A stretch of 64,000 nucleotides of DNA, taken from positions 2,790,001 through 2,854,000 of the forward strand of contig NZ_BBZB01000001.1 in assembly GCF_001269985.1 (NCBI RefSeq). The letters run 5' to 3'. A model generated the notes under the pieces. That model did not search any database. It had not been told where the DNA came from and saw only the letters and a list, made by a program, of their open reading frames with translations. Shown here piece after piece: positions 1 through 64,000 of this stretch. Origin of the DNA: Pseudoalteromonas sp. '520P1 No. 423' (GTDB lineage: Bacteria > Pseudomonadota > Gammaproteobacteria > Enterobacterales > Alteromonadaceae). Position 1 is the first letter of the stretch. The number at the start of each line of letters is the position of its first letter. Position numbers and translations under genes: made by a program.

Positions 1-420
1 ATTTGCTTGCCATATACGTACCGTACATACACCATTTTGAGGTATTCGTGCGCTATCAACTAAACCAGAATTAATGGCAAATGAGCCCACTGCTGCTGTT
101 AAGTTGCCACAGTTACCGCTCCAATCTACAAATGCTTTATCTATTGCAACTTGACCAAATAAATAATCCACATCGTGATCAGCAACCGTGCTTTTCGCTA
201 AAATAACCGTTTTACTGGTACTTGATGTCGCCCCGCCCATGCCATCTGTTTGTTTACCATATGGATCAGGAGAGCCAATAACACGTAATAAAATATTATC
301 TCTCACTTCACCTGCCACTTGTGCAGCTTTTGGTAAGTCAGTTAAATTGAAAAATACACCTTTTGATGTACCACCACGCATATAAGTCGCGGGTATTTTT
401 ATTTGAGGAAGATGAGTCAT
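1..420 (-). CDS. prpF: 2-methylaconitate cis-trans isomerase PrpF (5' part; runs off the window)
   Basis: Only the N-terminal 140 codons are present; the gene continues past base 1. The start reads MTHLPQIKIPATYMRGGTSK, and the early GGTSKG glycine-rich segment followed by DPYGKQTDGMGG and SGNCGNLTAAVG is characteristic of the PrpF/DUF453 diaminopimelate-epimerase-like fold. PrpF isomerises 2-methylaconitate so that the AcnD product can be rehydrated in the methylcitrate cycle. It lies downstream of acnD on the same strand, the usual acnD-prpF pairing. The 263-bp gap to acnD holds repeats and a hairpin that could reduce its transcription relative to acnD. The family call is secure. Confidence 0.93.
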   Translation of the reverse strand, partial: MTHLPQIKIPATYMRGGTSKGVFFNLTDLPKAAQVAGEVRDNILLRVIGSPDPYGKQTDGMGGATSSTSKTVILAKSTVADHDVDYLFGQVAIDKAFVDWSGNCGNLTAAVGSFAINSGLVDSARIPQNGVCTVRIWQAN

Positions 421-441
421 TGCGCTCTCTTTTAATTTGAA

Positions 442-536
442 TTGTAAGGCTAAAGCCCTACAATAAAAAATAGAAAATTAGTTAAGCTAACTTTCTATTT
501 TAGATTTGAATAGTAAGGCTAAAGCCTCACCTACAA
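442..536. repeat. Two direct copies of a GTAAGGCTAAAGCC palindrome flanking a hairpin
   Basis: Copy 1 (442-463) and copy 2 (511-536) share AGTAAGGCTAAAGCC-like cores (TTGTAAGGCTAAAGCC and TAGTAAGGCTAAAGCC) followed by a CTACAA end. The core GGCTAAAGCC is self-complementary around AA. Between them AAAATAGAAAATTAG (467-481) pairs with CTAACTTTCTATTTT (487-501) with one mismatch around a 5-nt loop. The arrangement looks like an intercistronic REP-type unit inside the prp operon. Confidence 0.55.
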
Positions 537-610
537 TATAAAGTAATAAATTCAAATATTTTACTACTTAAAAATTGGAGTTAAATGTTTAAACGAGGAA
601 TTTTTATTTA

Positions 611-666
611 GAACAAGGCCGAAGCGCGCAATGTACAAGTGTACATGAGCACTTCGAACGCAGTTA
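611..666. repeat. REP-like imperfect hairpin between acnD and prpF
   Basis: A central 16-nt palindrome, ATGTACA-ag-TGTACAT (631-646), sits inside a longer imperfect stem that starts with CGAAG (620-624) and closes with CTTCG (652-656). It is only 18 bp beyond the acnD stop codon. It resembles short dispersed palindromes common in marine Alteromonadales and may stabilise or terminate the upstream mRNA; that role is inferred. Confidence 0.4.
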
Positions 667-683
667 TAAGTAAAAATAACCGA

Positions 684-3290
684 TTAAACGTTTGACTCTA
701 AGAAGTCTTGAGCAAATTTCTGTAATACCCCACCTGCATTATAAACAGATACTTCTTCAGCTGTATCTAAACGACACTTAACAGTGAGCTCAACTGTTTC
801 ACCAGACTTACGTGTCATAAGAACTTTCATAGCTGAACCGGGTGCTATATCACCTACAACATCATAAGTCTCTGTACCATCGATGTTATAAGTGAGGCGT
901 GTTTCACCATTTGTGAATTCAAGTGGTAATACACCCATACCAACTAAGTTAGTACGGTGAATACGTTCAAAGCCTTGCGCGACGATTACTTCAACACCGG
1001 CTAAACGTACACCTTTAGCAGCCCAATCACGTGATGACCCTTGGCCATAATCAGCGCCCGCGATGATAATTAGCGGCTGTTTACGCTCCATGTAGGTTTC
1101 AATTGCTTCCCACATACGGCTTTCTTGACCTTCAGGCTCAATACGTGCAAGTGATCCTTGCTTTATTTGCCCATTAGCATCACGACACATTTCGTTCAAC
1201 AGCTTTGGATTAGCAAACGTCGCGCGTTGAGCAGTTAAGTGATCGCCACGGTGTGTTGCATACGAGTTAAAATCAACTTCGGGTAAACCCATTTTATCTA
1301 AGTAAGCACCAGCGGCACTGTTTAACTGAATCGCATTTGACGGAGATAAATGATCTGTTGTGATATTGTCGCCCAGTACTGCAAGCGGACGCATTCCTTT
1401 CATTGTTCGCTCACCCGCTAAAGCACCTTCCCAATATGGTGGACGGCGAATATAGGTAGACATCGGACGCCATTCATATAAAGGGTCAATATCTTCTCCA
1501 TAATTTACTTTTAAATCGAACATAGGCTCATAGATTTTTTTGAATTGCTCAGGTTTTACACTTGAGTTTACAATTGCATCTATGTCTTCATCACTTGGCC
1601 AGATATCTTTTAAAGTGATATCGTTACCACTTTGATCTTGCCCTAATACATCTTTTTCAATATCAAAGCGCATCGTGCCTGCAATTGCATAAGCAACAAC
1701 AAGTGGCGGTGATGCTAAAAATGCTTGTTTTGCATAAGGGTGAATTCGACCATCAAAGTTACGGTTACCTGAAAGCACGGCAGTAGCATATAAATCACGA
1801 TCGATTACTTCTTGCTGTATCTTAGGATCAAGTGCCCCGCTCATACCGTTACAGGTTGTACATGCATAAGCAACGATGCCAAAGCCCAACTTTTCCATCT
1901 CTGGTAATAAACCTGAGTCTTCTAAATACAGTTTTGCTACTTTAGAGCCTGGTGCAAATGAAGTTTTAACCCAAGGTTTACGGTTTAAACCTAGTTCATT
2001 TGCGCGTTTTGCGACTAAACCAGCAGCAACAACATTTCTTGGATTTGAAGTATTAGTACAGCTAGTGATTGCAGCAATAATACAGGCACCATCAGGCATT
2101 TCACCTTGTGATTCTTGCGTTTTACATTCAGCTAAGTCTTTTGCAATACCTTTAAAGGCTAACTCACTTGTAGGTAATCTACGGTGTGGATTTGATGGAC
2201 CTGCCATATTGCGACATACACTTGATAAATCAAACTCAAGTACACGTTCATATTGTGCTTCAACTAAATCATCAGCCCATAAACCGGTAGTTTTTGCATA
2301 GTTTTCAACAAGCTCAACTTGCTCTGGCTCACGACCAGTAATCTTTAAATAATCAATTGTTTGCTGATCGATATAAAACATACCCGCTGATGCACCGTAT
2401 TCAGGTGTCATATTCGAGATAGTTGCACGATCGCCAATTGTTAAATTCGCTGCGCCTTCACCAAAGAATTCAAGATAAGCAGACACGACTTTTTCATTGC
2501 GTAAATATTCAGTGATCGCTAAAACAATATCTGTTGCTGTTATGCCAGGTTGGCGTTTACCTGTAAGCTTAACACCTACAATATCTGGTAGACGCATCAT
2601 AGATGGACGACCAAGCATCACTGTTTCAGCTTCAAGTCCGCCAACACCAATTGCAATAACGCCTAGCGCATCAATATGTGGTGTATGAGAATCGGTACCA
2701 ACACAGGTATCAGGATATGCAACACCATTGCGCGCTTGTACAACTGGAGACATTTTTTCTAAGTTAATTTGATGCATAATGCCGTTACCAGCAGGGATCA
2801 CATCAACATTATCAAATGCTGTTTTAGTCCACTCTATAAAATGGAATCTATCTTCATTACGTCTATCTTCAATAGCACGGTTTTTTTCAAATGCATTTTT
2901 TTCAAAACCTGCATGCTCTACAGCAACCGAGTGATCAACAATTAACTGTGTTGGGACTACAGGGTTTACTTTAGCTGGATCACCGCCCTTTTCTGCGATT
3001 GCATCACGCAACCCCGCTAAATCTACTAACGCTGTTTGACCTAAAATATCATGACACACAACACGTGCTGGATACCAAGGAAAATCTAAATCTCTTCTGC
3101 GTTCAATTAATTGCTTTAAAGAGTCGGTTAATGTTTCAGGGCTACATTTACGCACTAATTGCTCAGCTAATACTCTTGAAGTATAAGGCAGCTTTGCATA
3201 AGAACCCGGTGTGATTGCTTCGACCGCTTCTCGTGTATCATAAAAGTCTAATGTGCTATTTGGTAAGGGTTTTCGATATAAGGTATTCAT
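684..3290 (-). CDS. acnD: Fe/S-dependent 2-methylcitrate dehydratase AcnD
   Basis: An aconitase-superfamily protein of 868 residues. The [4Fe-4S] ligands are visible in SCTNTSNP near residue 410 and ACTTCNGMSG near 475. An N-terminal catalytic half is followed by a swivelling C-terminal domain with the GSSRDWAAKG motif. Length, and pairing with prpF in a prp operon, separate it from housekeeping AcnA/AcnB. AcnD dehydrates 2-methylcitrate to 2-methylaconitate, which PrpF isomerises; the pair replaces PrpD. It is the fourth gene of the operon, 127 bp after prpC. The ATG at 3290 has only a weak GGA upstream. Confidence 0.95.
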   Translation of the reverse strand: MNTLYRKPLPNSTLDFYDTREAVEAITPGSYAKLPYTSRVLAEQLVRKCSPETLTDSLKQLIERRRDLDFPWYPARVVCHDILGQTALVDLAGLRDAIAEKGGDPAKVNPVVPTQLIVDHSVAVEHAGFEKNAFEKNRAIEDRRNEDRFHFIEWTKTAFDNVDVIPAGNGIMHQINLEKMSPVVQARNGVAYPDTCVGTDSHTPHIDALGVIAIGVGGLEAETVMLGRPSMMRLPDIVGVKLTGKRQPGITATDIVLAITEYLRNEKVVSAYLEFFGEGAANLTIGDRATISNMTPEYGASAGMFYIDQQTIDYLKITGREPEQVELVENYAKTTGLWADDLVEAQYERVLEFDLSSVCRNMAGPSNPHRRLPTSELAFKGIAKDLAECKTQESQGEMPDGACIIAAITSCTNTSNPRNVVAAGLVAKRANELGLNRKPWVKTSFAPGSKVAKLYLEDSGLLPEMEKLGFGIVAYACTTCNGMSGALDPKIQQEVIDRDLYATAVLSGNRNFDGRIHPYAKQAFLASPPLVVAYAIAGTMRFDIEKDVLGQDQSGNDITLKDIWPSDEDIDAIVNSSVKPEQFKKIYEPMFDLKVNYGEDIDPLYEWRPMSTYIRRPPYWEGALAGERTMKGMRPLAVLGDNITTDHLSPSNAIQLNSAAGAYLDKMGLPEVDFNSYATHRGDHLTAQRATFANPKLLNEMCRDANGQIKQGSLARIEPEGQESRMWEAIETYMERKQPLIIIAGADYGQGSSRDWAAKGVRLAGVEVIVAQGFERIHRTNLVGMGVLPLEFTNGETRLTYNIDGTETYDVVGDIAPGSAMKVLMTRKSGETVELTVKCRLDTAEEVSVYNAGGVLQKFAQDFLESNV

Positions 3291-3417
3291 AATAAATCCA
3301 GAAAATCTATAGGGTGACGGTTATCTCGTGTTTAAAATTAACGAGAACTTCCCTATTTTTGTCGCTATTTTATAACTGTAAATAAAAACAGGCTGCAGTG
3401 GCAGCCTGTTTAAAAAT

Positions 3418-4542
3418 TTAGCGTGTTGCGATTGGTGTTACTTTACGTGGCTCACTTCCCGTATAATCGGCACTAGGGCGAATTATACGATTATTAGCAC
3501 GTTGCTCCATTACATGCGCAGCCCAACCGGTTAAGCGTGAACATACAAAGATTGGCGTAAATAACTTAGTTGGAATACCCATAAAATGATATGCAGATGC
3601 ATGGAAGAAATCAGCATTACAGAATAATTTTTTGCTATCCCACATAAACTCTTCACAAGCCACAGAGATATCGTAAAGTGAAGTATCGCCATTCTCTTGT
3701 GCTAGTTTCTTTGACCACTTTTTGATGATCACGTTACGTGGATCTGATTCGCGATAAATCGCATGACCAAATCCCATTATTTTTTCTTTACGTGCTAACA
3801 TGCCTGCCATTTTTTCTTTTGCATCAGCAGGTGAGCTGAACTTCTGGATCATATCCATTGCAGCTTCATTAGCACCACCGTGTAATGGACCACGTAATGA
3901 ACCAATAGCACCTGTTACACAAGAGAACATGTCAGATAAAGTTGACGCACAAACACGTGCTGTAAATGTAGAAGCATTAAATTCATGCTCAGCATAAAGA
4001 ATTAAAGATACATCCATTACCTTGCGATGTTGCTCAGATGGCGTTTCACCATGAAGCAATTTAAGGAAATGACCGCCTAAAGAATCTTCATCTGTTACAC
4101 AATCAATTTCAACACCATCATGTGAGAAACGGTACCAATAACACATGATTGCAGGGAAAGCGGCTAACAAACGATTAGAGGCCATTTGTTGTTGTGAAAA
4201 ATCAGTTTCAGGCTCTAAGTTACCTAAAAATGATGCACCTGTACGCATTACATCCATTGGATGTGCATCAGCAGGAATTAGTTGTAATACCTTTTTAAGT
4301 GAATCTGGTAAATCACGCATTTGCATTAATTGCGTTTTATATGCAGCCAATTGACCTTCGTTTGGTAATTCGCCGTTAAATAATAAGTAAGCCACTTCTT
4401 CAAAAGTTGCGTTATCAGCTAAGTCAGATACATCGTAACCACAGTATGTTAAGCCAGAACCTGATTTACCTACTGTACATAATGCTGTTTCGCCTGCACT
4501 TTGACCACGTAGTCCTGCACCGCTTAGTTTCTTATCACTCAT
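3418..4542 (-). CDS. prpC: 2-methylcitrate synthase PrpC
   Basis: A citrate-synthase fold protein of 374 residues from the chosen start. It condenses propionyl-CoA with oxaloacetate to 2-methylcitrate. Visible signatures are the early GSGLTYCGYDVSDLA segment, the LHGGANEAAM motif and the catalytic-histidine region GFGHAIYRESDPR near residue 257. I chose ATG at 4542 (MSDKKLSGAGLRGQ) rather than an in-frame ATG nine codons upstream. GGAG lies 7 nt before 4542, and the upstream codons are not family-like. It follows prpB by 48 bp, so co-transcription is likely. Context separates it from GltA. Confidence 0.95.
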   Translation of the reverse strand: MSDKKLSGAGLRGQSAGETALCTVGKSGSGLTYCGYDVSDLADNATFEEVAYLLFNGELPNEGQLAAYKTQLMQMRDLPDSLKKVLQLIPADAHPMDVMRTGASFLGNLEPETDFSQQQMASNRLLAAFPAIMCYWYRFSHDGVEIDCVTDEDSLGGHFLKLLHGETPSEQHRKVMDVSLILYAEHEFNASTFTARVCASTLSDMFSCVTGAIGSLRGPLHGGANEAAMDMIQKFSSPADAKEKMAGMLARKEKIMGFGHAIYRESDPRNVIIKKWSKKLAQENGDTSLYDISVACEEFMWDSKKLFCNADFFHASAYHFMGIPTKLFTPIFVCSRLTGWAAHVMEQRANNRIIRPSADYTGSEPRKVTPIATR

Positions 4543-4590
4543 TGTCTTGCTCCATAAATTTGTTATCAATTAGGTTAATTATTGTCTTTA

Positions 4591-5469
4591 TTATTTATTT
4601 TTACCTTCACTGAATAAGGCATCTAATTTTTGTTCGTAATCGTGGTAACCAAGGTAATCGTATAAATCCATGCGTGTTTGCATATTATCAACAACCGCTT
4701 TTTGGTCGCCATCTGTTAATAATGTTTTATAAACTAATTCAGCCGCTTTATTCATTGCTCTAAATGCAGATAATGGGTAAAGCACCATATCAACACCCCA
4801 CTGGCCTAGCTGTTCTTTGTTCCATAATTCTGTTTGACCAAATTCAGTAATATTTGCAAGAATTGGCACATCTAAGGCTTCAGAAAATGCACGGTAATGC
4901 TCTTGCGTTTTAATCGCTTCTGCAAAAATACCGTCGGCACCTGCAGCAACATACGCTTTAGCGCGTTCAATTGCAGCTTCTAAACCTTCTTGGGCAAATG
5001 AATCGGTGCGTGCCATAATGAAAAAATCAGGGTCAACGCGGGCATCAACTGCTGCTTTAATACGGTCAACCATTTCTTCAGTTGAAACGATTTCTTTATT
5101 AGGTCTATGACCACACCGCTTTTGCGCTACTTGATCTTCCATATGTACTGCTGCTGCACCTGCTTTTTCCATATCACGGATTGTTTTTGCAATATTAAAA
5201 GCACCGCCCCAACCTGTATCTATATCTACCATAAGCGGTAAATCACACGCAGCAGTTATTCGTTGTACATCAACAATCACATCATTTAATGAGGTCATGC
5301 CTAAATCTGGTAAACCGTATGAAGCATTTGCAACACCGCCACCTGATAAATAAATAGCTTGATGACCTAATTGTTTTGCCATCATGGCGCAATATGCATT
5401 GATAGTGCCTACAATTTGAAGTGGTGCATTAGCTTTTAATGCTTGTCTAAATTTTAATCCTGCTGACAT
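4591..5469 (-). CDS. prpB: Methylisocitrate lyase PrpB
   Basis: An isocitrate-lyase/PEP-mutase superfamily protein of 292 residues, normal for PrpB. It cleaves 2-methylisocitrate to pyruvate and succinate, the last step of the methylcitrate cycle. The catalytic-loop motif KRCGH is seen near residue 117, and Mg-binding acidic segments are visible as DIDTGWGG and HMEDQV. The start has a clear GGAG ribosome site (AGCGGAGATTAAAATG). It is the first enzyme gene after the GntR regulator, 57 bp downstream of it, and is followed by prpC. Confidence 0.96.
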
Positions 5470-5526
5470 TTTAATCTCCGCTGTCTTTATATCTTTTATA
5501 TTCTGTTTAATTTTAAATTTTATTTA

Positions 5527-6234
5527 TTAAGCTGGTACGGTTTCTAAATTAAATCGTGATTTAATATTTGCACCCGATGCGCCTATATGTCTTTTCATTA
5601 ATAGCTCAGCTAACTCACCATCTTTACTTTCAATGGCATTTATTATCGCAAAATGCTCATCAAACGCTTTAGATACTCGAGGTCCATTCATGCCCATTTG
5701 TACTCGAAACATACGGATCAACTGATAAAGTTCATTACATAACAAATGAATTAAGTGACTATTTTTACTGCCTTTGATAATCCGATAGTGAAAATCTAGG
5801 TCGCCTTCTTCTTGATAGTAAGACTCACCTTGTTTCACTTTTTGAGTAGACAAATGCTGATTGAGCAATGCTTTTACTTCATTGATCTCAGTCATCGTCA
5901 TATTTTCAGCAGCAAGCCTACAAGCTAAACCTTCAAGTGCCGTTCTTACTTGATATACTTCAAGTAGCTTATCTGGAGTTAATGCAACTACACGACACCC
6001 GATGTTGGCTTTACGTTCAACAAGGTGACAACTTTCTAGACGATTTAATGCTTCACGTAAGGTTGCACGGCTAACACCATGATGTTTAGCTAATTCTGCT
6101 TCAGATATTTTGCTACCTTGCGCAATATCACCTTCAACAATCGCTTGACGAATGTCGACAAAAACTTGATCTGATGCGGTTTTTATTGTGTTTATAACTT
6201 CCAACTGACACCTTTTGTCGACAATAACTTGCAT
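5527..6234 (-). CDS. GntR-family (FadR-type) regulator of the methylcitrate operon
   Basis: An N-terminal winged helix (SEAELAKHHGVSRATLREAL, about residues 40-70) is followed by an all-helical FCD ligand-binding domain with DLDFHYRI. It heads the prp operon and three TGTCGACA palindromes surround its start, so autoregulation and propionate-linked control are likely, as for the GntR-type PrpQ group. The ATG at 6234 has no visible ribosome site and overlaps an operator. A TTG at 6204 preceded by AAGGTG (6209-6214) is a credible alternative start, ten residues shorter, that would place this operator upstream of translation. The family call is sure; the start is not. Confidence 0.88.
   Translation of the reverse strand: MQVIVDKRCQLEVINTIKTASDQVFVDIRQAIVEGDIAQGSKISEAELAKHHGVSRATLREALNRLESCHLVERKANIGCRVVALTPDKLLEVYQVRTALEGLACRLAAENMTMTEINEVKALLNQHLSTQKVKQGESYYQEEGDLDFHYRIIKGSKNSHLIHLLCNELYQLIRMFRVQMGMNGPRVSKAFDEHFAIINAIESKDGELAELLMKRHIGASGANIKSRFNLETVPA
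6215..6224. promoter_or_regulatory. Operator TTGTCGACAA, copy 1 (start of gntR)
   Basis: A perfect 10-bp palindrome overlapping the first codons after the ATG at 6234, or lying just upstream of the alternative TTG start at 6204. The same core recurs at 6281 and 6343. Perfect dyads of this length are typical of FadR-subfamily GntR dimers. Confidence 0.7.
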
Positions 6235-6280
6235 TAACTATAGTCACAGAGGCATTTTAGTCAAGTTACAACAGAATGGA

Positions 6281-6290
6281 TTGTCGACAA
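6281..6290. promoter_or_regulatory. Operator TTGTCGACAA, copy 2 (prp promoter)
   Basis: Identical to copy 1, centred 66 bp away in the probable promoter of the gntR-prpBC-acnD-prpF operon. The wider match is ATTGTCGACAAT, also symmetrical. This is the likely main repression site. Confidence 0.75.
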
Positions 6291-6342
6291 TTAATTCTAA
6301 AAATAATAAATAGTGTAACCTGAGCGTTACATGGTGATTAAT

Positions 6343-6352
6343 GTGTCGACAA
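6343..6352. promoter_or_regulatory. Operator-like GTGTCGACAA, copy 3
   Basis: Nine of ten bases match copies 1 and 2, centred 62 bp beyond copy 2. The near-equal spacing (66 and 62 bp, about six helical turns) would allow looping or cooperative binding by the GntR dimer. Confidence 0.6.
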
Positions 6353-6407
6353 TGAAAGCTTGGTAGGTGAATATTTACAATTCAAATTAAATAATTATTT
6401 TAACGTT

Positions 6408-7400
6408 TTACAGCCAACCATATCTTCCCAAAACCAAATTCATCACTTCATTATTAAATGATGGTTGATTTGTATTTGTAAGAATGACAATACCATATGC
6501 ATCTTTATGACCTAATAAAGATTTTTGTAAATCAATTACAACTTTTGCCAAGTCTTCAGAGGTTGTCCATAAACCAGCTGCGGCTTATTCTGGATATATA
6601 TGATAATTACCATCAACAGCCTCATCTAGATCTATATGTCCAGAGGCTAGTTGTGCAGTTAGTTTACCTGTAACTGGTTGTTGGTAAGTACTATTGCTCA
6701 TTTCCAATATTGAAAAAATATTCTTATGCATTAAAGCTTCAAAATCATTGCCAGTTACATCAACTAACACTTGCTGTAACACGCTATACCCACCACCTGA
6801 ATATTTGTATTCCTTGCCTGGTGGTGTTTTTACTTCTATTGGTGAATAATTCACATTCTTTAAACCAAATAAACGCTGAAAATAACGTGAACCATCAAGC
6901 ACTTCAATCAAGGAAGGGATTTCTTCCTTGCTGTTATAACCAGCAAAGCCATGCACTGATAAACCACTAGTATGATTTAATAATTGCTTTACTAACACTG
7001 AACTGCTATCAGACTGATAATTGCTAGGAATTTCCCAGCTTTTTAAATATTTATTAACGGGTTGATTAATATTAATAAAGTTATTTTTGGAAAGTTTTAA
7101 GGTCGCCATGGCAGTAATAGGTTTGCTAATTGAAGCAGCTTGAAACATAGTTTGCTTATTAACTTTTATTTGTGTATTTGCATCTTTAATACCGTAAGAT
7201 TGACTCCAGAATATTTTCCTATCTTTTACAACTGAAATACTCGCACCTGGTACTTCATATTGCTTCATTAGCTGATTAATTGTGGTATCTATGTATTTAA
7301 CATTACGAAGTATTGAAGCTTGCTTTGTTTTCTCAGCCATACCATGTGCTAAAGCTTTATGCGTAAAACATAAAGCAATTATAAAAATTAGCCAATTCAT
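6408..7400 (-). pseudogene. Serine beta-lactamase/esterase-family protein, disrupted
   Basis: The first 271 codons encode a signal peptide (MNWLIFIIALCFTHKALA) and a beta-lactamase/D-Ala-D-Ala-carboxypeptidase-like domain. The SxxK motif is in AASISKPIT and a YSG motif in YKYSGGGYS. An in-frame TAA at 6585-6587 interrupts the reading frame. The same frame then continues for 57 codons with family-like sequence (GLWTTSEDLAKVV, then YGIVILTNTN) to a stop at 6408-6410. The segment that normally links these two parts is missing, so there is also an internal deletion. Probably a dead relic; a read-through or truncated product would lack the C-terminal active-site strand. Confidence 0.85.
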
Positions 7401-7441
7401 TTATAAAATTCCTTCTTTAATAAATTTTAATAATCAATTTC

Positions 7442-8668
7442 TTAACCAAAAAACCAATAACACACGCCTATTGCGGTAACGATACCTGCTAAATCCGCGA
7501 TTAAGCCACACGCTACCGCATGGCGTGTATGTTTAATGCCAACCGCACCAAAATAAACGGCTAAGACATAAAATGTGGTTTCTGTAGAGCCTTGTATGGT
7601 TGAAGCTAAACGTCCTGCAAATGAATCTGCCCCGTGGGTATTCATAGTCTCTAACATCATGGCTCTTGCTCCAGAGCCACTTAATGGTTTCATAAAAGCT
7701 GTAGGCATGGCATCTACAAAACGGGTATCACCATTAAATATAATTACAATTTGGCGCATCCAATCTAGTACGATATCTAACGCGCCACTGGCACGGAAAA
7801 CGCCTATGGCGCATAACATTGCCAGTAGATATGGAATTAAAGATATTGAGAATTCAAAACCTTGTTTAGCCCCCTCAATAAATAACTCATATACATTATG
7901 TTTTTTATAAAAAGCCCAAGATAAACACAATAAAACAAAGCTAAAAATTAAAAAGTTACTCAATACTGCTGATTGATGACTTAATACATCAGTTGCTAAT
8001 GTAGAGAAATAAACAATCAAGCTGCCTAAAACAGCAAATAACCCGCCTAAATAAGCCATCACAACTAAGTTAGTTAATTTTATTTTTTGTACCCAAGCAA
8101 CAGTCATTAAACCGACAATGGTAGAGCTAAATGTGGCAATTAAAATAGGTATAAATATATCAGTTGGACTTGCAGCTCCTTGCTGTGCACGGTAAACAAA
8201 TACGGCAATCGGAAATAAAGTCACTGAGCTGGTATTAAGTACTAAAAATAAAATTTGCGCATTGCTAGCGGTATCTTTTTTTGGATTAATAATTTGTAAG
8301 TCATGCATGGCTTTTATACCAAGGGGTGTTGCTGCATTATCAAGCCCTAAAAGATTAGCGCTTAAATTCATAGTAATAGAACCAAAAGCAGGATGATTCT
8401 TAGGTACTTCTGGCATTAATTTACTAAATAAAGGAGATAGGCCTTTTGCCAATGTATCTACCATGCCCGCTTTTTCAGCAATTTTCATAATACCAAGCCA
8501 AAAACATAAAGCGCCTATTAGTCCTATGGCGATATCAACAGACACCTTACCCATTTTAAATAATGCATCAACCATACGCTCAAACACTAAACCATCACCA
8601 CCTATCCATGTAGCCATAGCAGAAAAAAAAGCGATGATGAAAAAAGATAACCATATTCGGTTGAGCAT
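7442..8668 (-). CDS. Nucleoside-recognition (Gate) domain membrane protein, SpmA-SpmB fusion type
   Basis: A very hydrophobic protein of 408 residues with about ten predicted membrane segments. The first half resembles SpmA (NLSANLLGLDNAATPLGIKA near residues 105-125) and the second half resembles SpmB (PLSGSGARAMMLE and STIQGSTETTFYVLAVYFG). In Bacillus the two halves are separate spore-maturation proteins; the fused form is frequent in marine gammaproteobacteria, and its substrate is unknown. It sits alone on the minus strand, divergent from rsmF. No exact transport role should be assumed. Confidence 0.82.
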   Translation of the reverse strand: MLNRIWLSFFIIAFFSAMATWIGGDGLVFERMVDALFKMGKVSVDIAIGLIGALCFWLGIMKIAEKAGMVDTLAKGLSPLFSKLMPEVPKNHPAFGSITMNLSANLLGLDNAATPLGIKAMHDLQIINPKKDTASNAQILFLVLNTSSVTLFPIAVFVYRAQQGAASPTDIFIPILIATFSSTIVGLMTVAWVQKIKLTNLVVMAYLGGLFAVLGSLIVYFSTLATDVLSHQSAVLSNFLIFSFVLLCLSWAFYKKHNVYELFIEGAKQGFEFSISLIPYLLAMLCAIGVFRASGALDIVLDWMRQIVIIFNGDTRFVDAMPTAFMKPLSGSGARAMMLETMNTHGADSFAGRLASTIQGSTETTFYVLAVYFGAVGIKHTRHAVACGLIADLAGIVTAIGVCYWFFG

Positions 8669-8855
8669 AATGAGACCAAGGATTGTTATTATTAATTTTA
8701 AATATCAGTTTACTAAAGCTTTATCTTAATCAAAACACTTAAATATCGCTAATACGTTATCTATATTAAATAAAAACAATGTAAATCGCTCAACGTAAAG
8801 CTCGAGCATGGTATTATTACGCAAAATTAAGATTTAAAGTTCAGTTGAGGTTGAT

Positions 8856-10310
8856 GTGAATCAAAATACCTATATTCCACAAGCATTTATTGATGATGTA
8901 AAAAGCTATATTCCTGAACATCTTTGCATAGATGATTACATTGCTAAATGTAAACAACCTCTACGCCGCTCTATTCGTGTTAATACCCTTAAAATGTCTA
9001 TTGAAAGATTTAAAAGTATTGCAGAATCAAAAAACTGGAAACTAGATCCTGTACCTTGGTGTAAAGAAGGGTTTTGGTTATCGCGTCCAATTGACGAAGA
9101 ACAGAATTTATCTATCGGCAATACCGACTTACATTTAAGCGGTGCAATATATGTGCAAGAAGCAAGCTCAATGTTACCACCTACTGCTTTATTAGAAAAT
9201 GGGGAGTTTAATGCTGCTATCGCATTAGATATGGCTTCGGCACCAGGTTCTAAAACATCTCAAATTGCCGGATATATGAAAGGCGATGGCATTTTAGTTG
9301 CCAATGAATTTTCATCTTCGCGTCTTAAAGTATTAAGTGCCAATATAAAACGGTTAGGTATTGCTAATGTCGCATTATCTCATTTTGATGCTGCTATATT
9401 TGGCCCATATATGAACGAATGTTTTGATTCAATATTATTAGATGCACCATGCTCTGGTGAAGGTACCGTTAGAAAGGATGCCGATGCACTTAAAAATTGG
9501 TCACTAGAATCAAATATAGAAATTGCTAATGTACAAAAGCAACTTATTGAAAGTGCTTTTTATGCGTTAAAAACGGGCGGTACATTAGTTTATTCAACTT
9601 GTACTTTAACGCCAATTGAAAACCAAGCGGTTTGTGAACATGTTTTATCACTGTTTAAAGGTTTAATTGAAGTCGTGCCACTTGATCACTTATTTGAAGG
9701 CGCACAACAAGCAATAACACCAGAAGGTTATTTACATATTTGGCCGCAAACTTTCGATTGTGAAGGTTTTTTTATCGCTAAATTTAAGAAAATAGCACAT
9801 CAAGCCCCTAAAGAGCTCAAAGTTAAAAAAGGGGGTTTCCCTTTTTCTGAATTTGATAATAAATCTGAACAGGCTTTTTATAACAGCCTTAATAAACAAT
9901 TTGGTATTAAATCATTGCCTGGTACTTTAATGCAAAGAGATAAAGAGCTATGGCTATTTCCTCAAGCTTTCAGTGAAATTGCAAATAAGATTAAATATGC
10001 GCGTATAGGTATTAATATTGGTACATTGCATAAAAATGGTGTGCGCTTAAATCATGAATTTGCAACTTGCTTTGGTGATTTGGCCACTAAAAACACCTTT
10101 GAACTATCAGATCTACAGGCAAATGATTACTTTGGCGGTAAAGATATCAAATTAGAACAATTATCTACTGAAAAAGGTGAGTTGTTATTAACCTTATGCG
10201 GCACAAGTGTTGGTTTAGGTAAGTGGATGAAGAATAAAATAAAGAATAGCTTACCCCGTGATCTGGTAAGGGATAACCAGTTAATAACTTGGGGTAAAGC
10301 TATTAAATAG
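8856..10310 (+). CDS. rsmF: 16S rRNA (cytosine(1407)-C(5))-methyltransferase RsmF
   Basis: A RsmB/Nop2/Sun-family SAM-dependent m5C methyltransferase of 484 residues, close to E. coli RsmF (about 479). The motif order is complete: SAM-binding [11 protein letters not shown] near residue 130, motif [13 protein letters not shown] near 197, and motif [14 protein letters not shown] near 247. Both catalytic cysteines are present. A C-terminal RNA-binding extension follows. Translation starts at GTG 8856, with GAGG five nt upstream. It is monocistronic and followed by a hairpin terminator. Confidence 0.93.
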
Positions 10311-10362
10311 TTGTGAACATAATTTAAGTTAATTTTTAATAACTTTTTAAAGCCTTAATAAT

Positions 10363-10397
10363 AAAGAAAATATTTTTCATTAAAATATTTTCTTTTT
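10363..10397 (+). terminator. A+T-rich hairpin terminator after rsmF
   Basis: AAAGAAAATATTTT (10363-10376) pairs with AAAATATTTTCTTT (10382-10395), a 14-bp stem with a 5-nt loop, running into TTTTT. The stem is almost entirely A-T, so its efficiency is uncertain. Confidence 0.55.
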
Positions 10398-10426
10398 GAG
10401 ATTTTGTTAACTACACTTATTAGTAC

Positions 10427-10532
10427 TTTCACTTCTCCCGAAACGAATGTGAAATTATTTTTAAGTTACGCACGGCTCGATTGAGCCAATCCCCTAAGCC
10501 CAAAGCAAATATATTCGCTTTGGGCCTTTTTT
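10427..10532 (+). ncRNA. Candidate small RNA of about 105 nt with three hairpins and an intrinsic terminator
   Basis: Three hairpins follow one another in a protein-free stretch. They are TTTCAC/GTGAAA (10427-10432 with 10449-10454), GGCTC-gatt-GAGCC (10474-10487), and GCCCAAAGC/GCTTTGGGC (10498-10525) ending in CTTTTTT. The last is a strong rho-independent terminator, yet rsmF already has a terminator about 30 bp earlier and the PhoD-like gene is convergent. A free-standing terminator with two more stems upstream suggests an sRNA on the plus strand. The 5' end is a guess and I do not recognise the family. It could also be a second terminator with chance stems. Confidence 0.45.
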
Positions 10533-10610
10533 ATCCAGTTTCAAAACCTGAACTGATAAACTTAACTAAATCTCATAGTAAAACATGTAAAAATACCCTT
10601 TTAAGCTTTT

Positions 10611-12437
10611 TTACAGCTCAAAGTCCGTAATTTCACCATTGCCATGCAAAATCTGATAACTGGCTAACTTGCCTTGATCCAATTTTATAAGGCTTATACC
10701 AGATAAACTCATTAAATGTTTTTTATCATTATGTGCCACAGGATGTCTTGATACTTTCATTTGCCAACGTTTGGTAAAGAAATTTAATGGGCTTTTAGCG
10801 CCATAAAACCAAGTATCTAATGTATCTAATACAGCAAGCAGTTTTGTAGGAAATTCATTCTTAATACCACTGGCTGTGAGTTGCCAAATTCGGTTATCTC
10901 TTTGACTAAATCGTGCTTGTACGGAATAACAAAATGAATAATGAACGTCACCAGAGAGTATTAATGTTTCAACAGGTGTATCTGCACGCCTAAAGGTATT
11001 CATAAGCTTTCTTGCCGCACCTTCATGAGCCATCCAGTTTTCAACATCTACTAATAAAGGGTGACCACATATATTAAACAGAGATTGAATAGCTTCAATT
11101 GATTTAACACCAAAAACAGGAGCCGGAGACATTAATATCACCCCCTCTTCTCCTATGAGGTTTTGCTCTAAGTGCGTTAACTGTTCCCAATCTAATAAAC
11201 CGGAAGGCTCATCAAAATTATGCTCATTACGCCACCTGTGCGTTCTTGTATCTAGTACAACTAATTTAGGTTCACACGGGACTTCAAAATGCCAATATGA
11301 AAAGTTAAATATTTCTTTATCTAAATTCTCAAAATGCCACTGTTTTTCAATTTTTGAATCAAGCATTAAGTCTTTAAAAAAGCCTGACTTTTTGCCAGCG
11401 TCATTACCCCAACCTTGAAAAATCCAATAACTAATTAAGCCATTTGCAACTATACGTCTGCTCACTGGGTCTTGATAGACATTTTGCTCCCAATTTGCTG
11501 TTAAGTTCCAATCATCAGTCACATCATGATCGTCAAACATCATTAAACAACTCATATTGGCATAGAGTCGTTGGCTATGATGTAAACCAGCCACAAATTT
11601 TAGTAGCGCGGATTTTTCATCGTCAAAGCATTTTTGAATTTTTGCTTCACTGCTTGTAAATGTTAATAAATCTATATTGATGCATTGCCATGCTTGTTTG
11701 CTATAACACAGTAAATACATAGCGACAAATTCTTCAAAACCTATTAAATGGTTTTCTGACTTCGCACTGGTGAAATGCTCTAAATCTTTTTTAAACCAGT
11801 AGCCTAAAGTGCGTTTGGATCTATCTTGCCAAGCTGTAACTGGCAATTTTTGTGCTCTTTGGTACAACTGCTCATTGATATCATCTGGTAAATCAATATT
11901 AAGTGATATTTCTTTGAATATACCTAAAGTATCTATCAGCTGATAAATTGCTTGTAACGTCACACCAGCGACATCATCTGCATAAACTTGGTCACCAGAT
12001 AACAATAAAAGCTGAGCGCCTATTTCCCCTTGATTTCGTTGTGTGTCTTGATAGTTATCCGCACTAATTAATGCGTCTTCACTTGGATGATGTGGATTTC
12101 TACAAGAACCATGTAATAAACTGTCTATTTTGTTAGGAACTACAAACGCAGGTAAATTACAGCCATCATAACAAAACATGCTTAAATCAATTTTCTCACT
12201 GGTATTTAGCTGATATTTAATTAATTCGTCAGTTGGAAAAGGCGTTTCTTTTGCAGTAATATGAATTAAGCGAACAAACAAATGTTCACCTAATTGCAGT
12301 ATATCTTCTTTGGTTTCATGTTGTTGGTTGACCAAGCTAATATCACACGCATTTGCGTTGGAAGTGGCCAACCAAATACAAACTGTCTCAGGCGTTGCAA
12401 GCCTCACCATTGGCCCTGCAATTAAAAATGGCAGCAT
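10611..12437 (-). CDS. PhoD-like metallophosphatase family protein
   Basis: A 608-residue protein with the metallophosphoesterase motif set seen in PhoD-like phosphatases: LLSGDQVYADDV near residue 150, FDDHDVTDDW near 304 and LSGDVHYSF near 495. These supply Asp, Asn/His and His metal ligands. No Tat or Sec signal peptide is visible at the N-terminus (MLPFLIAGPMVRLATPETV), so a cytoplasmic enzyme is likely, unlike secreted B. subtilis PhoD. The true phospho-substrate is unknown. The gene ends only 26 bp before tatD is reached on the same strand, but an operon is not proven. Confidence 0.82.
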   Translation of the reverse strand: MLPFLIAGPMVRLATPETVCIWLATSNANACDISLVNQQHETKEDILQLGEHLFVRLIHITAKETPFPTDELIKYQLNTSEKIDLSMFCYDGCNLPAFVVPNKIDSLLHGSCRNPHHPSEDALISADNYQDTQRNQGEIGAQLLLLSGDQVYADDVAGVTLQAIYQLIDTLGIFKEISLNIDLPDDINEQLYQRAQKLPVTAWQDRSKRTLGYWFKKDLEHFTSAKSENHLIGFEEFVAMYLLCYSKQAWQCINIDLLTFTSSEAKIQKCFDDEKSALLKFVAGLHHSQRLYANMSCLMMFDDHDVTDDWNLTANWEQNVYQDPVSRRIVANGLISYWIFQGWGNDAGKKSGFFKDLMLDSKIEKQWHFENLDKEIFNFSYWHFEVPCEPKLVVLDTRTHRWRNEHNFDEPSGLLDWEQLTHLEQNLIGEEGVILMSPAPVFGVKSIEAIQSLFNICGHPLLVDVENWMAHEGAARKLMNTFRRADTPVETLILSGDVHYSFCYSVQARFSQRDNRIWQLTASGIKNEFPTKLLAVLDTLDTWFYGAKSPLNFFTKRWQMKVSRHPVAHNDKKHLMSLSGISLIKLDQGKLASYQILHGNGEITDFEL

Positions 12438-12463
12438 GTATATTTACTATTCCTCTATTATTG

Positions 12464-13237
12464 TTATTTTTTTATATTAAATAAATTGTAAAAGTTTTCG
12501 GTTGTTTGTTTTGCAAGTTCATCGTAACTGACACCTTTTAGCTCTGCAATATAATAAGCGAGATCTTGAACATATGCAGGTTGATTTGTTTTGCCTCTGT
12601 AAGGCACTGGCGCTAAATAAGGAGAGTCGGTTTCAATTAATAAACGATCAAGAGGGATTTTTTTCACAACTTCTTTGAGTTCTACTGCATTTTTAAATGT
12701 CACTATACCTGAAATCGAAATATATAAACCAAGTTCAAGCGCTTGCTCTGCCATTTCCCAATTCTCAGTAAAGCAATGTAAAACCCCCTTTACCTGACCT
12801 TCGCCGTGCTCACGTAATAAGCTAATGGTATCTTCTCTGGCGTCACGCGTATGAACAATTAATGGTTTATCTAATTGTCTGGCAACTTCGATGTGACCAA
12901 TAAAAGAGTCTATTTGAACTTGTTTTGAGTCTTCAGAATAGTAATAATCTAAACCTGTCTCACCAATTGCCACTACTTTTTTATGATCAGCTAAAGCTAA
13001 TAATTCAGATTTATCTAGGGCATCTTTTTGATCTAACGGATGAATACCGCAAGATGCTGATACATCATCAAACTCTTCTATTTTTGCTAACATATCAGGA
13101 AATTGCGCTAAAGTGACTGATACACACAAAAAATGTTCTACATCTTTCGCTCTGGCATTATCAAGTACTTGCGCTAATGTTAAGTCTAATTTATCAAAAT
13201 CTAATCGGTCTAAATGGCAATGAGAATCTACAATCAC
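12464..13237 (-). CDS. TatD-family metal-dependent hydrolase (YcfH type)
   Basis: A 257-residue TIM-barrel hydrolase with all TatD motifs: DSHCHLDRLD at residues 3-12, GETGLDYYY near 92, VHTRDAREDT near 127, HCFTENW near 153 and ETDSPYLAP near 203. TatD enzymes act as metal-dependent DNases/exonucleases; the YcfH paralogue is conventionally linked to holB. It is the distal gene of the plsX-fab-holB cluster, preceded by the PilZ gene, which is the common gammaproteobacterial order. The exact paralogue name is left open. Confidence 0.9.
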   Translation of the reverse strand: MIVDSHCHLDRLDFDKLDLTLAQVLDNARAKDVEHFLCVSVTLAQFPDMLAKIEEFDDVSASCGIHPLDQKDALDKSELLALADHKKVVAIGETGLDYYYSEDSKQVQIDSFIGHIEVARQLDKPLIVHTRDAREDTISLLREHGEGQVKGVLHCFTENWEMAEQALELGLYISISGIVTFKNAVELKEVVKKIPLDRLLIETDSPYLAPVPYRGKTNQPAYVQDLAYYIAELKGVSYDELAKQTTENFYNLFNIKK

Positions 13238-13252
13238 GGTTTTCTACAGCTT

Positions 13253-13579
13253 TTACATAGTATATGTTCGGTCACCCGAGTGTATCATATCAAGTACCAG
13301 TTTTTCGATTTTATCTTTTACATGGGCTTTATCATCTATAAAACTGACACCTACTCCAGGAGGATTAGAGTTTTGACTTCCCTGCCCTGTGATCCAAGCA
13401 ACTTTACCGGAAACAACATCATCTTCTAAAGCATCTGGTAAAGTGATCCTAAGCGCTAAAGACTCGCCTATTTCATATTGCATATTAGTACGTATAAACA
13501 AGCCACCATTTTTTAAAAATGGCATATAGCACTTATATAACTCTCTTAAATCTTCAAAATCTATTAATAACTCTTGCAA
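13253..13579 (-). CDS. PilZ-domain protein, type IV pilus PilZ class
   Basis: A single-domain protein of 108 residues. The segment LFIRTNMQYEIGESLALRI and the later KVAWITGQGSQNSNPPGVGV fit the short PilZ proteins found between holB and tatD in many gammaproteobacteria. In Pseudomonas this position holds pilZ itself, needed for type IV pilus assembly. The canonical c-di-GMP-binding RxxxR motif is not evident, as in PilZ proper, so nucleotide binding is doubtful. It begins 13 bp downstream of the holB stop and is probably co-transcribed. Confidence 0.85.
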   Translation of the reverse strand: MQELLIDFEDLRELYKCYMPFLKNGGLFIRTNMQYEIGESLALRITLPDALEDDVVSGKVAWITGQGSQNSNPPGVGVSFIDDKAHVKDKIEKLVLDMIHSGDRTYTM

Positions 13580-13592
13580 AACTTTATCTCTT

Positions 13593-14498
13593 TTAATTAT
13601 TTAGTTGTGCCTGCAGCGAAAAAATCAGACGACTTGTTGCTAAAGTTACATTAAGTCCTAAAATTGATTTTCGACTATTTTCAAAATTTCCTAGCAGCTT
13701 AATGCATTCTTGATAGTTATTAAATGCGATGTTTTTTTGTATTAAATACTTTTTAATGATAGCAAATAAAAAAATACTAAAAACACTTATATACTCAGGC
13801 TTATTCTTTAAAATTTCATTCAAAATCTTTAAATCAATCTGTTGATGTAAGTTTTCAACAGTGATGTATAAGCTATCTAATTGATTTAAATGTCCTTGCT
13901 CATGCCAGTTTAATAACATTAAGGGCTGTTGTGCAAATAAAATATGCCATGGTTGGGACACCAAATTAAAATTAGCAAGCCAATCAGTCACCAGTTCTGG
14001 TTTATTTATTGTTAAGTTATAGCATAAACAGCGGCTTCGTATAGTTGCACCTAAGCGCATAGGTTCATGTGATACTAACAATAAATACCTCTGATGATTA
14101 GGCTCTTCAAGGGTTTTTAACACTGCATTTTGTGCCGCTACAGTCATTAACTCGGCATTATGAATTACTACAACTTTATTAGCATTTTGCCCAGCCGATG
14201 ATTGAACAAACTGTGCTACCTTACGGATTTCATCAATGCCTATGGTTTTATTATCTTGCCCTATAATAAGTTTGTCTGGATGTGTACCTGCTTGCTGCAA
14301 CTGACATGACTTACATTGCCCACAAGATTGTAAGTGATTAGATGAAGCATTACACAAGATACTTTGCGCAATATCTTGCGCAAATTCAGCTTTACCTATG
14401 CCCGCCTGTCCACTCAATAAAATACCATGATGTAGTTTATTTACAGAATAAGCTGTTTCGAGTGGTTGTTTAAACTCACTCAGCCATGGGTATATCAT
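13593..14498 (-). CDS. holB: DNA polymerase III delta' subunit
   Basis: An AAA+ clamp-loader subunit of 301 residues. The Walker-A-like loop is [11 protein letters not shown] near residues 29-39, and the zinc-module cysteines lie in [10 protein letters not shown] near 57-66. The sensor region is seen in LKTLEEP and the SRC-type motif in [10 protein letters not shown]. HolB opens and loads the beta clamp with gamma/tau and delta. Its ATG overlaps the tmk stop as ATGA, implying translational coupling. C-terminal sequence is divergent and A+T-rich, as usual for this subunit. Confidence 0.93.
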
Positions 14499-15127
14499 TT
14501 ATTAGCTTCTGTTTTAAAGAAATCATCCAATACAGCAGTAATATTTTTATGAACTGATTCAATATCTTGACTTGCATCTACTGTTTTAATTGAATCATCA
14601 CTATTTGCAATTTCTAAATACTTTGCTCTTGTTCTTTGAAAGAAAGATAACTGTTCTTGTTCTATTCTGTCTAGTTCACCACGTTTTGCAGCACGCGCTA
14701 ATCCTATCTTAGGATCTAAGTCTAGATATATTGTTAAGTCAGGTTTTAAATTTTTTAAAACAATATTTGATAACGCACTTAATGTTTCATTAGCAATTTG
14801 TCTACCACCGCCTTGATAAGCTTGTGAAGATAAATCATGTCTATCAGCTAATACCCAAGTATTGTTCTCGAGTGCCGGTAAAATAATATTAGTCACTAAC
14901 TGTGCTCTTGCTGCATACATTATCAGAAGCTCAGCTTCAGCACTCATTGTCTCTTTATGTTCCGCTTTTACTAATTCTCTCAACGATTCAGCTAATGGTG
15001 TGCCGCCTGGCTCTCTTACGTCTATATAAGAGACATTTTTTTGATGAAAGTAATTTTGACATAATGCAATTGCAGTTGATTTTCCTGCACCTTCAAGGCC
15101 TTCGATCACAATAAATTTAGCTGTCAT
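14495..15127 (-). CDS. tmk: Thymidylate kinase
   Basis: A 210-residue P-loop kinase phosphorylating dTMP to dTDP. Motifs are [10 protein letters not shown] at residues 9-18, the DR(Y/H) motif as LADRHDLSS near 94, and the substrate-loop [12 protein letters not shown] near 38-49. Length is typical. The start overlaps the end of mltG by 11 bp and the end overlaps holB by 4 bp, so the three genes are tightly coupled. The mltG-tmk-holB order is conserved in gammaproteobacteria. Confidence 0.95.
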
Positions 15128-16136
15128 TACTTACCTTTTTCTTTAATTGATATTTTCTTACCGCTTTATTATGTTGCGATAGGTTTTCTGAAAATTGGTG
15201 ACTACCATCACCTTTTGCTACAAAATAATAATAATTAGACGACTCTGGTGACAAAGCAGCTTGTATTGCTGCATATGATGGCATCGCAATAGGTGTTGGT
15301 GGTAGCGCTTTAATTCTATAAGTATTATATGGCGTATATTGCTTTAAATGTGCACGTGTTAAATCGCCATCAAACTGGTCCTTTAGTCCATAAATAACGG
15401 TTGGATCTGTTTGTAAACGCATCTTTTTATTTAAACGATTAATAAAAACCGATGCGATTAAAGGCCTTTCGCTTGCTTTAGCGGTTTCTTTTTCAATTAT
15501 AGACGCCATAATCAAGGCTTCATACGCATTGGCATAAGGTAAATTTTGCTCTCTTTTGTGCCATAATTCATCAAGCGAAATTTTCATTGCACTGTGTGAT
15601 CTTTGTAATAAAGATAAGTCTGTATCACCCGCTTGATAAAAGTATGTATCAGGAAATAGCCAACCTTCAGTATTTGCATGTTTGATATTAAGCGCATCAA
15701 CATAAAAGCTATCTTTGCCCTGTTGCATTACTTTTTTAATATAAGGTAAATTTGAGATTTTTTTTAATACTTGAGAAAAACTCTCACCATCAATAATGCT
15801 AAAGCTGAATAAATGCACTTGAGAGTTATTTATTTTTTTAACATTATCTAGTAATGAGTCTGTTGTAAGTTGATAAACACCCGCTTTAATATCTGTTAGT
15901 GTCGGATCTAACTTAGCTAAAATCCTTAAAGACCAGCAATTATCAGTCAACTTGTCTGCTTGGAATTGTTTACACAAAGTTGTTAAACCTGTACCAGATT
16001 TTACTTCAAATAAAATAGGCTCTTTTAAATTAAGCGCTTTGGTTTGTAACAGCTGTATATTAGAATAAACATATGAAGCTATAATCCCGAGAATTATAGC
16101 CATTGATAATAAAATTAATTTAATACTTTTCATCAT
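15117..16136 (-). CDS. mltG: Endolytic murein transglycosylase MltG
   Basis: A YceG-like protein of 339 residues with one N-terminal transmembrane segment ([19 protein letters not shown]) and a periplasmic YceG domain. The catalytic glutamate is in [10 protein letters not shown] near residue 214, followed by the conserved [10 protein letters not shown] and the PYNTY segment. MltG cleaves nascent glycan strands and is thought to terminate their elongation. It lies 16 bp after pabC and overlaps tmk. Confidence 0.94.
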
Positions 16137-16152
16137 AATATTCTAAATACGA

Positions 16153-16980
16153 TCAAATTAGCTTCGTATCAACGAACATGTCCTTTTGTAATATAAGTGC
16201 TAATTCTAAATCAAAATGTGTCTTTTGTATTGATTTAATCGGCACTAATCCCATTAAACTATTACAGCAAAATACTGCGTGAGCTGTTTTTATTTCATCT
16301 AACGTAATTTGAGATTCAATAAGTGCGATTTTTGATGACAGATATTCTCGATAAACACCTTTAATACCTGCTTGATCTAATTTAGGTGTATGCCACTGGC
16401 CATCGATATAACAAATTAAATTAGCAATTGAAGTTTCAATTACATTATCATTTAAATCAAGTACGATAGCTTCCGACCAAGATTTTTCGCTTAACTCCTG
16501 CTTTATCAACACTTGCTCTAACCTATTTAGCGTTTTCATTCCCGCTAAAAGCGGTTGTAAACCTAATTTGATACTAGACACCTCAAGCGATATGCCTTTT
16601 ATTTTTAGTGCGTCATAATTATTGGGAAAAGGTAAAACGCTGAGAATTTGAACAGGGTTTTGCACTTCGGGTAAGCCATAACCGCGACCACCTGAACCTC
16701 GCGTAATCATTATTTTTAAAACGACACATTTTTGATTTAAACACAGTTGTTTAATTGACGCTTCTAATGCGATAAAGTCAATTTCAGGAAACCCTAGACG
16801 CTTTTGACATTCAATAAGTCTTTGCTTGTGAAAATGCCAATGTTCAACGGTTTCATTTACGACTTTAGCCGTCGTGAAAAAACCATCCCCATAACTCAAC
16901 CCTCTATCTGATAATGGGATTGAATTTGAAGTATCATTATTTATTATTGTTTTATAGGTATTATTTTTTGTCATAAACAT
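16153..16980 (-). CDS. pabC: Aminodeoxychorismate lyase PabC
   Basis: A fold-type IV PLP enzyme of 275 residues that releases pyruvate from 4-amino-4-deoxychorismate to give p-aminobenzoate for folate. The PLP lysine is in AGMKTLNRLEQ near residue 146, and the N-terminal LSDRGLSYGDGFF motif is classic. Position between fabF and mltG is conserved. A second methionine follows two codons after the first; ATG at 16980 or 16974 are both possible. A terminator-like hairpin separates it from fabF, so expression may depend partly on read-through or an internal promoter. Confidence 0.93.
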   Translation of the reverse strand: MFMTKNNTYKTIINNDTSNSIPLSDRGLSYGDGFFTTAKVVNETVEHWHFHKQRLIECQKRLGFPEIDFIALEASIKQLCLNQKCVVLKIMITRGSGGRGYGLPEVQNPVQILSVLPFPNNYDALKIKGISLEVSSIKLGLQPLLAGMKTLNRLEQVLIKQELSEKSWSEAIVLDLNDNVIETSIANLICYIDGQWHTPKLDQAGIKGVYREYLSSKIALIESQITLDEIKTAHAVFCCNSLMGLVPIKSIQKTHFDLELALILQKDMFVDTKLI

Positions 16981-16990
16981 CGATATACAA

Positions 16991-17016
16991 AAAAGCCTGA
17001 CATAAGCCAGGCTTTT
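16991..17016 (-). terminator. Intrinsic terminator after fabF
   Basis: On the minus strand AAAAGCCTG, a short loop, then CAGGCTTTTTTG: a 9-bp stem and a run of six T. It lies about 50 bp beyond the fabF stop, just before pabC. It probably partially terminates the fab operon. Confidence 0.8.
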
Positions 17017-17064
17017 ATAAAATCTCTCTGGTGAGGGAATTATACCCTCAGAGACGATTTTTGT

Positions 17065-18303
17065 TTATATTTTTTTGAAAAGCAATGAACCGTTTGTACC
17101 ACCAAAACCAAATGAATTACATAAAGTAAAATCTAGTTTAGCATCACGCGCAGTAAAAGGTACATAATCCAGATCGCACCCTTCATCTGGGTTATCTAAA
17201 TTAATTGTTGGTGTAACTTTTTGATTCTCTAAAGCAAGAATACAAATAATTGATTCTACAGAGCCTGCAGCACCTAATAAATGACCCATCATAGATTTAG
17301 ATGAACTGACCATAACGTCTTTAGCTGCATCACCAAATACTGATTTTATTGCTGCTGTTTCAGCTTTATCTCCGGCATTTGTAGAAGTACCGTGTGCATT
17401 AATATAACCAACTTGATCAGCGTTAACTTTGGCATCATTTAATGCATTTATCATAGCTCTCGCACCTCCAGAACCATTTTCAGGAGGAGAGGTCATATGA
17501 TATGCATCACCACTCATGCCAAAACCAGATAGTTCAGCATAAATTTTAGCACCACGTGCTTTAGCTTGTTCATATTCTTCAAGAACGATTACGCCCGAAC
17601 CATCAGATAATACAAAACCATCACGCTCTCTATCCCATGGACGTGAAGCCGCGGCAGGATCATCATTACGAGTTGATAATGCACGAGCCGCATTAAATCC
17701 GCTCATTCCGATTGGCGTACACGCACGTTCTGCACCACCGGCAACCATAGCATCAGCATCACCATAAGCAATCATACGCGCCGCATGACCAATATTATGC
17801 AGACCTGTAGTACATGCAGTTGCAATAGAGATATTTGGACCACGTAATCCATGCATAATAGATAGGTGACCAGAAATCATATTGATAATTGTTGCAGGTA
17901 CATAAAATGGCGATAATTTTCTAGGACCACTTTTAAGCATTTTCATGTGGTTTTCTTCAATAAGGCCTAAACCACCAATACCCGCACCAACAGCAACCCC
18001 AATTCGGTCTGCATTTTCTTCAGTTACTTCTAAGCCTGAGTCTTTTAAGGCTTGTATACCCGCAGCAACACCATATTGAATGAATAAATCCATTTTTTTG
18101 GCATCTTTTTTAGGCATAAATTGTGTAACATCAAAATCTTTTATGTTACCAGCAAACTTAGTTCCAAAGTCTGACGTGTCGAAGTGAGTTATGATATTAA
18201 TACCACTGTCACCATTTAATAAACCTTGCCAAGTAGATGCTACATCGTTACCTAACGGTGTTAACATACCTAAACCAGTTACTACAACTCGACGTTTAGC
18301 CAC
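17065..18303 (-). CDS. fabF: 3-oxoacyl-[acyl-carrier-protein] synthase II
   Basis: A condensing enzyme of 412 residues with the Cys-His-His triad: cysteine in [11 protein letters not shown] near residue 161, histidine in [11 protein letters not shown] near 304 and histidine in [11 protein letters not shown] near 341. FabF elongates acyl-ACP with malonyl-ACP and controls cis-vaccenate formation. It is downstream of acpP with a hairpin in between, the standard acpP-fabF arrangement. The start has a purine-rich site (CCGGAGGAT in the coding sense) 7-8 nt upstream. Confidence 0.97.
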
Positions 18304-18413
18304 AGAATCCTCCGGGGGATAATTTAAATATTGGGGGGTTTAAATTTGATTAAATAATAATTTTTGTAAAAACAATTATTTAATTAACTTGGATAAAAAG
18401 TGATAGATACAAT

Positions 18414-18435
18414 AAGGGCAGCTAACGCTGCCCTT
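18414..18435 (-). terminator. Hairpin between acpP and fabF
   Basis: AAGGGCAGC (18414-18422) pairs with GCTGCCCTT (18427-18435) around a 4-nt loop; the downstream minus-strand sequence is ATTGTATC, without a real T-run. It is about 20 bp after the acpP stop. It is probably an mRNA-stabilising or attenuating hairpin that lets acpP be made in excess over fabF. Confidence 0.6.
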
Positions 18436-18452
18436 AGAATCAACAAATTTGA

Positions 18453-18689
18453 TTATTCAGTGTGAGCTTGAACGTAATCAATTGCAGATTGAACTGTAGT
18501 GATTTTTTCAGCTTCTTCATCAGGGATCTCAGTATCAAACTCTTCTTCAAGAGCCATTACTAGTTCAACTGTATCTAAAGAATCAGCACCTAAATCATCA
18601 ACAAATGAAGCTTCGTTTTTTACTTCCTCTTCTTTAACACCTAACTGCTCAATTACAATTTTTTTTACGCGTTCTTGGATATCGCTCAT
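18453..18689 (-). CDS. acpP: Acyl carrier protein
   Basis: A small acidic protein of 78 residues. The phosphopantetheine-attachment serine lies in [20 protein letters not shown] near residue 37. It carries growing acyl chains for FabF, FabG and the other fab enzymes, and feeds PlsX. It has a strong ribosome site (AAAGGAAGAATG). The 290-bp gap upstream of it suggests its own promoter in addition to read-through from fabG, consistent with its very high usual abundance. Confidence 0.98.
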
Positions 18690-18792
18690 TCTTCTTTCCT
18701 TTATTAAAAAACGCCACTGCGTTATTTTTCAGATTGTGGCGTAGTTTACGTTGCTAAAATCTCTGATTCAAGTATTTGCTTCGACTTTTTTT

Positions 18793-18807
18793 CTGGTCGA
18801 ACCTGTT
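18793..18807. promoter_or_regulatory. FadR-like site upstream of acpP
   Basis: CTGGTCGAACCTGTT matches the known FadR core CTGGTCNGACCNGTT at all but one specified position. It lies about 105 bp upstream of the acpP start, in the fabG-acpP gap. FadR activates several fatty-acid synthesis genes in gammaproteobacteria. A single match found by eye is weak evidence. Confidence 0.3.
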
Positions 18808-18976
18808 AAATCAGAATCTAATAGTTTATCGCTTATTTTAACAGCAATTTCAAGTGATTTTACTGCTAAATACAAATAAAATGTAACAACTTGTACCTAA
18901 AACGTCACAACTTATTTCTATAATCTCTGAAACTTAAATATATATTAAATGAAATTCATCCAATTTTTATTAAGTT

Positions 18977-19723
18977 CTAAATCATATACATACCACCATT
19001 TACATGAATAGTCTCACCATTCACGTATGCAGCAGCATCTGAAGCTAAATAAGTTACAGCTGCAGCAATTTCATCAGGATTACCTAAACGACCTGCAGGT
19101 ACATTTGCAAGTGTTGCAGCTTTTTGATCTTCGGTTAACTCATCAGTCATATCAGTTTGAATAAAGCCTGGTGCAACGACATTTACTGTAATACCACGAG
19201 ATGCAACTTCACGCGCCATAGATTTAGAAAAACCAATTACGCCTGCTTTAGCTGCAGCATAATTTGCTTGTCCAGCATTACCCATAGTACCCACAACTGA
19301 CCCTATATTGATGATACGACCAGCGCGTTTTTTCATCATAGGACGTAAAACAGCTTTTGAAAGACGGAAAATAGAACTTAAGTTCGTATCTATAATGTCA
19401 TCCCATTCTTGAACTTTCATACGCATTAATAAGTTATCGCGTGTGATACCCGCATTATTAACTAATACATCTAAATCGCCTAAATCAGCTTTGATAGCAG
19501 CTAATGTATCTTTAATAGAATCAGCGTCAGTTACATTCAAAGCATAACCTTTACCTGCTTCACCTAGATATTCACTGATCTTAGCGGCACCAGATTCACT
19601 TGTCGCTGTACCTGCAACAGTTGCACCTTGAGCAACAAGCATTTGTACGATTGATTTACCAATTCCACGGCTTGCGCCAGTTACTAAGATAACCTTACCG
19701 GTTAAAGAAAATAAATTACTCAT
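18977..19723 (-). CDS. fabG: 3-oxoacyl-ACP reductase FabG
   Basis: A classical short-chain dehydrogenase of 248 residues. The NADPH-binding GASRGIGKS is at residues 15-23, NNAG near 86, and the catalytic Ser-Tyr-Lys with YAAAK near 154. It reduces 3-oxoacyl-ACP to 3-hydroxyacyl-ACP. The gene lies 20 bp after fabD, in the usual fabD-fabG-acpP order. The C-terminus ending in HVNGGMYM is typical. Confidence 0.97.
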   Translation of the reverse strand: MSNLFSLTGKVILVTGASRGIGKSIVQMLVAQGATVAGTATSESGAAKISEYLGEAGKGYALNVTDADSIKDTLAAIKADLGDLDVLVNNAGITRDNLLMRMKVQEWDDIIDTNLSSIFRLSKAVLRPMMKKRAGRIINIGSVVGTMGNAGQANYAAAKAGVIGFSKSMAREVASRGITVNVVAPGFIQTDMTDELTEDQKAATLANVPAGRLGNPDEIAAAVTYLASDAAAYVNGETIHVNGGMYMI

Positions 19724-19742
19724 ATTTTTAAACTCTTTCTTA

Positions 19743-20675
19743 TTAAAATGCTAATGCTTTTTCGAATGATGCGACATCATTAACTGATGCACATGAAACT
19801 GATTTATCAATGCGTTTTGCTAAACCTGATAATACTTTACCTGGACCAAATTCATAAGTCGTAGTAATGCCGTCTTTTGCGAACATTTGAACTGTTTCAG
19901 TCCATCTGACTGGACAGTATAATTGACGCACAAGAGCATCTTTAATCGCTTGTTCAGCTGTTTCAACTTTAACATCAACATTATTGAGCACTGATACTTC
20001 AGGTGTATTAAATGTTAAAGCGTTTAAATCTTTTGCTAATTTTTCAGCTGCTGGTTTCATTAATGCACAATGAGATGGCACACTCACAGCTAATGGTAAT
20101 ACACGTTTTGCACCCGCTTCTTTACATGCAATAGATGCACGTTCAACAGCATCTTTACTCCCTGCGATCACAACTTGACCAGGGGAGTTAAAGTTAACAG
20201 CGGAAACAACTTCACCATTTTCACTTTGCTTGCAAGATTCAATCACTGCTTCATCAGCTAAACCAATCACAGCTGCCATTGAACCCGTTCCAGCTGGCAC
20301 GGCTTCTTGCATATAAACGCCACGTTTTTCAACAAGTTTTACCGCATCAGCTAATGAAACAACGCCCGCACATACCAGCGCAGAGTATTCACCTAAACTA
20401 TGACCAGCTAATACATCAGGTTTTTGACCGTTTTGTGCTAACCAATGTCGGTAGATAGCAACACTTGCAGTTAATAATGCAGGTTGTGTTCTATGTGTTT
20501 CATTTAACTTTTCACTTGGACCATTTAAAACTAAGTCTGTTAAGTCATAACCTAAAGCTAGTGAAGCTTCATCAAATGTTGTTTTAACTTCTTCAGATGT
20601 TTCAAGTAACTGGGCTAACATACCAACAGATTGAGACCCTTGTCCCGGAAATAATATCGCTAATTTTTCAGACAT
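19743..20675 (-). CDS. fabD: Malonyl-CoA:ACP transacylase FabD
   Basis: A 310-residue acyltransferase with the nucleophilic serine in AGHSLGEYSAL near residue 91, N-terminal FPGQGSQ and histidine in VPSHCALM near 201. It loads malonyl onto ACP for FabF and other condensing enzymes. I chose ATG at 20675 (MSEKLAILFPGQ) instead of an in-frame TTG four codons upstream, because TGGAT lies just before it at suitable spacing. Its usual upstream neighbour fabH is missing, and a 400-bp gap with a MITE-like element and a fabH relic sits there instead. The gene may thus use a promoter supplied by that gap. Confidence 0.96.
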   Translation of the reverse strand: MSEKLAILFPGQGSQSVGMLAQLLETSEEVKTTFDEASLALGYDLTDLVLNGPSEKLNETHRTQPALLTASVAIYRHWLAQNGQKPDVLAGHSLGEYSALVCAGVVSLADAVKLVEKRGVYMQEAVPAGTGSMAAVIGLADEAVIESCKQSENGEVVSAVNFNSPGQVVIAGSKDAVERASIACKEAGAKRVLPLAVSVPSHCALMKPAAEKLAKDLNALTFNTPEVSVLNNVDVKVETAEQAIKDALVRQLYCPVRWTETVQMFAKDGITTTYEFGPGKVLSGLAKRIDKSVSCASVNDVASFEKALAF

Positions 20676-20709
20676 GTTTTTATCCAATATATCTTGTTAT
20701 TAATATTTA

Positions 20710-20868
20710 ATACCAATCCCAATAAATATGTGATCAATCTAAATGGCCTAAATATACAATTACTGCGTTATTTTCAATCCCAATAGCCAGCTATTGCTCT
20801 ATCAAACGCCTTGCCCTTGAAAATTTATCCTAATTTATATTAGCCCACTAACTTAATAGAATTGGTAT
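20710..20868. mobile_element. MITE-like repeat with ATACCAAT/ATTGGTAT ends
   Basis: The element begins ATACCAATCCCAATAAATA and ends TAATAGAATTGGTAT, giving short terminal inverted repeats (ATACCAAT). The interior is non-coding and has small palindromes such as AATAGC-cag-GCTATT-like sequence near 20790. Ends of the same kind bound the 57480-57743 element. No transposase is present, so it is a non-autonomous relic, about 159 bp. It lies exactly where the body of fabH should be. Confidence 0.65.
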
Positions 20869-21080
20869 AACTCATACAGAAACCAAGTAGCAATGTTCTT
20901 GATATTGCTCTTGTTCAATTAATTTCTGTAACAGTTTTGTTTCTTAAAAATATGACGTTGTTTTGTAAGAGTTAGTGCAATGTTCAATCGCCCTATTATA
21001 GAGAGCAGTTTTTCTATATCAGCATTTGGCCATATTTTGTTTGTGATATCTCTCCCGATAGAAAAAATGATTAAATGCAT
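20869..21080 (-). pseudogene. fabH: Relic of fabH (3-oxoacyl-ACP synthase III), 5' end only
   Basis: An ATG at 21080, eight bases after the plsX stop and behind an AGGGGA ribosome site, opens a 53-codon frame. It aligns without gaps to the first 44 residues of FabH: WPNADIEKLL against the family TNADLEKMV, and LTKQRHI against the GIRERHI segment, each at the same distance from the start. A one-base shift after RHI gives RNKTVTEI, a stop and TRAI, resembling the next FabH segment. Everything carrying the Cys-His-Asn active site is gone. Position between plsX and fabD is exactly that of fabH in relatives. This is my alignment from memory of FabH. Confidence 0.75.
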
Positions 21081-21087
21081 AAATCCC

Positions 21088-22116
21088 CTATTCGTCTGTA
21101 TTTATAATCTCTTCGAATTTGTGCCGGATTTTTTCAGGAAGTTGACGTTCAACCTCTCTTACGGCTTCTTCGATTGCAGCTAAAAAGGCTTTTTTGGAAG
21201 CATTTCCATGACTTTTCACTACAATACCGCGCAATCCTACCAGACTTGCACCGTTATACTGGTCGGGGTTCACTCTTTTGTAGAGTTTTTTTAATACGGG
21301 GAACAATAAAAGTGCTAAAAACTTATTAAATAAGCTTTTGTTTAATGCTTTTGTTAGTTTATGAACGATTAGTTTTGCAATACCCTCACATGTTTTTAAT
21401 GCAACATTTCCAGTAAAACCATCACATACAATGACATCGGCTTTACCTGTAAAAATATCATTACCTTCTGAATAACCAATATAATTAATATGGTCGCTAG
21501 ATTGTAATAATTTAGCTGCCTCTTTAATGCTATCGTGGCCTTTTATTTCTTCGGCGCCCATATTTAATAGGCTTACTTTTGCATTGGTGATATTTTGAGC
21601 TTGCTCAGCAACCACTGAACCCATAACGGCAAATTGAAATAATACATCACTATCACAGGCAACATTCGCGCCTAAATCTAGTAAATAAACAGGTCTTGGG
21701 GTTTGAGTCGGTACCGTAGATATCAAAGCAGGACGCTTAACGCCTGGTAGCATTTTTAAAACGTAATGTGCCATTGCTAATAAAGCACCGGTATTACCCG
21801 CTGTTACACAAGCTTGTGCTCTACCTGATTTAACTAGATCAAGAGATACTCTCATGGAAGAGTCTTTTTTATTACGTAAAGCAAATGAGGGTAAATCATG
21901 ATTATTCACAACTTCGGAACAATGTTCGATTTGAATTCTTGGGTGTGTTAAGGCTTCTAGTTTTTTAAGTTCGCAGCGAATTTGACGTTCATTACCGCAT
22001 AAGATCAAAGTGAGATGATCTATTAACTTGACTGCTTCTACGGCAGCTGGAAGAGATGAACGGGGGCCGTAATCGCCCCCCATTATATCTAACGCTATGG
22101 TTAGATTATTAGACAT
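21088..22116 (-). CDS. plsX: Phosphate acyltransferase PlsX
   Basis: A 342-residue protein with the PlsX hallmarks [11 protein letters not shown] at the start, [10 protein letters not shown] near residue 107, and [12 protein letters not shown] near 230. It converts acyl-ACP to acyl-phosphate, the donor used by PlsY for glycerol-3-phosphate acylation. It follows rpmF by 13 bp in the conserved yceD-rpmF-plsX order. The expected next gene, fabH, survives only as a relic. Confidence 0.96.
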
Positions 22117-22129
22117 AAAATAGTTTCCG

Positions 22130-22297
22130 TTAAGAAATTACTTTAACGCCTTTGTAATAACCATCTGCAGTTACGTGGTGGCGACGGTGAGTCTCACCTG
22201 ATACTGCGTCAACTGTTAAAGTTGGGTTACTGATCGCGTCATGAGAGCGGCGCATGCCACGTCTAGAACGAGATTTCTTACTTTTTTGTACTGCCAT
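22130..22297 (-). CDS. rpmF: 50S ribosomal protein L32
   Basis: A 55-codon gene. It begins [20 protein letters not shown] and ends in the typical YYKGVKVIS, the bacterial L32 form without zinc cysteines. A good ribosome site (TTAGGAGAAGACTT) precedes the ATG. It is cotranscribed between yceD and plsX, the classical rpmF-plsX-fab linkage that ties ribosome and membrane synthesis. Confidence 0.97.
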
Positions 22298-22307
22298 AAG
22301 TCTTCTC

Positions 22308-22832
22308 CTAAGAATTTTTCTTAAGTTGTTTCAAAATATCAAATGGATTTGGTTTGTCATCTTCTTCATCAATTTCTCCAAAGCTTTGAGCTTCTTCAGA
22401 ATAATGACAAGATGTCTCATCATGTTTAGGCACTATTGGAATCATTAATATTAATTCATCTTCAAGAAGACTATAAATATCAATTTCTCCATCTTCGTCA
22501 AGCTCAACCGGTTCATACCGCTCAGGCAAGTCTTCAGACTCAGCACCCATTTTAATCGGAGAATAAGCAAAGCTCATTTCCAAATCCAACCCTAAATCGT
22601 CATTACATCGCTGACACAATATCAAAGCTTTAGTTTTAACGTTACCGCTAATAACAACCAAACCTTGATGGTCTTCTTTGCAATGAATTTTTACCTCTAT
22701 CTGTCCAACTAATGCCTTTAAAGCTTTTCCTAAACGAGAAAACTCAGTTTGCTCAATAAAACCATCATAAGATAGTTCATGTTGTGCAGATTTTGCAGGA
22801 TTAATTTTTACAGGAATTTTTACCTTTTGCAT
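22308..22832 (-). CDS. yceD: YceD/DUF177 family protein
   Basis: A 174-residue protein with the DUF177 core: early basic [18 protein letters not shown], a C-x2-C pair in [10 protein letters not shown], and an acidic C-terminal half ([18 protein letters not shown]). In E. coli YceD affects 23S rRNA accumulation. It heads the yceD-rpmF-plsX operon, 10 bp before rpmF, and is divergent from yceF across a 116-bp promoter region. Biochemical activity is unknown. Confidence 0.93.
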
Positions 22833-22948
22833 AGGGGCAGCATCTTATAGATAGTTAACTGTATAGTCAAAATAAAAATGATACTTTCCTTTGCATTTCG
22901 TCTGTTAGCGACATATTCTGCTAAAAAAGTAATCGGATTAAATAAATA

Positions 22949-23542
22949 ATGACTCCAAAGCTTATTTTAGCCTCTACATCACCCTTTCGTAAGAGCCTTT
23001 TAGAAAAATTTAATATTAATTTTTCTGTCGCATCTCCAAATATTGATGAAACGCCTTATCACAATGAAACCGCTTGCTCACTTGTTGAACGGCTTTCAAT
23101 CGAAAAATCAAAAGTTCTAAAACAGCAATTTGATTCTGGTATTGTGATCGGTTCAGATCAAGTCGCTTTATTTGATAATAAAATACTAGGTAAGCCTCAC
23201 TCTAAAGAAAAAGCAATTGAGCAGTTATCAAGTTTCAGTGGACAAAAAGTCACTTTTTTAACCGGCCTTGCACTTTATAATGTAACAACAAATGAAACTG
23301 TAAGCACAGTTGAACAATATCAAGTGCAATTTAGAGACTTAACAGCTAAGCAAATTGATACATATTTAGATATTGAACAACCTTACAATTGTGCAGGAAG
23401 TTTTAAAAGTGAAGGCTTAGGAATTTGTCTATTTGAACGATTTATAGGGGATGATCCAAATTCTTTAGTGGGATTACCTTTAATTGCATTAAATAGATTA
23501 TTGTTACAATGGGATATCGATATTTTAGACCATCAAAAATAA
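22949..23542 (+). CDS. yceF: Maf-family nucleotide pyrophosphatase (YceF type)
   Basis: A Maf/Ham1-like protein of 197 residues. It opens with LILASTSPFRKSLLEKF, has the IGSDQVALFDNKILGKP motif near residues 69-85 and a C-terminal GDDPNSLVGLPL. E. coli YceF hydrolyses 7-methyl-GTP, and location divergent from yceD supports the YceF rather than the YhdE branch. It is monocistronic, ending in a clear terminator. Confidence 0.92.
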   Translation: MTPKLILASTSPFRKSLLEKFNINFSVASPNIDETPYHNETACSLVERLSIEKSKVLKQQFDSGIVIGSDQVALFDNKILGKPHSKEKAIEQLSSFSGQKVTFLTGLALYNVTTNETVSTVEQYQVQFRDLTAKQIDTYLDIEQPYNCAGSFKSEGLGICLFERFIGDDPNSLVGLPLIALNRLLLQWDIDILDHQK

Positions 23543-23564
23543 AACTCCTTCTAAGGAGTTTTAT
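23541..23564 (+). terminator. Terminator after yceF
   Basis: AAAACTCCTT (23541-23550) pairs with AAGGAGTTTT (23553-23562), a very short loop, then ATT. It overlaps the yceF stop codon. Confidence 0.75.
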
Positions 23565-23606
23565 TAGAAAATCGCTTTTCGAAAAAACAAACCATAAAAA
23601 TGATGT

Positions 23607-23653
23607 AAAATAAACTGAGCTTTAGGACCCTGTAAATAGCTTCAGTTTATTTT
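23607..23653 (-). terminator. Terminator-like hairpin after the HAD gene
   Basis: AAAATAAACTGA (23607-23618) is complementary to TCAGTTTATTTT (23642-23653), with GCT/AGC able to extend the stem. Read on the minus strand it lies about 25 bp after the HAD hydrolase stop and ends in TTTT. Confidence 0.55.
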
Positions 23654-23678
23654 CCTCGCAAAAGCCCTCATAAAAATT

Positions 23679-24320
23679 TTATAACAAATATTGCTCTAAT
23701 TGTGAAAAGCCATCCACAATTGCGACAGGTTCATATGTAGCTAGCTCATCACGTTCACCAACGCCAAATGTAACACCTATACTATCCATACCTATATTTT
23801 GTGCCATTTCAAGGTCAAGTGTGCTATCTCCGATCATAACAGCCTCAGCAACAGCTAATTGTGTATGGGCTAATATTTGGGATAACATTTGTGGAGAAGG
23901 TTTAGATTGCGCTTCATCGGCACTTTGCGTAAAAACAAAATAGTCCGTTAACCCTGTCAAAGATAATAACCTATCTATCCCTTGTCTGCTTTTACCTGTG
24001 GCTATCGCTAATTGACAACCATTATATTGCAATTTTTTAAATAAAGCCTCTACCCCATCAAATAAAGGTGTATCAGTGCTATCTTCATTTACAAATTGTT
24101 TTTTATATTCCTGCATCAGCGTTTGATGAAGCGCTTTATGATCAGGAAACAGCTTATCCATTACGACCGGCAAACTTAATCCGATAATCCTTTTAGCTTT
24201 ACCATCACTCGGTACTGGTACCAGATGTATTCGGGCAGCAGATTGTAAAGATGAAACAATACGTGCAATGGAGTCCATTACAGTACCGTCCCAATCAAAA
24301 ATAACGAGTTTATATTTCAT
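23679..24320 (-). CDS. HAD-IA family phosphatase
   Basis: A 213-residue HAD hydrolase. The nucleophile motif is VIFDWDGTVMDS at residues 5-16, motif II lies in LAIATGKSRQG near 105-115, and motif III/IV in MIGDSTLDLEMA near 165. It resembles the Gph/PpaX-like phosphatases commonly encoded after rluC. It overlaps rluC by 11 bp, so the two are translationally coupled. The substrate cannot be told from sequence. Confidence 0.88.
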   Translation of the reverse strand: MKYKLVIFDWDGTVMDSIARIVSSLQSAARIHLVPVPSDGKAKRIIGLSLPVVMDKLFPDHKALHQTLMQEYKKQFVNEDSTDTPLFDGVEALFKKLQYNGCQLAIATGKSRQGIDRLLSLTGLTDYFVFTQSADEAQSKPSPQMLSQILAHTQLAVAEAVMIGDSTLDLEMAQNIGMDSIGVTFGVGERDELATYEPVAIVDGFSQLEQYLL

Positions 24321-25311
24321 TATCTGTTTTTCTTTTATTCACTTCTTGTTTTAATATTCTAATTGTTTTAATTAATACATTATCAAGAGGCGCCTCTACT
24401 GTTAATCTTTCTTCAGTAATAGGATGTGTAAAAGTGAGATCATGAGCATGCAAAAATAAGCGATTTAATCCTTTTTCACGCATATAAGCGTCAAACCCTT
24501 CATCACCGTACTTATCATCACCCGCAATAGGATGACCAGCGCATTGTGTATGTACACGAATTTGATGTGTTCTACCCGTAACTGGAGATGCCTGTACTAA
24601 AGTACATTCAGTAAACCTTTGTAATACTTTAAAACGCGTATGAGATGCTTTACCTTCTTCTTCATCAACACGTACTATTCGCTCACCTGATTTTAAGGTG
24701 TTTTTTCTAAGGGCTGCTGTCACATTTTTAACTTTAGTTTTCCAACTGCCATCAACAAGCGCCCAATAATTCTTTTCCATGGTTTTTTCTCTAAGTTGTT
24801 CATGTAACCCTTTAAGTACTGAACGCTTTTTAGAAATTAATAAACAACCAGAAGTATCTCTATCAAGTCTGTGAACGAGTTCCAACGCACGCTCATCAGG
24901 ACGTAAACTTCTCATTGCTTCTATCAAACCATAACTTAGGCCACTGCCACCATGAACAGCCATACCTGTTGGCTTGTTGATCACAATAAGGTATTTATCC
25001 TCAAAGATAATCGCATTTTCTAAATTAGCTATTTTATCTAAGTTTTTTGGTACAAACTCTTCTTTCTCAGCAATTCTGACCGGGGGAATACGAACATAGT
25101 CATCAATTTGCAGTTTATATAATGGTTTTACCCGCTTTTTATTTACACGAACTTCACCTTTGCGCAATATTTTATAAATTGCACTTTTAGGCATGCCTTT
25201 TAACTTAGTTAAAAGGAAATTATCAATTCTTTGACCATCATGGTCTTCCGTAATAGTTACAAAAGTAACCTTGCTTCCAATATTTTCTGACGGTTCTGTT
25301 TTTTCAGACAT
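24310..25311 (-). CDS. rluC: 23S rRNA pseudouridine(955/2504/2580) synthase RluC
   Basis: A 333-residue RluA-family synthase. It has an N-terminal S4 RNA-binding domain (RIDNFLLTKLKGMPKSAIYK, about residues 28-47) and a catalytic domain with the aspartate in HRLDRDTSGCLLI near 147. The tail VHTQCAGHPIAGDDKYG is typical. Divergent position from rne is the standard gammaproteobacterial rluC/rne arrangement and separates it from RluA and RluD. Confidence 0.95.
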   Translation of the reverse strand: MSEKTEPSENIGSKVTFVTITEDHDGQRIDNFLLTKLKGMPKSAIYKILRKGEVRVNKKRVKPLYKLQIDDYVRIPPVRIAEKEEFVPKNLDKIANLENAIIFEDKYLIVINKPTGMAVHGGSGLSYGLIEAMRSLRPDERALELVHRLDRDTSGCLLISKKRSVLKGLHEQLREKTMEKNYWALVDGSWKTKVKNVTAALRKNTLKSGERIVRVDEEEGKASHTRFKVLQRFTECTLVQASPVTGRTHQIRVHTQCAGHPIAGDDKYGDEGFDAYMREKGLNRLFLHAHDLTFTHPITEERLTVEAPLDNVLIKTIRILKQEVNKRKTDNEI

Positions 25312-25793
25312 TGTATAATCACTGATTTGAGTAATAATTTAGTTGCTAACAGACTAACAATAATGGGATAATCCCAATGTAAATTGCCTGTAAAGCAGGA
25401 ATTTTGGTGCTTTTTTGCCAAAGCAGATACTGTGCTGCACACTCCGGATAAGCGATCATACAGATTCAAACTCTGTTTTCCAAAGATTTTATAGATATCT
25501 GGTTGTCATGTGCCTTTAAATTGCGTTGATGCGAGTAATATATCAACAAGAGATTTAACGCAGCTGCTGCAAAAAGCGAATGTAATGAATATGTCATCTA
25601 CGCTCAAGAGATCATATCGTTCAGCAAAGATCCCCTAAAAACCGAATAATAAAATTCAGGTTTAGGGTGAATAAAAGTAATTCTTAGGTTAACCCAATCG
25701 TGAGATTGCACTATAAGCGAAAGAAAAAAGACTGGACGGATATTGATAAGCTCAGATCAGCGAGAGACTTTAAATAATAAATAGAGTAACAAT
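25312..25793 (+). promoter_or_regulatory. rluC-rne divergent region and structured rne leader
   Basis: This 480-bp stretch has no credible gene. It should hold the rluC promoter and the long rne 5' leader through which RNase E controls its own mRNA in E. coli. Visible stems include CCCTAAAaaCC with GGTTTAGGG (25633-25667) and CAATC-gtga-GATTG (25695-25708), followed by the A+T-rich run to the ATG. Whether these match the Rfam RNE5 hairpins needs a covariance search. Confidence 0.5.
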
Positions 25794-28700
25794 ATGAAAC
25801 GTATGCTAATCAATGCTACGCAGCAAGAAGAAATGCGCGTAGTACTGGTTGACGGGCAACAACTTTACGATTTAGATATCGAGAGCCCAGGTCACGAACA
25901 GAAAAAAGCCAATATTTATAAAGGTAAAATCACACGAGTAGAACCAAGCCTAGAAGCTGCATTTGTAGATTACGGTGCTAACAGACATGGTTTTTTACCA
26001 CTAAAAGAGATTGCAAGGACTTATTTCCCTAAAGGATATACTTTCAAAGGTCGCCCAAGCATCAAAGAGGTGATTAAAGAAGGTCAGGAAGTTATCGTTC
26101 AGGTAGACAAAGAAGAACGTGGTCAAAAAGGTGCTGCTCTAACAACTTTTATCAGTGTTGCAGGTAGTTACTTAGTATTAATGCCTAATAACCCAAGAGC
26201 TGGCGGTATTTCTCGTCGTATCGAAGGTGATGAGCGTACTGAATTAAAAGAAAGTTTAAGTCGTTTAGAGTTACCAAAAGGCATGGGACTAATCGTTCGT
26301 ACTGCTGGTGTTGGTAAATCATTCGAAGAATTAAACCATGATTTAAATTCTTTAATACTGCACTGGAAAGCCATTCAAACTGCTTCTGAAACAGGTCCTG
26401 CCCCGTTTTTAATTCATCAAGAAAGCAATGTTATCTTCCGTGCAATCCGTGACTACTTACGCCGTGATATTGGCGAAATCATTATAGATAAAAAATCTGT
26501 TTTTGAAGAAGCAAAATCACATATTGAGCGCTTCAGACCTGACTTTATGAGCCGTGTAAAGCTTTATCAAGGTGAAGTGCCTCTTTTTACACATTATCAA
26601 GTTGAAAGTCAGATTGAATCAGCTTTCCAACGTGAAGTGAGACTACCTTCAGGTGGTTCAATTGTAATTGATCCTACCGAAGCCCTTACTTCAATCGATA
26701 TCAACTCCTCTAAAGCAACTAAAGGAAGTGATATTGAAGAAACAGCTTTAAATACTAACTTAGAAGCTGCTGATGAGATTGCACGTCAATTAAGATTACG
26801 AGACTTAGGTGGATTAATTGTTATCGATTTTATCGATATGACACCGCCGCGTCATCAACGCGAAGTAGAAAATCGTTTAAAAGATGCAGTACGCCCTGAT
26901 CGCGCTCGTGTTCAAATAGGCAAAATTTCACGATTTGGTTTACTTGAAATGTCGCGTCAACGTTTGAGACCTTCTCTTGGTGAAGCAAGCCAACATGTAT
27001 GTCCGCGTTGTAATGGTCAAGGTACAGTGCGCTCAAATGAGTCTTTAGCACTTTCTATCCTTCGCTTAATTGAAGAAGAAGCATTAAAAGACAATACAGC
27101 TCAAGTAAATGCGCTTGTGCCTGTTGCCGTAGCCGCTTACTTATTAAATGAAAAACGTAGAAGTGTACGTGCCATTGAAAAGCATCATGATTGTGAAGTG
27201 ATCATTATTCCAAATCAACATATGGAAACGCCGCAATTTGAAGTACAACGTTTAACAAGTGATAACAGTATAGAAACTGTTAGCTTCAACCAAATTCAAG
27301 CGCCTAAAAAGGCAGCACCAGAATTTGTTAAAGCTAAAACAACAGTTAAAGAACAGCCTGCATTACAAAATGTTGTTATTTCTAAAGAAAAAGCACCGGT
27401 ACAACCAACTGCAGCGTCAACACCTTCTGAACCAGGTTTACTTATGAAATTGGGTAACTGGCTAAAATCTTTATTTAGTCCTGAACCTGAAGTTAAAGAG
27501 CCGGAAGTTGTAGCTGAAACTAAACCTCGTAATAAACGTCAATACGATAATAAACGCCGTAATCCGCGTAATCGTAACCAACGAAATAAACAAGGTGATG
27601 ACAGCGTTAAATCAACAACTGAGAATAAGCGCCCTAATCGCGATAAAAACGATTCTAATGAGAGCCGCGACAATAAGAATAAACGTCGTCATAATCAAAA
27701 TAATCGTAAACCTTCGCCTAGTGCACAAGCTCAGAATGATAATGCTAAAGCAGAACCAAAAGAGCAACGCGTAAAAGAGCGTCGTCAACGTCGCAATACA
27801 CGTAAAAAAGTACGTGTACAAGAGCAAACTGAAGTAGCGACAAATACACCTACTGAATTAAATGCTGTTGATGTTAATGCTCAAGTAGATGCAACTGTTG
27901 TTGAAACTGCTAAAGTTGAAGCTAAAGATATTAAAGTCAGCCAAAAACCTGTTGCTGCAAATATTAAGGTTGAAGAATCTAAATCTGAGAACAAATCGGA
28001 TGAAGCTAAACCTGTAGATGCTGAAGTTGAAACAACAAACGAAGATAAAGAGCCTAGAACACGTTCACGTCGTTCACCTCGTCATTTACGTTCTGCAGGT
28101 CAACGCCGTCGTAAACCACAAGATCAAGGCGAAAATGCGATAGAACTTGAAACAACTGAAGCACCTGCATTTGTTCCCGTAGCAGATCAAGCAATGGCAG
28201 AACAAAGTATTGCTGAAGCTACAGTTGAAAAACCTGTAGTTGAAACGCCTGTAGTTGAAACCCCTGTAGTTGAAACGCCTGTAGTTGAAACGCCTGTAGT
28301 TGAAACGCCTGTAGTTGAAACCCCTGTAGTTGAAACACCTGTAGTTGAAACCCCTGTAGTTGAAACCCCTGTAGTTGAAACACCTGTAGTTGAAACCCCT
28401 GTAGTTGAAACACCTGTAGTTGAAACGCCTGTAGTTGAAACGCCTGTAGTTGAAACACCTGTTGTTGAAACGCCTGTAGTTGAAACGCCTGTAGTTGAAA
28501 CGCCTGTAGTTGAAACGCCTGTAGTTGAAACGCCTGTAGTTGAAACGCCTGTAGTTGAAACGCCTGTAGTTGAAACGCCTGTAGTTGAAACGCCTGTAGT
28601 TGAGACGCCTGTTGTTGAGACGCCTGCAGTTGAAGCTAAATCGAAAGAACAGGCTACAACGCTTTCTTTTGGTCACGCAACGGCGCCAATGACTACACCA

Positions 28701-28841
28701 GTATCAATTGAACTTGATACGTCAAGAGAATTACCAAAAGCAATGCCAGATGATTTACGTCCAGCAGTTGCAGTAAGTACTCAAGCGTGTGGTTCAATTG
28801 CTCCAGTAGGTCATGCACGTTCTGAAATGACAGTGTGTTAG
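25794..28841 (+). CDS. rne: Ribonuclease E
   Basis: A 1015-residue RNase E. The catalytic half has an S1 domain (about residues 37-120), the Mg-binding aspartates in SIDINSSKA near 303 and VIDFIDM near 346, and the Zn-link CPRCNGQG near 404. A membrane-binding amphipathic helix is seen in [14 protein letters not shown] near 548-561, followed by Arg-rich RNA-binding segments. The C-terminus has GHATAPMT, like the PNPase-binding end of E. coli RNase E. Between Arg-rich region and end lies a 26-fold pentapeptide run (PVVET). RNase E initiates mRNA decay and rRNA/tRNA processing at the membrane. It is monocistronic. Confidence 0.96.
28233..28637 (+). repeat. 15-bp tandem minisatellite in rne (27 units)
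   Basis: The unit CCTGTAGTTGAAACG encodes PVVET. Twenty-six units encode PVVET and the last is the variant PAVEA. Units differ almost only in the third base of the Thr codon (ACG, ACC, ACA) and rarely GTA/GTT, so the array has expanded recently by duplication. The unit length is a multiple of three, so copy-number change keeps the frame and merely lengthens a disordered linker. Confidence 0.98.
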
Positions 28842-28849
28842 ACATAATA

Positions 28850-28881
28850 AAATTACCTCATAGTTTGCTATGAGGTAATTT
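28850..28881. terminator. Terminator after rne
   Basis: AAATTACCTCATAG (28850-28863) pairs perfectly with CTATGAGGTAATTT (28868-28881): a 14-bp stem and a TTTG loop, 9 bp after the rne stop. The flanking T-run is short. Confidence 0.75.
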
Positions 28882-28891
28882 AAATTCTCAT

Positions 28892-28925
28892 AAAAAAAGC
28901 TTCAAATTAATTTGAAGCTTTTTTT
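28892..28925. terminator. Perfect 34-nt palindrome, bidirectional terminator between rne and yejK
   Basis: Seven A, GCTTCAAATT, its complement AATTTGAAGC, then seven T. A stem with T-runs on both strands serves the convergent rne and yejK genes. Confidence 0.85.
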
Positions 28926-28944
28926 AACTACATTATTTCAATAA

Positions 28945-29958
28945 TTAATTGTTTTCAGATAAGAACTTCTGTAATTGATCTTTTAAGTTAGGCGGCACAC
29001 CTTGGATCGTTAATGTATCAGAGTGTTCATTGTAATGGATGCGTTCACCTAAATGTTTACGCTCAAAACTAATGCTTACACCTGCTCCCATTCCTGAGAA
29101 CTTAACCATGCTAGTTACTGTCTTTTTATCTACAGGAAAGCTCTCTTCTAACTCATAACTTTGCTCTTTATAAAAAGTATCAAAATCTACACCATCACCT
29201 TTACTGATTGTTTCTGATAAAGTATCAACTTGCGCGTCAGACCCTGTCGTAACACAGTCACTACAATAATCAAAAACCTGCTTACGTAAATCAGTTTTCT
29301 CTTGTTTATCGTACTCTTGTTCACTTAAGTAGTCTTCTACAGCTTCAAGCATGACGGCACTTTGTTGCTTAGCGTCAATACCTTCTTCACAACCTAGAAA
29401 ATCTAAAAAGAAATCCGCTACTTTTCTACCTGCACGCCCTTTAATAAATGAAATATAACGATTCGACTCTGGATCAGCAGACCATTGTTGTAAATCAATT
29501 CTGGCAGCTAATTGCATTTTACTAATGTCTAAATGTCTTGAAGCTGCTAAATCTAATTCGGATGTAATAGAGTAATGATCTTTAATATTGACCATAGCAA
29601 TTAGCATATAATCAGTTGCAACATATTGATAATGACAAAAAATTAAATAGCCAGTTTCATTAAAAGCATATTTATTTAATTCTTCCTTTAATATTTCCGT
29701 TGCTTGCTCCGTCATATTCCAAAAATGTAAATCACCCATGCGGTAACTTTGCATAGCAGTTGCTACCGTACCATTTTTCTCACCGCTAAAGCCACAAAAC
29801 CCTTTTCCAGGTTTACCGTTATAGGCGTGATGAAGTTGCTCAATAAAAATATTGACCTTATCATTCACTATCATTTCATCATTTCTTAAATGAATTTCAA
29901 TTTTTTCGTCTTTTTTGTCGACATAATGAACGACTAGCTTTTGAACTTCAGTTGTCAT
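28945..29958 (-). CDS. yejK: Nucleoid-associated protein YejK (NdpA)
   Basis: A 337-residue member of the NdpA/YejK family. Characteristic segments are VVHYVDKKDEKIEIHLR at the N-terminus, KGFCGFSGE near residue 55, and FIKGRAGRKVADFFLDFLGC near 170. The family binds the nucleoid; its precise role is unclear. It is divergent from yejL across 61 bp, and the yejK/yejL/yejM cluster is conserved in gammaproteobacteria. The unusually high number of acidic residues is normal for this family. Confidence 0.93.
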   Translation of the reverse strand: MTTEVQKLVVHYVDKKDEKIEIHLRNDEMIVNDKVNIFIEQLHHAYNGKPGKGFCGFSGEKNGTVATAMQSYRMGDLHFWNMTEQATEILKEELNKYAFNETGYLIFCHYQYVATDYMLIAMVNIKDHYSITSELDLAASRHLDISKMQLAARIDLQQWSADPESNRYISFIKGRAGRKVADFFLDFLGCEEGIDAKQQSAVMLEAVEDYLSEQEYDKQEKTDLRKQVFDYCSDCVTTGSDAQVDTLSETISKGDGVDFDTFYKEQSYELEESFPVDKKTVTSMVKFSGMGAGVSISFERKHLGERIHYNEHSDTLTIQGVPPNLKDQLQKFLSENN

Positions 29959-30019
29959 CTTTGTTTTTTGCGCCTCAAATGTTAATATTCAGGGAATTTT
30001 TTTTATAGTAGAATTTTTA

Positions 30020-30232
30020 ATGCCAATTCAATCAAAATACACCAATAAAGAAGTAGAAGTTATCATTGATGAACTGATCAATGTACTCTCTTCTCATAAT
30101 GCACCTGTCGATCTTAGCTTAATGTGTTTAGGTAATGCTATCACGCATATCGTAAAAGAGCATGTTCCTGAGACACAGCGTGCAGAATTAACAAAAAACT
30201 TTGCTAATGTGCTAACTCAATCTATAAAATAA
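30020..30232 (+). CDS. yejL: YejL/DUF1414 family protein
   Basis: A 70-residue protein beginning MPIQSKYTNKEVEVIIDEL, with NVLSSHNAPVDLSLMCLGNA in the middle. Length and sequence match YejL, a small protein of unknown function always placed between yejK and yejM. No membrane segment or motif suggests an activity. A clear ribosome site is not visible. Confidence 0.9.
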   Translation: MPIQSKYTNKEVEVIIDELINVLSSHNAPVDLSLMCLGNAITHIVKEHVPETQRAELTKNFANVLTQSIK

Positions 30233-30280
30233 TAATTATATAGTTTAATTTCTCTATATTAGCTAATTATCGGTAAATAA

Positions 30281-31774
30281 ATGAATCTATCTGCACAAAG
30301 TCCATTTTCATCTAAAGCAAGTCAATTATTAAGTTGGGGCCATTGGTTTACATTTGCCAATATTTGCTTAGCTTTAGTTATTAGTCTCGCCTATTTGTTT
30401 GCCGATACAAGCCCAGATACAACCATGGGCTCAATATATATGATACTAACTTGGTTAGGCCATGTGGGCTTTATAACCTTCTTAGGATTTGTTTTAACCA
30501 TTTTTCCTTTAAGTTTAGTTTTCCCCTATCCTAGACATATACGAGGTATGGCAGCCATACTTGCAACCTTTGGCGCATCTTTAATGGCCTTTGATGCTTA
30601 TGTATTTTATAACTTAGGTTATCATTTAAGTACCTCAGCTTTACCACAGATTATTTCTTTGGTGTGGAACACAATATCGGCCTCCCCTATTATCGCAACT
30701 TTTTCAGCGGGCACTTTAGTTTTAACTGTACTTAGCTTTGAATTAATCATCAGTAATTATACTTGGAAACACTTAAATAACTTAAAGAAGCTCACTTTTG
30801 GTAAAATTTTCACCGGTATATTATTAACAAGTTTTACTTTAAGTCATACAATACATATTTGGGCAGATGCTAATTTTAAATTTGATATAACAAAGCAAGA
30901 TAATATTTTACCTTTATCTTATCCCACTACGGCAAAAAGCTTGTTAGCTAAAAATAATTTGCTTGATTTAGAGCTCTATAAACAAGTTAAAACTAAGCAA
31001 CTTGCCACAACCAATGCAGCATATTTACTACCAACAAATGTCAAACAATGCCCAGAAAAGTTGTTGCCACTTACTGATATTTTAATATTTGAAAATGATG
31101 CGCAGCTAGCGCGTTTTTTGCAAACTCAAACTAAACCACTTTCAAAAGTTGATTTGTTCTTGCAGCCAACATCACATGCGGATTCGGTATTTAACTTAAT
31201 CTATGGCTTGCCTGCATTTTATAAAAAACCGATTCTATCTCAAAAAACAGTGCCCGCCTGGCTGACAAATCAAGGAATTAATGTATCTGGGTTTGAAGAC
31301 TATGAGTTCATCCCTAAAGATGAAAATGCCGCTATGCGGATCATTGCAGCTAATTCAGATACAAATGTCCGAAATGAAGCGAAACATGTTATTGCTTTTG
31401 CATTAGCTTCAGAGCAAAAAATTCCTATTACTGTTAGTTCTGTTTATATCAATGATGCATCACTTGCAGATAATGCTGATTTATTACAGCCAATGGATTT
31501 ACTTGCGACTGTTTTAGGTCAATACTGGTCATGCGAAACCTTAATAAAACAAACGCTCATAGGTAGGAATATTTATCAAAATCATGACGATTCAGGCATA
31601 AATTATACTCAAGGCGTATTTGTTGCTTATAAAAAAGATAAAATAACCTTGATTGAAGCCGATGGATCGTATAAAAATATATCTGCAGCACAAGGTTTTT
31701 TACTAGATAATAACTTTGACGTACCATTTTTAGTTGAAAGTATAAAAGAGTTGAAACGCTTTATAGGTAAATAA
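30281..31774 (+). CDS. yejM: YejM/PbgA/LapC-like inner-membrane protein with reduced periplasmic domain
   Basis: A 497-residue protein with five N-terminal membrane segments (DUF3413 region, about 1-210) such as HVGFITFLGFVLTIFPLSLVF-like stretches, then a soluble periplasmic domain. E. coli PbgA/LapC (586 residues) senses LPS and modulates LpxC breakdown. Here the C-terminal sulfatase-like domain is about 90 residues shorter, and I see no sulfatase-type metal motif; a non-enzymatic sensor role is plausible. Position after yejL supports orthology. Whether the shortened form still regulates LPS synthesis cannot be judged. Confidence 0.82.
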   Translation: MNLSAQSPFSSKASQLLSWGHWFTFANICLALVISLAYLFADTSPDTTMGSIYMILTWLGHVGFITFLGFVLTIFPLSLVFPYPRHIRGMAAILATFGASLMAFDAYVFYNLGYHLSTSALPQIISLVWNTISASPIIATFSAGTLVLTVLSFELIISNYTWKHLNNLKKLTFGKIFTGILLTSFTLSHTIHIWADANFKFDITKQDNILPLSYPTTAKSLLAKNNLLDLELYKQVKTKQLATTNAAYLLPTNVKQCPEKLLPLTDILIFENDAQLARFLQTQTKPLSKVDLFLQPTSHADSVFNLIYGLPAFYKKPILSQKTVPAWLTNQGINVSGFEDYEFIPKDENAAMRIIAANSDTNVRNEAKHVIAFALASEQKIPITVSSVYINDASLADNADLLQPMDLLATVLGQYWSCETLIKQTLIGRNIYQNHDDSGINYTQGVFVAYKKDKITLIEADGSYKNISAAQGFLLDNNFDVPFLVESIKELKRFIGK

Positions 31775-31791
31775 TACAAATAGGGGTGCAT

Positions 31792-32301
31792 ATGAAACAA
31801 CTAAAGTTAAGATATAGACATTTTAGTTTTTCTTTTATTGTTTTATTTGCCTCCCACGCTCTTATTGCAAATACAACCTCTACTAATTTTTATCAGTGTG
31901 AAACATCAAAAGGCGTTGTTTTTAGCCAATACCCTTGCTCTAAAGAAGCCAAACTTAAAACCATCTCTACATTTACACCAAGAGAAATACGCGATACAAG
32001 CAAAGATGTAAAAACCTTAAATAAACTGCAATACCAGCAACATATCGACCTAGTAGAGTCAAAACTTTCTGCAAGCCAAAATAAAGTGCGCATTTTAAAA
32101 AGAACACAAGCAAAAAAACAGATTATTGAGGAACAAAAACTAGAGCGCATGATGTCTAAACAAGACAAAATAAACACTAAAAGGCAAGTTGACAAAGAAT
32201 TAAAAAATATAAATCACAAATATAATAAACTTGTAAAAGCAGAGGAACTTAAATTAAGCCGTTTGACTAAACAGCTAAAAACCTTAAAAAATAACAAATA
32301 A
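31792..32301 (+). CDS. Exported DUF4124-like protein with coiled-coil tail
   Basis: A 169-residue protein. A signal peptide (FSFIVLFASHALIA) is followed by a short FYQCETSKGVVFSQYPC segment, typical of DUF4124 (Cys-x-Gly-x-Phe-x-Pro-Cys). A charged, Lys/Glu-rich helical tail runs from about residue 75 to the end and is probably a coiled coil. I chose ATG at 31792, with AGGGG five nt upstream, instead of GTG at 31786. It follows yejM by 17 bp and may be co-transcribed. Function unknown; location should be periplasmic. Confidence 0.7.
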   Translation: MKQLKLRYRHFSFSFIVLFASHALIANTTSTNFYQCETSKGVVFSQYPCSKEAKLKTISTFTPREIRDTSKDVKTLNKLQYQQHIDLVESKLSASQNKVRILKRTQAKKQIIEEQKLERMMSKQDKINTKRQVDKELKNINHKYNKLVKAEELKLSRLTKQLKTLKNNK

Positions 32302-32388
32302 ACTCAGTGACACTTCAATTTATATTGCCTTAATATTCTTACAATTTAAAATATAAACACTTAGCCATCATTTTAAGCATAATTTTTA

Positions 32389-33498
32389 ATGTATTTTTTT
32401 ATCAACAAGTCAAAAACGTTAATATTTATTTTTTTATTATGTAATAGTTTAAATCTTCACGCACTGTCTTTTACAGAGCAAAAACTAGAATTAACTTATC
32501 CAATCAATACCGATATTTCTAATTTATGCAAAGTAGCTAGCTCTACAAAAGGCTATTTAGAAAAAGGCAATGCTTATGACCCCAAAGTCATTCATAGTAA
32601 TGTTTTAGCTGATATAGGTATTACTGCAGAAAAGATCAAATCATCATTATCCTTTATATGTAAAGTCCATAAAGAAGATATAAAAGCAAACCGCCCTTCT
32701 AGATTATTAAATACACATTTTATCAATAACAACTTTAAATTTATTAATTGGCAACCCGATACTTTACATGCAAAAAAATTATCTAAAAATAAGAAACTCC
32801 TAATCAATTTACCTGAAGATAAAATATTGATGACTAAATACTATATTCATCAAGCCAAAGCCCAGTTAAAAAAATCAAGCTCATACCCATATGCTTTATA
32901 TCAGTTACCGTTTGATGAAATTCATTTAACTTTAGAGCAAGCTACAAAAATAGATGGACTTACGCGTCTAAAATATACTAAACAAGATATTTTAAAAGGT
33001 ATCTTAGATAAACCTAAGCAAGCTGAACCTTTAATTTTTTTATCTCGAAAAGATCTTGAGTCATCTTTGATGCAAGGAACTGTTGTTGCAGATTTAAATG
33101 GTGATAAAAAAGTATTTAATGTACATAGAAATAACGGTATTCGATACGATAGAAAAGTAAAACCCTATGAGCAAAACCGATACTGGTACTTTAAACAAGT
33201 CCAAGGCATTTTGGGATATGGTAAAGATGCCAATAATAAAGTAACCGTTATTCCTGAAGTAACCTTTGCAGGTGATATCTATAAATTAGGTTTAGGCCAT
33301 TTATTACTAACTCAATTTGATTATAAAGGCCACAGTGAATATAAAATGGCTATTTTAGCGGATACAGGTGGTGCATTCGAAAATAACCTATATCAATTAG
33401 ATTATTTATCAGGTAGTTATGGTGGTTTCAAAGAATATGCTGATGCTAATCGTCATTTACCTGATTATATTTCAGTATGGTTTATGTTACTAAAATAA
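32389..33498 (+). CDS. Exported protein of unknown function, possible 3D-like domain
   Basis: A 369-residue protein with a clear signal peptide (TLIFIFLLCNSLNLHALS). I do not recognise the full-length family. The last 130 residues have TVIPEVTFAGDIYKLGLGH and AILADTGGAFENN, reminiscent of the 3D (Asp-Asp-Asp) barrel of MltA-type transglycosylases, with ADTGGA as the key match. A catalytic Asp pair is not certain. A periplasmic cell-wall-active role is only an inference. It stands alone, 87 bp after the DUF4124-like gene, without an evident ribosome site. Confidence 0.6.
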   Translation: MYFFINKSKTLIFIFLLCNSLNLHALSFTEQKLELTYPINTDISNLCKVASSTKGYLEKGNAYDPKVIHSNVLADIGITAEKIKSSLSFICKVHKEDIKANRPSRLLNTHFINNNFKFINWQPDTLHAKKLSKNKKLLINLPEDKILMTKYYIHQAKAQLKKSSSYPYALYQLPFDEIHLTLEQATKIDGLTRLKYTKQDILKGILDKPKQAEPLIFLSRKDLESSLMQGTVVADLNGDKKVFNVHRNNGIRYDRKVKPYEQNRYWYFKQVQGILGYGKDANNKVTVIPEVTFAGDIYKLGLGHLLLTQFDYKGHSEYKMAILADTGGAFENNLYQLDYLSGSYGGFKEYADANRHLPDYISVWFMLLK

Positions 33499-33679
33499 GT
33501 TTATTAAGTGATTTAACACTAAAAGGAAGATAATAAACTCGTTATCAAAACCCTTTTAGGGTTAAATCAAGGTTTACCAGATAAACAACTATTTACATTA
33601 GTATAATACTAGTAGTTTGTCTTATTAATCGTTAGTATCATTCATATAATTAATTTAAATTAACTTGGATAATCATTTA

Positions 33680-34621
33680 GTGAATATTAATAAGATAGAT
33701 CTTAATTTATTAGTATATCTTGATACTTTATTGCGTGAGTGTAACGTTACTCGAGCAGCCAATCAGTTAAGTATTACACAACCGGCAATGAGCAACGGAT
33801 TAAAGAGATTAAGAAACCTACTTAATGACCCCATTTTAGTCCGAACAAGCGATGGTATGGTGCCAACTGAACGTGCTAAAGAGCTGCAACCTGTGATCAG
33901 AGGTGTATTACTGACTCTTGAAGAAACGCTTCAACCTAATCGCGATTTTGAGCCAAGTAAAAGTAAACGCGTATTTCGCATTATGGCAAGTGATTATGCA
34001 GCAAGTACCCTTGCGCCTAAGTTACTTAACAAACTTCAATTACATGCACCTGATACCACATTAGATATAGTAACACCTAGCGATGTTACTTTTCATGATG
34101 TGGAAAATGGTAAAGTTGATATGGCGATCAATCGCTTTGACAATTTGCCGCAATCTTTTCATCAAAAAAGAATATGGAAAGACAGTTTTTCATGTTTAGT
34201 AAATGCTAATAATCCTGTTATTGAAAACTTCAGCTTAGACTCTTATTTAAAAGCCAGACATATCTGGGTAAGTAAAACAGGGTTTGGTGTAGGTGTAGGT
34301 ATGGATCCTGCTGATGTGCAAAAACTAGGCTGGGTTGATGAAGCTTTAGCTAAATTTGGTAAACAACGTAATATTGCCTCATTCACCCGTAATTATCATG
34401 TAGCAATCCATCTAGCAAAAGAGCAAAACCTCATCGCAACGCTGCCATCAAAGGTTGCTAACATATACAAAAACAACTCTGATGTTGTGATTTTAGACGC
34501 CCCATTCCCAATTGCGCCATTTGAGCTTGATATGATTTGGAGCCCATTATTACATAGAGACGCAAGCCATATTTGGCTAAGACAACAGATTTCAGAAGTC
34601 GCACAAGAATTACAAAAATAA
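33680..34621 (+). CDS. LysR-family transcriptional regulator
   Basis: A 313-residue regulator. The N-terminal winged helix-turn-helix reads VTRAANQLSITQPAMSNGL near residues 23-41, followed by a linker helix and a periplasmic-binding-protein-like sensor domain. It resembles the NodD/LeuO-like subgroup with VRTSDGMVPTERA. I prefer GTG at 33680 because GGAT lies upstream and the LysR core begins just after; a TTG five codons earlier is less likely. No divergently transcribed target gene is adjacent, so the regulon is unknown. Confidence 0.88.
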   Translation: MNINKIDLNLLVYLDTLLRECNVTRAANQLSITQPAMSNGLKRLRNLLNDPILVRTSDGMVPTERAKELQPVIRGVLLTLEETLQPNRDFEPSKSKRVFRIMASDYAASTLAPKLLNKLQLHAPDTTLDIVTPSDVTFHDVENGKVDMAINRFDNLPQSFHQKRIWKDSFSCLVNANNPVIENFSLDSYLKARHIWVSKTGFGVGVGMDPADVQKLGWVDEALAKFGKQRNIASFTRNYHVAIHLAKEQNLIATLPSKVANIYKNNSDVVILDAPFPIAPFELDMIWSPLLHRDASHIWLRQQISEVAQELQK

Positions 34622-34646
34622 GAAATAAACAATAAAGGGGTCCAAT

Positions 34647-34806
34647 AAAGGGGTCGGAGTTAATAAAACTTATACTATTAACTCTTTTCAACTCTTTCAT
34701 TCCTTTGGCAATAATACTCAATAAAATCAGTACGCTAATTATTTATATAATTTATCAATTAAAGATAAATATCCTCTGTTTGATTAATTGACTCCGACCC
34801 CTTTTT
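34647..34806. repeat. Inverted-repeat element with GGGGTCGGAGT / ACTCCGACCCC ends
   Basis: The 160-bp segment starts AAAGGGGTCGGAGTTAAT and ends TTAATTGACTCCGACCCCTTTTT, so its ends are inverted copies of 11 exact bases. Just before it AATAAAGGGGTC occurs twice in tandem (34631-34642 and 34644-34655). The interior is A+T-rich and codes nothing. The same 18-base end appears inside recB at 51041. Repeats of this kind in marine gammaproteobacteria often accompany REP-associated (Y1) transposases; none is in this window. Confidence 0.75.
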
Positions 34807-34823
34807 ATATGTTTTTAGGTAAC

Positions 34824-34850
34824 AAAAAAGGCCAGCATTTGCTGGCCTTT
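34824..34850 (-). terminator. Terminator of the edd-eda-gap operon
   Basis: On the minus strand AAAGGCCAGCA, two-base loop, TGCTGGCCTTT followed by TTT. The 11-bp stem with a T-run is a strong intrinsic terminator, 31 bp after the gap stop codon. Confidence 0.9.
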
Positions 34851-34881
34851 GTAACTTCTGGATAAAGCTATTAATAAGTTA

Positions 34882-35889
34882 CTAGTTAATGAATTTAGCG
34901 AGTGTTGTTACTTGGTCTAACATACGGTTTGAGAAACCCCATTCGTTATCATACCAAGCCATTACTTTAACTAATTTACCATCAACTTTTGTTTGTGTAG
35001 CATCAAAGATTGAAGATGCCGGATTATGATTAAAATCAATTGAAACAAGTGGTAATTCGTTATATTCAAGTACGCCCTTCATTGCGCCTTGTGATGCTGC
35101 TTTAACGGTTTCATTTACTTCTTCCAGTGTCGTTTCACGAGATACGATTAAAGTTAAATCAACAACTGAAACGTTAATTGTAGGAACACGAACAGCCATA
35201 CCATCTAATTTCCCAGCAAGTTCTGGGAGTACTAAACCTACAGCTTTAGCAGCACCAGTTTTAGTTGGGATCATTGACTGTGTTGCACTACGCGCACGGT
35301 ATAAATCAGGGTGATATACATCTGATAAACTTTGATCATTTGTATAAGCATGGATAGTAGTCATACTACCTTGTTCAATACCAATTTTGTCATTTAATGC
35401 TTTAGCTACTGGTGCTAAACAGTTAGTTGTACATGATGCATTTGAGATAATGATGCTATCTGATGTTAATATATCACTATTTACACCATGAACTACTGTC
35501 GCATCAAGTTCAGAACCTGGCGCAGAGATGATCACACGCTTGGCGCCTGCTTCAATATGTTTTCCAGCGGCATCACGGCTAGTGAATAAACCTGTACACT
35601 CTAAAACGATATCAACTTCAAGTTCTTTCCAAGGAAGACTTGCAGGATCACGCTCTTGAGTTAAAGTGATTTTATCTTCACCAACAACTAAAGTCGTACC
35701 ATCAAGTTCAACTTTTTGATTAAAACGCCCATGTACTGAATCAAACTGCGTTAAATGTGCATTTACGTTAGCAGGTGCTAAATCGTTGATTGCAACAATT
35801 TTAATTTCTTCACTTCGATCTGATTCGTAAAGTGCACGTAGTACATTTCGGCCAATTCGACCATACCCATTAATTGCGATTTTAATCAT
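34882..35889 (-). CDS. gap: Type I glyceraldehyde-3-phosphate dehydrogenase
   Basis: A 335-residue GAPDH. The Rossmann start is [15 protein letters not shown], the catalytic cysteine lies in [15 protein letters not shown] near residue 153, and [12 protein letters not shown] and [12 protein letters not shown] complete the family signature. It oxidises glyceraldehyde 3-phosphate, here the other product of Eda. Its position directly after eda (20 bp) makes an Entner-Doudoroff-linked GAPDH likely. It might alternatively be an Epd-like paralogue, but the operon argues against this. Confidence 0.93.
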
Positions 35890-35909
35890 TTTTTTATTCC
35901 CCTTAAAAA

Positions 35910-36527
35910 CTATAGTTGACTTGCTTGGCGCGCTAATTCTTCAATCGCAGCCCAGTTTTTATCTTTAATTAATTGTTTATCTAACATCCAAGTGCCACCA
36001 ACACATACAACATTATCTAATGCTAAGAAATCTGGTGCGCTTGCTAAGTTTATGCCACCTGTAGGACAAAATTTTACTTGTGGTAGCGGTCCTGCAATAG
36101 ATTTCAGCATAGGTACGCCGCCAGCTGCTACTGCAGGAAAAAACTTAAGATATTTAAATCCGTGAGAAGCTAAGTTCATCACTTCACTCGGTGTTGCTGC
36201 ACCAGCTAAAAATGGAATATCTGTTTCTTTAGCTAATTCTAATAATTCAGCGTTTACACCAGGGCTCACCATGAAATCAGCACCTGCTTCTACTGATGCA
36301 TTAAATGTTTCTTTATTGATAACAGTACCAGTACCAACAAAAGCATCGGGAACAGCTTGTTTCATTAATTTTACGGCTTCTGCAGCTACTGAAGTTCTTA
36401 ATGTGATCTCTAATGTTTTAAGACCGCCATTGTAAAGCGCTTGCGCTAATGGCACTGCGTCTTCTAAATTTTCAATTACAACTACCGGAACTACGGGTGC
36501 TGCAGTTAATATCTTTTCAATAGTCAT
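35910..36527 (-). CDS. eda: 2-dehydro-3-deoxyphosphogluconate aldolase
   Basis: A 205-residue class I aldolase that splits KDPG to pyruvate and glyceraldehyde 3-phosphate. The Schiff-base lysine is in [12 protein letters not shown] near residue 133, with GTGTVI near 65 and the [12 protein letters not shown] phosphate loop near 160. It lies five bp after edd. The edd-eda-gap order is common in marine gammaproteobacteria that use the Entner-Doudoroff route for sugars. Confidence 0.95.
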
Positions 36528-36532
36528 TCTTG

Positions 36533-38401
36533 TTATTTTCCTGTTTGTGGGTAAATAGAGCCAAATGCACTGGCACCTAAATCTGCACTACTTACTGTTT
36601 GGCGAATGCCTTCAAATAATTCTCTACCAGTTCCAAATGTTAATACTTGCTCAGATATTTCAATTTTTCTTGCAGCTAACTCTTCATCAGAAACATGTAA
36701 TATCAATTCACCTTTAGGTGCATTTAATGAGATCATGTCACCTTCGCGGATTTTAGCAATCATGCCACCTTCTATCGCCTCTGGTGCTAAATGAATCGCA
36801 GCTGGCACTTTACCTGAAGCACCTGACATACGACCATCAGTTACAATGGCAACTTTAAAACCTTTATCCTGTTGAGATGCCATAATTGGCGTTAATTTAT
36901 GCAGTTCAGGCATACCTTTCGCTTTTGGGCCTTGCTCTTTTATAACCGCAATGAAATCTGTTTCTAACTCACCATTAGCAAATGCTTGTTGTAAACCAAC
37001 TTGAGAATTAAATACTTTTGCAGGTGCAGTAACCAGTTGATGCTCTGCTGCTACTGCAGATACTTTAATTACTGAGTCGCCTAAGTTACCTTTTAATAAC
37101 TGTAATCCACCTTGTGGGCTAAACGCATCTGTATAAGGTCTAAGGACTTCTTCATCTAATGATTTATCTGCACAATCTACCCAATTAACTTTCACTGGAC
37201 CCCTTGAGTCTGTAATGATCACGTTTGCATTATTTGCTATACGAGGCTCTTTGGCATAGTCATTCAAAGTATCACCAACAATGGTTTTAACATCTTCATG
37301 TAACATGCCTGCGCTTAATAATTCTCTAATTAAAAAGCCCATACCGCCTGCTGCTTGGAAATGATTTACATCTGCGTGACCATTTGGATAAATACGTGTT
37401 AATAAAGGCACAACTTCTGACAAATCTGCCATATCTTTCCAAGTCAGTTCAATACCTGCAGCTTTTGCGATCGCAACTAAATGAATCGCATGATTAGTAG
37501 AGCCACCTGTCGCTAATAAACCAACTAAACCATTAATAATTGTTTTTTCACTTACCACATCTGCTAAGCAGTTTGCGTTTTTAGTTTCAATAAGTTGTTG
37601 CAACATAGTTTCTGTTGCATTGGCAGTTAAACCATCTCTTAATTCTGTATATGGATTGATAAATGAGCTACCAGGTAAATGCAGACCCATAATTTCCATT
37701 AGCATTTGATTACTATTTGCTGTGCCAAAGAAAGTACATGTACCCGCACTGTGGTATGACGCACTTTCTGCTTCTAATAATTCTTCACGACCAATTTTAC
37801 CTTGAGCAAACTGCTGACGAACACGTGCTTTTTCTTTATTAGCTAGACCTGAAGCCATTGGTCCTGCTGGCATAAAAGTCACTGGTAAATGACCAAATGA
37901 TAATGCACCAATTAATAAACCAGGTACGATTTTGTCACATACACCTAAACAAAATACGCCATCAAACACATCGTGTGATAATGAAATTGCAGTAGACATC
38001 GCGATCACATCACGAGAAAAAAGAGATAACTCCATGCCATCACGGCCTTGAGTTACGCCATCACACATTGCAGGCACACCACCAGCAACTTGTACTGTTG
38101 CATTATATTTTTGGGCAACTGTTTTAATTAAATCTGGATAATCTTTATAAGGCACATGCGCTGAAAGCATGTCATTGTAGGAATTGATTATTGCTAAATT
38201 TGGTTGTTCGTCTGCTTTTAATAAATTTTTTTCGCTTGGGCTACAAGCTGCCATTACGTGCGCTAGATTGCCACATCCAAGGCCTGTTCTTACTCTTGTT
38301 TGAGTTTTTGCATGCGCCATACGTTCAAGGTATGCAGCTCTAGAATCTTTACTTGCGTTAACTACGCGATCTGTAACTTCTTTAATTCGACGGTGAAGCA
38401 T
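36533..38401 (-). CDS. edd: Phosphogluconate dehydratase
   Basis: A 622-residue IlvD/Edd-family [4Fe-4S] dehydratase converting 6-phosphogluconate to KDPG. Signature segments are [33 protein letters not shown] (Cys ligand near residue 150), [10 protein letters not shown], and [16 protein letters not shown]. Length matches Edd (about 603-610) rather than IlvD. It heads the edd-eda-gap operon, with a 370-bp upstream region containing paired palindromic operators and a leader hairpin. Confidence 0.95.
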
Positions 38402-38483
38402 ATATTTACTCTTTAAAAATTCGGTTCTCTTCTCTTTGGTTATTAAAGTTTCGAGAAAAATAGTGAGAAATTTAAGAGAAAAG

Positions 38484-38530
38484 GCTCAGTATCAAATCAT
38501 ACGACTCCACGTAAAAAACTGATACTGAGC
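38484..38530 (-). promoter_or_regulatory. Leader hairpin upstream of edd
   Basis: GCTCAGTATCA (38484-38494) pairs perfectly with TGATACTGAGC (38520-38530), an 11-bp stem with a 25-nt loop. It lies 83 bp before the edd start and between the operators and the gene, so it is probably in the edd mRNA leader. The large loop argues against a simple terminator. Confidence 0.45.
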
Positions 38531-38586
38531 ACAGTAATTACCCGTTCAAAGGTACGGTATAAATTATGTCTCTCACAATCACAATC

Positions 38587-38600
38587 TGACACCGGTGTCA
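38587..38600. promoter_or_regulatory. LacI-type operator TGACACCGGTGTCA, copy 1
   Basis: A perfect 14-bp palindrome with central CG, the form bound by LacI/GalR regulators. A second identical copy lies 31 bp away, about three helical turns. It is upstream of edd-eda-gap; no LacI gene is in the window. Confidence 0.8.
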
Positions 38601-38617
38601 TTATTAACTCACGTTTA

Positions 38618-38631
38618 TGACACCGGTGTCA
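38618..38631. promoter_or_regulatory. LacI-type operator TGACACCGGTGTCA, copy 2
   Basis: Identical to copy 1 and on the same helical face. The pair lies between edd and the divergent fetB-like gene but closer to edd, so it most likely controls the Entner-Doudoroff operon in response to a sugar. Confidence 0.8.
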
Positions 38632-38769
38632 ACCGTATCATTTAAATTTAGTTGAATTTTTTCAATTTAGCTAATAATTTTATTTTAAAATTAATATAAA
38701 CATCATGATTTATTTAAATGTCATTTATATTAAAATGCTGTCATAACATAGGATAAATAAAGGAAAAAG

Positions 38770-39558
38770 ATGGAACAAACATTAGATGTAGCTTGGTTGG
38801 ATCTTATCTTTTTTATGTTGATTTTAATTTTTCCTTTTTTAATAAATAAAAAATTAAATTTAAGATTAGAAAAAGAAATACTCATTTCAGTGTTTAGAAT
38901 GACATTACAACTGGTATTGGTTGGTCTTTATCTTGAATTTTTATTTGATTTAAATAGTTTAATGTTAAATATAGTTTGGCTGATCATAATGATATTAGTT
39001 GGAGCTAGTGCAATTATTAGCGGCGCTAATCTACCAAAACAACATTTATTTCTACCTGTTTTGATAGGGTTAGTTATATCTTCACTGCCCTTATTATTTA
39101 TTCTGTTATATTTTTTAATTCAGCCATCACCGATTTTACACGCTCAATACTTGATCCCACTAGCCGGTATGCTACTAGGAAATAGTTTGAGTGGTAATAT
39201 CGTTGCTCTAAAAAGTTTATTTACTGCATTTAATGATAATAAGCTCGAATACGAAACAGCTTTATCTTTAGGCGCACAGCCTGCGCAAGCAGCACACCCT
39301 TTTGTGCAATCAGCCATAAAAAATGCATTAGCGCCTATAATAGCGTCAATGACAACAACCGGGATTGTGACTTTACCTGGCATGATGACAGGACAAATAC
39401 TAGGAGGCATAGAGCCAATAACCGCTGTAAAATATCAGCTTATTATATTAGTCTCTATTTTTGTTATGTTATGTGTATCAGTCAATAGTAGTCTCTATTT
39501 CACCATAAAATCCGTGATCACCCCTACAGGATTAATACAAATAAAAAACCGTGAATAA
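38770..39558 (+). CDS. FetB-like ABC transporter permease (UPF0014), without its ATPase
   Basis: A 262-residue, very hydrophobic protein with about seven membrane segments. GMLLGNSLSG near residue 137, ETALSLGAQPAQA near 160 and GIVTLPGMMTGQILGG near 200 are hallmarks of FetB (YbbM), the permease of an iron-efflux ABC transporter. The usual partner FetA ATPase is not adjacent on either side: upstream lies the edd operator region and downstream are gene relics. It may be orphaned or served by an ATPase elsewhere. The ribosome site AAAGGAAAAAG is strong. Confidence 0.85.
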   Translation: MEQTLDVAWLDLIFFMLILIFPFLINKKLNLRLEKEILISVFRMTLQLVLVGLYLEFLFDLNSLMLNIVWLIIMILVGASAIISGANLPKQHLFLPVLIGLVISSLPLLFILLYFLIQPSPILHAQYLIPLAGMLLGNSLSGNIVALKSLFTAFNDNKLEYETALSLGAQPAQAAHPFVQSAIKNALAPIIASMTTTGIVTLPGMMTGQILGGIEPITAVKYQLIILVSIFVMLCVSVNSSLYFTIKSVITPTGLIQIKNRE

Positions 39559-39601
39559 TTTTATTCACGCCTTTACTTTTTATATCTTAATTCTCAAATT
39601 T

Positions 39602-39831
39602 TTAATAACGTAAATCAATTCCTAAAGAGTAAGTTGATTCACCTTGATATGCCCAAGCTGGGTAACCATCACGCAGCTCTGGTTTTACACTATCAGTGCC
39701 TGGAGAGCGATGCCAATTTGAATACTGTCTTCTTTTAATAGGATAGTGCCAGCAAATCTCACTGTCATATTTTCGTTAATGGCATAAGTTGTGGTTAAAT
39801 CTAAAGTACCGTAATCTTGATGCATTCTATT
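39602..39831 (-). pseudogene. C-terminal relic of a TonB-dependent receptor
   Basis: In one frame the sequence reads MHQDYGTLDLTTTYAINENM and then FAGTILLKEDSIQIG, and after a frameshift SNWHRSPGTDSVKPELRDG then YQGESTYSLGIDLRY and a stop. The alternating beta-strand ending in an aromatic (LRY) is the typical C-terminus of an outer-membrane TonB-dependent receptor. Only about 75 residues remain. The upstream part is replaced directly by a chemoreceptor fragment, so a deletion fused the two. Confidence 0.7.
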
Positions 39832-40590
39832 GCCATGAAATCTGATTCTCTGATCCCAACACTGGCAACATAATAATCAATGCCATCTTTTTCTACTTTA
39901 TCAAATATATACCCATCATCATTTTGCAATAATTTACCCGATATATTTTCAAAGCCATCAAACTGCTTTAATTGTTTGGTTTTTAGTGATGATAATTGTG
40001 AATGAATAATTACTTTACCTTGTTTGTCAGTTACAAATACATAACCTGATTCACCCACTTTATTTGATAAAATATCAGCACTAATTTGATCAACACTGTA
40101 ACCAAGCCCTGCAACTGCTAGTTTTTTCCCTTGAGCTTTCACTTTATAATTAACAAATGCTGTTAATTTAGCAGTACTTTCTTCATAATCAAATACGATT
40201 TCATAAGGCTTATCACTATTTAGAAAATCATAAAACCAAGCATCATTTTCTGTACTAATTTGTTTTAAAATACCATTATTATTAAAGTAATTTTTAGATA
40301 CATCTGATACCCAAAAAACCACAAAAGCATCATTTTCACTTTTCATATAAGATAGATAATCTATTACTTTATCTTGCTGTGCTTGGGGCTCACCTGCCAG
40401 TGCTCAGCTGATGCATTATTCTTGCTTCAACTTTAGCAAGTTGGTTTGGTAATAAGTCAGACTCCATACTGTTTTCTGATACTTTAGTAAAGGTGCTATG
40501 ACCTAACAAGATGCTAGTAAAGGTTAATGTAAGTAAAGATAGTGCGGTAATGGCAATAAGCGCTTGTCGTATTGTTATTTTTTTTGCCAT
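39832..40590 (-). pseudogene. Methyl-accepting chemotaxis protein, 5' part with Cache domain
   Basis: The start MAKKITIRQALIAITALSLL gives an N-terminal membrane anchor. A frameshift near 40400 separates the first 66 codons from the rest, which encodes a Cache-type periplasmic sensor (AWFYDFLNSDKPYEIVFDY, AGLGYSVDQISADILSNKVG, GYVFVTDKQGKVIIHS). The frame stops being chemoreceptor-like near 39832, where TonB-receptor sequence begins. HAMP and signalling domains are absent. This is a dead remnant with a once membrane-anchored small-molecule sensor. Confidence 0.85.
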
Positions 40591-40764
40591 TTTTCCATAG
40601 TATCAATTCAACCTATTAGCCTGAACTACACCTAGCAAAATCACACTTTGGAGTAGTTTAGTCATATAAAAACAGAAAGTTAAATTGATTGTAGGTCAAT
40701 AAAATAAATAAAAAACCTAACACCTAAACTTACTTGATAGAAGTGACAAATTATAGGCCAGACC

Positions 40765-41618
40765 AGTTTGTTCTCACCCAGCAGCTGCGATTTGTATACT
40801 CATATCTGTTATTGAGGTTGCAGCATCTTTAATATCATTAAGTTTATTTGCCATTTTTGTGGTTTACTCAACAGCTAAAGCAACTTCATTTGAACACTTT
40901 AAAATAGAACTTGAAACACTGCCTGCATCTTGTTGGAATTGACCTACTATGTTTTTTTCGATCTCAGAAGTCGATTCTTGTGTACGTTGCGCTAAAGTAC
41001 GTACTTCATCTGCAACTACAGCAAACCCTCTGCCTTGCTCCCCCGCTCTTGCTGCCTCAATGGCAGCATTCAGCACTAAAAGATTGGTTTGCTCGGCAAC
41101 AATTTTGATTACTTCAACAACTGAGTTTATATTACTACTACTTTTTTGTAGTTGTGAAATTAGTGCATTTGCTTGTGCCATTTCATTAGAGAGCTTTCCA
41201 TTTCTTGACGAGTATGAGTAATATCAACAACACTTTCATCAACCGATTTATCAACATTAACAACCAAGTTCGCCGTTTATGAATTATTACTGGCGACCTC
41301 TTGTATTGATGCGGACATTTCTTCAATTGCGGTTGCAACTAATTGTGTTTCACCCTGCTGTCTTTCTAAGTTATTAATAAAGAGGTAAAAGCTGATTGTG
41401 ATAGCTTATTTGTCACTTCAATTAAATTATTCGCGATTGCATCTTCAATCTGCTTTGAATGTACTTAATACTGTAAGGTTGTTTATTTGTTGTGCGCTAG
41501 TATTGGTTTTAAAGTCAGAATTAACTCTTAATGTTCCTAATTTTAATAACCCTATAATTGCAGGAACAATTAAAATAAGTATTTTGGCTTTAAAATGTAA
41601 ACTTCTAAGATATTGCAT
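40765..41618 (-). pseudogene. Second methyl-accepting chemotaxis protein, degraded
   Basis: ATG at 41618 has a good AAGGAAG site and begins MQYLRSLHFKAKILILIVPA. The frame is broken by stops or shifts near 41455, 41280 and 41180, yet pieces read TAIEEMSASIQEVASNNS and then the signalling tip [20 protein letters not shown] and [19 protein letters not shown] final shift occurs near 40790 (SIQIAAAG). The periplasmic sensor domain is missing entirely. The presence of the highly conserved tip fixes the family. It lies next to another broken chemoreceptor. Confidence 0.88.
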
Positions 41619-41762
41619 TAATCTTCCTTAAATAATACACAAAACTCTTATTGAGCATTATTTATTTTAGGAGCAAAATCGGGATTATAAAGCGCGTTTA
41701 CATTTTAGCAGCCTAATTTAAGTATTATTAAAGAAGGTGTTGATCTAGATCAAATTTAACAG

Positions 41763-42164
41763 CTACAAAGCTGATAGAGGGGTTAAAATTTCTTCAGGTA
41801 TTGGCTGTAAGCGTTTGTCCTTGTCTAAACATACCATTTCGATATCACCTATCACTGCAGGCTTTTTAGCGCCCGGTCGCCATACTTCTTGACGCCATAA
41901 TGTTTTGTATTTACCTTCAAATTCAAAACTGGTTCTAATATCACATACTTCAGCAAACTCAACACCATCTTGAAAGATCATATTTGCTTTATATACAGCA
42001 AATCCAAGCCCTTTTTCATTCCACAGTTTTGCTAACTTATCACTATCTATTACATGTTCTCTTGCTCGCTCAAAATACTTTAAAAAGTTTGGGTGATATA
42101 CCACACCTGAGTGATCTGTATCTTCATAATAAATTTGTACTGGGTGATGAAAGATTTCGCTCAT
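41763..42164 (-). CDS. Hotdog-fold acyl-CoA thioesterase (YbgC/4HBT type)
   Basis: A 133-residue protein with the 4-hydroxybenzoyl-CoA thioesterase signature YYEDTDHSGVVYHPNFLKYF at residues 12-31; the Asp in DHSG is the catalytic residue. It lies 39 bp after oleD on the same strand, so it is probably the last gene of the ole operon. A role hydrolysing acyl-CoA or an intermediate in olefin synthesis, or simple recycling of fatty acids, is inferred from position only. It could instead be an independently used YbgC-like enzyme. Confidence 0.88.
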   Translation of the reverse strand: MSEIFHHPVQIYYEDTDHSGVVYHPNFLKYFERAREHVIDSDKLAKLWNEKGLGFAVYKANMIFQDGVEFAEVCDIRTSFEFEGKYKTLWRQEVWRPGAKKPAVIGDIEMVCLDKDKRLQPIPEEILTPLSAL

Positions 42165-42203
42165 TTGAATAATAACTCTTGTAATTTTAGAGGTTAAATG
42201 GGG

Positions 42204-43271
42204 TTAACTATGTTTTTCTAATGACTTTTTGAGACGCAACATACCTTCATCTATTGATATTAAAGGGCCGTAGCCTAAGTCATTTTTGATTGAATTTATA
42301 TTAAAGTAATGACTTGTTGATAACTGTCTAGCAACAAAACGCGTCATGATAGGTTCATTTTTTTTACCAAGTAATAAATAGGTTGTTTCAAGCACTGTAC
42401 CAACACAATAGGCAACTGAAGAAGGCACGCGTTTGGTGACTTGGGGTAAACTGACACATGATAATATTTTATTAAGCATGCTCGCCATTGTAATAGGCTG
42501 ATCATTGCTAACAAAATAAGCCTTACCTAAACAAGTTTTATTGTCATTCAACATATTTACAGCTGCTAAAATATGGGCGTAAGCGGCATTATCGACATAA
42601 ATCGTATCTACTAACTTATCTTGTTTACCTACTAGCTTTAATCGTCCTGCTGTAGCACGCTCAATGACTCTTGGCACCAAATGTGGATCGTTAGGTCCCC
42701 AAATCAAATGTGGTCTAATGGCGATTGTTTTTAGTTGCTCACTATTCGCTTTAATAATCAATTGCTCGGCAATCGCTTTAGATTCACCGTAATAGTTTAA
42801 AAACTTTTTTGCATACGGATAGCTTTCATCAATACCTGCTTCATCCTCTCCAGAAAAAGTGACACTGGGCGTACTGGTATACACTAAATTTTGGATATTT
42901 AATTGTGAACAGGCATCAATAATATTTTTTGCCCCCTCAACATTAGGATTAAAGTAATCTGACTTACAGCCCCAAACACCTGCTTTTGAAGCAACATGAA
43001 AAACTAAATCACAGCCTTTCATCGCATCAAGCAATTGTGCTTTAGATGCGATATCGCCTTTGATCATAGTAACGCCCAATTGCTGTAAATTAGGGTAATC
43101 TGACCGTGCAAAGCCTGTCACTTTTATGCCTGCAGAGCATAAAAACCTACAAATTACTTCACCTAAAAACCCACCAGCTCCTGTCACAAAAATGTGAGAA
43201 ACTTTGCCTTTTAATGCGTTTAGCGCTGTTACTAATTTTTCATCTTGCGGATATATGTGCTCATTTATCAT
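42204..43271 (-). CDS. oleD: OleD, NADPH-dependent 2-alkyl-3-ketoacid reductase
   Basis: A 355-residue extended short-chain dehydrogenase (3-beta-HSD-like). The Rossmann loop is VTGAGGFLGEVICRFL near residue 30 and the catalytic Tyr-Lys is in NYYGESKAIAE near 160. OleD reduces the 2-alkyl-3-ketoacid made by OleA to a 2-alkyl-3-hydroxyacid. It lies only 3 bp after oleC, in the order oleA-oleB-oleC-oleD. The cluster context makes the assignment firm. Confidence 0.9.
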   Translation of the reverse strand: MINEHIYPQDEKLVTALNALKGKVSHIFVTGAGGFLGEVICRFLCSAGIKVTGFARSDYPNLQQLGVTMIKGDIASKAQLLDAMKGCDLVFHVASKAGVWGCKSDYFNPNVEGAKNIIDACSQLNIQNLVYTSTPSVTFSGEDEAGIDESYPYAKKFLNYYGESKAIAEQLIIKANSEQLKTIAIRPHLIWGPNDPHLVPRVIERATAGRLKLVGKQDKLVDTIYVDNAAYAHILAAVNMLNDNKTCLGKAYFVSNDQPITMASMLNKILSCVSLPQVTKRVPSSVAYCVGTVLETTYLLLGKKNEPIMTRFVARQLSTSHYFNINSIKNDLGYGPLISIDEGMLRLKKSLEKHS

Positions 43272-43274
43272 TAT

Positions 43275-44963
43275 TTAGTTCTTTTTATTTTGTGCCCATA
43301 CAGCCAGTTTTTCTCTGAATATTTTAGCGTTATGGCGAATATCTACAGGGAAATCTGGATGTATTAAAAAGTTAGATATATTCTGGGTTTGGTCAAATTT
43401 AGCACCTATTTCTTTTAGCTCATCAAATAAAACGCTTTTAGATATTTTATATCCTTTGTTCAGCTCTATACATAAAACAGGTTTTATGACGCTATTATTC
43501 GAAACTCCAACTAAGGCTGTGCGTTTTACGGCTTTGTGAGTATTAAATATTCGCTCGCACGGTATAGAAAATAAAACTTCTGCATCTGTTTCGACTCTAT
43601 GCGCTTTACGACCACACATCCAAAGTAAACCTTGATTATCTAAATAGCCTAAATCACCCATTCTGTGGCGAACACTTTTGTCATCTTGAATTTTAGCTGA
43701 TTTAGTTGCGCACTCTCGCTCATAATATGCCGAACTTACCATAGGGCCTTTTACAACAATTTCACCTATCTGATTTGCTTGTAGTAATAAATCAGTATTA
43801 ACAACTGTGCCCCAATCTTCAATATTGTCTTCTGTAATTTTAATAATGTCTACGACAACACCTTCTACGGGTTTTCCAACACAAATACCACCGCCATTGT
43901 CGGTAATCTTTGTAGTTTTGAGTAAAGCTTCACTGCCAATTTTAGTTAAGGGCAAAGATTCTGTCGCGCCATAGGAATTAAGCACTTCAACATTGTGATT
44001 AAGCATTTTACTAAACGTTTTAATTGACGCTAAAGTTGCAGGTGCACCCGCTGATATAACCCGTTTTAGGCTTGTTAATTTATGATTATTTTGCTCGCCA
44101 GCCTGACCTAATACTTCAATCAATGCGGGATTGGCAAATAAATTACTACATTGATATTTTTCAATCGCAGAAAATATATATTTTGGATTTGCGCTAATAG
44201 GTTTACTTGCATCCATGTCTGGCACAATTGATGCCATGCCTAAAGCAGGACCAAACAATGAAAATAATGGAAAAGTTGCTAAATCTCGCTCACCCGGTTT
44301 AATTTTATAATCATTTTTAAGCGCGGTGATCTGAGCTTCAAACATTTTATGACTATAAACCACACCTTTTGGCACTCCTGTACTGCCGCTAGTAAATAAA
44401 ATAGCTGACATATCATCATCTGCCAAAGTCACCATTGGGTAAACTTCATTAGCTGGATATTTTTTAAGTAAGCGACTTAATGTCATTTGGCCTGTCAGCC
44501 CAGATATCAGCTCATTACCACCTACGGTTACAACATGTTTGACCGTACTTTTACCCCAAGAGAATAATTTCCGGGCAATATGTGCTTTTGGAATGCCAAT
44601 AAATGCATCAGGTTTTGATTCAATAAAACATTGTTTAAGGTTTTTTACGCCCATGCCTGGATCTACCAGTATCGGAATAATTCCCGCTTTAAATAATGCA
44701 AAAGTAAGTGCAAAAAAATCTATGCTAGGCGTGACCATCAAAACGGCTTTCATGCCTTGTTTTATGCCATAACCATTTAAAGCATGTGCAATAGCGTCAC
44801 TTTTTTCATTTAAGGTTTTAAAGTCTATCTCATCATAGGTTAGCTTTGATAAATGACTTTTTTGAACAGCAACAGCTAGATTTGAAGGTGTTTGAATTGC
44901 GGCACTTTTTAAGTGCCGACAAAGGTTTGCTTTGTTTAAATCTGGCTCTTTAAACATATTCAT
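43275..44963 (-). CDS. oleC: OleC, beta-lactone synthetase
   Basis: A 562-residue ANL-superfamily (AMP-forming) enzyme. The P-loop [18 protein letters not shown] lies near residue 191, and [20 protein letters not shown] and the hinge [20 protein letters not shown] complete the ANL motifs. OleC adenylates the OleD product and cyclises it to a cis-beta-lactone, which OleB decarboxylates. Its start lies 5 bp after the oleB stop. The family call depends on the surrounding ole genes as well as on sequence. Confidence 0.9.
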
Positions 44964-44968
44964 TAATT

Positions 44969-45847
44969 TTATTTTTCGTTTATAAAGTTTGTCACTAGCG
45001 GCACGACTTCGCTACTGGCATCCTCTAGAATATAATGACCACAGTCTGTAAACTCATGTACTTTTGCATTAGGAAGTTCTTGCTTCCATTGTGCTAAGAA
45101 GTGTTTATCAAAAACAAAGTCTTGTGAGCCCCAACAAATCATACTTGGTAACGCTTTAAAGTTATTTAGGCTCTTTGTTATTTGAGACACTAAATCGTAA
45201 TTTCTATCACCTGGTTTTAAAGGAATGTCTTGTACAAACCTTAAAGTTGAAATGCGGTTTTTCCAAGAATTAAAAGGCGCAACATAGGCCTCTCTTATTT
45301 CTTTTGCCATAGGCTGACGTTTTACACCAACATATGATGCGATAGATGAAAACGCATTCATACCACGTACAAGCGCAGTACCTAATAAGGTATTTCGACA
45401 GATCCACAATGCCCATGGGAAAGGTTTAGCTTTAGGTAGATGAAATGCACCTGTATTTAAGATCACTAATTTTTTAATTCGTTCAGGATATCGCGCCGCA
45501 TAACCCATGCCTATCATGCCACCCCAATCATGTACAACTAAGGTGATATTGGCATTAACATCTAAATGTTCAAGTAGCGCTTCTAAATCATCGATACGTT
45601 GTTTTAGGGTGTAATCATAATCCTTATCACCTGGTTTGTCAGATAAACCACAACCAATATGATCAGGTACGATACATTGATGGCTTGCGCTTAACGATGA
45701 TACTAAATTACGATAATAAAAAGACCAACTTGGATTACCATGAACCATAACTACTGGCTCGCCCTGACCTTGATTTACATAATGGTACTTTTGGCCATTA
45801 CGATCCAAATAATTTGTTTTAAAAGGTGAAAGTGATTCCATTACCAT
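44969..45847 (-). CDS. oleB: OleB, beta-lactone decarboxylase (alpha/beta hydrolase)
   Basis: An alpha/beta-hydrolase related to haloalkane dehalogenases. The oxyanion segment [13 protein letters not shown] lies near residue 38 and the nucleophile Asp in [13 protein letters not shown] near 106. OleB decarboxylates the beta-lactone to the long-chain cis-olefin. I chose ATG at 45847, with TTAGG six bases upstream; this overlaps the 3' end of oleA. ATG at 45841 (TAATG with the oleA stop) is also possible, and ATG at 45868 is less likely. Translation is coupled to oleA. Confidence 0.9.
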
Positions 45848-46890
45848 TTCAGACCTAACATCATACAATTTAATCCACTACCTATACCTAAAAAGCTAAC
45901 ATTATCGCCTTTTTTCAAAAAGCCATCATCGTGTGCCATTGCAGCAGTAACAGGTAAAGAAACAGTTCCCATATTACCGAGCAGCTTAAAGGTCGGAAAT
46001 TCTTTTTCTGGGGGAATATTTAAAGCGGTTAATACTTGTTTTTGGTTTGCTGCACCTACCTGATGACAAATCACTTTATCAACTTGTTCTATCATCCAAT
46101 CTCGTTGCTGTAAAAAATGCGACCAAGTATCTTTCGCTAAAGAAACACCCTCTTTTAATAAGGTAACGGCATCAGTGCGCATAAATTCGCGGTATAATTG
46201 TGGGCCAACTTCTTTTAAGCCCCATTGACATAAATTACTATGCTCTGGCGCTGATAAGTGACTCGCACCTAATAACTGATGATTTCGATCTGTTTTTAAA
46301 TCAAATGAACCATCTGTAATAAGCACAGCCACTGCACCTGAACCACCGGTTAAAGTCGCTAATGATTGTGCGTAATTTTGCATTGTAGGCTCTGACAACA
46401 TATCTTCTATTGTGACATCCACGATGTGGCGGGCTGATTCACACGATACAACTAAACCAGCTTTAATTTGGCCCAGTTCAATGCGATTAGCAATATCTAA
46501 AATACCAGATAAAACACCTAAACACGCATTGCTAATATCATAAATAGCAGTGTCTTTAGAGACACCTAATTTTGCCGCAATACGACATGCTGTAGCAGGC
46601 TCATGTTGGTCGCGACACACACCGGTGTAAACAACTGCGCCTAAATCGTCAACAGATATGTCACTTTCAGCGATTGCTTTTTTTGCAGCTGTAATTGCAC
46701 CATCTGATAACTGATGCCCTTTTGGCCACCAGCGACGTTCTTCTATACCGGTTAATGCAGCAAGTTGCCCCATAGGAATACGATATTTTTGATATAAAGG
46801 AGCTAAACGAGATTCAAGTACAGAGCTTGATACCACATGTGGTGCTAGCTCATAGGCTAAACTGTTAATAAAGACGCGGGTATATTTCAT
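45841..46890 (-). CDS. oleA: OleA, thiolase-fold condensing enzyme
   Basis: A 349-residue FabH-like thiolase. The active cysteine is in ISNACLGVLSGI near residue 123, histidine in VICHQVGAANQ near 278 and asparagine in KLLGNMGTVSLP near 308. OleA joins two fatty acyl-CoAs head to head by a non-decarboxylative Claisen reaction to a 2-alkyl-3-ketoacid. It is the first gene of the oleABCD cluster. The cluster is on the strand opposite to the broken solute-binding gene at 47104. It is not a substitute for fabH, since its substrates and product differ. Confidence 0.93.
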   Translation of the reverse strand: MKYTRVFINSLAYELAPHVVSSSVLESRLAPLYQKYRIPMGQLAALTGIEERRWWPKGHQLSDGAITAAKKAIAESDISVDDLGAVVYTGVCRDQHEPATACRIAAKLGVSKDTAIYDISNACLGVLSGILDIANRIELGQIKAGLVVSCESARHIVDVTIEDMLSEPTMQNYAQSLATLTGGSGAVAVLITDGSFDLKTDRNHQLLGASHLSAPEHSNLCQWGLKEVGPQLYREFMRTDAVTLLKEGVSLAKDTWSHFLQQRDWMIEQVDKVICHQVGAANQKQVLTALNIPPEKEFPTFKLLGNMGTVSLPVTAAMAHDDGFLKKGDNVSFLGIGSGLNCMMLGLKW

Positions 46891-47103
46891 GAAACGGTAT
46901 ATTTTTCTCTTATTCTTTATAAAAAGCGCGGTATATTATAAACCAAAAAACTGCTTTTATTTTTTTAGACCGCCATTTGACCAAGAAAAGCGTCATGATT
47001 CAACTAAAACCTTTTCATTGTACATAAAACACTCAATTTGATTGTTTGATAGGCTATTCTAAAATATATAGATAAAAATCTAGATTTATACATTAAACTT
47101 CTT

Positions 47104-47691
47104 TTGTGTTTGCTGTTGTTGCTATTATCAATGACTACTTTTTCTGATGAAAGCATCAGAGTAATTACAGAGCACTTACCACCCTATCAAATTGTTGAAA
47201 ACCACACACTAGTAGGCGGAACTTCTTTAGAGATAATGTATCATGTATTACAGCGTGCGGGTTATGCAAAATCTATTGAAGTATTACCTTGGGCAAGGGC
47301 TTATCATATCGCTTTAAATGAAAAGAATGTTGTGATTTTTTCTATGACACGTAGTTCTGACAGAGAAAGCTTATTTCAATGGATTGGCTCACTCAGGCAA
47401 TTAAACTATTATTTTTATTCTTTAAAAACCAATACGCATATTCAATAAACTGCCACTAAAGAGGCTTTAAAATATAAAGCCGTTGCAGTTAGAAATAGCT
47501 TTGAAGCCCAAACACTTATAAAACAGGATTTTGTGGTTGAAAAAACAGAACTTTTTGTAGCCGCAAGCAAAAATACTTCTAAAGCAATTATCTTAAAATT
47601 ACAAACAGCACTTGAATCAAGCAAGACGGTACTTTTGACCAAGTATTATCAAATAAAACACAATCGTTTTAATTTATCGTGCACCTTTTGA
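47104..47691 (+). pseudogene. Periplasmic amino-acid-type solute-binding protein, disrupted
   Basis: A hydrophobic leader (CLLLLLLSMTTFSDESIRV) is followed by a bacterial solute-binding family 3 domain: LPPYQIVENHTLVGGTSLEI, then WARAYHIALNEKNVVIFSMT and RESLFQWIG. A TAA at about 47446 stops the frame, but the same frame continues with EALKYKAVAVRNSFEAQ and KAIILKLQTALESSKTVL, to a TGA at 47689-47691. The middle segment that completes lobe 2 is missing. Its 3' end overlaps the ankyrin gene. A dead amino-acid-binding-like gene; no permease or ATPase is nearby. Confidence 0.8.
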
Positions 47692-48045
47692 TTTCAAATA
47701 TTTAATCATTTTTGTTTGTTTATGTGTTGTGGCTAACCTTAATGGCGTTGAATCTTTATTTGTGACTACGTTAACTTTAGCACCATGTTTGATAAGCACT
47801 TTTGCGACATCAACATGACCTTTAAACGCAGCCCAATGTAATGGCGTTGCACCTTGTTTATTTTTACTATTTACATCTATGCCTTGCTTTATGAGTACTT
47901 TAACTTGTTTTAAATCACCAATTTTAGCAGCATTATGTAATGGCGGCTCATCCCAAGGTTTTGGACCGCAAGCACAAATAGAAATTATCGATAAAAACAA
48001 GCATATTTTAAATAGTGCTTTTTTAAATCTAAATTGATTTATCAC
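47674..48045 (-). CDS. Ankyrin-repeat lipoprotein
   Basis: A 123-residue protein with a lipoprotein-type signal (ISICACGPKPW; lipobox ICAC, so Cys 26 may be lipidated). Three ankyrin repeats follow, of which EPPLHNAAKIGDLKQVKVLI and GATPLHWAAFKGHVDVAKVL are clear. Ankyrin lipoproteins of this size are periplasmic and mediate protein contacts. Partner unknown. It is a separate gene on the minus strand after recD; the terminator at 48112 separates the two. Confidence 0.8.
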   Translation of the reverse strand: MINQFRFKKALFKICLFLSIISICACGPKPWDEPPLHNAAKIGDLKQVKVLIKQGIDVNSKNKQGATPLHWAAFKGHVDVAKVLIKHGAKVNVVTNKDSTPLRLATTHKQTKMIKYLKSKGAR

Positions 48046-48111
48046 TGACTTCTCCTTTTCTATTTATTTAAAAGGTTAGTCATATTCTTATTTAATACCA
48101 ATTATCAAATT

Positions 48112-48147
48112 AAAACGGGCTAAATATTTATGTTTAACCCGTTTTTT
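48112..48147. terminator. Terminator near the 3' end of recD
   Basis: AAAACGGGCTAAA (48112-48124) pairs with TTTAACCCGTTTT (48133-48145) with one mismatch, and T-runs flank it. On the minus strand it follows recD, so it probably ends the recCBD transcript. Confidence 0.7.
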
Positions 48148-48169
48148 ATCGTTACTTGATATAGTAATT

Positions 48170-50053
48170 TTATACCAATCTTTGATATAAACCGGAACTA
48201 CGAGATACTGTCTTTTTCATTGCATCAAGTAGCATAGGACGTTGTACTATCATATCTAACTTGTTTTTTGCACGCGTAATGCCTGTATAGACTAGCTGCC
48301 TATTTATCCCTGCACTGGCATCTTGTAATGGTGGTAGGACTAAAGCAGTATGAGCAAACTCAGAGCCTTGAGATTTATGTATGGTCATCACATATACTTT
48401 TTCATGCGCAGGTAATCTTGCAGGGAAAAAATCACGGATTTGACCATCATCGCTGATAAACATGGCTTTTAACACGTGTTTATCATCTAACATCAAAATA
48501 CCTATATCACCGTTGAATAAGCCAAGTTGATAATCATTTTGGCTGATCATAATAGGTAAACCAACATAGTGACGACTTTGACTCATAGTGATATTGATCA
48601 AACATCTTTTTGATAAGGTTTGTTCTATTTTGTTATTGAGTTCATTAACACCGTATGGGCCTTTTCTAACCGCTGCTAATAATTGATATTGGGCAAAAGC
48701 ATGATGCACCTGCCCCACAGATGCCCCATTTTTTATCAAAGTTAAATATTCACTATAAGCGTCAGCGGCTCGGTTGATCATCGCTTGTCTATATTGCGGC
48801 TCATAAAAAGTGATATCGTCAAATAAGCCTTGGTTTTTTTGATAATCTATTTGTGCTAACAAATTAGGATTGTTTTCGTTAACTGCTTTAGCTAATTGCC
48901 CCACACCACTGTTTTCATTAAACCTGTGACTTTTTTGCAAGAAAGCTAAGCTATCGGTTAAAGCAAAACGCCCTTGGCTATTTGGCTGTTGATCGCCTAA
49001 GCCCAAAGATAACAATCTGCTTTGTGAATAATTAGGTGTCACCCCTAAAGTTAAATCTTGGCATAAATCAGATAAAATATTGCCCGTATCAACAGATGTT
49101 AATTGGTCTTTATCTCCCAATAATATCAGTCTTGCGTGTTTCGGCAGTGCCTCTATCAATTTAACCATTAATGCTAAATCGACCATTGATGCTTCATCAA
49201 CAATTAATAAATCAAGGTGTAATAAATTATCTTTATGATGTCTAAACTTATTAGATTGTGGGATCACACCTAATAATCTATGTATTGTTTGTGCTTTTTC
49301 TGGGATCAGCGCTTTTAATTCATCGGATATATCCGTAATTTTGTTTTTTGCACCTGAAATTGATTCAGTTAACCGCGCGGCGGCTTTGCCTGTTGGTGCA
49401 ACTAACTTAATTGTTAATGGTGCACTTTGATATAAAGATTGTAATACAGCTAATAATTTTGTGACCGTTGTTGTTTTACCAGTACCGGGTCCACCGGTAA
49501 TAATACAAAAGGCACTTTGCAAAGCCACTGAACAGGCTACTTTTTGCCAATCAACTTTTGCATTTTGTGATGGGAAAAATGTATCTAATAAAGTTTGAAG
49601 TTTATCGTTATCAAGATTAATTTTTTTTTCTGTCAAGGCTAACAATCTATTAGCTAATATTGTTTCGTATTCATCATAACGAGCAAAATAAAGTTTATCG
49701 CCAATTAATCTTAAAGGTTTATTATCGCCAACACTCATATGGTTTTGAATAGTTAATGCCAAAGTATTGAGATCATTAAAAGGTGTGAGCGATTCACTTT
49801 CAATAGCAGATAACGGCTGTTGTTCATCAGATATAAGCCTGTTCTTTAAGCCAAATGGATTTGTCCAATTAACTGTATTTAAATCTAAACAAGTATGTTG
49901 TCTACTATTGGCTATGCTTAGCAATAATATAAGGTAAAACATTTCACTTACTTGACTATCTTCATCTAAATTTACTTGTTCGTTTGTCAGCAGTTTTGCT
50001 AATTCAATATCTAATTGAGATATTTTTTCGTTCTCTATTAATCGTTTTAGCAT
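48170..50053 (-). CDS. recD: RecBCD exodeoxyribonuclease V, alpha subunit
   Basis: A 627-residue superfamily 1B helicase. The Walker A is GGPGTGKTTTVTKLLA near residue 188, the DEAS motif is in LLIVDEASMVDLALM near 288, and the C-terminal VYTGITRAKNKL is motif VI. RecD is the fast 5'-3' motor of RecBCD. It overlaps the end of recB by 7 bp, in the order recC-recB-recD. Unlike E. coli, no ptrA gene lies between recC and recB. Confidence 0.95.
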   Translation of the reverse strand: MLKRLIENEKISQLDIELAKLLTNEQVNLDEDSQVSEMFYLILLLSIANSRQHTCLDLNTVNWTNPFGLKNRLISDEQQPLSAIESESLTPFNDLNTLALTIQNHMSVGDNKPLRLIGDKLYFARYDEYETILANRLLALTEKKINLDNDKLQTLLDTFFPSQNAKVDWQKVACSVALQSAFCIITGGPGTGKTTTVTKLLAVLQSLYQSAPLTIKLVAPTGKAAARLTESISGAKNKITDISDELKALIPEKAQTIHRLLGVIPQSNKFRHHKDNLLHLDLLIVDEASMVDLALMVKLIEALPKHARLILLGDKDQLTSVDTGNILSDLCQDLTLGVTPNYSQSRLLSLGLGDQQPNSQGRFALTDSLAFLQKSHRFNENSGVGQLAKAVNENNPNLLAQIDYQKNQGLFDDITFYEPQYRQAMINRAADAYSEYLTLIKNGASVGQVHHAFAQYQLLAAVRKGPYGVNELNNKIEQTLSKRCLINITMSQSRHYVGLPIMISQNDYQLGLFNGDIGILMLDDKHVLKAMFISDDGQIRDFFPARLPAHEKVYVMTIHKSQGSEFAHTALVLPPLQDASAGINRQLVYTGITRAKNKLDMIVQRPMLLDAMKKTVSRSSGLYQRLV

Positions 50054-53000
50054 GTTGTATGACCTTCAAACTGTAATTTATCGCTATTTAAATTAAACAT
50101 GGCATCTAATTCTAAAATGATATCTGTTGTAATTTTTTTATAGAAAATGCCCTTTCCTGATGGCATGCCACGTAAAAATACATAATAGATACCGCCTAAA
50201 TGTGTATTAATATCGTAATTAGGCAACCTTTGCTTTAACAACCTGTGTAACGCCACGCTATATAATAAATACTGCAAATGATAATGATGGGATGCCATCA
50301 CTTGTTGCATATTTTCATCACTGTAATCATCTGCGTTTTCACCTAAATGATTTGATTTATAATCTAAAATGAAATACCGACCATTATGTTCAAATATTAA
50401 ATCTATAAAACCTTTTAACATGCCCTGAATTTTACCAAAGCTTATTGGGTGATATTCTTGCTCACTTACCGCTAACAATGCTTTATTTACGCCTTGCGCT
50501 GTTAACTTACCTAAAGGTAAATAAAACTCCATTTCAATTAAACATTGCTCAGGCGTTAATGAGCCTAAAGCAAGCCCTTTTGTCGATTCATTTTGTTCCA
50601 GTGGACATTCAAGCACCTGCTCTACCCAATTAACAGTCACATCATGCCAAGTATCATCATCAATGCCATATTTGGTTAATTGTTCAGTAACCACATTTGA
50701 AAGGCTTTTATCGCTATCTGTTGGGTGCTCATTTGGTGATTGAAAATCTATTTCTTCAAAAATGCCATGTAAACAGCTACCTGGTTTTGCGCCTTTTGGA
50801 AAACTAAATACATCAAGCGTGGGTTCTTCTTCAATGGTATTCCAATCTAGTTCATGGCTTTCATCTTCAAAACCAGGGGTAATATCATCTTCTATATGAT
50901 TATCGCTTTGATGAGATTGATTGTAAGTTAAACCACTAAAACTGGTAATGCGCCAATCGCGCTCTATGTAGCCGTTAAAGACTTTTACAGCTTGATCGCA
51001 AGTGTCTGTGTTAATTTCAGGCTCAGCATTATTCGCATAATTAACTCCGACCCCTTTTTCATCTTCATCAAGTTCTATAAAGTTCATCGACATATCAGGG
51101 TTATTTTCAACAAATTGCGCAAGTACTTGATGCCAATCATCCGCAGTTTCTATTTTGCTATTAGCAAATAATAAATAGCCTAATGCAGTATGTTGAATGC
51201 CAGATTTTGAACGGCTTTTACCTTCAGCTAAGTTATATAAACCTAAACAGCAGTAATGAACCGCACGCGTTAATGCAACATACAATAAACGTAAGTCTTC
51301 TGCTAAGCGCTCTTTTTCTGCGACAACTAAGTTGTCTTCATTTGATTCTAAATCATAAATCAGATTATTTTTATCATCGTGAAATACCGCTTCACTCGCT
51401 ACGCGATAACTAGCTGCAAATGGAATATACACTAGCGGATATTCTAAACCTTTGGATGCATGCATAGTGACAATTTTAACTAATGTGGCATCACTTTCTA
51501 ATCTCAGCTGTGTGCTGTCAGTATCATGTTGGCTCACTTTTTCGTTAAACCAACGGATCAGACGCATGTTGCCCTCAAGCTCCAGCTGCTTTTGCTGCAA
51601 TAGTTCTGATAAATGCCTAAAGTCGGTTAACCAACGCTCCACAGGATAGCCTAGAGCTTGCCATAAACCCGCTAAGTTATTCGTTTTAAGTAATAACTCC
51701 AACATGGCCATAGCACCTTTGTTTTGCCAAGTTTCTAGCAATAATGCAAATAGCTCTAAATAATCTTGCCAGCTCTTAGCTGTACTATGTGTATCTGCAT
51801 CATCATTAATGTGAGCTGCTTGTTGGTTTTGTGTTAACTCAAAAATTTGCTGATAGTTAAGACCAAACAGTGGACCTGCTAATACTCCACGATATAAGGC
51901 TTCATCATATCCACCATGTAGCGCAGTTAAAAAATTCAACAAATGTTCACTCAGTTGTGAGCTAAAGATACTGTCTCTTGCTAAATAAACACTAGAGATA
52001 TTACGCTTTGAAAGTGCCGTTTTAATGGCATGCGCTTCTCTGCGGTCTCTCACTAAAACACTGATATCAGCAGCTTCAATAGGTTTATCGCCAATGCGCG
52101 CTTTGCCTTGTGCCGATAAATTTAAAAGATGAGATATTTTATCTGCAAAAGCACTCGCCAATGCTTTTTGACCATTGGCTTTGCTTGTTACTTTTTCATC
52201 GGATTTGAAAATGCTAAATTCAAATGGGCTAAAATCTTTATCTTCGATGATCAAGGATTTATCTGCTGGTTTACCCTGTGCAGTCACTTCAACAAATGGA
52301 ATATTTTTATTATAAATAAAGCTATTGGCATTATTACTAAAGAGAGTATTAATATTATCTACAATGGAAGTCGCTGAACGATAATTCTTTTTAAGGGTAA
52401 ATTGTCGAGGCTCATCAACCCCATTTTTAGCACCAATATAAGTAAATATATCAGCGCCTCTAAAGCCATAAATCGCTTGTTTCGGATCGCCTATCATAGT
52501 TAATGCCGAAGTATCGTTACTATCATTTTTTAAGGTACTTGGCTGAGAAAATATCGTATTAAAAATACCGTATTGGATTGGATCGGTATCTTGAAACTCA
52601 TCTATCATAGCGACGGGATAACAGCCTGCGATTTTTTTAGCTAACGCCTCACCTGATTGTGAAGTCAGTGCTTTATGTAAATAAATGAGTAAATCATCTG
52701 GACTTATTATGCCTTGGTCTTGTTTTTTGGTTATAAGTGCCTGTTTTATCCAATGAGCCGCCTTAGTCGCGATTGCAATTGGTAAGCCCTGCTTAATTTG
52801 TTTTTCTAGCTCAGCGAGCTTTGTAAATAAAGGCAATAATGCATGGTCAAAAACTGCTGCTCCTTTTTTATAAATTTTAGGATCTGACAATCGTTCTTGT
52901 GCCCAAAGTTCAAAACCTTGTTTTTTACTGCCTATTGCGAGATTTGTTTGATCGGACATACAAAAGTCATATAAAACATTTAAACTATTTTCTTTAACCG

Positions 53001-53763
53001 CTATATTGGTTTTTTTTATACCAGAAGCAAGAATATCTGCGGCAAAACTACTGGCTAAAAATGCCTTTTTAAAGTCTATTAATTGGCTGCTGTATTGCTC
53101 TTTTAATTGCCATAACTGCTCAAGCTGATATTGCGGAATGATTTGTGCTGATTGCTTAGCTAAAATGCTATACACTTTTTTATAAAGCGATTCTGGTACG
53201 GGATAAATATCTAGCACAGCTTGAGTTTTTTCCATATTAAGTGGATATACAAAACCGCGCCAAAAGTCTTTTAATGCTTCATTTAATAGCTCAGTTTGAT
53301 CTAATACAAAGTCTAAATTAAATGCCACACCAGATTCAAAAGCATGTTGCTTTAACATACGCTGACAAAAACCATGAATCGTAAATATTGCAGCATCATC
53401 CATAGACTTTGCACCTGCATCTAATAATACAAACGCTTGTTTTCGCTGCGCTTCATCCATAGGTTCAATAATGGCATTAACAGCTTCATCATCACATTCT
53501 TCACCTAACAATGCATCACGAGCGACAATTAAACGATTTCGTACCCTATCTTTGATTTCTGAAGTTGCCGCTTCAGTAAATGTTACAACTAAGATTTGCT
53601 CTAAAGTAAGGGGCTCAGATTTAATACCCTCAATTTGTAAACCTAATAAATAACGCAGGTATAGTGCTGTTATTGTATAAGTCTTACCTGTACCTGCACT
53701 GGCTTCAATCAGGTTATGACCATCTAATGGCATCGTTATTGGATTTAATTCTTGCATTGCCAT
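50047..53763 (-). CDS. recB: RecBCD exodeoxyribonuclease V, beta subunit
   Basis: A 1238-residue UvrD-type 3'-5' helicase and nuclease. The Walker A is EASAGTGKTYTITALYLRYL near residues 19-38, DEFQDTD near 386 is motif II, and RLLYVALTRAVHYCC near 836 is motif VI. The nuclease domain has YFILDYKSNHLGENADDY near 1135, with the catalytic DxK. It overlaps recC by 1 bp and recD by 7 bp. Near residue 905 the coding sequence contains a copy of the GGGGTCGGAGT repeat, described separately. Confidence 0.96.
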   Translation of the reverse strand: MAMQELNPITMPLDGHNLIEASAGTGKTYTITALYLRYLLGLQIEGIKSEPLTLEQILVVTFTEAATSEIKDRVRNRLIVARDALLGEECDDEAVNAIIEPMDEAQRKQAFVLLDAGAKSMDDAAIFTIHGFCQRMLKQHAFESGVAFNLDFVLDQTELLNEALKDFWRGFVYPLNMEKTQAVLDIYPVPESLYKKVYSILAKQSAQIIPQYQLEQLWQLKEQYSSQLIDFKKAFLASSFAADILASGIKKTNIAVKENSLNVLYDFCMSDQTNLAIGSKKQGFELWAQERLSDPKIYKKGAAVFDHALLPLFTKLAELEKQIKQGLPIAIATKAAHWIKQALITKKQDQGIISPDDLLIYLHKALTSQSGEALAKKIAGCYPVAMIDEFQDTDPIQYGIFNTIFSQPSTLKNDSNDTSALTMIGDPKQAIYGFRGADIFTYIGAKNGVDEPRQFTLKKNYRSATSIVDNINTLFSNNANSFIYNKNIPFVEVTAQGKPADKSLIIEDKDFSPFEFSIFKSDEKVTSKANGQKALASAFADKISHLLNLSAQGKARIGDKPIEAADISVLVRDRREAHAIKTALSKRNISSVYLARDSIFSSQLSEHLLNFLTALHGGYDEALYRGVLAGPLFGLNYQQIFELTQNQQAAHINDDADTHSTAKSWQDYLELFALLLETWQNKGAMAMLELLLKTNNLAGLWQALGYPVERWLTDFRHLSELLQQKQLELEGNMRLIRWFNEKVSQHDTDSTQLRLESDATLVKIVTMHASKGLEYPLVYIPFAASYRVASEAVFHDDKNNLIYDLESNEDNLVVAEKERLAEDLRLLYVALTRAVHYCCLGLYNLAEGKSRSKSGIQHTALGYLLFANSKIETADDWHQVLAQFVENNPDMSMNFIELDEDEKGVGVNYANNAEPEINTDTCDQAVKVFNGYIERDWRITSFSGLTYNQSHQSDNHIEDDITPGFEDESHELDWNTIEEEPTLDVFSFPKGAKPGSCLHGIFEEIDFQSPNEHPTDSDKSLSNVVTEQLTKYGIDDDTWHDVTVNWVEQVLECPLEQNESTKGLALGSLTPEQCLIEMEFYLPLGKLTAQGVNKALLAVSEQEYHPISFGKIQGMLKGFIDLIFEHNGRYFILDYKSNHLGENADDYSDENMQQVMASHHYHLQYLLYSVALHRLLKQRLPNYDINTHLGGIYYVFLRGMPSGKGIFYKKITTDIILELDAMFNLNSDKLQFEGHTTC
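51041..51059. repeat. Dispersed GGGGTCGGAGTTAA repeat inside recB
   Basis: TTAACTCCGACCCCTTTTT matches, base for base over 18 bases, the inverted-repeat end at 34647-34664. In the recB sense it reads AAAAAGGGGTCGGAGTTAA and encodes KGVGVN in the stretch EDEKGVGVNYANNAE. The region lies in a low-conservation linker of RecB between helicase and nuclease domains. The reading frame stays open. Confidence 0.85.
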
Positions 53764-56700
53764 TAGTTTATTTCCTCTAATTGTTGGATCAGGGGCATTA
53801 ATAAATCATCACTCAATTGTATAAATTCCTGCTGTACGTCATCTAGATTTTTAAAGTTTAAACGAATATAAGGGTCTTCTGATTCGCCTCTGCCGATATA
53901 TTGACCACCAGAAAATTTTAACTTTGCTTTGCCTATATCTTGTGTTTTTGCATATTCCAATGCACTTTGAGGAAAAAATGCCACTGGCTGCGTTAAAGAT
54001 TTTGCATATAAGGTAAACCAGCTTTGTAATAATTCATTAGCAGCATCAATGCTCAAATGTGTAAATTGATACTGCTCATCTAAACCAATTATCAAGGTAT
54101 CTAACTTATGGCCACTGGCATGGGCAGTTAAATGATAAAGCCAGGCTTTAATTAAGTCTTTTGCTTTTACGGATGCTGGGCGATAAAACAGCTGTTTTGC
54201 AATTTGAGTATCTGAATTTACTTGGCTCACATTTTTAAGCCAGCCAACTATAGTACTTTGATTGGTACTGTGAATATCGCTGTGGGCTGTAGGCTGATGT
54301 TCAGTTTCTAAAGTGCTAATAGCAACATAAATATCTAAAGGATCGTCACTTAAATTAAAGTCATGACTTTGAATATTATGCAACATTTGCGAAATACGCC
54401 CTTCAATTTTATCTAAGGTTAATTCACCTACATTGGCTAAAGGTAAATTACCTCTTTGTAAAATTTGATTTTGACTGGTATTTTCACCTTTAAGCGCTTT
54501 TGTTAAAAACTCATCTAAATAAAAATAACGTTCTAAATGATCTAAACTAAAGGGTTCTTCATCTTTATTTATATCATCACCTTGAGGCAGTTTTAAAGCG
54601 AGGCTAGATTGATAAAAACGTTTTTGTGGTTGGCATAATGCGCTGATAAATGACTCTAATTCTATTTCACTATCTGGCACAATATCTAAAGGTTTTGCAT
54701 CACTGGCAAGTTGATAATCGTTTATCATCCAAGTGGGGTTATAACTTTGCTCGATATTATACTCATCCGCAGTTTTCAAATAATAGGCCTTATTAAAAGG
54801 CTGTAAATGATGTTGTTGTATTAGGTTATTTGGAAAGTCGCTATTTACTTGCTCACTATCAACCTCTAATTGATAAAAGCCTCGGTTGATATATTCAAGT
54901 AATTCACTGACTAAAGTGGAAGGTACCCGCTCGGTATTATCAAAACACGAACGTCCAATATAGCTGATATATAAATGTTCCCTTGCGCTTAATAATGCTT
55001 CTAAAAATAAATATCGGTCATCTAATTTACGTGAACGGTCACCTTTTTGACGACGGCTTTGTGGTAATAAATCAAATCCCATAGGTTGTACGCTGCGAGG
55101 ATAATCCGCATCATTGAGACCTAACATGCAAACAACTTTAAAAGGCACTGAACGCATAGGCATTAAAGTACAGAAATTAATTTTTCCAATTAAAAATCTT
55201 TGCCCTACACCTTTTTCTTTTAAGCCTTGTTTAACAAGATAACACATGACTTTTTGAGAGATGTCACCTTGATAATCTTTATTCTCAAAATGGTTTTTGA
55301 TGCTGGTCATCAGGTTTTCTAATACCATTAAATCCCAACTTTGATCTGATTGGGTGTCATAAAACTCAACTATCATTTGCTCTAAAATAAGCGTTTTATC
55401 AAATAAGCTGCCATCTATCATAAGGAGATTTTTATACTTTATTAACTTATCAAAGAAGGTGAGCAATTTTCCTAAGGTATTGGCAGCCATGCCTTCAACA
55501 TGATCAGCAGCATAAATATCATTAAATGGCGTACTTTCATCTCGTTGCACAACACCTAATAGCAGTTTATTTAACCCTTGAACCCAAGTATTAAGCTCGA
55601 TTGCACCTTGTTCAAACTCTGTTTTGTGATCGCCATTTAAGCCCCACTTAACACCAACCTTATCTAGCCAGTTTCGTATTTGATCTAATTCACTTTCTTC
55701 AATCTTAAAATTATCTGCAATATGGCTTACTTGCAATAAATCTAAAATATCAGATACGCCAAAACGACTAAAAGGTAAATTTACTAATTGGTTAAAGCTG
55801 CTCAGTATTGGCTTTTCTTGCTCTATTGCTAAATCAGCTAGTCCATAAGGTATAAAGCGCTCATTAATAGCAGAGCCAAATACAGCTTCAATATAAGGGC
55901 TGTAGCTAGCCACATCAGGCATCATCACTATGATGTCTTTTGGTGATAGTGTTTTATCTTGTTCAAATAAATTTAATAGGTGGTCGTGTAATACTTCGAC
56001 TTCACGAAGGGGTGTATGACAATCATTTAAATGTATGCTGTTATCTGTGCTATCTACTTTTAGTTTACCCTCGTCAGAGATAAACCAGTTTTTATCACTC
56101 GATAATGATTCCCCTTTAAAAGCCAGTTGATATATTTCTTGTTGGATCTGACTTAATAAACTTGGGCTAAAATCTTCTATAAAATAATCGTGCCAATTGG
56201 CTTCTAACTGTAAAAGTTGCTCTAAATAATCACGGCCTAATTTACCCCAAGATGACAGTAAAGGATTACCTACAAAATAATAACCTTTACCTTGTGCTAC
56301 TAACGCAGGTTTCACACTATATTTCACTTCAATTTTTGCTAATGTTTTTTCATCAACTAAATCTCCCCAATAATGTTCACTTGGATTAAAGAAATATAAA
56401 AACACATCAATTTTAGCAGCCAGTGCGGCAAATACTTCAAGCTGTGCATTAGGTAGCGCAGATATACCAAATATTGTTAATCGCTCTGGTAATAAACTTT
56501 TTAATTGGGATTGGCTGGTATTTTCAAGTGCCGCTAATAAGGCTTCATGCATATTGCCACGGTGATAAGCACTTTGCTCTAAGGTTTCAATTGTATGTTC
56601 AACTAATCTGCGCCAAAGTTCTGGTTGCCAAAGTACATTGCTTGTATCAACATCATCTAAAACATCTTCACCTTGTTGCCAAGTTTCTAACCAATTTGGG

Positions 56701-57164
56701 CGGTACATTAAATATTGATCGTAAACATCCGCTATTTTTTCGCACAACATAAATAACTTTTGCTGCTCAAAAGTTAATGTTTCATCCTGAACTTGGCTTT
56801 CCAACTGGGCATCATTGGCTAAATAGCTTTTGAGAGATTCAAATAACGGCTCATTCAAAAACTGAGGTAAAATATCAAAGATTTTCCACGCCATATTATT
56901 TTTATTAAATGCGGACTCTGCAGGTACATCTGGCAGTAACTTTTGATACAAACGCCATATAAAACTTGATGGCAATGGAAAATCAACTTGTGCAACTATG
57001 CCTAACTCTTGTGCTAATCCTATTTTGATCCATTGAGACATACCAGGAGATTGCACTAGAATCGCTTCTTGAGAAAAAGGACTCGATAAAGGGTTTTCTT
57101 TAATCAAAGAATTAAGCTGAAATTGCAGGGCTTCTAATCGATTCGATTGAATTATATGCAGCAT
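53763..57164 (-). CDS. recC: RecBCD exodeoxyribonuclease V, gamma subunit
   Basis: A 1133-residue protein matching RecC in length, with a nonfunctional helicase fold and the end-recognition region. Visible family segments are VQSPGMSQWIKIGLAQELG near residue 38, GLNDADYPRSVQPMGFDLL and LFISYIGR-like stretches. It binds DNA and holds the Chi recognition site in E. coli. It starts the recC-recB-recD group; its stop shares one base with the recB start. The Chi-specificity of this variant is unknown. Confidence 0.95.
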   Translation of the reverse strand: MLHIIQSNRLEALQFQLNSLIKENPLSSPFSQEAILVQSPGMSQWIKIGLAQELGIVAQVDFPLPSSFIWRLYQKLLPDVPAESAFNKNNMAWKIFDILPQFLNEPLFESLKSYLANDAQLESQVQDETLTFEQQKLFMLCEKIADVYDQYLMYRPNWLETWQQGEDVLDDVDTSNVLWQPELWRRLVEHTIETLEQSAYHRGNMHEALLAALENTSQSQLKSLLPERLTIFGISALPNAQLEVFAALAAKIDVFLYFFNPSEHYWGDLVDEKTLAKIEVKYSVKPALVAQGKGYYFVGNPLLSSWGKLGRDYLEQLLQLEANWHDYFIEDFSPSLLSQIQQEIYQLAFKGESLSSDKNWFISDEGKLKVDSTDNSIHLNDCHTPLREVEVLHDHLLNLFEQDKTLSPKDIIVMMPDVASYSPYIEAVFGSAINERFIPYGLADLAIEQEKPILSSFNQLVNLPFSRFGVSDILDLLQVSHIADNFKIEESELDQIRNWLDKVGVKWGLNGDHKTEFEQGAIELNTWVQGLNKLLLGVVQRDESTPFNDIYAADHVEGMAANTLGKLLTFFDKLIKYKNLLMIDGSLFDKTLILEQMIVEFYDTQSDQSWDLMVLENLMTSIKNHFENKDYQGDISQKVMCYLVKQGLKEKGVGQRFLIGKINFCTLMPMRSVPFKVVCMLGLNDADYPRSVQPMGFDLLPQSRRQKGDRSRKLDDRYLFLEALLSAREHLYISYIGRSCFDNTERVPSTLVSELLEYINRGFYQLEVDSEQVNSDFPNNLIQQHHLQPFNKAYYLKTADEYNIEQSYNPTWMINDYQLASDAKPLDIVPDSEIELESFISALCQPQKRFYQSSLALKLPQGDDINKDEEPFSLDHLERYFYLDEFLTKALKGENTSQNQILQRGNLPLANVGELTLDKIEGRISQMLHNIQSHDFNLSDDPLDIYVAISTLETEHQPTAHSDIHSTNQSTIVGWLKNVSQVNSDTQIAKQLFYRPASVKAKDLIKAWLYHLTAHASGHKLDTLIIGLDEQYQFTHLSIDAANELLQSWFTLYAKSLTQPVAFFPQSALEYAKTQDIGKAKLKFSGGQYIGRGESEDPYIRLNFKNLDDVQQEFIQLSDDLLMPLIQQLEEIN

Positions 57165-57330
57165 GAAGTTGATGTTCCGTAAGCATTTTTATCTTATAAG
57201 CAGTGTAAGGCATATTTAATTCAAAGCTAATGTTTTTTGTTAAATATTGTCACTCAAGACCCTATAAAGGATAAATAAAATATTCTTAGATTTACCCTTT
57301 ATAAATGGAACTCATAAATTATTTTATTCT

Positions 57331-57479
57331 TTACCTTTTTTCATTTTCTTGAAATGCTTTTATTAATGCTTCAATAAGTGTGAGTTTAATACTGACGTGA
57401 CTTGGATAAACAGTCAAAATAGCGGAAAGATCTGTAATCGCATCTTGATAGTTATGATTATTGTAATGATTTACACCTA
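57331..57479 (-). pseudogene. C-terminal relic of a TPR protein
   Basis: A 48-codon remnant reads VNHYNNHNYQDAITDLSAIL and YPSHVSIKLTLIEALIKAF, a tetratricopeptide-type helix pair, then KR and a stop. It directly abuts the left end of a MITE-like repeat at 57480, so the gene was probably cut by that element. The N-terminal relic of a response-regulator-like gene lies on the other side (57746-57835). Together they may be one disrupted gene. Confidence 0.55.
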
Positions 57480-57743
57480 ATACCAATTGTATTAAGTAAG
57501 TTCCCACTCAGAGCCTTTGGGGGTTTTCAATTCTAGGCATGTTATCGCAGTAATGGTCATTCCCTTAAAAAATAACATAACAACGAAGTGTAAATCCCTA
57601 GAGGCTCCTGTAAGGCGGGTTTAAAAGCGATTTATACTGCGTTAAATAATTTTGAAATAGAATAACTATGACTTCAATTATTTGCCTTGTCTAAAGCGCT
57701 TTTAGCTCCCGCTGAATGGGAAGTTAATTAATACAATTGGTAT
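57480..57743. mobile_element. MITE-like element, 264 bp, with about 30-bp inverted ends
   Basis: Left end ATACCAATTGTATTAA-GTAA-GTTCCCACTCAG; right end, reversed, ATACCAATTGTATTAA-TTAA-CTTCCCATTCAG. The first 16 bases are identical, so the inverted repeats are real. The interior codes nothing and contains further palindromic segments. No transposase is present. It is related in its ends to the 20710-20868 element. Confidence 0.8.
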
Positions 57744-57745
57744 AA

Positions 57746-57835
57746 TTAAGCCGTCGCATTTTTAATTAAATCACGGAATACTTTATAGCTTTCAATTATT
57801 AAAGCTTTTTTTGTTGCAAGACTTGTTGCTAACAT
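57746..57835 (-). pseudogene. N-terminal relic of a response-regulator-like gene
   Basis: ATG at 57833-57835 starts a 29-codon frame, MLATSLATKKALIIESYKVF then RDLIKNATA and a stop. The KALII(E)SYKVFRDLIKN segment looks like the first strand-helix of a receiver domain, in which an acidic pair (DD) usually follows the strand; here it is E-S. It ends at the boundary with the MITE, after which TPR sequence resumes. Too short to be sure; an unrelated short frame is possible. Confidence 0.4.
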
Positions 57836-58062
57836 CTTTGATTATTTACCATAGAATTCAAGCCATACAATAGATATTAAGTAATCTACTATGCTGTACC
57901 TTATTGTGTTTTAAAATCAGTTTTAGCCTAAATGCCATGATATTAAGAAGCAAGTTTTACCCATTTTATCTTTTAAATCCACTGACATTATTTGCCTAAA
58001 TATATTGTTAAATCTAAAGATTATGTTTAGTGTGACTTAACATAAATTTATTTCATTATAAT

Positions 58063-58782
58063 ATGGCAATTTTATATATCACTGGCGCCGGTGTAAGCGC
58101 ACAAAGTGGCATCCCCACTTTTAGAGGCGAAGATGGCTTTTGGACCATAGGCAGTGAAAACTATACACCACAGCAAATGGCCACTCGTGCGATGTATCAG
58201 CATAATCCGCAAGAGTTTTTGAAATGGTATTATCATAGATTTGTTACATACAGACATCATGGTCCTAATGAAGTACATCACTGGTTAAGTGATAAGCAAC
58301 TCATTACTCAAAATATTGATGGGCTAGATAGTAAAGCAGGTAATACTCATTATATTTCAATTCATGGTCGAATTAATGAAATGACACTATTTCATGAGCA
58401 AGGAGAACCCGTAAACCGTATTATCGCGCCTTGGGATCAAGTAGATGAAACACAACTCACCAAATCATTATTAGACTTATTTAAAATAGGTAAACACGGT
58501 CCTAAATTGAATGAGTCTTTAAAACCTTATGTATTATTATTTGATGAATTTTATACTGAACTATATCAAATAAATAAAGCACAACAGCAGATGTTACAAG
58601 CTGAAAAAATCGTGTTTATCGGCACTTCATTTAGTGTCAATATTACGCAAATGGCCATTGAAACAGCAAGGCAGTACGATATCCCAATTGAGGTTATCGA
58701 CCCTGAACCTTGTCATATTTTACATTCAAATGTGACTTATCACAAAATGACAGCATGTGAATATATTTCAAAATTTAGTTAA
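58063..58782 (+). CDS. Sir2-family protein lacking the zinc cysteines
   Basis: A 239-residue sirtuin-fold protein. The NAD loop GAGVSAQSGIPTFRGEDGFW is at residues 8-27, LITQNIDGLDSKAG near 83, the catalytic histidine in ISIHGRINEM near 103, and GTSFSVNITQ and VIDPEP close the Rossmann half. No cysteine lies between the histidine and GTS, where canonical sirtuins have the four zinc-binding cysteines; the only two cysteines are near the C-terminus. It stands alone. It may be a deacylase with a minimal small domain, or an NAD hydrolase-like variant. No ribosome site is apparent. Confidence 0.8.
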   Translation: MAILYITGAGVSAQSGIPTFRGEDGFWTIGSENYTPQQMATRAMYQHNPQEFLKWYYHRFVTYRHHGPNEVHHWLSDKQLITQNIDGLDSKAGNTHYISIHGRINEMTLFHEQGEPVNRIIAPWDQVDETQLTKSLLDLFKIGKHGPKLNESLKPYVLLFDEFYTELYQINKAQQQMLQAEKIVFIGTSFSVNITQMAIETARQYDIPIEVIDPEPCHILHSNVTYHKMTACEYISKFS

Positions 58783-59429
58783 TCGCTTTTCTGTTTTATA
58801 AGCATTTTTTGCTTTTCGTCCTTTTTTATATAACACATCGGGATATTCAAGCTCTGCCAAGCCTTTTAAATATTTGCCACCTTTTGTAAAAGTATGTAAA
58901 CCTACCACATGCCAATTCCTGCTGCACCAAAGCCATAACCCCAACCATAAGCTTCACCTAAATACACACAAATAATTGTTGCAGCAAAGGAACCTAAATT
59001 TATGCCCATATAAAAAATCTTAAAACCCGACACTCTTCGGGGATCATCTTGTTCATATAATTGGCCAACTATGGTTAATATATTTGGTTTTAAAAAACCG
59101 ACACCTACAACAATAAGCGCTAAAGCAAGATAAAAAACATTGAGTGCTGCTAAGTCTTGAATTTTAATTGTTTGTGTTAAAATGGTGTCTGCTAACATGC
59201 CGCCAATCACAGGTAATGCATAAACCTATCCTGCATATGCTCCTAAAACCTCTAAACCTTCACCATCCGAAAATAAATGATATTTAGTTACATATAAAAG
59301 CAATAGAAACTTCATGTCATAAAATGAAAATCTTTCCCACAATTCAGTGGCAAAACAAAAATATAGCCCCTTTGGGTGACCAAATAACTCATCTTCTGAG
59401 CTATTTGAAGTCGTTACTGTTTCCGCCAT
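58768..59429 (-). pseudogene. POT/PTR2-family peptide transporter, disrupted 5' third
   Basis: The start MAETVTTSNSSEDELFGHPK then LYFCFATELWERFSFYDMKF matches the POT proton-dependent oligopeptide transporter N-terminus (FFxxExxERFxYY-type motif). A stop lies at 59226-59228. The frame then continues ADTILTQTIK, FLKPNILTIVGQLY, RRVSGFKIFYMGINLGSFAA and GFGAAGIGM, a shift, and GGKYLKGLAE. The last two thirds of the transporter are absent. Its 3' end runs into the end of the Sir2 gene. It cannot make a working transporter. Confidence 0.85.
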
Positions 59430-59629
59430 AAATGCTCCAAAGCCAGTAAAATGAGTAGTGAGTTTTACACTTTACTCAGAACAACGACGTGCTGAAGTTG
59501 TAATAACCGACCTAAATAACTATCTAGCCTCAATGGAGTCAGTATTATTGATTTATAAAGCACATATAGAATAGAAAGCTTATGTAAACCAGGTGAAGTT
59601 ACTATAGACCTTGGAACCTACGAGGAAGT

Positions 59630-60677
59630 GAAACAATACTTTGAGATTGAGTCTATTTATATTTCAGAAAAACGCTTAGAAATGTCTAGTGATTTAGCTG
59701 ATAGAATTAATAGATAACTCATAATTTGGCATAAAAGAGAAACAGCGCCGCAAGCATGTATTCTAGCGATACTTTATGAAGAAGGCGGAGATTTTGATCA
59801 AGCAAAAAAATTCTATAAAAATGCGATGGATCTCGATCCTGAAAATTAAGAAATAAAAATATAATTTGCTGAATTATCTCTTGAGTCTGATGTTGTAAAA
59901 GACGTGCCAATTAAAGGTTGAAAAAAAACACGTCACTTATATCGTGTTATCTCAATAAAAAACCCTTTATACGATACTGAGATTATTCCTAAATTGGTAT
60001 TAGATATGTATATTTCTGAGGTTGAACGCCTAGTAAAATATCCTGGAGATATTTTATTACCCGTTGAATGCCTAGATGGCTCTATCGGTTACTCACGTGT
60101 AGTGGGATTTTTAGCTTATATCATAGCTGATAAATTAAACTTACCTGATAAAGACAAAAAGGATATTTTAGAAGCGGGTTATTTATCAGATATCGCAAAG
60201 TCAATTATCCCTCACCATTTGCTAAATCGACGAGGAGGTTTAAATAAAGTTGAATTTTCAGAAGTTATTAAACACCCAATAGAAGGATTAAGAAAACTCA
60301 AAAGTATGGGTTATCAAAATCATACTATGTTAAACCTTATCGCATGCCATCATGAATACTTTGATGGCAGTGGTTATCCAAATAGTTGAACGGGTGCAGA
60401 TATTCCTCTAGGGGCGAGGATCATTGCGATTAAAGAGGCATATACCTCTTTAACTTCTTGGAGACCTTATCGTGAAAAATGGCAAAGCAATGCTGCGTTT
60501 TCTGAATTACAAAAACATGCCGACAATGGCAAGTTTGACCCTGAATTGATGCAAATATTTGGACATATATTATTTGAGAATAAAACAGATATTGAAATCA
60601 CCAATTTAACCGAAAAAGTCATTCACCAACAATATATTTTATATTTAGCATTAAAAAAGAAAAAGCCAATATCTTAG
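59630..60677 (+). pseudogene. TPR/HD-GYP-domain phosphodiesterase, disrupted
   Basis: The 5' part contains TPR-like sequence (ILYEEGGDFDQAKKFYKNAM) interrupted by several stops up to about 59920. A 131-codon open stretch (TTG 59994 to TGA 60389) follows with an HD-GYP domain: AGYLSDIAKSIIPHHLLN and LIACHHEYFDGSGYPNS; the tip HHEYFDGSGYP is the HD-GYP signature. After the TGA the same frame continues TGADIPLGARIIAIKEAY to a TAG at 60675. HD-GYP proteins break down c-di-GMP. The first HD pair reads SDIAK instead of HDIGK, so the active site was probably already degenerate. Confidence 0.8.
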
Positions 60678-60733
60678 TATTGACTTACAATGATATTTAA
60701 TCTGTTTATAGCATTTAAGTTACTTAAATGGAC

Positions 60734-61246
60734 TTAAAGATCAGCATAACCAAATTTTTGTTTTAATGCCTTTAATTCAAAACGGTATGATCTATCACTT
60801 TTCCATCCAAAGTCTTTCATACACTGTTTAGCTAAATCACCTTTTTTCATGTCAGTTCTAATCTGATGAACAGAATTGCTGTTAGATTGATTACCCCTAT
60901 TACTTTGCATATTACAGCTTTGTTGTGAATTTACATTCCCAGATACGGATGCTGTCGCAGTTTTAACGATATCATTATTAGAGCATTGATTAGACGTCCC
61001 GCCTGTTTTATAAATGGCGTACTCTTCACACCTTTTTGTATTTGATTTAAATTTAGCAATCACTTTTTGCTTTTCAGTTAAATAGTCTTTTCTATATCTT
61101 ACACAGTCTTTAAATTGGTCTCTGTCATGTTCTAAACAATAGTCTTGTGCGTTTTTCATCGGACTAGTGCTTTTACAAGCTGTAATGCTAAATAGTAAAC
61201 TTAAAGTAATTAATTTAACTGAATAAATTATTAAGTATTTTTTCAT
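60734..61246 (-). CDS. Cysteine-rich lipoprotein of unknown function
   Basis: A 170-residue protein from ATG 61246 (AAAGG nine bases upstream; an earlier in-frame TTG is unlikely). It starts MKKYLIIYSVKLITLSLLFS, with lipobox SITAC, so lipidation is expected. The mature part is basic, with Cys residues at regular places (DYCLEHDRDQFKDC, NTKRCEEY, NQCSN, QQSCNM, KQCMKDFGW). The C-terminal KQCMKDFGWKSDRSYRFEL is a compact conserved-looking end. The cysteine count suggests disulfides in the periplasm. I do not recognise the family. Confidence 0.65.
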   Translation of the reverse strand: MKKYLIIYSVKLITLSLLFSITACKSTSPMKNAQDYCLEHDRDQFKDCVRYRKDYLTEKQKVIAKFKSNTKRCEEYAIYKTGGTSNQCSNNDIVKTATASVSGNVNSQQSCNMQSNRGNQSNSNSVHQIRTDMKKGDLAKQCMKDFGWKSDRSYRFELKALKQKFGYADL

Positions 61247-61303
61247 CAACTTTAACCTTTTAATCGCTTATTAATACAATCGTGTGTTGGCTGTACTTTA
61301 AAT

Positions 61304-61993
61304 TTAGACTAATTTGTTAATTAATAAACCTTTTCTCTCTTCATCTTCTTTTTTTACAAGCAATGAGGCCTGTAATAGTAAATTATTAGTTTTTTGTTCT
61401 GAAGTATCTTTTGCATAATCGGTATCTAATATACGAGATCGAGAGGCGCTGCTTTTAATACTAGAGGTTTCATATGTTGATATTTGACTATTTAATCCAT
61501 TTGTATCTGCACCTAATGCGCTAGCACTGGTACTCACTACTTCTAAAGCTTCATTTATCGCTAATTGTGTATTAATAGGATCACTTACATCTAGACCAGA
61601 AATAAAACTCGACTCTCCCAATGCCTGCTCAGCCACAAGGTTAATCTCTTGTGTTAATTGGTCTAATTCACCTTGAATTGCACTATTAGAATATAATGGG
61701 TTCCCTGATTGAATAGACAATTCATTAGCTCGTAATAATGTACTGGTGATTGAGGAGAGTTGTGCTTCAGTAACATTATTTAAATTAACTTGATCTTGTG
61801 AGTTCACTGTTCGTTGATTTAACTCATTGATCTGAGATGTTAATCTGTTTGATATTTGTAAGCCTGAAGCATCATCTTTAGCCGAATTGATCTTATAACC
61901 GGATGATAGTTTTTCATTTTGTTCTAGCTTCATTTTGGCTAATAAGTCAATTTGACTCGTCGCTAATGTAGGTTTGTTGATTGAGAAAGTCAT
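61304..61993 (-). CDS. Minimal flagellin-like protein
   Basis: A 229-residue protein with the flagellin N-terminal D0/D1 region (LSSGYKINSAKDDASGLQIS and ISNRLTSQI) and the C-terminal D1 (SRILDTDYAKDTSEQ). The D2/D3 surface domains are absent. Usual flagellins end in a hydrophobic ALSLL-type D0 helix; here the end is QASLLVKKEDEERKGLLINK. It stands alone, with no flagellar genes around, and lies in a pseudogene-rich area. It may be a divergent filament protein or a decaying copy, though its frame is intact. Confidence 0.85.
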   Translation of the reverse strand: MTFSINKPTLATSQIDLLAKMKLEQNEKLSSGYKINSAKDDASGLQISNRLTSQINELNQRTVNSQDQVNLNNVTEAQLSSITSTLLRANELSIQSGNPLYSNSAIQGELDQLTQEINLVAEQALGESSFISGLDVSDPINTQLAINEALEVVSTSASALGADTNGLNSQISTYETSSIKSSASRSRILDTDYAKDTSEQKTNNLLLQASLLVKKEDEERKGLLINKLV

Positions 61994-62109
61994 AACTAAG
62001 CCTTACATACAAAAATTTACTCTATCCTTATAGTGTAAATTTCAGACTCAACTTTATAAAATACTATTTCAATTAAAAATAAAATTTATTCCTCTAATTT
62101 ATAGTAAAT

Positions 62110-62670
62110 AAAAAAGGCACTAAACGTGCCCTTTGTATTAATTGGTATAATAATTAAACTGGAATTTCAGCCCTTTTTTGTTGTAAATAAAATGCCAGTT
62201 TATCTTGCTTAGATATTTTAATGCTTTTCTTTTTCATCATTTCAGATGACATTTTTAAGTTTGGCATGTTGTCAAAGTAATACCTGTATTATTAAACAAC
62301 TCTCTACAGAGACTGTCCATCACCTTTGTTAAGGCACCTTTACTTTTTTCTTTTTTCCTAAACCAAATAGCGAACGACTATGAAGCTTTCGTTCTCTAAA
62401 TAGGTTATGTAATAATGCTTATTGCTCTTGAAGAATAGCATCCATAGGTGATAATAATTTATCGTTTTAAGATAGCATTTTATCTAGCTCTGTTACCAAA
62501 TCTCTATGGTTTCGACTACTTTATTCCCATTCTACACCTTTTGAAAGCTTCCATGTATTGAAGCATGTTCTAAGATAAGAAACCTGTTTTAACTTTTGAC
62601 TTCGCGGTTTAGTTAAACCTAGCTTAGTACCCCTCATCCACTGGTCATAAGATACAAACATGCGATTCAT
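62110..62670 (-). pseudogene. Degraded gene of unrecognised family
   Basis: ATG at 62670 opens MNRMFVSYDQWMRGTKLGLT then KPRSQKLKQVSYLRTCFNTW, after which several stops and shifts occur. Scattered pieces in neighbouring frames include RNHRDLVTELDKMLS, LLHNLFRERKLHSRSLFGL and NDEKEKH. The protein-like pieces all lie on one strand over about 560 bp, which is why I call it a decayed gene rather than intergenic DNA. I cannot name the family. Confidence 0.45.
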
Positions 62671-62712
62671 TTTATTATTTTTCTTAGATAATACTTAACA
62701 TACTAAAGCTAT

Positions 62713-62988
62713 TTAGGAAATTAATAGAGTAAAATTACACTTTATTTCAACAGAGTGTTTATAAGCACAGCGTCCTTTCCAATTACCTGCATAAACATAA
62801 CCTATTATAACATCATCATCTTGAGCGACTAACTAAGGTAAATTACTTGATTTCGTATTTTCAACTCTCAACACCATATCTTCAACCGATACTGGCTCAC
62901 TCTCAAAAGTGATTGCCGTATTAATTACATAATAATTACAAATACGGATTATTTCGTTTATATCAAAATCAGTTACAGCTCTGATCAC
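62713..62988 (-). pseudogene. GNAT N-acetyltransferase, truncated with an in-frame stop
   Basis: A GTG start at 62988 gives IRAVTDFDINEIIRICNYYV and VINTAITFESEPVSVEDM, the start of phosphinothricin/GNAT-type acetyltransferases (RxxxxDxxxIxxIYNxxVxxTxxTFExxP). A TAG at 62833-62835 falls where a Trp (SSNLPW-LVAQ) is expected, and the frame continues with IIGYVYAGNWKGRCAYKHSV before ending. The acetyl-CoA-binding segment is missing. Start overlaps the 3' end of the next gene upstream. A relic. Confidence 0.75.
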
Positions 62989-63163
62989 ATTGGCACCCTT
63001 TTTTTTTCTTTTTGATTGGAAATAAATTCAACCAGAATGCCATTTCAAACAAAAAACCTAATATCATGAAAATAAAAGACCCAGTTTGATTGCCAAAACT
63101 ATATAAGCTTAGTGCAGCAATAATAAATAATACCGCCATTAATAACCTTATAATTGTTTTCAT
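62969..63163 (-). CDS. Small two-segment membrane protein, cysteine-tailed
   Basis: A 64-residue protein with two likely membrane helices (IIRLLMAVLFIIAALSLYSF and IFMILGFLFEMAFWLNLF) and a basic, cysteine-rich tail (KKKKKGCQCDQSC). The clear AGGA ribosome site and clean hydrophobicity make it a believable gene despite its size. Function unknown. The C-x-C-xxx-C tail could bind a metal, which is speculative. It overlaps the GTG of the acetyltransferase relic. Confidence 0.6.
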   Translation of the reverse strand: MKTIIRLLMAVLFIIAALSLYSFGNQTGSFIFMILGFLFEMAFWLNLFPIKKKKKGCQCDQSCN

Positions 63164-63196
63164 AGAGTTCCTAAAATGTAAAATGATTGAATAAAT

Positions 63197-63535
63197 TTAA
63201 AGTGCGATCTTTTTTCCTTTAATGGAGTAGATCAAAGGTATTTGTTGCTCTTTAAATCTCATTTGATAACCATGACCTGCTACTAATTCTAACCCTTCAA
63301 AACAATCATATGGGCTATATACATGCTCTTTAAAACTTTCAATGGTAATACCTGCTCTTATAAGGGCCTGTATCACATCACTCATGGTATGTGGCCAAGT
63401 GACAACGGTGGATTTCTCACCCGTTCAATTTTAGGTATAGGTACCTTCATATTCAATATCATAAAATTTAGAGTCAACATGAACTTCAGTTCTTTTGTTC
63501 CATGCTTGCCTATTAATTTCAATATAATCCAAAAT
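63197..63535 (-). pseudogene. SAM-dependent methyltransferase with internal deletion and stops
   Basis: The 5' end reads IEINRQAWNKRTEVHVDSKF, a typical start of a class I methyltransferase subfamily. After it EYEGTYT leads directly to STVVTWPHTMSDVIQALIRA and SPYDCFEGLELVAGHGYQMR, its C-terminal part. About 130 residues containing the SAM-binding core are missing, and two stops lie between the remaining parts. Only the last 62 codons are open (ATG 63385 to stop 63197). A non-functional remnant. Confidence 0.75.
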
Positions 63536-63721
63536 CAGACCTTATTATTAATTTTCTCTATGATGACATATATAATTTTTAGAATTAATTACTAAACGAA
63601 AAGAAATGAAACAATATGTAAATATCTTACAATCTTCATTATTGAAATTTATTACAAACAGATAAACTTAATGTAATTCCCATACGTATTGATAAGAAAT
63701 ATAAAATTACAGGTTTAAATT

Positions 63722-63901
63722 ATGTTTTCTTTTTTTAAAAAAGATCCAATCAAAAAATTAGATAAGTTATATAAAGACAAACTTGAGCAAGCAATGCGTG
63801 CACAAAGAAATGGTGATATTAGATCTTATTCAATGATCACAGCTGAAGCTGAAAAAATTAACGCTCAAATTACTCAGCTAGAAAATGAAGCTAAAACTTG
63901 A
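63722..63901 (+). CDS. DUF6435 (Lacal_2735-type) small protein
   Basis: A 59-residue charged protein beginning MFSFFKKDPIKKLDKLYKDK and containing QAMRAQRNGDIRSYSMITAE. The FFKKDPxKKL start and the AQRNGDI core are typical of the small DUF6435 family in marine bacteria. It is almost entirely helical, likely coiled coil, with no membrane segment. An AGG precedes the ATG by 8 bases. Function unknown. It is the only intact plus-strand gene near the end. Confidence 0.75.
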   Translation: MFSFFKKDPIKKLDKLYKDKLEQAMRAQRNGDIRSYSMITAEAEKINAQITQLENEAKT

Positions 63902-63916
63902 GTATGCTTAAATAAG

Positions 63917-64000
63917 CTATTGTTGAAATTTTTTATGGAGTGCTTTAGCTATAATCCTCTGTTCTTGTGGGTTGAAAAATTCTTTTTTATGAGAATCAAT
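63917..64000 (-). CDS. Partial gene at the window end (C-terminal 27 codons)
   Basis: An open minus-strand frame enters from beyond base 64000 and ends with NPQEQRIIAKALHKKFQQ and a TAG at 63917-63919. Only 27 codons are visible, too few to name a family. The sequence looks protein-like (balanced, charged) and there is no stop to the window edge, so a real gene is likely. A 15-bp gap separates it from the convergent DUF6435 gene. Confidence 0.4.
   Translation of the reverse strand: MDSHKKEFFNPQEQRIIAKALHKKFQQ

Follow-up and report, generated by a model that had tools for sequence, protein, structure and literature searches.

Fatty-acid synthesis begins with a step catalysed by FabH, an enzyme studied extensively as an antibacterial target, and a fatty-acid cluster with no intact fabH raises the question of what became of the gene and what starts the chains instead. 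Such a cluster lies on the minus strand of the 64,000-nucleotide stretch analyzed here (hereafter the window), which is part of a 4.07-Mb contig in the two-contig, 5.39-Mb genome of a Pseudoalteromonas sp. From the listing of open reading frames and, for the first two genes, comparison of plsX-fabD loci, the cluster comprises plsX (21088..22116), fabD (19743..20675) and, next in order and with intact frames, fabG, acpP and fabF (17065..19723). Between the end of plsX at 21088 and the fabD ATG at 20675 lie 412 bp, close to the 400 bp given in an earlier, sequence-only reading of this DNA, and no intact operonic fabH is present.

The first 44 codons past plsX (21080-20949, minus strand) align without gaps to residues 1-44 of operonic FabH and retain the start codon. 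We scored this stretch with a profile of the 16 distinct N-termini found among 24 operonic FabH proteins from related genera (locus L109 was left out although it has a FabH match, and L150 was skipped). Anchored at the start and ungapped, it scored 36.7, a value reached by none of 20,000 dinucleotide shuffles (maximum 12.3, average -42.6), and when the profile was moved along both window strands it came out first of 127,738 placements, with the second at 18.1; the ungapped 44-codon alignment described in the sequence-only reading is thereby borne out. The ATG lies 7 nt past the plsX stop, and the intact fabH starts 6 or 7 nt past that stop in 20 of the 24 relatives' loci, so that the relic sits where a fabH pseudogene would be expected, between plsX and fabD and at fabH's own start spacing. 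The part of the gene encoding the catalytic residues is gone, as in a pseudogene, and none of the FabH codons past 44 (the other 275 of 319) could be detected in the plsX-fabD gap of the window or in those of Pseudoalteromonas denitrificans and Pseudoalteromonas sp. NBT06-2, in agreement with the earlier statement that the enzyme has been lost.

Detection of the relic required a profile of related operonic FabH proteins: with it, the profile search proposed for positions 20869-21080 gave a significant result, whereas the relic had no Pfam match at E-values up to 10 and no NCBIfam match at E-values up to 0.001. That range also proved too generous, as only 20949-21080 carries FabH similarity and 20873-20948 is spacer in which similarity to a full-length FabH profile, with frameshifts allowed, was matched by 42 of 300 shuffles. 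A longer relic was considered and rejected, since the same full-length profile found no similarity beyond the N-terminal part. A scan for promoters and terminators yielded no excess over shuffles.

Two close relatives have the homologous gap. PlsX of the window is 97% identical to the NBT06-2 protein and 94% identical to its counterpart in P. denitrificans DSM 6059, and on this basis we take the genome to be a Pseudoalteromonas of the clade of these two strains. At the same offset after plsX, P. denitrificans carries a differently damaged fabH remnant, with ATC at the start-codon position and two frameshifts needed in the alignment; its frameshift-tolerant score of 39.1 was equaled or exceeded by 1 of 4,000 shuffles and was the best among 290 sliding 150-nt pieces of its own locus. 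The NBT06-2 gap taken alone gave no significant FabH match (344 of 4,000 shuffles scored as high, and other pieces of the locus outscored it), and its DNA aligns to the gaps of the window and P. denitrificans with the frame displaced. The NBT06-2 gap (L052:6030-6344) also seems, by eye, to hold an imperfect palindrome unlike the repeat found in the window.

We extended the scan to the fabH-less gaps of 27 loci, of which three yielded no fabD (L156, L159, L163) and one was too short (L157); among the 23 gaps scored, those of the window and P. denitrificans alone exceeded all their shuffles. Two further gaps that apparently come from one genome (L100 and L136) gave scores that 2 and 3 shuffles in 100 equaled, in a stretch that ends at the fabD start, and no relic is claimed there. 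The P. denitrificans clade is thus unusual in that remains of fabH still show.

These comparisons also bear on two rival readings of this stretch. One is that the FabH similarity arose by chance in AT-rich intergenic DNA, and it gains something from the silence of Pfam and NCBIfam, from the insignificance of the NBT06-2 copy on its own and from the fact that the spot had been picked by a reader ahead of testing; with the relic at the expected start, ahead of all other placements by a wide margin, and with P. denitrificans holding another copy, damaged in a different way, in the one other gap that beat all its shuffles, we regard chance as scarcely credible. The other concerns the 53-codon open frame that encloses the relic (20919..21080, minus strand) and shares its ATG, which could in principle encode a functional small protein or a leader. 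In P. denitrificans this frame no longer has its start codon, in NBT06-2 it is displaced, and no Pfam or NCBIfam family matches it, so that it is probably no gene and a functional product is almost certainly not the explanation. We therefore consider the fabH relic established as far as sequence can establish such a thing.

The gap also contains a MITE-like element of 168 bp with inverted ends ACCAAT...ATTGGT (20705..20872). It has at least 45 full or partial matches in the genome, itself included (40 of 63 candidate places were scored), and the single copy in the window is this one before fabD. The sequence-only reading was right that a repeat occupies the space between plsX and fabD, but the element overlaps the range given for the relic by only 4 bases. 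It had no significant match in the NBT06-2 or P. denitrificans loci and is absent from both homologous gaps; it was therefore probably inserted after fabH had been lost, and we rejected it as the cause of the loss.

Nor is the loss special to this genome. From 87 related loci we kept 80 named ones, 62 from Pseudoalteromonas and 18 from other genera. In none of the 62 Pseudoalteromonas loci did the DNA separating plsX from fabD give a FabH match, and the comparison of spacing that had been suggested for relatives gave fabH-less gaps of 48-314 bp in this set. Operonic FabH was present in 17 of the 18 other loci, including both from Algicola, the exception being Pseudocolwellia agarivorans. A whole-genome search, in a set that overlaps the named loci, likewise found no operonic FabH in any of 35 congeners. 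Within our sample, the loss of fabH is genus-wide.

What, then, would initiate fatty-acid synthesis in these bacteria? The sequence-only reading argued that a second FabH or another route must exist, and the genome offers both a FabY-type gene and a second KAS III on its other contig. The fabY gene (G000:C1:1973202-1975094) encodes 631 aa, of which residues 2-630 match residues 7-637 of PDB 4cw4, which we take to be the P. aeruginosa FabY, at near full length (E 8e-217). Its Cys-His-His columns (GAC, AHG and GH, of KAS I/II type) are invariant in all 32 aligned FabY sequences, though narrower active-site patterns missed several of these, including that of P. denitrificans. With dN/dS of 0.046 and 0.071 against the two close relatives, the gene is under purifying selection, and FabY is found in all 35 congeners at 66-93% identity.

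The distribution of the two enzymes across the order is close to reciprocal. We surveyed 197 genomes, including that of the window, counting FabH1, the operonic type, as present when the best match to Algicola FabH1 fell below 1e-100 (observed E-values were either below 1e-103 or above 1e-78) and FabY at a threshold of 1e-60; adjacency of FabH to plsX was checked directly in 24 loci and L109, and by coordinates for some genomes of the order. FabH1 only was found in 164 genomes, FabY only in 24, both in 1 and neither in 8, so that operonic-type FabH is absent from 24 of the 25 FabY genomes versus 8 of the 172 genomes that have no FabY, counts taken over related and hence not independent genomes. 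The genomes with neither are one fragmented assembly (G131) and seven of at most 1 Mb. In 16 genomes picked from the 80 named loci, FabY occurred in all four that lack the operonic gene, whereas the 12 that have it were all without FabY. Both states are found within genus g16, with FabH1 in five genomes (G050, G076, G096, G174, G200) and FabY in three (G114, G146, G187); in G146, an assembly of 600 contigs, FabY is split into two pieces. The lone genome with both enzymes, G223, is a possible intermediate. This reciprocal presence and absence supports replacement by FabY, which is likely to serve as a working substitute for the operonic FabH. The earlier description of the locus as a gene replacement beside an element is thus supported as regards replacement, with FabY as the putative successor, and needs correcting as regards the element, a probable later insertion in one member of a genus that lacks operonic fabH throughout our sample.

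FabY would not have to be the main initiator, since the genome encodes a second KAS III, FabH2, on the 1.32-Mb contig (C2:135129-136196) that could be the main replacement while FabY serves in another role, with the relic nonetheless real. FabH2 exceeds the cut-off of NCBIfam TIGR00747 (336 versus 292.1 bits), and its nearest solved relative is PDB 4wzu, presumably from Vibrio cholerae, which it matches over residues 3-355 of 356 (E 4e-135), including a C-terminal extension beyond the Algicola FabH; here this type of enzyme occurs without an intact operonic FabH1, unlike in the 4wzu-type system. In alignment with Algicola FabH, its Cys/His/Asn triad is intact. It is under purifying selection (dN/dS 0.055 and 0.071 against the two close relatives), and 34 of the 35 congeners have it; the one without, G001, is a single 3.6-Mb contig that may have no second replicon. 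These properties count against FabY as the explanation, as does the compatibility of FabH and FabY seen in G223 and, as tabulated in PMC9365125, in three Aliamphritea strains. However, FabH2 also coexists with operonic FabH in genomes of the order such as G040, G043, G054, G055 and G059, so that its presence does not track the loss, and it is not general, as 9 of the 24 FabY genomes without operonic-type FabH show no FabH match at 1e-40. We consider it unlikely that FabH2 is the main replacement.

A third possible route is a MadA-like malonyl-ACP decarboxylase that would make acetyl-ACP for FabB or FabF. The genome has an open frame of 333 aa in which YiiD_C scores above its Pfam cut-off (G000:C1:108516-108932), such a protein occurs in all 35 congeners and in 14 of 24 other genomes of the order, and a FabH-independent decarboxylase route of this kind is described for E. 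coli in the section consulted of PMC8666670. Yet many genomes with operonic-type FabH have a MadA-like protein too, and none was found in G038 and G047, which have FabY and no operonic-type FabH. Initiation by this protein therefore appears very improbable.

Taken with the reciprocity, this leads us back to FabY. We think it quite probable, on sequence comparisons, that the operonic KAS III gene fabH disappeared in the common ancestor of the P. denitrificans clade or close to it, that its codons 1-44 were left as a neutrally decaying remnant, and that the cell could do without the gene because the first acetoacetyl-ACP is formed by a FabY-type ketoacyl synthase. FabY would have been present before the loss and would initiate synthesis in this Pseudoalteromonas sp., with FabH2 and the MadA-like protein in secondary roles.

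The state of the relic offers some indication of when this happened. In simulated neutral decay, a score as high arose with probability 0.55 after 0.5 changes per site, falling to 0.038 after 0.8 and to 0.005 after 1.0, and the relic thus fits approximately 0.5 neutral changes per site, near half of the dS to P. denitrificans. By the NG86 method dS was 0.65 to NBT06-2, 0.99 to P. denitrificans and 1.66 to a more distant congener (L053), values near saturation, with YN00 giving 1.10 in place of 0.65 for NBT06-2. Because this amount of decay is near the age of the clade, the simple neutral model favours a loss of fabH in the P. denitrificans clade separate from that in other Pseudoalteromonas over one older loss shared by all.

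Phylogenies suggest that fabY itself has moved between genera. In a tree of 32 FabY sequences, 17 of them from Pseudoalteromonas, six foreign ones (G229, G107, G182, G244, G187 and G114) are nested within the Pseudoalteromonas group beside the P. denitrificans clade (support 0.975; some deep nodes are weak, at 0.545), whereas in a PlsX tree the Pseudoalteromonas sequences form one group (0.869) that has Algicola as its neighbour. Operonic-type FabH is absent in all six. The nesting of these foreign FabYs suggests transfer in one direction or the other; on the early branching order within Pseudoalteromonas, the PlsX tree disagrees with a tree of eight proteins (L109 left out). The FabY-for-fabH swap appears recurrent in related bacteria, and we lean slightly toward a broader interpretation in which fabY is a transferable replacement for fabH, after whose entry into a lineage of the order the operonic gene is repeatedly lost, with both states seen within g16 and a final trace of one such event kept in the P. 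denitrificans clade.

Pseudomonas shares a FabY-class synthase with the present system, and there too no fabH is known to stand between plsX and fabD. FabY-initiated synthesis has been described in P. aeruginosa (Yuan et al. 2012, as cited in PMC8666670, PMC12323585 and PMC4793157); here, by contrast, the fossil of the lost gene is readable and fabY is apparently mobile between genera. The available part of a study of Amphritea and Aliamphritea (PMC9365125) reports fabY in all 8 strains and fabH in three of these, the three Aliamphritea strains having both; as here, fabY is retained and fabH is present or absent by lineage, but these are other genera, three strains have both genes, and that text mentions no relic. 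A predicted pathway figure for Thalassotalea names FabH/FabY (PMC10237450), so that fabY has been noted in another marine gammaproteobacterium, but the accessible text makes no statement on a swap. A literature search covering titles, the starts of abstracts and term counts, mostly outside subscription papers, found no report of a fabH fossil or of a recurrent FabY swap, and its sole co-mention of FabY and Pseudoalteromonas concerned a phage of P. aeruginosa. Replacement of FabH by FabY is thus known from Pseudomonas, and what is unusual here is the fossil. Because the fossil can still be read, it helps in dating one of the losses, and the reciprocity of FabY and FabH makes the question of what permits such a gene loss testable in harmless marine bacteria.

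Several other features of the contig were recorded. The window contains an SdsR/RyeB small RNA over the Rfam gathering score (10442-10533), and a 1015-aa protein, which we assume to be RNase E-like, in which VVETP is repeated many times over toward the C-terminus (25794-28841). Three neighbouring minus-strand genes (43275-46890), the third of which matches NCBIfam NF006720 over its cut-off, seem to us to resemble OleC, OleB and OleA, which act in the synthesis of long-chain olefins. Past the window, large frames of 1943 and 2696 aa carry ketosynthase domains (G000:C1:2882871-2895406) and may, as a guess, belong to a PUFA synthase.
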